Part shown: positions 1 through 24,076 of the stretch, piece by piece
How positions within the stretch are numbered: the stretch's first letter is position 1
Layout: each line of letters begins with the position of its first letter
NCBI GenBank assembly: GCA_002712305.1
Contig: PATE01000110.1
Span: forward strand, 1-24,076
Source: Gemmatimonadota bacterium
GTDB lineage: Bacteria > Latescibacterota > UBA2968 > UBA8231
Direction: 5' to 3'
Length of the DNA: 24,076 nucleotides
Translations under genes and position numbers: made by a program
The notes under the pieces: generated by a model
Seen by the model: only the letters and a program-made list of their open reading frames with translations
What the model was told of the DNA's origin: nothing
The model's database searches: none

Positions 1-231
1 GATGGCTTCTGGTATCTGTGCTTGTATGGTGAACACGGCATCGATATGCGTTCCATGCTCCGCGAGGGGGCCACGCACGACGAACTCGTCGCGCTCATCG
101 GCGAGACTTGGGCCTGGCGCGACGATCGCGGCGCCGAGCAGCGTTTGGAGATCCCCCAACGCGGTGCGCTGTATCAGATCCAGGAGTTGCGCCAGGATCC
201 ACGCCGCGAAATGCACACACGCGGCGGATAG
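1..231 (+). CDS. moaA: GTP 3',8-cyclase MoaA, C-terminal fragment (partial at 5' end)
   Basis: Reading frame 1 is open from the first base and stops with TAG at 229-231, so this is the last 76 codons of a gene that begins upstream of the window. The tail has a C-L-Y-G-E-H-G-I-D stretch, then an L-R-E-G-A-T-H-D-E-L segment and a W-x-W-R-D-D-R-G segment, and it ends M-H-T-R-G-G. This fits the C-terminal region of MoaA, which has a CLF/Y...G.DLR..LR.G..D.EL...I...W pattern and an obligatory C-terminal Gly-Gly. MoaA is the radical SAM enzyme that converts GTP to 3',8-cyclo-GTP in molybdenum cofactor synthesis. The radical SAM core is not in the window, so the call rests on the tail alone. The next gene starts 8 nt downstream, suggesting one transcript. 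Confidence 0.6.
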   Translation, partial: DGFWYLCLYGEHGIDMRSMLREGATHDELVALIGETWAWRDDRGAEQRLEIPQRGALYQIQELRQDPRREMHTRGG

Positions 232-239
232 TCGTTGCT

Positions 240-2357
240 ATGGACTACTTCCGCGGTAAGCGTTTTCTCGACACGCTCCCCGATTGGGAGCGTGGACGGC
301 CCGCTCTGGGGCCTGTGGAGCACTATCTACCTCGCCTGCGGTGTCTGCTCACACGCCTCGATGACCCTCAGGCCTCGACACGCAGCATCATCGTAGGCGG
401 AACCAATGGCAAGGGCACGGTCTCGTCCCTGCTGTGCGATCTGTTGCAGGCCGCAGGCCTGCGCTGCGGCCTCTACACCTCCCCCCACTTGCACAGCCAG
501 CGTGAACGTATCCGAGTAGATGGTCAGCTGCTGTCGAAGGATGAATGGGCAGACGGGCTGACTCGCCTGTACGACGTCACCCGCGGATTCACCACAGAAG
601 GCCTCGGAGCCTTCACCCGCTTCGAGGCGCTCACCGTGCTGGCCGCCGATCTGTTCGCAACCAATGACGTGGATATCGCCATCTACGAGGTCGGACTCGG
701 CGGACGCTATGACAGCACCAACGCCTGGGACCACGATGCTGCGATCCTGACGCGGATCGGACTGGATCACTGTCATATTCTCGGCGATGAACTGACGCAG
801 ATCGCTGATGAGAAGCTGCCGATCGCCAGGGAAGGACGCCCCTTGTTCACCACCGAGGCGCAGGAAGGCATCGTCCTCGACCACATCCGTCGTCACTGCG
901 CAGCATCGAAGATTCCCTTGTTCGTGGCCGGGATCGATGGGACTCGCGGTGCCGAGCGCGACACAGCGGTCCCCTATGCGGTGTCCGTCGCTGCCGGTCG
1001 CGAACGCCCCTGCACGTTCGTCGACAATGCCCGCCTCGCCCTGTCCGTCGCAAGCTGGGTCGAGCCGTCGATGGCACCCACGATCACGTCGCAGGTGCTG
1101 GATCGATTCCGTCACCCCGGACGTTTCGAGATCGCCCGGCGCGAGCCCTGGATGATTCTCGATGGCGCCCACAACCCGGCGGCGGCATCGGCCCTGGTGG
1201 AAGATCTGACCTCCCTGGCGAAACAGTGGTGTTTTGTCGTCGCCTTGCTGAAGGGACACGATGCAGCGGGCGTTCTGCAGGCCCTGGCCCCCGTCGCGTC
1301 CCGGATGATCCTGACCCAGATAGACCACCCCAAGGCGATCAGCGCTCGCGACCTGGCAGCGGTGGCGCCTGCCGGTGCAGACATCCAGATCGAGTCGTCG
1401 TGGCAAGAGGCGTCGCAGGCGGCTGGCATCGACACGCCTGTGTGTGTTACCGGGTCGCTCTATCTGGTTGCACGAATCCGTGAGCGACTCCATCTGCCCT
1501 TCGAGGCGGAAGGGATCAGCGAGGACGTGGCACGCGAAAGCCTGGTCTGTCTCGAGGCCGCTTGTCATCGCGCTGGGCTCCGCCTGGCTCCCGTGTCAGC
1601 CGATGGGAACGTGGTGCGTCTGGAAGGCGGGAAACGTCCCCTTCTTTTCTACCGCAACAAACACCCTTTCAACGACTACGTCGCCGCGCGCATGGCGGAG
1701 GACAAGGGCTACCAGCAGGAGATTTTCGAGGCGGCGCACTTGCAGGTTCCGCAGACGCTGCAGCTGTTCAATCCCTATGCCGATGACCGATTCAGCCGGT
1801 ACAAGACCCATGAGAACATTTCGGAGATGGTTCGTGATGTCGAATCGAAGCTGACCTATCCGGTGGTCATCAAGAGACCTCGAAGCTCGGTGTCGGCTGG
1901 TGTCTATGCCGAATCGAATGCCCACGCCGTCGAGCGTCGTCTCCAGGCGCTGTTCGAGAACGCAGGTTATCTCGACAACCTGCTGCTGGCCCAGGCGTTT
2001 GTCGCCGGCCCCGAGTATCGGATTCTCGCAAGCGGCACGGACTTGCTGATGGCTTATGGCAAGGTCAGCGACGGCGATGACGTCATCGATGGCGATCTGA
2101 ACCCGCTGCATCACAGTACGGGCCGTGCCGTACGCGTCGAGGAACCAGCCCTGCTCGAGCGCATGACGCAGTTGTGCGGCTGCGTCGCAGAGGCGATCGA
2201 TCTGGGATTCTATGCCATCGACGTGATCGACGGAGAAGTGGGACTCTATATCCTCGAGCTCAATCCGAATCCGTTCTGCTATTTCTACAATCGCAGCAAT
2301 GGGCGTGAAGACTTCATCCGCCTCTACGAGGGGCTCATCGACAGGTTCGTGCGATGA
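240..2357 (+). CDS. Fused FolC-like Mur ligase and ATP-grasp ligase
   Basis: A 705-residue protein with two ATP-dependent ligase modules. Residues about 1-420 are a folylpolyglutamate/dihydrofolate synthase-like Mur ligase: P-loop GGTNGKGT (53-60), S-P-H-L (81-84), Y-E-V-G-L-G-G-R-Y-D-S-T-N (149-161), the E-K pair (191-192) where the family's carbamylated lysine lies, and D-G-A-H-N-P (308-313). Residues about 465-705 are an ATP-grasp domain: Y-P-V-V-I-K-R-P with Lys545, V-A-G-P-E-Y-R (588-594), an acidic D-V-I (661-663) and metal-binding E-L-N-P-N-P (673-678). FolC proteins are usually about 420-440 residues and lack this extension. Cyanophycin synthetase carries both modules in the opposite order. 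The ATG at 240 was chosen because it falls just after the upstream stop and starts directly on a FolC-like N terminus; an in-frame start at 108 lies inside the previous gene. Amide-bond formation is inferred and the substrate is unknown. It overlaps the next gene by ATGA. Confidence 0.85.
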   Translation: MDYFRGKRFLDTLPDWERGRPALGPVEHYLPRLRCLLTRLDDPQASTRSIIVGGTNGKGTVSSLLCDLLQAAGLRCGLYTSPHLHSQRERIRVDGQLLSKDEWADGLTRLYDVTRGFTTEGLGAFTRFEALTVLAADLFATNDVDIAIYEVGLGGRYDSTNAWDHDAAILTRIGLDHCHILGDELTQIADEKLPIAREGRPLFTTEAQEGIVLDHIRRHCAASKIPLFVAGIDGTRGAERDTAVPYAVSVAAGRERPCTFVDNARLALSVASWVEPSMAPTITSQVLDRFRHPGRFEIARREPWMILDGAHNPAAASALVEDLTSLAKQWCFVVALLKGHDAAGVLQALAPVASRMILTQIDHPKAISARDLAAVAPAGADIQIESSWQEASQAAGIDTPVCVTGSLYLVARIRERLHLPFEAEGISEDVARESLVCLEAACHRAGLRLAPVSADGNVVRLEGGKRPLLFYRNKHPFNDYVAARMAEDKGYQQEIFEAAHLQVPQTLQLFNPYADDRFSRYKTHENISEMVRDVESKLTYPVVIKRPRSSVSAGVYAESNAHAVERRLQALFENAGYLDNLLLAQAFVAGPEYRILASGTDLLMAYGKVSDGDDVIDGDLNPLHHSTGRAVRVEEPALLERMTQLCGCVAEAIDLGFYAIDVIDGEVGLYILELNPNPFCYFYNRSNGREDFIRLYEGLIDRFVR

Positions 2358-3547
2358 CGAAGCGACAATTCTCGACCCGCCTGATTCACGACAGCGAAGA
2401 ACCCCGCATCGAGGGGGCTGTCAGCCTGCCCATCTTTCAGAGTGCGACCTATCGGGCCACCTCAGGTGACGAGACGACGTACGATGATATCCGATATCTA
2501 CGTCTGAGCAATTCGCCGAATCACCAACGCCTGGCCCAGAAACTGGCCGGATTGTGCGAGGCCGAGGCGGCGCTGGTCACCGGCTCCGGCATGGCGGCGA
2601 TCAGTACGACACTGCTGAGTCTGGTGAAGACGGGTGACCATATCCTCGCTCAGGACTGCCTCTACGGGGGGACGCTCAGTTTCCTCCATGAAGAGGCGCC
2701 GGGGCTCGGTATCGACGTCGACTTTGTCGACGCGGAAGATCCAGATTCGTGGGCGGAGGTATGCAGGCCCCAGACGCGCTTGTTCTACGTGGAGACGATG
2801 AGCAATCCTCTCCTGAAGGTGCCGGATCTTCCCGCCGTCGTCGATTTCTGCCAGCAGCACTCCCTCACGTCCCTCATCGACAATACGTTCGCTTCGCCAG
2901 CGCTGTTTCAGCCCTTGTCGATGGGATTCGATGTGGAGTTGCACAGTGCGACGAAGTATCTCAATGGTCACTCGGATATCGTTGCTGGGTGTGTGGCGTC
3001 GACGAGGGAGCACATCTCAACGATTACGCACCGCCTCAATCACCTCGGCGGAATTCTCGACCCGCACGCCTGTTTTCTGCTGCATCGTGGCTTGAAAACG
3101 CTCGAACTGCGCATGACACAGCAATGCCACAATGCACAGATGCTCGCCGAGCGTCTCCAGGAACATCCAGACGTGAGCCAGGTGCATTACCCTGGTCTCA
3201 GCTCACACCCTGCTCACCAGCGGGCGTCGGAATGGTTCGGCGGTTGTGGGGGTGTGCTGAGCTTCTCCGTCGTGGGAGATGGGGCACGGGCGCAGCGGCT
3301 CCTGAATCAGCTCACGCTGGCGGTGGATGCGCCGAGTCTGGGGGGGGTCGAGACACTGGTGAGTCGCCCTGCGGTGAGCTCACACGCGGGACAATCCGCG
3401 CAACAGCGGCAGACTCTGGGGATCAGCGACCAGCTCATCCGCGTGGCCGTGGGCATCGAGGCGGCACAAGATCTCTGGGACGACTTCGAGCAGGCCTTAG
3501 ATGCTTCGGCGCCCCAATCTGAAGTCGTTGCAATGGAAGATTCATAA
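2354..3547 (+). CDS. Cystathionine gamma-synthase/lyase-family PLP enzyme
   Basis: A 397-residue Cys/Met-metabolism PLP enzyme (fold type I), full length for the family. Visible marks are G-S-G-M-A-A-I (78-84), D-C-L-Y-G-G-T (101-107) with the ring-stacking Tyr104, Y-V-E-T-M-S-N-P (145-152), the cofactor-nitrogen-binding Asp176 in L-I-D-N-T-F-A, the Schiff-base Lys201 in S-A-T-K-Y-L-N-G-H-S-D, and the C-terminal S-L-G-G-V-E-T-L and R-V-A-V-G-I-E segments. At the position of the methionine gamma-lyase active-site cysteine there is a glycine (LYGGT), which favours a gamma-synthase or beta-lyase type over a methionine gamma-lyase. The family acts on sulfur amino acids or O-acylhomoserine; this substrate cannot be told from sequence. 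The ATG overlaps the stop of the FolC/ATP-grasp gene (ATGA), so the two are probably translationally coupled and used together. Confidence 0.92.
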   Translation: MTKRQFSTRLIHDSEEPRIEGAVSLPIFQSATYRATSGDETTYDDIRYLRLSNSPNHQRLAQKLAGLCEAEAALVTGSGMAAISTTLLSLVKTGDHILAQDCLYGGTLSFLHEEAPGLGIDVDFVDAEDPDSWAEVCRPQTRLFYVETMSNPLLKVPDLPAVVDFCQQHSLTSLIDNTFASPALFQPLSMGFDVELHSATKYLNGHSDIVAGCVASTREHISTITHRLNHLGGILDPHACFLLHRGLKTLELRMTQQCHNAQMLAERLQEHPDVSQVHYPGLSSHPAHQRASEWFGGCGGVLSFSVVGDGARAQRLLNQLTLAVDAPSLGGVETLVSRPAVSSHAGQSAQQRQTLGISDQLIRVAVGIEAAQDLWDDFEQALDASAPQSEVVAMEDS

Positions 3548-3626
3548 GAGTAGTAAAAACAATAAGTTACGAATCCTACATCCATTTTCCTAAAGTGTTC
3601 TCGAGGGGTGCCGATGACATGTGTAG

Positions 3627-3657
3627 ACCCGCGATGGATCGGCCAATCCCCGCGGGT
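3627..3657 (+). other. Inverted repeat, weak hairpin in the 3' region
   Basis: ACCCGCG (3627-3633) pairs with CGCGGGT (3651-3657), and inside it GGAT (3636-3639) can pair with ATCC (3646-3649). Only three T residues follow, so it is not a convincing terminator on its own. It lies between the PLP-enzyme stop and the strong terminator. It could protect an RNA 3' region, be part of a small RNA, or be incidental. Confidence 0.35.
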
Positions 3658-3685
3658 TTGAGCACATCCTAATCCTCCTTAGGGC

Positions 3686-3733
3686 AACCCCCGTCGGATG
3701 GTGTAGTACTACACCGCCGTCGGGGGTTTTTTT
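3686..3733 (+). terminator. Strong Rho-independent terminator of the moaA-ligase-PLP operon
   Basis: An extended hairpin: AACCCCCG (3686-3693) pairs with CGGGGGTT (3721-3728), then CGG (3695-3697) with CCG (3717-3719), with an inner 16-base perfect palindrome at 3700-3715. One T-T mismatch and a small bulge interrupt the stem. A run of seven T follows at 3727-3733. On the + strand this is a textbook intrinsic terminator about 140 nt after the PLP-enzyme stop. On the minus strand no T-run follows, so it should not be efficient for the convergent rraA-like operon. Confidence 0.88.
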
Positions 3734-3837
3734 GTGCCCCGTATCGCGGGTGCTCATCCCCTGGAGCATGGCAGCTGAACAGCAGGGGACGATCGACCCC
3801 CCAGACGTTCGACCCAGACTCTCGACCAGGCGTCTGA

Positions 3838-4482
3838 TCAGAGGATTCCGTACTCGTCGAAGACCTCACGCGGTGAGCGACCCGAGGCCAATACATCACG
3901 CACCGTGTTCTCTCCTTCGAGTTTCTCCTGCGCCTTGACCATGACGTCATCTTTGATCGCGGCGGGAATCGAGATGACACCCTCATAGTCGGCGAGGATG
4001 AAGTCTCCGGGTTCGATCTGCACACCCCCGCAGGTGATGGGCACCTGTACGGCCGTCGGCAGGATGCGACCGGCTGAATCGAGGGGAGAGTATCCGCGGC
4101 TGAAGCAGTTGAATCCCATGTCATTCATCAGACGGATGTCCCGTACCAGGCCGTCGGTGACCATGGCATGGACACCCCGCGCAGCGGCTGCCGTCGACAG
4201 GAGTTCTCCCCACAGCCCTGACTTCAGTTCGCCATTGGTAGCCACAACGATCACATCACCGGGCGAGACCAGATCGTAGGCCTCGAAGATCTTGCCGTAG
4301 GGATCGTCGCTCGGCTGGTCGTTCTCGTGTGCGTCGAGGGTGACTGCCGGACCAGCAAACCAGTTATCGTCCCGGGCAGGCCGCAGATCGTGAGACAGCG
4401 CCTGATCGCGAAATCCCATGCCGTCCATGATGTCACATGCCAACGCGGTGTAGATGTTATTCCATAGTGTATTGTTGTTCAT
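3838..4482 (-). CDS. RraA-like / 4-hydroxy-4-methyl-2-oxoglutarate aldolase-family protein
   Basis: About 214 residues of the RraA/DlpA-like fold. Counting from the upstream Met at 4485, the conserved core is visible as G-E-L-L-S (93-97), A-A-A-R-G-V-H-A-M-V-T-D-G-L-V-R-D-I (100-117), which carries the substrate- and metal-binding Arg-Asp pair (115-116), and G-D-F-I-L-A-D-Y-E-G-V (160-170). Enzymatic family members are divalent-metal class II pyruvate aldolases that cleave HMG or CHA, or decarboxylate oxaloacetate; others only bind RNase E. The operon with an FAH-type hydrolase and transporters favours a catabolic aldolase. Two adjacent Met codons exist (4485 and 4482). The Shine-Dalgarno AAGGAG on the minus strand (4495-4490) sits 7 nt from the second but only 4 nt from the first, so 4482 is preferred. 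The gene starts shortly after the MFS stop at 4501 and is the last of its operon. Confidence 0.85.
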   Translation of the reverse strand: MNNNTLWNNIYTALACDIMDGMGFRDQALSHDLRPARDDNWFAGPAVTLDAHENDQPSDDPYGKIFEAYDLVSPGDVIVVATNGELKSGLWGELLSTAAAARGVHAMVTDGLVRDIRLMNDMGFNCFSRGYSPLDSAGRILPTAVQVPITCGGVQIEPGDFILADYEGVISIPAAIKDDVMVKAQEKLEGENTVRDVLASGRSPREVFDEYGIL

Positions 4483-4489
4483 CATCCAT

Positions 4490-4495
4490 CTCCTT
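4490..4495 (-). promoter_or_regulatory. Ribosome binding site of the RraA-like gene
   Basis: The minus strand reads AAGGAG from 4495 to 4490. It lies 7 nt before the Met codon at 4482 and 4 nt before the one at 4485, which is why the second Met is taken as the start. It sits in the 15-nt gap after the upstream MFS stop. Confidence 0.65.
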
Positions 4496-4500
4496 CGTGT

Positions 4501-5676
4501 TCAAGATTCTGATTCCACGCGTTCCACTCTCCGTGAACCACCGCGGCCACCGCCCGGAGGCAGGAACAGGGCGACGACGGCAGTGACCAGAGGTAGCAGG
4601 ACCAGCCAAGACAGCGTTTCGGCGATCCCGATTCGATCTGCGAACCAACCGATGGGGCCCAAGGCGAGACTCGCCAGACCCCAACTGAAACCAAGTGGTA
4701 AACTCGACGCCAGGCCCGACTGCTTCGGTGCCAGGTCCTGAGCCAGGGCGACGAGAATGGAATTCGAAGACAACAGCAGTCCACCACCGATGGCCAGAGC
4801 GACATAACTCATCGAACCGTCCGTATGCAAGAAGGCATACAGAGCCGGGGCTGACATTGCCAAGGACCCCCAAACCAGCGGCTTGGGTTTCACCTGATCG
4901 GCCAGATATCCAAAGAGGAGGGCACCCACAACCCCGGAGATATTGTAGATCGCGAGGGGGATGCCGATGGCGGCCGCTCCCATGCCCTGTTCCTTCGACA
5001 GCACGGCCAGGAAGAAGCCGAAACCCAGTCCCGTGACCGAACGAAGTACGACAACGGCGGTGATGATGGCGAGCCCGCCCGCCGCCGGGCCGAGCCCTGA
5101 CAAAGAGACCGCCGCAGCGCCGTCACTCAGATGGGGATTGTCGAGGGGGATCCAACGCCACACGGCCAGCAGAAACAGGATGCCGGGGATCGTTACCAGC
5201 GGCAGAAGATCGAGACCGATTTGCTCGGCGTAGTAGGGCATCCACAGCGGAGTGACGCCAAGCCCCATGGTTCCACCGAAAATGAAGAGGGCGATGCCAA
5301 AGGCGCGACGGTCGCCGCTGAGTTCACCGGCCAGGGAGAACACCTGCGGATGGAATGCGGCGACGCCGAAGCCACCGATGGTCAGTGCCGCCACAAGCGT
5401 ATAATACGTGGGCGCGATGCCCATCAGTGGCGTAAAGACCGCCGCCAATCCCAGACCACCCACCACCAGCCAGCGGCGTCGCATCCTGTCGGCCCAGATC
5501 CCCAACAGGGGCTGACTCAGGTTACAGGCCGACACGATGGTTCCCAGGATGCCGGCGCTGGCCAGACTCAATCCGAGACGGTCGATGACCAGGGGCAGCA
5601 CCGGCGCCAGCATGGTGGCATAGGAATCGACGCAGAAGTGGGCGAGGCTGACCAGCAGCAGTGGTAGTCGACGCAT
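4501..5676 (-). CDS. MFS transporter, fosmidomycin-resistance (Fsr)-like
   Basis: A 391-residue, very hydrophobic protein with the alternating helices of a 12-segment major facilitator. The first segment reads S-L-A-H-F-C-V-D-S-Y-A (10-20), matching the A-H-x-x-x-D-x-Y pattern of Fsr-like carriers. The loop G-I-W-A-D-R-M-R-R-R (59-68) is the MFS signature, and G-F-G-V-A-A-F-H-P-Q (102-111) is a further Fsr-type segment. A second G-Y-L-A-D-Q loop occurs midway. The C terminus is Gly/Arg-rich. The family includes drug exporters, but the neighbouring catabolic genes leave both import and export open. The ATG at 5676 lies 5 nt after the stop of the other MFS gene, so translation is probably coupled. 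Confidence 0.88.
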   Translation of the reverse strand: MRRLPLLLVSLAHFCVDSYATMLAPVLPLVIDRLGLSLASAGILGTIVSACNLSQPLLGIWADRMRRRWLVVGGLGLAAVFTPLMGIAPTYYTLVAALTIGGFGVAAFHPQVFSLAGELSGDRRAFGIALFIFGGTMGLGVTPLWMPYYAEQIGLDLLPLVTIPGILFLLAVWRWIPLDNPHLSDGAAAVSLSGLGPAAGGLAIITAVVVLRSVTGLGFGFFLAVLSKEQGMGAAAIGIPLAIYNISGVVGALLFGYLADQVKPKPLVWGSLAMSAPALYAFLHTDGSMSYVALAIGGGLLLSSNSILVALAQDLAPKQSGLASSLPLGFSWGLASLALGPIGWFADRIGIAETLSWLVLLPLVTAVVALFLPPGGGRGGSRRVERVESES

Positions 5677-5681
5677 AGCTA

Positions 5682-6920
5682 TCAGTCTGGTGTCTCAATG
5701 TTTCGAAGGCGACGACACAACTGCCAGGCACACCACGTGCCGATTGTGGCCGAGACGGCTCCGAATCCGAAGGGAATCGCCGGATCGATCTCTACCCACC
5801 AGCCGCCAAGCAGGGAACCTGTGACCATGGCGGTACTCCACACAAAGTGACCGAGTCCCACGAGCCGGTTCTTTTCGGCCTTCGTGGCCACCTCTGCAAT
5901 GAGCGCTGGAACGAGGGTCGACACGGCCCATGCGGTGGTGGTCAGCGCCGTGCCAAAGACGAACAGAAGGGGTACCGACTCGGTTGAGAAGGCCAGACAT
6001 AGGGCGCTGACGACGATACCTGTCGATGAGACCAGTAGCGGTTGCGTCCGTCCATATCGATCGCGCAGCAGTCCGGTGAGCAACTGGCCACCTGCGGCGC
6101 AGGCAAGGGACACGGAGGCATAGAAAGCGGCCGTGGATGCCGAATCACTGGCGCGGAAGATCAGCAGGGGGAGAATCAGCGATGCCATGCCCCAGAACGT
6201 GGTGATCGACAGGCGCAGACCGACGAGCAGGTGCACGTTGGATTGGCGCAGCAACGGGCGATAGGAGGACCACAGGGCCATCCGCTGGCGACTGCCGTCG
6301 GCCGCGTGCCGCTGTCCGGTGGTGGCGGGCAACAGCAACACGCCCAGCACGACCACGCACGAGAGGGTTGCCGTCATGACACTGCCTAGCTCGCTGAAGG
6401 ACCAGTCTTCCTTTACCAGGCCCGTCACGAAACTGCCGACCGCGTTTCCGAAGGTTCCACTGAGGAAGTAGAGGGCACCACCCAGGCCGAGCCGTGCAGG
6501 GCCTGCGGCGGCGATCAGATAACTCTGGCCTGCCGTGCTCAACGGACCCTGAGCAGCGCCGATGACCAGAACCAGCCCCGTCAGAGCGATGACCTCGGTG
6601 TTGTGAAAGACGAGTCCCGTGAGAGCGCTGCCCGCCAGACCGAGCAGAAGGGTCGTTTTCAGACCGAACAGGTCGCACATGCGACCGCCCACCACGGCGA
6701 ACAAGCCACCCAGAATCAGCGAGATCGCTCGCAGGTATCCGGTGAACAATGGCAGACGATCCAGATCCGCGTCCACATAGACGGGCAGCAGTGACGAGTA
6801 CGGAGCGCTGGCCACACCTGCGAGGAAGGAAAGGGCGCAAAGCACGACAAAGGCTCGACTCCACAGTCCACTGGGAGCCGAGCCTGATGTCGCGTCACCG
6901 CCCTCGGCGGCAGATGTCAC
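5682..6920 (-). CDS. MFS transporter, second of a tandem pair
   Basis: A 412-residue major facilitator with an approximately 20-residue polar N terminus followed by about 12 hydrophobic segments. The loop G-G-R-M-C-D-L-F-G-L-K-T (78-89) is the helix 2-3 MFS signature, and L-L-R-D-R-Y-G-R-T is the equivalent loop in the second half. It is not a close copy of the adjacent Fsr-like MFS: the N-terminal segments differ. The start is GTG (6920-6918), and no strong Shine-Dalgarno is seen before it. The gene follows the FAH-family gene by 60 nt and precedes the next MFS by 5 nt. The substrate is unknown. Two different MFS genes in one small operon may serve different substrates, or uptake and efflux. 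Confidence 0.85.
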   Translation of the reverse strand: MTSAAEGGDATSGSAPSGLWSRAFVVLCALSFLAGVASAPYSSLLPVYVDADLDRLPLFTGYLRAISLILGGLFAVVGGRMCDLFGLKTTLLLGLAGSALTGLVFHNTEVIALTGLVLVIGAAQGPLSTAGQSYLIAAAGPARLGLGGALYFLSGTFGNAVGSFVTGLVKEDWSFSELGSVMTATLSCVVVLGVLLLPATTGQRHAADGSRQRMALWSSYRPLLRQSNVHLLVGLRLSITTFWGMASLILPLLIFRASDSASTAAFYASVSLACAAGGQLLTGLLRDRYGRTQPLLVSSTGIVVSALCLAFSTESVPLLFVFGTALTTTAWAVSTLVPALIAEVATKAEKNRLVGLGHFVWSTAMVTGSLLGGWWVEIDPAIPFGFGAVSATIGTWCAWQLCRRLRNIETPD

Positions 6921-6980
6921 GTTCCGGAGTCGATCACGTTTTTCACCAGCGCCCCTTGAAGCTGAAGAAATGCCATGGCT

Positions 6981-7955
6981 CTACTTCTTCGATGCAGCCA
7001 CATCGTTCTTGAGGACGCCGATCTTTGAAATCTCAATCTCCACGCGATCTCCGTCCTTCAGGAAGGTGCCCGTCGTGGCGCCCACACCGGAGATCGTACC
7101 GGTGCTGATGATGTCACCGGGTTCCAGTGTGATGATGGCCGAGATATACTCGATGATATCGGCCACATAGTAGAGCATCTGACCCGTGTTGTTGTGCTGC
7201 TTGCGTGACCCATTGATAAAGGTGCTGATGTCGAGATCCTGAGGGTTCTTGATCTCATCCGTCGTCACGATCCACGGGCCCTGGGGGGCGGCGGTGTCGA
7301 GCCATTTACCATTGAGCCAATCGAACCACTCGTCCTTTGGACGGCTGGAGGAGCGCTTCTTGATCTCCAATTTGCGCTCCGACACGTCGTTCATCACCGT
7401 GTACCCCGCGACGTACTTCAGGGCATCCTTGGCGACAATCCCCTTGCCCTTGCGACCGATGACGACGGCCAATTCACCTTCCCAGTCGATGGCTTGGGCC
7501 ACGGGCGGGATCAGGATCTTGTCATCAGGGCCGATCACCGTCGTTGTGGGCGGCTTCATGAAGACACGCGGCGTCTCCTTGTCCTGTGCCGCCATGCGTC
7601 CACCACCCTCTTCGATGTGGTCCTGGTAGTTGCCGGCAAGGCAGAACAGCTTCGCTGGATTTGGTACGGGAGCGCGAAGTTTGATCTTCGTCACCAGGTG
7701 AGTCGTCTTTCCATCGGCGTTGGGCTCATCGCCCATCTTCTCAGCCAACGGCTTCACCAGTTTCTTCGCCGCGGTCATGGCTTTGTTGCCTGCTTGCAGG
7801 AATTCAAGCATGCTGCCATAGAAATCATTGACTTTGCGCTTCTCGCGTCGGGCGGCAGTCTTCTCCACGGCAGCAAGGTCAATCATGACCTTGTCACGGG
7901 CGATCACGGCTCCGACTCGTTCCTCACCCTTGATGGCGAATGTGGACAGCTTCAT
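6981..7955 (-). CDS. Fumarylacetoacetate hydrolase (FAH) family protein
   Basis: A 324-residue member of the FAH superfamily, whose enzymes hydrolyse, decarboxylate or isomerise keto acids through a divalent metal. The core is complete: G-N-Y-Q-D-H-I-E-E (108-116), D-W-E-G-E-L-A-V-V-I-G (157-167) with metal ligands Glu159 and Glu161, M-N-D-V-S-E-R (188-194) with ligand Asp190, G-P-W-I-V-T-T-D-E-I (226-235) and L-E-P-G-D-I-I-S-T-G-T (277-287). The N-terminal ~95 residues form the usual less conserved domain and are lysine-rich. A GAGGGA Shine-Dalgarno lies about 8 nt before the ATG at 7955. It is the first gene of the minus-strand operon FAH, MFS, MFS, RraA-like. Related proteins act in homoprotocatechuate and in L-fucose/L-rhamnose non-phosphorylating pathways; the exact substrate is undetermined. 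Confidence 0.92.
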   Translation of the reverse strand: MKLSTFAIKGEERVGAVIARDKVMIDLAAVEKTAARREKRKVNDFYGSMLEFLQAGNKAMTAAKKLVKPLAEKMGDEPNADGKTTHLVTKIKLRAPVPNPAKLFCLAGNYQDHIEEGGGRMAAQDKETPRVFMKPPTTTVIGPDDKILIPPVAQAIDWEGELAVVIGRKGKGIVAKDALKYVAGYTVMNDVSERKLEIKKRSSSRPKDEWFDWLNGKWLDTAAPQGPWIVTTDEIKNPQDLDISTFINGSRKQHNNTGQMLYYVADIIEYISAIITLEPGDIISTGTISGVGATTGTFLKDGDRVEIEISKIGVLKNDVAASKK

Positions 7956-8079
7956 GACAATATTCCCTCGTGCTCTTTCTACATCGCGATGAACCGACGT
8001 TGATCGATCTCGTCGTCAATCTCGGTTCGGGCCTATATTGGATGTTGTTGTTTTCACCTGACTACGACGGATCACGTAC
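7956..8079. promoter_or_regulatory. Divergent promoter region between the FAH operon and the acetyltransferase gene
   Basis: These 124 nt separate two divergent genes and must hold at least one promoter. A TATATT hexamer at 8034-8039 could be a -10 box for the + gene (start 8080), giving a leader of about 34 nt. No good -35 box lies 16-18 nt upstream of it. No operator-like repeat was recognised. Confidence 0.3.
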
Positions 8080-8661
8080 ATGCCGACTGCCCACATCCAT
8101 CCGACCGCCTGCGTCGATGAACCCGTCGAGATCGGCGACGATACTCACATCTGGCACTTTTCCCACGTGATGGCCGGGGCTCGCATCGGCACCGGCTGCA
8201 ATATCGGCCAGAACGTCTACATCGACCGGGATGTGCAGATCGGCAACGGCTGCAAACTGCAGAACAATGTCTCCATCTACAAAGGGGTGACCCTGGAGGA
8301 TGGCGTGTTCTGCGGACCGTCAATGGTGTTTACGAATGTAGTCAATCCCCGCGCCTTCATCGAGCGCAAGACAGAGTTCCGCGAGACCCTCGTCAAGAAG
8401 GGGGCCACGTTGGGGGCCAACAGCACCATTGTCTGCGGTGTCACCATCGGGGCCTATGCCCTCATCGGGGCCGGAGCCGTTGTCACTCTCGACGTCCCGG
8501 ACTACGCCATGGTGATCGGCGTGCCCGCCCGGCAGAGTGGGTGGGTCAGCCGGGAGGGGCACTCCCTGCAGGCCGGTCCGGGAAAAGAGGAGTTCACTTG
8601 CCCCGAGTCTCAAATACGGTATCGACTGTCTCCCGCTGGCGTGCTCAGTCCAAGTCGTTGA
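8080..8661 (+). CDS. wbpD: WbpD/WlbB-like UDP-sugar N-acetyltransferase (left-handed beta-helix)
   Basis: A 193-residue hexapeptide-repeat acyltransferase. The repeated I-G-x-x pattern of the left-handed beta-helix runs from about residue 10 to 150. It has the segments expected of WbpD/WlbB: I-W-H-F-S-H-V (23-29), [38 protein letters not shown] and [11 protein letters not shown]. That enzyme transfers acetyl from acetyl-CoA to UDP-2-acetamido-3-amino-2,3-dideoxy-glucuronate in making 2,3-diacetamido uronic acid for O-antigen or exopolysaccharide. The usual partners WbpA, WbpB and WbpE are not in this window, so the gene stands alone here. It could acetylate a related 3- or 4-amino sugar instead. 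Confidence 0.85.
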
Positions 8662-8690
8662 CGGGTCGGTCTGTCCTCAGGTGACGGTCC

Positions 8691-9551
8691 TCAGTCCGTA
8701 GGGAAAGACAGAGGGAAGGTCGGCTCCTTGTCCTGGCGTCGACTCGGTGTCTCGATCTCCATGTCATAGTACTCGTCGATGAATTCGGCCAGATTCGAGG
8801 TCACCTCCTCGAACACGATCCGGCCCTTTTCTGCCGTCGCCTTCTCGGCTTCACCCATGACGCCCGAATCGGAATACTGGCTCGTCCACTCGATCAGCCC
8901 CATGGCACCCTTGGCGAACAGGTCTGTCCAGACAAACTTCGAGCCGCGCTTGTTCGTTCGGGCGATCTCGGATTTCACCTTGTCCGTGCGGACGCTGTCC
9001 GGATCTAGGTGCATGAGCATGGACGTCTCGAGTTCCCCGGCGTGAGAACAGCCGCCGGGGAAGACACTCTCCCGCCACTGCTTGTCGAAATCTGGATTCA
9101 CCTTCAACAGCTGCCACCAACTACAGAACACGCAGCTGGCGTCGGTTTCGACAATCGTTCGTCGGGCCACCATGTCCACGAGGTTGTGGTTGGATCCGTG
9201 GCCATTGACGAGGATGATCTTCTTGAAGCCGTGGTAGGCGAGGCTCTTGGTAATGTCCAGGCAATACTGGATGAAGTGTTCGTAGTGGATATTCAGCGAA
9301 CCGGGAAAGTCCATCACATGATGGACATATCCGTAGGTCACTGGTGGGAGCACGAGGGCCTTGGAGGGTTTCAGGTGCGCCGCTTCGGTGGCCACGGCAT
9401 TGGCGCACAGGTGATCGACCTTGAGTGGCAGATGATGACCATGCTGCTCGACCGAGCCGGTTGGCAGAATGGGGATCTTGCCCATTTCGACACATTCATT
9501 GACCTCGGGCCAGGTCAATTCGTCGAATTTGTAGGTATCGGCACTCGACAT
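8691..9551 (-). CDS. Creatininase-family metal-dependent amidohydrolase
   Basis: A 286-residue creatininase/MftE-type protein. The metal site is complete: L-P-T-G-S-V-E-Q-H-G-H-H-L-P-L-K-V-D (29-46) supplies Glu35, His37 and Asp46, V-N-G-H-G-S-N (115-121) supplies His118, and H-A-G-E-L-E-T-S (170-177) supplies Glu173. Family members hydrolyse creatinine or open cyclic amides such as FAPy intermediates, or trim peptides (MftE). Most remain uncharacterised, so no substrate is assigned. The minus strand has an AGGAG about 6 nt before the ATG at 9551, the clearest ribosome site in this operon. The gene lies 47 nt downstream of the enolase-superfamily gene and converges with the acetyltransferase gene. 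Confidence 0.9.
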   Translation of the reverse strand: MSSADTYKFDELTWPEVNECVEMGKIPILPTGSVEQHGHHLPLKVDHLCANAVATEAAHLKPSKALVLPPVTYGYVHHVMDFPGSLNIHYEHFIQYCLDITKSLAYHGFKKIILVNGHGSNHNLVDMVARRTIVETDASCVFCSWWQLLKVNPDFDKQWRESVFPGGCSHAGELETSMLMHLDPDSVRTDKVKSEIARTNKRGSKFVWTDLFAKGAMGLIEWTSQYSDSGVMGEAEKATAEKGRIVFEEVTSNLAEFIDEYYDMEIETPSRRQDKEPTFPLSFPTD

Positions 9552-9598
9552 GGGCAGCTCCTAAGGGTTATGAAACGAGTTTCGGTACCGCGAGTGAA

Positions 9599-10702
9599 TC
9601 ACACGCGATAACGCGCGACAATGTCGTCGACGAGTTCGACACCCAAACCGGGCGTGTCGTCGAGGTGCAGGTGACCCTCGCGAAAATCCATGGTGTGACG
9701 AACCAGGTCGCGGGCCAGTGGCGACGGCGCGCGCGTGAATTCGGTCAGGGGGTCCGGTGACGCCGCCGTCCACTGCGCGGAGGCGGCGAGCAGGACGCCC
9801 GTGCCAAAGGCATGGGGCACGGGTCGACAACCGACTTCCAATGACCGTTCGGCGAGGCGCTGGCCATAACTGATTCCGCCGACGCGTCCCAGGTCGGGCT
9901 GCACGAAGTGCAGCCCTGTCGCCAGCAACTGTTCGTACTCCTCCATCAGTGTGATCGCTTCGCCGCCGGCAATGGGCACGGCTGACTCGGCACACAAATG
10001 GCGGTGTCCATCAAAGTCATATGGATGCAGGGCCTCTTCGAGCCACGCAATGTCGTAGGCTGCAAAGGAACCGGCTCGCTCGATGGCCGTGGCAGCGTCC
10101 CAGGCACGACCTGCATCGACCATGAGGGCCACATCTCCGAGAGCCTGCCGCGCGGCGGCGACGAGTTCCTCATCGAGGGTGGCATCGGCGCCCATCGGAC
10201 CCCATCCATACTTCACGAAACGATAACCGGCATCGACGAAACTCGACGCCGATGGGCCCAACTGTTCAGGAGTATCCGGCCAGAGGACACTCGCATAGGC
10301 CGGAACCCGGTCTGCCGCATCCGCCCTCAACAGTCGCCGCACAGGGACTCCGGCGATCTTGCCTCGCAGATCCCACAGGGCCATGTCCACACCACTCATG
10401 GCGTGCCTCGCAATTCCGCCGGGTCCGTACCACGCGGTGCCCTCGATCATGGCCGCGTCGATGCCGGCGGCATCATTGATCTCCATCCCCGTGATGATGG
10501 CCGCCAATCCGTGTCGGAACGGTGCCGACCGGGGCGACTCGACCACGGCGCGGGCCACATAGCTGCACGATACGACCTCACCCAAGCCGGTCGTTCCATC
10601 TTCGGCGTGGAGACGGACCAGCAGAACGTCCTGTGTGCCGTCAGCGACTTCTCGCACTTCGGGCAATCTCAGATGGATTGCTTCAACACGGTCAATTTTC
10701 AC
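9599..10702 (-). CDS. Mandelate racemase/muconate lactonizing enzyme (enolase superfamily)
   Basis: A 367-residue enolase-superfamily protein with an N-terminal capping domain (about 1-120) and a modified TIM barrel. The active-site residues can be traced: Lys164 in F-V-K-Y-G-W-G-P, metal ligands Asp196 (M-V-D-A-G-R-A-W-D), Glu222 (W-L-E-E-A-L) and Glu248 (A-G-G-E-A), Asp270 (Q-P-D-L-G-R-V-G-G) and the general-base His297 (V-P-H-A-F-G-T-G). The His-Asp dyad fits the mandelate racemase subgroup, which includes sugar-acid dehydratases and racemases. The usual K-x-K motif reads K-Y-G here, so the second catalytic lysine is missing. The start is GTG at 10702 and overlaps the queC stop (GTGA), so translation is probably coupled. 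Confidence 0.9.
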   Translation of the reverse strand: MKIDRVEAIHLRLPEVREVADGTQDVLLVRLHAEDGTTGLGEVVSCSYVARAVVESPRSAPFRHGLAAIITGMEINDAAGIDAAMIEGTAWYGPGGIARHAMSGVDMALWDLRGKIAGVPVRRLLRADAADRVPAYASVLWPDTPEQLGPSASSFVDAGYRFVKYGWGPMGADATLDEELVAAARQALGDVALMVDAGRAWDAATAIERAGSFAAYDIAWLEEALHPYDFDGHRHLCAESAVPIAGGEAITLMEEYEQLLATGLHFVQPDLGRVGGISYGQRLAERSLEVGCRPVPHAFGTGVLLAASAQWTAASPDPLTEFTRAPSPLARDLVRHTMDFREGHLHLDDTPGLGVELVDDIVARYRV

Positions 10703-11385
10703 CGGGCGGCTTGCTCCTCATAGTCGATGGGGTCATCCACATCGTGGGCGGCGAAGGCGGCCAGGCGCTCACTGCACGCATCGCAGACCCCGCAGGCCGG
10801 CCTGCGGCCCTCGTAGCAGGTGTGGGTCAGTTCGTAGGGGACTCCCAGTTCGAGTCCCAATTGGACAACTCGCTTCTTCGAATACTCCACGAGGGGCGTG
10901 TGAATGCGGAAGTCCGCCTCCTTCGTCGCACCCAGTCCCAGTGTGGATTCCAGACTATCGTAGAATTCGCGTCGGCAGTCTCGATACGCCGCCTGATCGT
11001 CACGTACGGGGGCGATGTAGAGGTCGTGAACGTCCTCCACTTCTGCGACACCGGCGGCCAGTGTGACAAACAGGAGGTTGCGGAAGGGGACGACTGTGGC
11101 CGTCTGTCGATCTTCGACAGCCGCCGGGACGGCCAGATCGGGGTCGGTGAGTGGGCTGCCACCGATCGAGCGAAGGTCGACCTGGATCTGCCGGTGGGTT
11201 GCGACGCCGGCGAGGGTCGACAACTGTTGCGCGAATTCCAGTTCCACGCGATGACGCTGTCCGTAGTCGATGCTCACCGAGTGTACGGGCCCCTGTGTGT
11301 TTGCCCGTACCCACCATAGGCAGGTGGTTGAGTCCATCCCACCGCTGAGCAGAACGAGGGAGGGTGAACTACCCGTGTCGGTCAT
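10699..11385 (-). CDS. queC: QueC, 7-cyano-7-deazaguanine synthase
   Basis: A 228-residue QueC-family enzyme, about normal length. The PP-loop ATPase motif S-G-G-M-D-S-T is at 14-20, S-I-D-Y-G-Q-R-H at 38-45, V-P-F-R-N at 99-103, and the zinc-binding cysteines are at 190, 198, 201 and 204 (C-x7-C-x2-C-x2-C). QueC converts 7-carboxy-7-deazaguanine to preQ0 with ATP and ammonia for queuosine or other deazapurines. QueD, QueE and QueF are not in the window. The ATG at 11385 overlaps the stop of the MBL-fold gene (ATGA), and its own stop overlaps the GTG of the enolase-superfamily gene. An in-frame upstream start at 11433 would lie inside the MBL gene and adds no family sequence. Related QueC-like proteins also occur in antiphage systems, but nothing else here supports that role. 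Confidence 0.93.
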   Translation of the reverse strand: MTDTGSSPSLVLLSGGMDSTTCLWWVRANTQGPVHSVSIDYGQRHRVELEFAQQLSTLAGVATHRQIQVDLRSIGGSPLTDPDLAVPAAVEDRQTATVVPFRNLLFVTLAAGVAEVEDVHDLYIAPVRDDQAAYRDCRREFYDSLESTLGLGATKEADFRIHTPLVEYSKKRVVQLGLELGVPYELTHTCYEGRRPACGVCDACSERLAAFAAHDVDDPIDYEEQAAR

Positions 11386-13310
11386 CGGGTCCGCTTTCTT
11401 CGTTTGCGCTTCACATCGACCAAAGCCACACAAGCTTCAGGGTGGACAACCTTGTCGAAGGTGACATCGAGGGCCAGCAGCTGTCGACCCGTCTTTGCAG
11501 TCTCGGCGACATCTATGCGTAGCTTCAGACGGCGACTCCCCCCAGCAGGCACCGTCGTTCGCCGCCGCGAGGGCGTCGGGGGGGCCAGGTCAGCCGTGGG
11601 CACAGGTTCGATCTCAGCCACCAGACTTGTGCGTTTGTAGTTGGTCACTACGACATGGATGTCGAGGCTGCCGCCCGGTATCGCCTCGATGGCAAAGGGT
11701 TCGAAGCGCACGACTCGTGGGTCATAGTTCGCTCGCCAGGCAGAACCAGGACACACATCGGCGACAGCTGTTTCCGCCTCGTCACACCAGGCAAGGATCG
11801 CCTCGTGGAGTCGAGCATCGAAGTGGTAGAGGCATTGATGGCCATTACAGACGATGTCCGGGGCGATCTGCAGGCCGACGCGAGCAGAGCGGGCGAAACC
11901 CTCTCTGAATCGGCTACCGTTGAAGGCACAGAAACCGCCCGTTCCATTCCATCGGCTCGGTGGCTGGAAATTGTCGCCTGAGATCAGAACGCGCCGGTCA
12001 TCGACGAGCGTGTCGAAAGCGCAGTGCCACCACGTCTGCCCCGGATAGGGTCGTACGCCCAGGTCGTATTCACGCCAGCGGAGGCGGCCTTCTTCGGGCA
12101 ACACCCGATCGGCGTCGACCGACTCGAGTGGCAAAAAGGGGACATCGAGACGATTGCGGTCGCGTAGCGGTTCGGCGACCCACGGGTGCAGCCAGATCTG
12201 GGCCCCGTAGCGTTTCCGCAGATCGAGTAGACCATTGCTGTGGTCGTAGTGGTAGTGGGTGGCCGTGGCAACATCCGGCCGCAGTCCTGTGTGCTCCACA
12301 AGCCGTTCAAGGGCGGGCAGGCTGCCCTTCACAGGATCGACGATCAAAGCACTGCCGTCGTAGCTGGCCAGCAGATAGCTATTGCCGCCAAACGCGTAGA
12401 GATGGGGCAGGATCTGTCGAACACCCTCGGCCACAGTCTCGGCGTTGTACCACCGAGAGGGCTCTCCCGCGGCGATCGCCGTCTTGGCACTCACCAGCCG
12501 CAGCAGTCGATCCTGCAGGCGGGCCAGCAGATCTCTAGGCTCCCGGCGCACGATGTTTCCGTGGCTCGGCAACAGCAGATCGATGCGATTCGAACGCAGT
12601 CGCTCCAGACCATACCAGGCTTGCAGGACCCCCTCCGGTGTCCAATGATCCCATTCGAGGTGATAGGGTTGATGGATGGTGGCGCCTGCATGGGCCGCGT
12701 CACCACAGAAGATCGCCTGTCGATCGCCGCAGTTGAGCAGGTAACTCAGCGCCCCTCGGGAATGGCCCGGCGTGGCGATGGCACACAGGCGCACCTTGCC
12801 GAAGCAGATCTCACTGTCAGCGCTGATGGCTCGCAGCCGTTGACGTGAGCTTCTCAGCAGTGGCTGTCGGGGCGCAGCGTACGAGGTCGGGCAACCGGCG
12901 GCCTGATAGTTCGCCCAGAACGTCTTGATGTCGTCGGCGAGGGGAAGATCGCCTGTTGGGAGAAAGATGTCGCCCCGATACTCATCGGCCAGAGGGCCAG
13001 GGCGATACAGTCCGCAGACCCCGTCCCGATGCAGATGGGTGATGACGACGGCATCGACCATCGTGACGCCGATCTGATCGAGGTGATGCCACCACCGGCC
13101 GCGTCCGGGGTCGATGATAACGATGTGCCCCGGTTCGGTCCGCACTGCGTACGTGTTGACGCCATCGGCATACCGCAGAACGCCGAGCCCGACAGACTGC
13201 CAGCGTCCTTCGGCGATGGACCGGTGCCCAGACCGCGACGGATCCGATCGATGAGATTCAGACGCGTGTCCCGACAGATGTCCGGATGGTTGTGTTGACG
13301 AGTGCCCCAT
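11382..13310 (-). CDS. Tandem metallo-beta-lactamase-fold hydrolase with C-terminal beta-sandwich
   Basis: A 642-residue protein with two MBL-fold units in a row. Unit 1 (about 40-260) has H-L-H-R-D-G (92-97), T-P-G-H-S (180-184), C-G-D-A-A (202-206) and P-S-H-G-N (248-252). The last His of the HxHxDH motif is Gly97, so one metal site is altered. Unit 2 (about 300-510) has the full T-H-Y-H-Y-D-H (351-357), His429, S-G-D-N (444-447) and N-G-H-Q (489-492). Residues about 530-635 look like an Ig-type beta-sandwich, and the C terminus is very basic. The first 35 residues are Ser/His-rich and unlike a catalytic domain, so the true start may lie later; no good ribosome site precedes the ATG at 13310. 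No signal peptide is seen. The substrate is unknown. It overlaps queC by 4 nt. Confidence 0.85.
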   Translation of the reverse strand: MGHSSTQPSGHLSGHASESHRSDPSRSGHRSIAEGRWQSVGLGVLRYADGVNTYAVRTEPGHIVIIDPGRGRWWHHLDQIGVTMVDAVVITHLHRDGVCGLYRPGPLADEYRGDIFLPTGDLPLADDIKTFWANYQAAGCPTSYAAPRQPLLRSSRQRLRAISADSEICFGKVRLCAIATPGHSRGALSYLLNCGDRQAIFCGDAAHAGATIHQPYHLEWDHWTPEGVLQAWYGLERLRSNRIDLLLPSHGNIVRREPRDLLARLQDRLLRLVSAKTAIAAGEPSRWYNAETVAEGVRQILPHLYAFGGNSYLLASYDGSALIVDPVKGSLPALERLVEHTGLRPDVATATHYHYDHSNGLLDLRKRYGAQIWLHPWVAEPLRDRNRLDVPFLPLESVDADRVLPEEGRLRWREYDLGVRPYPGQTWWHCAFDTLVDDRRVLISGDNFQPPSRWNGTGGFCAFNGSRFREGFARSARVGLQIAPDIVCNGHQCLYHFDARLHEAILAWCDEAETAVADVCPGSAWRANYDPRVVRFEPFAIEAIPGGSLDIHVVVTNYKRTSLVAEIEPVPTADLAPPTPSRRRTTVPAGGSRRLKLRIDVAETAKTGRQLLALDVTFDKVVHPEACVALVDVKRKRRKRTR

Positions 13311-13366
13311 GGAAGAGGATGATAGGAGGACTCCCTCTGTGCCGCCACGACCTGTCGAGGTTCGGG

Positions 13367-13395
13367 TTGCTTTGGTCGAGGTGGCGTGCTAAGCT
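13367..13395 (+). promoter_or_regulatory. Possible promoter for the DUF502 operon
   Basis: TTGCTT (13367-13372) and TAAGCT (13390-13395) are separated by 17 nt. Each matches only three of six sigma-70 consensus bases. The spacing and the position, about 55 nt before the ATG at 13451 in the divergent gap 13311-13450, are what make it a candidate. Nothing else was seen in this gap. Confidence 0.25.
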
Positions 13396-13450
13396 TCGCG
13401 GCTCTCGGCCATCATGGTGTGCCCATGCTGACACTGACCGACCAACCGTC

Positions 13451-14215
13451 ATGACGCCTGATCCCAACGTTTCCGAAACGCCCCTTGAAGACATGCTGCC
13501 GCATGAGCCGCGGCACAGCTTCCTGCATCGGATGCGCACGCGTCTCATGGCCGGTGTATCCATCATCGCGCCTCTGTGGATTACAGGCTTTGTGTTGTGG
13601 AAGCTCTTCGGTTGGGCGGATGGATTCTCGCGCCCACTGGTCAAACCCTTCGCCGCCTTCTTCGGCAATCCCGATTGGTACTACAGCGGCATCGGCTTCG
13701 GGATCACCATCATCATTCTCTACGCCGTGGGTACGATCGCAACCAACGTGCTGGGTCGGCGTCTGTGGGCCGAGGCACGCGAAGCGATCGAGAGCCTGCC
13801 ACTTGTGAGGACGATCTACAGTCCCGTTCGGCAATTGCTCGAGACGATGACCTCGCCTACGGGTGCGGGATTCAAGAAGGTCGTCCTGTTCGAATACCCA
13901 CGCCGCGGCACGTGGACCCTTGGTTTTCTCGCCGGTGATGTACCCTTCGTCTACGACCGCGAACCGGCGCACAGCATCTTCATTCCTACGGCCCCCAATC
14001 CTACCACGGGATTCATGTTGATCGTGCCGCGGGAAGACATCAAACACACGGATCTGACGGTGGAGGCGGCGTTCCAGATGATCGTCTCAGCGGGTGTGGC
14101 CGTGCCTCTGGCCCTTCGTCTGCCCGCAGGTGTGGCGGATTCCACTGAATTCGAGGCTGACAAGATCCGGGAGGCCGCCAAACGATCGATGGGTGACGCT
14201 TCGGCCGCGTCCTGA
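13451..14215 (+). CDS. DUF502-family inner-membrane protein
   Basis: A 254-residue DUF502 protein. Two hydrophobic segments are visible (about 33-53 and 80-100), followed by a soluble part. Family marks are the R-T-R-L-M-A-G-V-S-I-I-A-P-L-W-I segment (29-44), L-P-L-V-R-T-I-Y (116-123), F-K-K-V-V-L-F-E-Y-P (141-150) and F-I-P-T-A-P-N-P-T-T-G (177-187). The family is widespread in bacteria and plants (COV-like) and has no established bacterial biochemistry. The ATG at 13451 was chosen because an in-frame start at 13286 would overlap the divergent MBL gene and precede any conserved sequence; the ATG at 13493 is an alternative. It is the first gene of a + strand group. Confidence 0.88.
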   Translation: MTPDPNVSETPLEDMLPHEPRHSFLHRMRTRLMAGVSIIAPLWITGFVLWKLFGWADGFSRPLVKPFAAFFGNPDWYYSGIGFGITIIILYAVGTIATNVLGRRLWAEAREAIESLPLVRTIYSPVRQLLETMTSPTGAGFKKVVLFEYPRRGTWTLGFLAGDVPFVYDREPAHSIFIPTAPNPTTGFMLIVPREDIKHTDLTVEAAFQMIVSAGVAVPLALRLPAGVADSTEFEADKIREAAKRSMGDASAAS

Positions 14216-14286
14216 TCGATCGATCGGAGGCCTCGCTCGCCGTCTGTTTCCTACCTGCCGCCCTCCTCCCGAAGATCGGAGTTGTC

Positions 14287-15090
14287 ATGCGTAGACTCGT
14301 CCCCGCCCCCGTCGCGGTTCTGCTCTGTCTGGTGCTGACGCTAGTATGTGTCCACGCAGAGGAGGGAACTGACTGGGAACGTCGCTATGATGCAGGTTTT
14401 GCCCGCGGGCCGATCATCGTAGACGGCATCCCCAATGAACTGTCCTGGCAGTTGGCGCCCGAAGTAGGCCTCTTCACGCGTTTCCAGAGCGATGATCTGA
14501 CTCCACAGTTTCAGACGATGGCAAAAATCCTGTGGGATGAGGAGAACCTCTACTTCCTGATCGCCGTAGATGATCCCGACATCTGGAGCACCATGGTGGA
14601 AGGTGACAAGGTCTGTCTCTGTCGAGAGGAGACGATCGAGTTGTTCATCGATCCAGACGGCGATGGGAAGGATTATGGTGAGATCCACATCAACTGTCTG
14701 GATACAATCAACGATCTCTGGATTCCCAACAATGAGTTCAAGTATGCCAATGGTGACCCCGTCGATTGGCCCGACCTCTACTCGTGGAAGCAGCAGGGCA
14801 TGCGACATGCCGTGATGAACCACGGTACCGTCAATGACAGCACCGATGTGGATCAGGGATCGGTCTTCGAATTCGCCCTGCCCTGGTCGGGATTCGGCAA
14901 GATCGCCGGTTCAGCATCTGTACCACCACAGCCAGGCGATGTCTGGCGGATCAATGTGAATCGCTATGAACGCCCTCGCCGTGAGGCAGGGCGATCCCAG
15001 GAATTGTCCGGGTGGGCGCCCCTCAACCTGCAATCCTATCACGTACCTGATCGCCTGGGATATGTCCGCTTCATCGAGGATGGTCGATGA
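14287..15090 (+). CDS. Secreted CBM9-like (DOMON-type) carbohydrate-binding protein
   Basis: A 267-residue exported protein. A signal peptide (about 1-24: two Arg, a long Leu/Val core, then V-H-A-E) precedes a single beta-sandwich domain of the carbohydrate-binding family 9-like type. Typical segments are the I-I-V-D-G-x-x-x-E-x-x-W start (about 43-54), W-D-E-E-N-L-Y-F-L-I-A-V-D-D-P-D-I (83-99), E-T-I-E-L-F-I-D-P-D-G-D-G (114-126), and a late W-R-I-N-V-N-R-Y-E-R-P segment. Family members bind or sense glycans or serve as accessory domains; here it is the whole mature protein. The ATG has a good GGAG 5 nt upstream (14278-14281). Its stop overlaps the ATG of the broken SDR gene (ATGA). Confidence 0.85.
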   Translation: MRRLVPAPVAVLLCLVLTLVCVHAEEGTDWERRYDAGFARGPIIVDGIPNELSWQLAPEVGLFTRFQSDDLTPQFQTMAKILWDEENLYFLIAVDDPDIWSTMVEGDKVCLCREETIELFIDPDGDGKDYGEIHINCLDTINDLWIPNNEFKYANGDPVDWPDLYSWKQQGMRHAVMNHGTVNDSTDVDQGSVFEFALPWSGFGKIAGSASVPPQPGDVWRINVNRYERPRREAGRSQELSGWAPLNLQSYHVPDRLGYVRFIEDGR

Positions 15091-15457
15091 GCAGCGCTCC
15101 GTTGATCGCCATCACGGGGGTGACACGTGGGCTGGGTCGGGTTCTGGCCGATTGGTTTAGCGACCAGGGAAAAAGGGTTGCCGGTTGCGCAATCTAGCCC
15201 CCTACTGCGCAGGCAAGTGGGCCATTGAGGGTTTGATGAAGGCGATCGCTCGTGATTTACCGGAGACGATGGCCTCGATTCCGATGAACCCGTGTGACAT
15301 CAATACGGACATGTATCGTTCGAACTGGCCGGACAACGCTCCCAACAAACCCTCGCCTGAGGAGTGGGTGGCTATTGCAGGGCCTTTTATTCTTGGTCTT
15401 GGCCCCGAACAGAATGGCGAATCGGTGATGGTTCCCCTTCCTGGGTACGTCCTGTAG
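15087..15457 (+). pseudogene. Short-chain dehydrogenase/reductase with large internal deletion
   Basis: The ATG at 15087 opens a good SDR N terminus with the Rossmann motif T-G-V-T-R-G-L-G, but reading stops at TAG 15195-15197 after 36 residues. From about 15188 another frame carries the SDR C-terminal half up to TAG at 15455-15457, starting with the catalytic Y-C-A-G-K followed by W-A-I-E-G-L, then D-I-N-T-D-M and P-S-P-E-E-W. Compared with a normal SDR of about 240 residues, roughly 115-130 central residues are gone, including the N-A-G motif and catalytic Ser. The junction lies near a TGCGCA direct repeat (15186-15191 and 15206-15211). No single-base fix restores the enzyme, so the gene is called broken. 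It sits in tight order between the CBM9-like and solute-binding genes. Confidence 0.85.
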
Positions 15458-15470
15458 CGGAAGGACTGGC

Positions 15471-16199
15471 ATGTTGGAAAAGGCGCGTGCGGAACTGGCA
15501 CCTACAGGAACCCTTCGGGCGGCGATCAATCTGTCGAACTTCCTTCTCGTCTCCGATCGAGGGCCTGACGGCGAGCCGATCGGGGTTTCACCAGACATGG
15601 CCCGAGCCATCGCAGACCGGCTGGCCGTTGCTGTGGAATACGTCCTGTACGACACCCCTGGCGCTTTGGCCGACACAGCTGAGGACGATCTGTGGGACAT
15701 CGGCAATCTTGGCGCTGAGCCTCAACGAGCCAGGACAATCCGGTTCACCGCAGCCTATGCCGAGATCGAGGCGACCTACCTGGTGCCGGATGGATCTGTA
15801 ATTCGCTCGATCGAGCAGGTGGATCGGCCCGGTGTTCGTATTGCCGTCGCGGAAAGATCCGCTTACGGCCTCTGGCTTGCCGATCACATCGAACACGCCC
15901 ACCTGGTCAAGGCAGACGGTGTCGATGCGTCGCTTGAGCTCTTTGTCGCCGACGGTCTGGACGCGCTGGCGGGGCTCAGATCCCGATTGATCAAGGACGT
16001 CCAGGGACTGCCCGGAGCTCGGATCCTCGACGGGCAGTTCACGGCTGTGCAGCAGGCGATCGGCACGAAGCGCGATCGCCCACATGCCGCTGAATTCCTG
16101 GCCGACTTTGTGGAGCAGTCGAAGGCCAGTGGATTCGTGCAGGAACTCATCGACCGACACGGCGTGCACGGTCAACTCACCGTCGCGGCACCGGCCTGA
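15471..16199 (+). CDS. Leaderless family-3 extracellular solute-binding-type protein
   Basis: A 242-residue protein with the SBP_bac_3 fold (periplasmic amino-acid-binding type II). The opening L-A-P-T-G-T-L-R-A-A-I-N (9-20), G-V-S-P-D-M-A-R-A-I-A (38-48), D-I-G-N-L-G-A-E-P-Q-R-A (76-87), F-T-A-A-Y-A-E-I-E-A-T-Y (92-103) and a late F-V-E-Q-S segment mark both lobes. No signal peptide or lipobox precedes the fold and no permease or ATPase gene is near, so a periplasmic transport role is not supported. Similar leaderless proteins are common in bacterial genomes, and their function is unclear. The start has a GGAAGGA ribosome site (15459-15465) and the stop is 3 nt before the FKBP ATG. Confidence 0.82.
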   Translation: MLEKARAELAPTGTLRAAINLSNFLLVSDRGPDGEPIGVSPDMARAIADRLAVAVEYVLYDTPGALADTAEDDLWDIGNLGAEPQRARTIRFTAAYAEIEATYLVPDGSVIRSIEQVDRPGVRIAVAERSAYGLWLADHIEHAHLVKADGVDASLELFVADGLDALAGLRSRLIKDVQGLPGARILDGQFTAVQQAIGTKRDRPHAAEFLADFVEQSKASGFVQELIDRHGVHGQLTVAAPA

Positions 16200-16202
16200 A
16201 CC

Positions 16203-16664
16203 ATGTCCTGGGTGCGGACATCCCTAATCGGGTCTGTCGGTCTCCTGCTGAGTCTCTCAGCATGCGCAGATCCATGCAGCGATCCGGACGAGAAGGCCAT
16301 TCTCGAACAGGCTGCTGCCGAACCGGGAGCGATTCGCACCGAGTCAGGGCTCATCTTCCTCCTGACCAAACCAGGTCCGGGCCCGCGGCCTGCGGCGGAC
16401 AATCGAGTTCAGGTTCACTACGAGGGCCGATTTCCCGATGGCAGGGTGTTCGACAGTTCCTACAAGCGAGGACATCCCTCCAGCTTTGGTCTGCAGGATG
16501 TCATTCCCGGTTGGCGGGAGGGACTTCAGCTGCTGGAGGGTGGAGGCAAGGCCAAACTGACGATCCCGGCGCACCTGGCCTATGGTCTGGCTGGCAAGTC
16601 TCCGGATATCCCACCTTGTGCAACGCTGATCTTCGACGTCGAGTTGTTGGGCATCTACGACTAG
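16203..16664 (+). CDS. FKBP-type peptidyl-prolyl cis-trans isomerase lipoprotein
   Basis: A 153-residue FKBP with an export signal. A hydrophobic stretch ends in the lipobox L-S-A-C (18-21), so Cys21 is the likely lipidated residue. After a short linker the FKBP domain shows V-H-Y-E-G (71-75), D-G-R-V-F-D-S-S (79-86), V-I-P-G-W-R-E-G (100-107), P-A-H-L-A-Y-G (122-128) and the final L-I-F-D-V-E-L-L (142-149). It would catalyse proline isomerisation in folding proteins at the cell envelope. It is the last gene of the + group and converges on the SDR gene, whose stop is 26 nt away. Confidence 0.93.
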   Translation: MSWVRTSLIGSVGLLLSLSACADPCSDPDEKAILEQAAAEPGAIRTESGLIFLLTKPGPGPRPAADNRVQVHYEGRFPDGRVFDSSYKRGHPSSFGLQDVIPGWREGLQLLEGGGKAKLTIPAHLAYGLAGKSPDIPPCATLIFDVELLGIYD

Positions 16665-16690
16665 GCTGCCCCGGGGGGCGTAGAGACCGA

Positions 16691-17407
16691 CTAGAGCCCG
16701 GCAGGAAGAAGCACGAGCTCCGGTACGCGAGTTCGGCTGGGCAAGGTCGCGACGAACAGGCAGGCATCGGCCACATCCTGCGGCTGCAGGGCCTTGGCCA
16801 TCACCTCTGGTGGGGTTGGCGTCGGGCGCTTGAAGACCAGCGGTGTATCGCACAGACCGGGGAAAATGACCGTCGTGCGAATGCCATTCGCCTGTTCCTC
16901 CTTGAAGGTGCCGTGCGCCAATCCGGACAGACCGCATTTCGAGGCCTGATAGGACACGCCAGACACGTCCGGCGACTGCACACACCCTGATGACAGATAG
17001 ATGATCAGACCGGCCTTCTGTTGCCTCATCACCGGAAGAACCGCCTTGGTGCAGTGGAAGGCGCCGGTCAGATTCGTGCTGATCATCATGTTCCACGTCT
17101 CGTAGGACAGATTCTCGAGGCTGCGATCGGGGATATTGGTACCCGTCGCATAGACGAGGATGTCCACACGGCCGAAGGTATCGATCGTTTTCTGGATCAG
17201 CGATTCCACCTGCGCCGAGTCCTCCACGTCGGTGGGGCAGACCAGCGCATCATCACCGATCTGGGTGGCGAGTTCCTCGAGCTTGTCCACGGACCGGGCT
17301 GCGAGCACGACCTTGGCGCCCTGCTCTGCGTAGGAAACAGCTGCGGCACGGCCCATCCCCGAACTGCTGCCGACGATGACCGCTATCTGATCGCGCAAGT
17401 CTGACAT
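16691..17407 (-). CDS. Short-chain dehydrogenase/reductase
   Basis: A 238-residue classical SDR. The cofactor loop reads G-S-S-S-G-M-G (13-19) in place of the usual T-G-x-x-x-G-x-G, and A-A-R-S (37-40) follows beta-2. The structural Asn is in S-T-N-L-T-G (110-115), the catalytic Ser is 139 or 140, and Tyr153/Lys157 are in S-Y-Q-A-S-K. The N-N-A-G motif reads Y-A-T-G, a common variant. The upstream in-frame extension to 17653 lies inside the neighbouring gene and is not SDR-like, so the ATG at 17407 is used; an AGGAGA lies about 10 nt before it. It follows the TIM-barrel gene by 28 nt in the same operon, which suggests a shared polyol or sugar-derivative substrate. Confidence 0.92.
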   Translation of the reverse strand: MSDLRDQIAVIVGSSSGMGRAAAVSYAEQGAKVVLAARSVDKLEELATQIGDDALVCPTDVEDSAQVESLIQKTIDTFGRVDILVYATGTNIPDRSLENLSYETWNMMISTNLTGAFHCTKAVLPVMRQQKAGLIIYLSSGCVQSPDVSGVSYQASKCGLSGLAHGTFKEEQANGIRTTVIFPGLCDTPLVFKRPTPTPPEVMAKALQPQDVADACLFVATLPSRTRVPELVLLPAGL

Positions 17408-17435
17408 CGCGTGCTCTTCTCCTGAAATCCGGGTT

Positions 17436-18272
17436 TTACGGCTTGGGTGACGAGGGCATGCGTTCGAGAACGAAGGCTTTGGACGCGGAGACCTGCGCTT
17501 CTTCGAGGCTGTGGAGGATGACATTCCCTGCGAATCCCACACGATCCAGACACTCCAAATAGTGCGGGTAGTCCAGTACCCCCGTGCCAGCCGCCTGATG
17601 CCCCGCATCACCATCCTTCTCCAGGTCTTTAGCGTGGGCGAGGCGAATGTCATCGCCCAACAGGTCGAAGGCCTCGTCCAAGACCTCGTGCATGCGACTC
17701 AACTGGCCTTTGTGAAACAGATTCGCACCATCGATGACGACCTGCAGGTGAGGGGAGGCGAGGTCGTCCAGGAGCCGGCGAGCTTTCGCTGCCGTGTTGA
17801 CGACGTTGTTGACCTCCGGTTCGAAAACGAGGGTTATCCCTGCCTGCTCGGCGATCGCCGTCGCTGCCGCCATGGCGCGGACCGATTCGTTCCAGGCGTC
17901 CGTCGTGTCGTTGTCAGGATGGCCACCCCACAGGTAGTCCTGGTCGCGCGTCCCCGTGCACATGGTGATCAGATCGGTGCCAAGGGCGGGACAGGCCTCA
18001 GCAAGAAGCCGCAGCCTCTTCAGACCCGCCGGGCCCAGGGTCGGATGGATGACGTTGAACGTACCGGAGAGCGCTGCCATCTCGATGTTGCGATGCGCCA
18101 ACGCGGTTCGCACACGAGTACACACTTCGGGGGGCAGTTCATCGGGCAGCGTCTCGAGGCCGACGGTCAGCAGGTCAAACTGGACGGTCTCCAGTCCGGC
18201 GGCCGCGACGGCATCAAGATTCTCCTCGATCGTTGGCCGATCGAAGGTTCTATTGAAGATTCCAAGTTTCAT
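17436..18272 (-). CDS. Sugar phosphate isomerase/epimerase-like TIM-barrel protein
   Basis: A 278-residue xylose isomerase-like (AP-endonuclease family 2) TIM barrel. It opens with M-K-L-G-I-F-N and then T-I-E-E-N-L-D-A-V-A-A-A-G-L-E-T-V-Q-F-D (16-35). Further family segments are G-T-F-N-V-I-H-P, T-L-V-F-E-P-E-V-N-N with a metal-ligand-type Glu, Q-V-V-I-D-G-A-N-L-F, and I-R-L-A-H-A-K-D-L with a metal-type His. Such proteins isomerise or epimerise sugars, inositols or hydroxypyruvate-type compounds; this one is not assigned. An in-frame start at 18398 would add 42 residues without family similarity and enter the promoter region, so the ATG at 18272 is used. It leads a two-gene operon with the SDR. 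Confidence 0.87.
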   Translation of the reverse strand: MKLGIFNRTFDRPTIEENLDAVAAAGLETVQFDLLTVGLETLPDELPPEVCTRVRTALAHRNIEMAALSGTFNVIHPTLGPAGLKRLRLLAEACPALGTDLITMCTGTRDQDYLWGGHPDNDTTDAWNESVRAMAAATAIAEQAGITLVFEPEVNNVVNTAAKARRLLDDLASPHLQVVIDGANLFHKGQLSRMHEVLDEAFDLLGDDIRLAHAKDLEKDGDAGHQAAGTGVLDYPHYLECLDRVGFAGNVILHSLEEAQVSASKAFVLERMPSSPKP

Positions 18273-18346
18273 GGGCTGCGGAAACTGGCGACTTGGCGAG
18301 GCGCCGTCCAGGGTGGAACCACCCTCGCGCGTATGCGTCGCATCTG

Positions 18347-18370
18347 TATACTCAGATAGTCGACATCTGA
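18347..18370 (+). promoter_or_regulatory. Possible -10 box with overlapping inverted repeat before the zinc peptidase gene
   Basis: TATACT at 18347-18352 matches five of six -10 consensus bases. Directly downstream is an inverted repeat: TCAGAT (18352-18357) and ATCTGA (18365-18370), with a GTCGAC palindrome between them. The start site would fall inside the repeat, which is a classic operator position. The -35 region (CTCGCG at 17-nt spacing) is poor. A second small inverted repeat (GGGTGG-AA-CCACCC) is at 18311-18324. This is the 140-nt divergent gap between the TIM-barrel and peptidase genes. Confidence 0.3.
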
Positions 18371-18412
18371 TGGCTCTTGGAGTCAGCCCCCAGCTCAACG
18401 AGGAAATTTGAC

Positions 18413-19099
18413 GTGTACTCTCTCGATTCTACGATACTTCTCCTGATCCCTTGCATGATTCTGGCACTTTGGGCACAACACCGGGTCAAGAGCACGTATA
18501 CGAAATTCAGCCAGGTCGGGTCCGCAGCACAGATTACCGGAGCTGAAGTGGCGCGCCGGTTACTCCAGCAGAATCGCATCGTCGACGTCGCCGTCGAGGA
18601 AACCAGCGGTGTGCTCACCGACCACTATGATCCGCGCTCGAAGGTCGTGCGTCTGTCCTCCGACATCTTTCATGGCCGTCATCTGGCCGGTTTGGCTGTG
18701 GCTGCTCACGAAGTGGGCCACGCGGTTCAGCACGCCCATGGATATTTCGCACTGAATCTCCGGCACGCTTTCCTGCCCGTGGCCAATCTTGGCTCGATGG
18801 CGGCCTTCCCCCTGTTTTTCATCGGATTCTTCTTTACGGGCAGCACGTTTCTCGTCGATCTTGGCATCGCGCTATATGCCGGGGTTGTGGCCTTTCAGGT
18901 GATCACCCTTCCCGTCGAATTCAATGCCAGCTCACGCGCCATGGCCCAGTTGGTGGACGGTCGCTATCTGGCGCCTCAGGAAGGTGTGCTGGCCAAGAAG
19001 GTTCTCAACGCCGCAGCACTGACGTATGTGGCGGCGACGGCGACGGCGCTCATGCATCTGGTGAGGCTCGTCATCCTGCGTCAGGGGATGCGGGACTAA
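18413..19099 (+). CDS. YugP-type membrane zinc metallopeptidase
   Basis: A 228-residue neutral zinc metallopeptidase of the YugP/DUF2268-unrelated Zn_peptidase_2 family. It begins with a membrane segment (about 6-21) and the typical A-Q-x-x-V-K-S-T-Y (21-29). The zinc site is A-A-H-E-V-G-H-A-V-Q-H-A (97-108) with His99, Glu100 and His103, and the third ligand is probably Glu169 in L-P-V-E-F-N-A-S (166-173). Further hydrophobic helices lie at about 120-165 and near the C terminus. The start is GTG at 18413 with an AGGA 8 nt upstream (18401-18404), which gives the family N terminus exactly; a TTG at 18377 would add unrelated sequence. Its last 29 nt overlap the convergent amrS gene. Confidence 0.9.
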   Translation: MYSLDSTILLLIPCMILALWAQHRVKSTYTKFSQVGSAAQITGAEVARRLLQQNRIVDVAVEETSGVLTDHYDPRSKVVRLSSDIFHGRHLAGLAVAAHEVGHAVQHAHGYFALNLRHAFLPVANLGSMAAFPLFFIGFFFTGSTFLVDLGIALYAGVVAFQVITLPVEFNASSRAMAQLVDGRYLAPQEGVLAKKVLNAAALTYVAATATALMHLVRLVILRQGMRD

Positions 19100-20179
19100 C
19101 GAAGTCCGCCAGTCGTACAGGCTGGCGTTTCGCACCCCACGTACCCGGTCGCCCCCGGAAGACACCGGCCAGGGGTGTTTTGCAGTTTGGACAGGCGCCA
19201 GCTTCGTCAACGTGCCAGGACGTGAGCGTATACCAGTCGCGGCCGACAAGAATCTGACCACACTGTGTGCACGCCGTGCTGCCGCCCTCCTCACCGTGAA
19301 CATTCCCCGTGTACACGTGCCGCAGACCCTGGTCGATGGCGATCTGGCGGGCGCGGGTCAGGGTACTGGCCGGGGTCCGTTCGCGATCCTGCATGCGGAA
19401 GTCCGGATGGAAGGCAGAAAAGTGCACGGGCACTTCGGGCCCCAGATTCTCCCGGATCCAGATACTCTCGGCTTCGATTTCCTGGTCTGAATCATTCTCC
19501 CCGGGGATGAGGAGGGTTGTGATCTCCAGCCAGGTGTCGGTCTCGTGATAAACATAGGTGAGGGTGTCGAGGACACTGGCCAGATCGCCGCTGCACAGAT
19601 CGTGATAAAAGCGTTGGTCAAAAGCCTTCAAGTCCACATTGGCCGCATCCATAGACGCAAAGAACTCGCGCCGTGGTTCCGGACAGATTTCCCCGGCCGT
19701 GACGGCGACGGTGTCGATTCCGGCTTCACGGCATGCGGCGGCCACGTCGACGGCATACTCGAGGAAGATGACGGGATCGTTGTAGGTGAAGGCCACGCTC
19801 GAGCACTGCAATTCGACGGCGGCTCGTGCGATCGTCTCTGGTGATGCTGCATCGGCGAGGGTGTCGACCTCACGCGATTTGCTGATATCCCAATTCTGAC
19901 AGAATCGGAGGTCAGATTGCAGCCAGCGGTGCCGAAGGAGAGAACGGGCGTGCCGGGGAGGAAGTGATGGAGGGGTTTCTTCTCGATAGGATCGACGCAG
20001 AATCCACTCGATCGACCATAGGTGGTGAGCACCATTCCATCACCCCTGCGGGCGCGCACAAAACACAGCCCCTGCTGACCGTCGCGCAATCGGCAGAATC
20101 GCGGACACAGATCGCACTGCAGTCGTGTGTCGTCGACAGCGTGCCAGTACCGCGCAGGATGGGTGGAGATCTGGGGCAA
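19071..20179 (-). pseudogene. amrS: AmmeMemoRadiSam system radical SAM enzyme, frameshifted
   Basis: Reading the minus strand from a TTG at 20179, the N-terminal part has a four-cysteine C-x2-C-x3-C-x9-C cluster (22-39), D-P-I-E-K-K-P-L (63-70) and S-F-G-T-A-G-C-N-L-T (81-90). The frame then breaks. One base is missing between 19909 and 19908; inserting one G there restores the TGC codon of Cys91 and joins onto R-F-C-Q-N-W and the rest of the enzyme, ending at 19071. The repaired protein is 369 residues with CxxxCxxC at 87, 91 and 94 and a C-terminal two-CxxC zinc-ribbon-like region. As sequenced it gives a 183-residue product ending at 19628. The site is not a homopolymer. A sequencing or assembly error and a true mutation are both possible. 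It is divergent from amrB and amrA, its system partners. Confidence 0.88.
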
Positions 20180-20195
20180 AACGGGCTTGCTCCCT

Positions 20196-20207
20196 CCAGC
20201 ATGCTGG
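20196..20207. repeat. 12-bp perfect palindrome between amrS and amrB
   Basis: CCAGCATGCTGG is a perfect palindrome within the 83-nt divergent gap 20180-20262. It lies 16 nt before the amrS TTG and 55 nt before the amrB ATG. On the minus strand its edge forms GGAGGG, which may be the amrS ribosome site. It could be an operator shared by both directions; no other repeat was seen. Confidence 0.35.
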
Positions 20208-20262
20208 GGTAATCTAGAAATGATGCGGTTCCACGGACCCGTATCGCTGTGAATATACGTCC

Positions 20263-21099
20263 ATGCCTCCTTCCGACGGCGATGCCGTGCAGGTTCGACC
20301 CGCAGCCGTAGCCGGCCGATTCTACAGTGACGATCGCCATCGTCTTACGCAGACGGTGGCAGCGTATCTCGCCGAGGGGGCAGCCCATCTCCAGGCGAGA
20401 CAAAGGGATTGGCCCCTCTCTGGCCATGTCCGGGCCCTTGTGTGTCCCCATGCGGGGTATGTGTTCTCAGGGCCCATTGCCGGCAGCGCTTACTCCACCC
20501 TTCAGTCACAATGTTCGACGATCCATCGCGTCGTCCTGATCGGTCCTGCTCACCGCGTAGCTGTGCCCGGCCTTGCCGTGCCGTCAGCCTCGGCTCTTGA
20601 CACGCCCCTTGGCACCATCGCCGTCGATCCTGTCGTCACCGAGCTGGTCAACGAAGGCCTTGCAGGCGTCATCGATGAGGCCCACGAAGATGAGCACGCG
20701 CTGGAGGTTCATCTACCCTTCCTGCAGATCGCTCTGAGCGGTGACATCACTATCGTGCCTTTGCTGTTTGGCCAATGCGATCCGCTTGTCATCGGACGCG
20801 TCATCGAGCGCTTGTGGGAGTCGGAGACGCTCTTCGTCATCAGTTCCGACCTGAGTCATTTTCATTCCCATGACGTGGCCGAACGGCTGGATCAGGCGAC
20901 ATCGAGGGCCATTGAAAGCCTCGATGCAGAGGCCCTCGGCGAGGGGGCTGCCTGTGGACGTCTCGGCATCCAGGCGCTGATCGAGGTGGCGATCAAGAAT
21001 GAGTTGAGGGCATTGGCCGTCGATGTGCGGACCTCAGCGGACACGGCCGGCAGTCCGGATCGGGTCGTGGGATATGGGGCCTACGTCTTCCATGAGTGA
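20263..21099 (+). CDS. amrB: AmmeMemoRadiSam system protein B (Memo family)
   Basis: A 278-residue Memo-like protein. The conserved site is complete: His63 in C-P-H-A-G-Y, His97 in I-G-P-A-H-R, the E-H-A-L-E-V-H-L-P-F-L-Q block (144-155), Asp196 and His199 in S-S-D-L-S-H-F-H, and Cys231. These correspond to the His/His/Cys and Asp/His residues that form the metal-binding cleft of human MEMO1. The fold resembles class III extradiol dioxygenases, but the bacterial reaction is not established. The start is an ATG at 20263 in the divergent gap with amrS. Its last 8 nt overlap the amrA ATG, so A and B are probably translated together. Confidence 0.93.
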   Translation: MPPSDGDAVQVRPAAVAGRFYSDDRHRLTQTVAAYLAEGAAHLQARQRDWPLSGHVRALVCPHAGYVFSGPIAGSAYSTLQSQCSTIHRVVLIGPAHRVAVPGLAVPSASALDTPLGTIAVDPVVTELVNEGLAGVIDEAHEDEHALEVHLPFLQIALSGDITIVPLLFGQCDPLVIGRVIERLWESETLFVISSDLSHFHSHDVAERLDQATSRAIESLDAEALGEGAACGRLGIQALIEVAIKNELRALAVDVRTSADTAGSPDRVVGYGAYVFHE

Positions 21100-21661
21100 C
21101 CTCTCCTCCTCCGACTGCAATCGCCTGCTGATGGTTGCAGAACAGGCCATCGATCATCTCCTGGCCGAAGGTGTGGCCCTGCAGATCGATCTGTCCGACT
21201 ATCCGGCCTCACTGCATCGCCAGGCGGCTACCTTCGTGACTCTTCGGCGCGAGGATCGGTCGCTGCGTGGTTGCATGGGCAGCTCCATCCCGATGAAACC
21301 TCTCGTAGAGGATGTGGCGGACAATACGTTCGCCGCCGCCACGCGAGATCCAAGGTTTCCCCGACTGACCCACACGGAGCGCCCCGGTCTACAGCTGTCG
21401 ATCTCCGTTCTTTCGCCGATGGAGCGGCTGCAGGTGGCGGGCACGGCGGACCTGATCCAACAGCTGCGTCCAGGGATCGACGGGTTGATGCTGGTGGACG
21501 GATCGCGTCGTGGGACACTGCTGCCGGCCGTGTGGCAAGCGATCACCGATCCTCAGCAGTTTGTGACCGAGGTCAAGGCGAAGGCGGGCTGGGACGCTGA
21601 CCACTGGTCAGAGACGATCGCAGCCTTCCGGTATACTGCGCAGAGTTTTGGTCCTTCTTGA
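21092..21661 (+). CDS. amrA: AmmeMemoRadiSam system protein A (AMMECR1 family)
   Basis: A 189-residue AMMECR1-domain protein. Family marks are F-V-T-L-R-R (48-53), the invariant L-R-G-C-M-G (58-63), A-T-R-D-P-R-F-P (83-90), L-S-I-S-V-L-S-P (102-109), and G-T-L-L-P-A-V-W near residue 150. AMMECR1 is the human homologue; no activity is established in bacteria. The ATG at 21092 lies inside the end of amrB and starts on sequence that fits the family. Its stop overlaps the TTG of the tamB-like gene (TTGA), continuing a run of coupled genes. Confidence 0.92.
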   Translation: MSDLSSSDCNRLLMVAEQAIDHLLAEGVALQIDLSDYPASLHRQAATFVTLRREDRSLRGCMGSSIPMKPLVEDVADNTFAAATRDPRFPRLTHTERPGLQLSISVLSPMERLQVAGTADLIQQLRPGIDGLMLVDGSRRGTLLPAVWQAITDPQQFVTEVKAKAGWDADHWSETIAAFRYTAQSFGPS

Positions 21662-24076
21662 TCCGGACTCGGTCCAGGCGTCTGGTCGCCGGTCTGTTGG
21701 GGATTCTTCTCGTCCTCGGTCTGTCGCCGTTGGGCACGCACCTGCTGCTCTGGCTCGTTCAGAACTCCGCCGCCGATGCTGGCTGGGAAGTGCACGTCGA
21801 GGAAACGACAGGGTCCTTGTTGGCTGGCGTGCGGTTACACCAACTTCGCGCCGAGGGGCACGGCTCCTGGGTTACGGCTGATACCGTCGCCCTCGACCTT
21901 TGGCGATGGCAGGTCGAGGTTGCGCTCATGCGCACCCGATGGCAGTTCACGTCTGCAGCCGAGGGGGCCGCGGCTGACGAGCGGCGCGACATCGCCGTGC
22001 CGTCGTTCGTCGAAGACCTCCCCGAGATTCGAATCCGCCAGGGTCTCATCGATGTGTTCCGCGACGACACGTTGGTATGGAGAGGATCGAGTCTCCATCT
22101 ACAACGGCGCAAGCCTTGGAATGGGCAAGCTGATCGGCTGGAGGTCACGACATCTGGTTCGCTGCTCCTCGGTGAGAGCCGCTGGCGTATCAGTACCCAC
22201 ATGGCAGCTGATCTCCGAGACGAACTTCTGCACATCGACATCGAGAACCTCACCTTCCAGGAGGGGGCTGCTCTCGTTGTTCTCCATGGACCTGTAGTTC
22301 TCGACATCTCAAGCGGCTTGCCTTTGAAAGCAGGGCTGTCCGTCTTCGGGTATCTGGATGATGGCGATCGAACCCGCCCGCCGCGATCACAATTCAATGC
22401 AGACCCCCTGAAGATCGCCGGCGGTCTGCTGCCGCTGTCGCTGACCGTCTCCGGATCCTTCCACGGTGAATCTCCCTGGACCCAGTCTTTCGAGGGCCAG
22501 GCTGCGGGTCGCATCGACAGTGTCGCCGTGTGGCTCGATACGCTCACGGCGCGTGTTGCCGAAGGCTCGTTGATGGGCAGTGCGTCCCGATCCTTCGATG
22601 GTCACCTGACGGGGCAAGCGGTCCTCGCAGACTTCGAACTGGCACATCTGCAATTGCCGTTGCAGGGCAGGGCGACGGCACGGGGGCTGATCGAATCCTC
22701 CTCAGACGTGGAAGTCATCGAGCTCGCCGTCGAAAGTCAGGCCGTAGGTGGGCTGGCCACTGATTCGGTCGATGTCCACTTCGAAGCGCGTCTGGCGAAC
22801 GGGGGACTGCAGGCAACGGCTCGCAGCGACCGGCTCGGGAACCTGCATGCAGAGGGTAGCCTTGGTGATTCGGGTCGACTCCAACTGAACGGCGAGTTGG
22901 ATGCCGAGGCGTGGCTCGGGCGACCCACGCCGATGAGCGTTCAGGGAACGATGATCTCTTCAGATCTCGATCTCGCTTTAGAGACAGATCAATTCCCCTT
23001 TGGGGCAGATCTGGGCGCTTTGCATGCACGTGTCCAGAAGACGGGAAATCAGCTGACGATCGACGCGCAAGCCGCGGAGGGCGATCTGGTCGTATCGGCC
23101 TTGCTGGATCTACCGGCGGTGCGATTCGACGTACTCCAGATCGAAGCCCACCAGTTCGAGATGTCCCGATGGGACCCGTCGATGAAGGGGACGCTCGACG
23201 GGTCTCTCGATGGTTGGGGTTCAATCGGATTCGACGTGGAGACTCAGGCGGGGGTCCGCATCGATTCACTGCAGTTGGCCGACTGGAAGCTTGAGGGTCC
23301 CGTCGATCTGGCGGCGAATACGGCAGCGGGTGCACTCACGCTGGAAGCCCGTGGCGACGAACTCAACATGGTCGTTGCCATCGATCGCGATTCTGTGCGG
23401 GCGAAGGGTCAGCTCTCTGGCACAAGACTCCGTCGTTCCGCCGATTCGGTCTATTTGCGCGGTGAATTTGCCGCAACACTTCCGTGGATCGATGCCGCGG
23501 CACTGACACTGTCGGCAACCCTCGACAGTGCTTCCGTACGGCGAGCTGGCTGGTTCGCACACACGACGGGGCCCTTCCACGTTGAGTCCGGTCCCGATTC
23601 ATTCAATCTGACACAGACCGATCTGGCCACCACAATTGGCCACACTCGGGTCAAGGCTCGCCAGATCGACGGTGAGTGGCTGCTTTCAGGCTGGATCGAC
23701 TCCCTGACGCTGCCTCCCACATCGAGCTGGGCGGTGCGGTCTGGACAAGCGCAGTTCACCGTCTCCGGTTTGGCGCCGCATCCTCTGATCGACCTATCCC
23801 TGCAAGCCGATGATCTGCTGATGGGGGGGCAAAACCTCGGCACGCTGAGTGTCGGCGCCCGGATTGAGGATGGGGCTACAAAGGCGAGTCTCGATCTCGG
23901 CGTCCGTGGCACAAAGAGGCTTCAGATCCACCTGACGGCGCCCGTGCACGTGATGGATACGGGTCGACGTGCCGACAAAGAAGCGCGGTTACAGATCACG
24001 GCCCATGACTACGTCACCTCCTCGAATCCCGACAGCGCCACGGCAGATTCCACCTCCCTCCACCTGTCGGGACAAC
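21658..24076 (+). CDS. TamB/AsmA-like translocation and assembly protein, N-terminal part (runs off window)
   Basis: An open frame from TTG at 21658 to the end of the window, 806 codons without a stop. The N terminus has Arg-rich residues and one membrane anchor (about 9-34), then G-W-E-V-H-V-E-E-T-T-G-S-L-L-A-G-V-R-L, which is the TamB/AsmA opening pattern (anchor, then V.x.G-S-L-L.G..L). The rest is a long array of short beta-strands with alternating hydrophobic residues and many D-G, G-x-L and L-x-G turns, as in the beta-taco groove of these lipid-transfer and outer-membrane assembly proteins. The start choice (TTG overlapping the amrA stop) puts the anchor first. The C-terminal TamB domain, which would separate TamB from other AsmA-like proteins, is outside the window. 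It implies a diderm envelope. Confidence 0.85.
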   Translation, partial: MIRTRSRRLVAGLLGILLVLGLSPLGTHLLLWLVQNSAADAGWEVHVEETTGSLLAGVRLHQLRAEGHGSWVTADTVALDLWRWQVEVALMRTRWQFTSAAEGAAADERRDIAVPSFVEDLPEIRIRQGLIDVFRDDTLVWRGSSLHLQRRKPWNGQADRLEVTTSGSLLLGESRWRISTHMAADLRDELLHIDIENLTFQEGAALVVLHGPVVLDISSGLPLKAGLSVFGYLDDGDRTRPPRSQFNADPLKIAGGLLPLSLTVSGSFHGESPWTQSFEGQAAGRIDSVAVWLDTLTARVAEGSLMGSASRSFDGHLTGQAVLADFELAHLQLPLQGRATARGLIESSSDVEVIELAVESQAVGGLATDSVDVHFEARLANGGLQATARSDRLGNLHAEGSLGDSGRLQLNGELDAEAWLGRPTPMSVQGTMISSDLDLALETDQFPFGADLGALHARVQKTGNQLTIDAQAAEGDLVVSALLDLPAVRFDVLQIEAHQFEMSRWDPSMKGTLDGSLDGWGSIGFDVETQAGVRIDSLQLADWKLEGPVDLAANTAAGALTLEARGDELNMVVAIDRDSVRAKGQLSGTRLRRSADSVYLRGEFAATLPWIDAAALTLSATLDSASVRRAGWFAHTTGPFHVESGPDSFNLTQTDLATTIGHTRVKARQIDGEWLLSGWIDSLTLPPTSSWAVRSGQAQFTVSGLAPHPLIDLSLQADDLLMGGQNLGTLSVGARIEDGATKASLDLGVRGTKRLQIHLTAPVHVMDTGRRADKEARLQITAHDYVTSSNPDSATADSTSLHLSGQ

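Follow-up and report, generated by a model that had tools for sequence, protein, structure and literature searches.

The window (the whole 24,076-nucleotide stretch of DNA analysed here, whose first base is also the start of contig PATE01000110.1) opens with a truncated moaA gene, followed by a long gene whose single product carries two ligase modules of the amide-forming type, and by a gene for a pyridoxal phosphate (PLP) enzyme (Table 1). The original prediction, made from the DNA letters, had recognised both ligase modules in one unbroken 705-residue frame; this is confirmed for positions 240–2357 with the motifs of both modules intact, and the two halves match the FolC profile TIGR01499 and the ATP-grasp profile PF08443, respectively. 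Its division of the protein into two modules stands, but the limits it had drawn at residues 430 and 460 do not, since the border lies near residue 424. The ATG at 240 is the conserved start, as M1 is invariant across 32 aligned homologues, and eight bases separate it from the end of moaA at 231. At the other end of the gene, an ATGA at 2354 overlaps the start of the PLP gene with the stop codon of the fusion, as had been noted before for a cystathionine gamma-synthase-type gene. Judged from this overlap, the PLP gene is a translationally coupled neighbour of the fusion. Its product scores 402.7 bits against Cys_Met_Meta_PP, and its best match, methionine gamma-lyase (TIGR01328), reaches 352 bits, short of the cut-off of 549.7. 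The moaA end at 1–231 and the contig start had both been overlooked earlier; the fragment matches PF06463 with 30.4 bits, and a full-length homologue in locus L030 (4945–5988) carries both PF06463 and PF04055.

Table 1. Features at the start of the window.
Feature	Position	Strand	Remarks
MoaA (GTP 3',8-cyclase), C-terminal 76 residues	1..231	+	cut by contig start
FolC-ATP-grasp fusion protein	240..2357	+	705 aa plus stop, single uninterrupted frame
FolC module (dihydrofolate synthase / folylpolyglutamate synthase)	240..1508	+	residues 1-423
ATP-grasp module, nearest RimK/LysX/ArgX group	1509..2354	+	residues 424-705
Cys/Met-metabolism PLP enzyme (cystathionine gamma-synthase / gamma-lyase / methionine gamma-lyase superfamily)	2354..3547	+	397 aa

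The fusion is intact and conserved

A match to the fusion of at least 668 residues is present in 34 of 40 relatives, and five others have smaller or partial matches. Two of these partial cases (G002 and G019), which seemingly lack the ATP-grasp part, are cut by contig ends. Thirty-two fusion sequences align end to end (one of them, L053, is truncated at residue 668), and the catalytic motifs are invariant in both halves. Between the window and a relative of the same genus, dN/dS is about 0.13 for the FolC part (dN 0.229, dS 1.71) and about 0.10 for the ATP-grasp part (dN 0.165, dS 1.59), and thus both halves are under purifying selection. A chance open reading frame, a frameshift or an assembly artefact can be ruled out, because the fusion recurs from genome to genome, including the single-contig genomes G018, G026, G029 and G063. 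A second copy of the ATP-grasp module was not found in the window's genome.

The N-terminal module is a FolC

The N-terminal 423 residues share the fold, the catalytic residues and a family-level score with known FolC enzymes (TIGR01499; those of E. coli, M. tuberculosis and L. casei). The match to TIGR01499 spans residues 31–416 and scores 290 bits (3.8e-86), above the cut-off of 162.65, and FolC sequences in the PDB are matched down to 3e-45. The predicted structure of the module aligns with the FolC crystal structures 3nrs and 1jbw at a Z score of about 42 over some 380–400 residues (for 3nrs, Z 42.4, 380 aligned, 2.4 Å), whereas other Mur-type ligases give Z scores of at most 28.5 (CphA1) and 25.8 or less (MurC). 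On the evidence of this modelled fold, the N-terminal module is FolC proper and not another Mur-type ligase. It has a P-loop, GGTNGKGT, at residues 53–60, the metal ligands E150 and H177, the carbamylatable K192, R295, and DGAHNP at 308–313. K58, E150, H177, K192, D308 and H311 are kept in all 32 fusions, and the residues aligned with K60, E146, H173, K188, R289, D302 and H305 of E. coli FolC are likewise identical in 32 of 32. The catalytic and substrate-loop positions R32, S/T126, F128, E129, D158 and N161 are also retained, and an SKFE stretch is visible in the alignment with the PDB FolCs. We take R32, S/T126, F128 and E129 to be the equivalents of M. tuberculosis FolC R49, S150, F152 and E153, at the dihydropteroate site.

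The fusions differ from known FolCs in two ways. Known FolCs stop where the fusion goes on with a 280-residue ATP-grasp domain, and they carry a DKD motif whose Lys (residue 340 of the fusion protein) is His in all fusions, giving (G/D/S)HD. In addition, the fused FolC modules score 212–302 bits against TIGR01499 (one partial match apart), and the phylum's stand-alone FolCs mostly score 362–411 bits. These lower scores indicate that the FolC half of the fusions has diverged, and together with the fixed Lys to His change they imply that its specificity may have shifted. The same two features would be expected if labour were divided within the chain, with the FolC module acting mainly as dihydrofolate synthase and the ATP-grasp module performing the polyglutamylation, or the reverse; we give this arrangement a small but real chance, as the catalytic and substrate-loop positions listed above are retained and no motif has been lost in either module. 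We infer the catalytic activity of each module from its family membership.

The C-terminal module belongs to an unnamed ATP-grasp subfamily

The C-terminal module matches PF08443 (RimK) with 23.3 bits in the full-length protein (residues 523–679) and 25.8 bits as a domain alone (gathering score 21), and the D-alanine-D-alanine ligase profile PF07478 with 22.3 and 24.8 bits, respectively (cut-off 24). When the domain alone is used, 25 of 25 homologues match TIGR00768 (rimK_fam; best 2e-17). Models of RimK-family alpha-L-glutamate ligase and of LysX are matched by all 25, a cyanophycin synthetase model by 17, and MptN by one. A structural model of the module alone (pLDDT 89.4, pTM 0.88) gives near ties among ATP-grasp folds: ArgX at Z 21.0 (243 aligned, 2.8 Å), LysX at 20.9 and 20.5, CphA1 at 20.1, RimK at 19.9 and Ddl at 19.8; Foldseek ranks RimK first. 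K489, K545, R594, D661, E673 and N675 do not vary among the fusions and align with E. coli RimK, and the hhalign comparison with that enzyme preserves the motif order PxN(E/D)...DK...VVK...R...ExN. A non-catalytic or regulatory role for this module, for example as a sensor of ATP or folate, is hardly credible given that the ATP and metal ligands K489, K545, D661, E673 and N675 do not vary and that the ATP-grasp part is under strong purifying selection.

Thus the module shares fold, catalytic residues and best profile matches with the RimK, LysX, ArgX, MptN and CofF ligases, but it is fused to FolC and lies far below the family cut-off (32.2 bits against 143.4 for TIGR00768, the RimK-family alpha-L-glutamate ligase model). 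It also has invariant motifs of its own (RNKHPFNDY, AEDK, NPLH, LGFxAxD and NPNPxC), and the stretches NKHPFNDY, FNPxADxRFxRYKTH, NPLH and NPNPxCYFYN belong to no named family. The low score sets it apart as a separate, unnamed subfamily. It is not a substitute for RimK, since 12 of 40 relatives have a separate true RimK that scores above the cut-off. Because the RimK-family score is so low and Ddl is nearly tied by fold, the amino acid that the module uses is not readable from its sequence. Addition to the folate tail of an amino acid other than glutamate (e.g. Ala, Asp, Gly or Lys), which would create a novel conjugate, is compatible with this divergence and with the top-ranking folds, among which are ligases that use various amino acids (LysX, CphA1, Ddl); however, every member has a glutamate or aminoadipate ligase as its closest named model, and we regard such a conjugate as rather improbable.

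Cyanophycin synthetase (CphA1) also joins an ATP-grasp module and a Mur-ligase-type module in a single polypeptide, and the original prediction that the fusion has the opposite module order is borne out. The fusion lacks the CphA N-terminal domain as well, its Mur-type module is a FolC (Z 42, against at most 28.5 to CphA), and it scores 32.9 bits against the cyanophycin synthetase model TIGR02068, far below the cut-off of 850. A relative of cyanophycin synthetase can therefore be ruled out by the reversed order, the low score and the FolC fold.

Distribution of the fusion

In a profile search of 64 genomes of the phylum Latescibacterota, the ATP-grasp module was confined to one class, where three families have it (f1, f3 and f4). 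The fourth family of that class (f2), like families f5–f10, has a stand-alone FolC wherever a FolC was found, and the ATP-grasp profile has no match in any of them. Earlier it had been reasoned that ordinary, unlinked FolC and ligase genes in related genomes would speak against a dedicated fusion; such separate genes do not occur in any of the three fusion families, while FolC is indeed unfused in f2 and in the other classes. A scan of genome contigs for exact copies of six 8-residue words taken from the window (among them NKHPFNDY, invariant in the family), which diverged fusions could escape, returned only Latescibacterota-type loci, several of them labelled Gemmatimonadetes by their depositors. 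A search of plasmids gave one ordinary RimK (26%), and a search of viral contigs gave no relatives of the fusion. Confinement to Latescibacterota thus holds for close relatives only. These sequence comparisons show that in one bacterial class a housekeeping enzyme has acquired a further domain, apparently an active one.

Taken singly, both modules belong to known kinds, and no description of their combination in the present order was found in the literature searched. The module order next to a PLP gene had not been recognised earlier from any named pathway, and in agreement with this the whole protein matches no named family. Searches that joined folylpolyglutamate, ATP-grasp and fusion returned only work on pseudomurein, and among papers pairing Latescibacterota with folate none was, by title and abstract, evidently about folate enzymes.

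Neighbouring genes

By gene call, 14 of 33 loci, all in the window's family, have the PLP gene directly downstream of the fusion and in the same orientation; a fifteenth such locus is partial, at a contig end. It is displaced in three further loci, and one member of the window's family has no PLP gene in the flanking sequence available. The gene is absent from the available flanks of all loci in the other two fusion families. The upstream moaA shows the same pattern, being found next to the fusion only in the window's family, and the window's genome has another strong Cys_Met_Meta_PP gene elsewhere. The limited adjacency and this second gene make the PLP enzyme a family-level operon neighbour that says little about the substrate of the fusion. 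The original prediction was that the fusion and the PLP enzyme together build an amide-linked product, perhaps from a sulfur amino acid or one derived from homoserine. The ATGA overlap and the position of the PLP gene, which in most of the family's loci follows the fusion directly, are what one would expect of such a partnership, but the survey of PLP neighbour conservation failed to extend it to the other two families, moaA is linked to the fusion just as well, and the second Cys_Met_Meta_PP gene is there too. We therefore consider this proposal very improbable.

Across families the neighbours of the fusion are moaA, the PLP gene, rimO and OmpA, and no folate genes cluster with it in any of the three. 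This would be natural if the ATP-grasp module acted on a substrate unrelated to folate and were simply tethered to FolC. On the other hand, the two modules stay joined in all three families, where split copies do not occur, and the phylum has no stand-alone version of the ATP-grasp module, so that simple tethering retains only a modest share of the probability.

The fusion is the only FolC of its genomes

Each fusion genome, including the single-contig genomes G018, G026, G029 and G063, has one FolC above the TIGR01499 cut-off, and it is the fused one; the exception is G057, a MAG with two TIGR01499 matches. The idea that the fusion is a paralogue beside an ordinary FolC was therefore rejected, since the fusion genomes have no other FolC above the cut-off. 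Of 40 relatives, 39 have HPPK and 37 have a DHPS that scores above the cut-off. The window's own assembly (90.9% complete) is without HPPK, and a relative of the same genus has it. None of the fusion genomes examined has the alternative, CofE-type ligase. The presence of HPPK and DHPS in almost all relatives argues that the fusion is a folate enzyme rather than a cyanophycin-like polymerase, and, with a sole FolC and no CofE-type ligase in these gene inventories, the fusion must supply dihydrofolate synthase and presumably also folylpolyglutamate synthase. That the genome has no other FolC, which ties the fusion to folate, had been overlooked in the original prediction.

One relative without the fusion (G003) has a CofE homologue, whose neighbours are an ABC transporter and other genes of neither folate nor cof type; DHPS above cut-off was not found in this genome. 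Displacement of FolC by a CofE-type FolC2 in G003 is thus a weak lead only.

A possible two-chemistry folate tail

We propose that the fusion serves this lineage as its housekeeping FolC and bears a carboxylate-amine ligase domain in addition. The FolC module would join glutamate to dihydropteroate to give dihydrofolate and would then add gamma-linked glutamates to tetrahydrofolate. The ATP-grasp module would next activate the terminal carboxylate of the same folate tail as an acyl phosphate and join a further amino acid to it, most likely L-glutamate through the alpha-carboxyl, so that the gamma-glutamyl tail is extended or capped. We put the probability that the ATP-grasp module acts on the folate tail with glutamate at roughly 0.5. 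The fuller scheme, in which one enzyme builds a tail by two chemistries (gamma-glutamate by FolC, then extension or capping with alpha-glutamate by ATP-grasp), is offered more tentatively, at somewhat under even odds. It is by analogy only that we infer folyl-glutamate as the ATP-grasp substrate and an alpha linkage. The analogies are with CofF, which ends the tail of F420 with an alpha-linked glutamate (PMC8498797), with MptN, which adds glutamate to an alpha-carboxylate in tetrahydrosarcinapterin (PMC8141765), and with MyfB, 33% identical to MptN, which extends the methylofuran tail (PMC8141765).

Folate tails govern which enzymes use folate and its retention in the cell, and the presence of the fusion suggests an unusual folate tail in this branch of the Latescibacterota, a group of uncultured bacteria. 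Alpha linkages in the distal tail of E. coli folates were described by Ferone et al. in 1986, as cited in PMC1971073, and no gene was found assigned to this activity in the open literature searched. A FolC joined to an ATP-grasp domain of glutamate-ligase type would be a natural candidate for making alpha tails, or at least a sign of a new tail modification. If the scheme is correct, the making of alpha-linked folate polyglutamates, an activity reported in E. coli in 1986, would have a gene dedicated to it, and folate would join F420, tetrahydrosarcinapterin and methylofuran as coenzymes with a tail made by ATP-grasp enzymes.

A parallel in logic is the F420 pathway, where CofE adds gamma-glutamate and CofF then caps it with alpha-glutamate, the same order of gamma- and then alpha-glutamate on one coenzyme tail as is proposed for the fusion; CofE and CofF are, however, separate proteins, the CofE fold is unrelated, and the coenzyme is F420. 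MyfA and MyfB, which are ATP-grasp enzymes as well, give a C1 coenzyme its polyglutamate tail, but that coenzyme is methylofuran and neither enzyme is joined to a Mur-type ligase.

The DKD motif of the fused FolC module

Residue H340 of the 705-residue FolC-ATP-grasp fusion protein (window bases 1257-1259) occupies the position of the lysine in the FolC DKD motif. This lysine is replaced by histidine in 32 of 32 fusions and is kept in 13 of the 14 stand-alone FolC proteins of the phylum, the remaining one having a gap at that position. No FolC scoring above the TIGR01499 cut-off was found in two genomes of the same family (G003 and G016), and G003 is also the only one of the 40 genomes with a homologue of the CofE-type F420 ligase (396 amino acids); there it is flanked by a tungstate-type ABC transporter, so named from reading the translations, and by other non-folate genes.

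Neighbouring genes

In several family members, genes read from their translations as XdhC-like, CoxE-like and CoxD-like (clusters c6, c9 and c8) lie on the opposite strand upstream of moaA (upstream flanks of loci L034, L037, L038, L042, L054 and L059), although some loci do not have all three. This set is consistent with a molybdenum-hydroxylase maturation neighbourhood. QueC, which belongs to another pathway that begins with GTP, is encoded about 7 kb away from the moaA-folC pair. The window further holds an AmmeMemoRadiSam-type trio, whose radical-SAM gene appears to break in or directly past its CxxxCxxC region, reflecting either an assembly frameshift or a broken gene.

Locations of the CofE homologue and of neighbouring genes in the window
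Feature	Location	Strand	Remarks
CofE/F420-ligase homologue	G003:C34:10929-12065		L143; L144 7900-9090
QueC	window 10699-11433	-	PF06508, 202.7 bits
Radical-SAM gene of trio	window 19071-20179	-	apparently split into two overlapping frames
Memo gene	window 20263-21099		intact; next to the apparently split radical-SAM gene
AMMECR1 gene	window 21023-21661		intact; same trio
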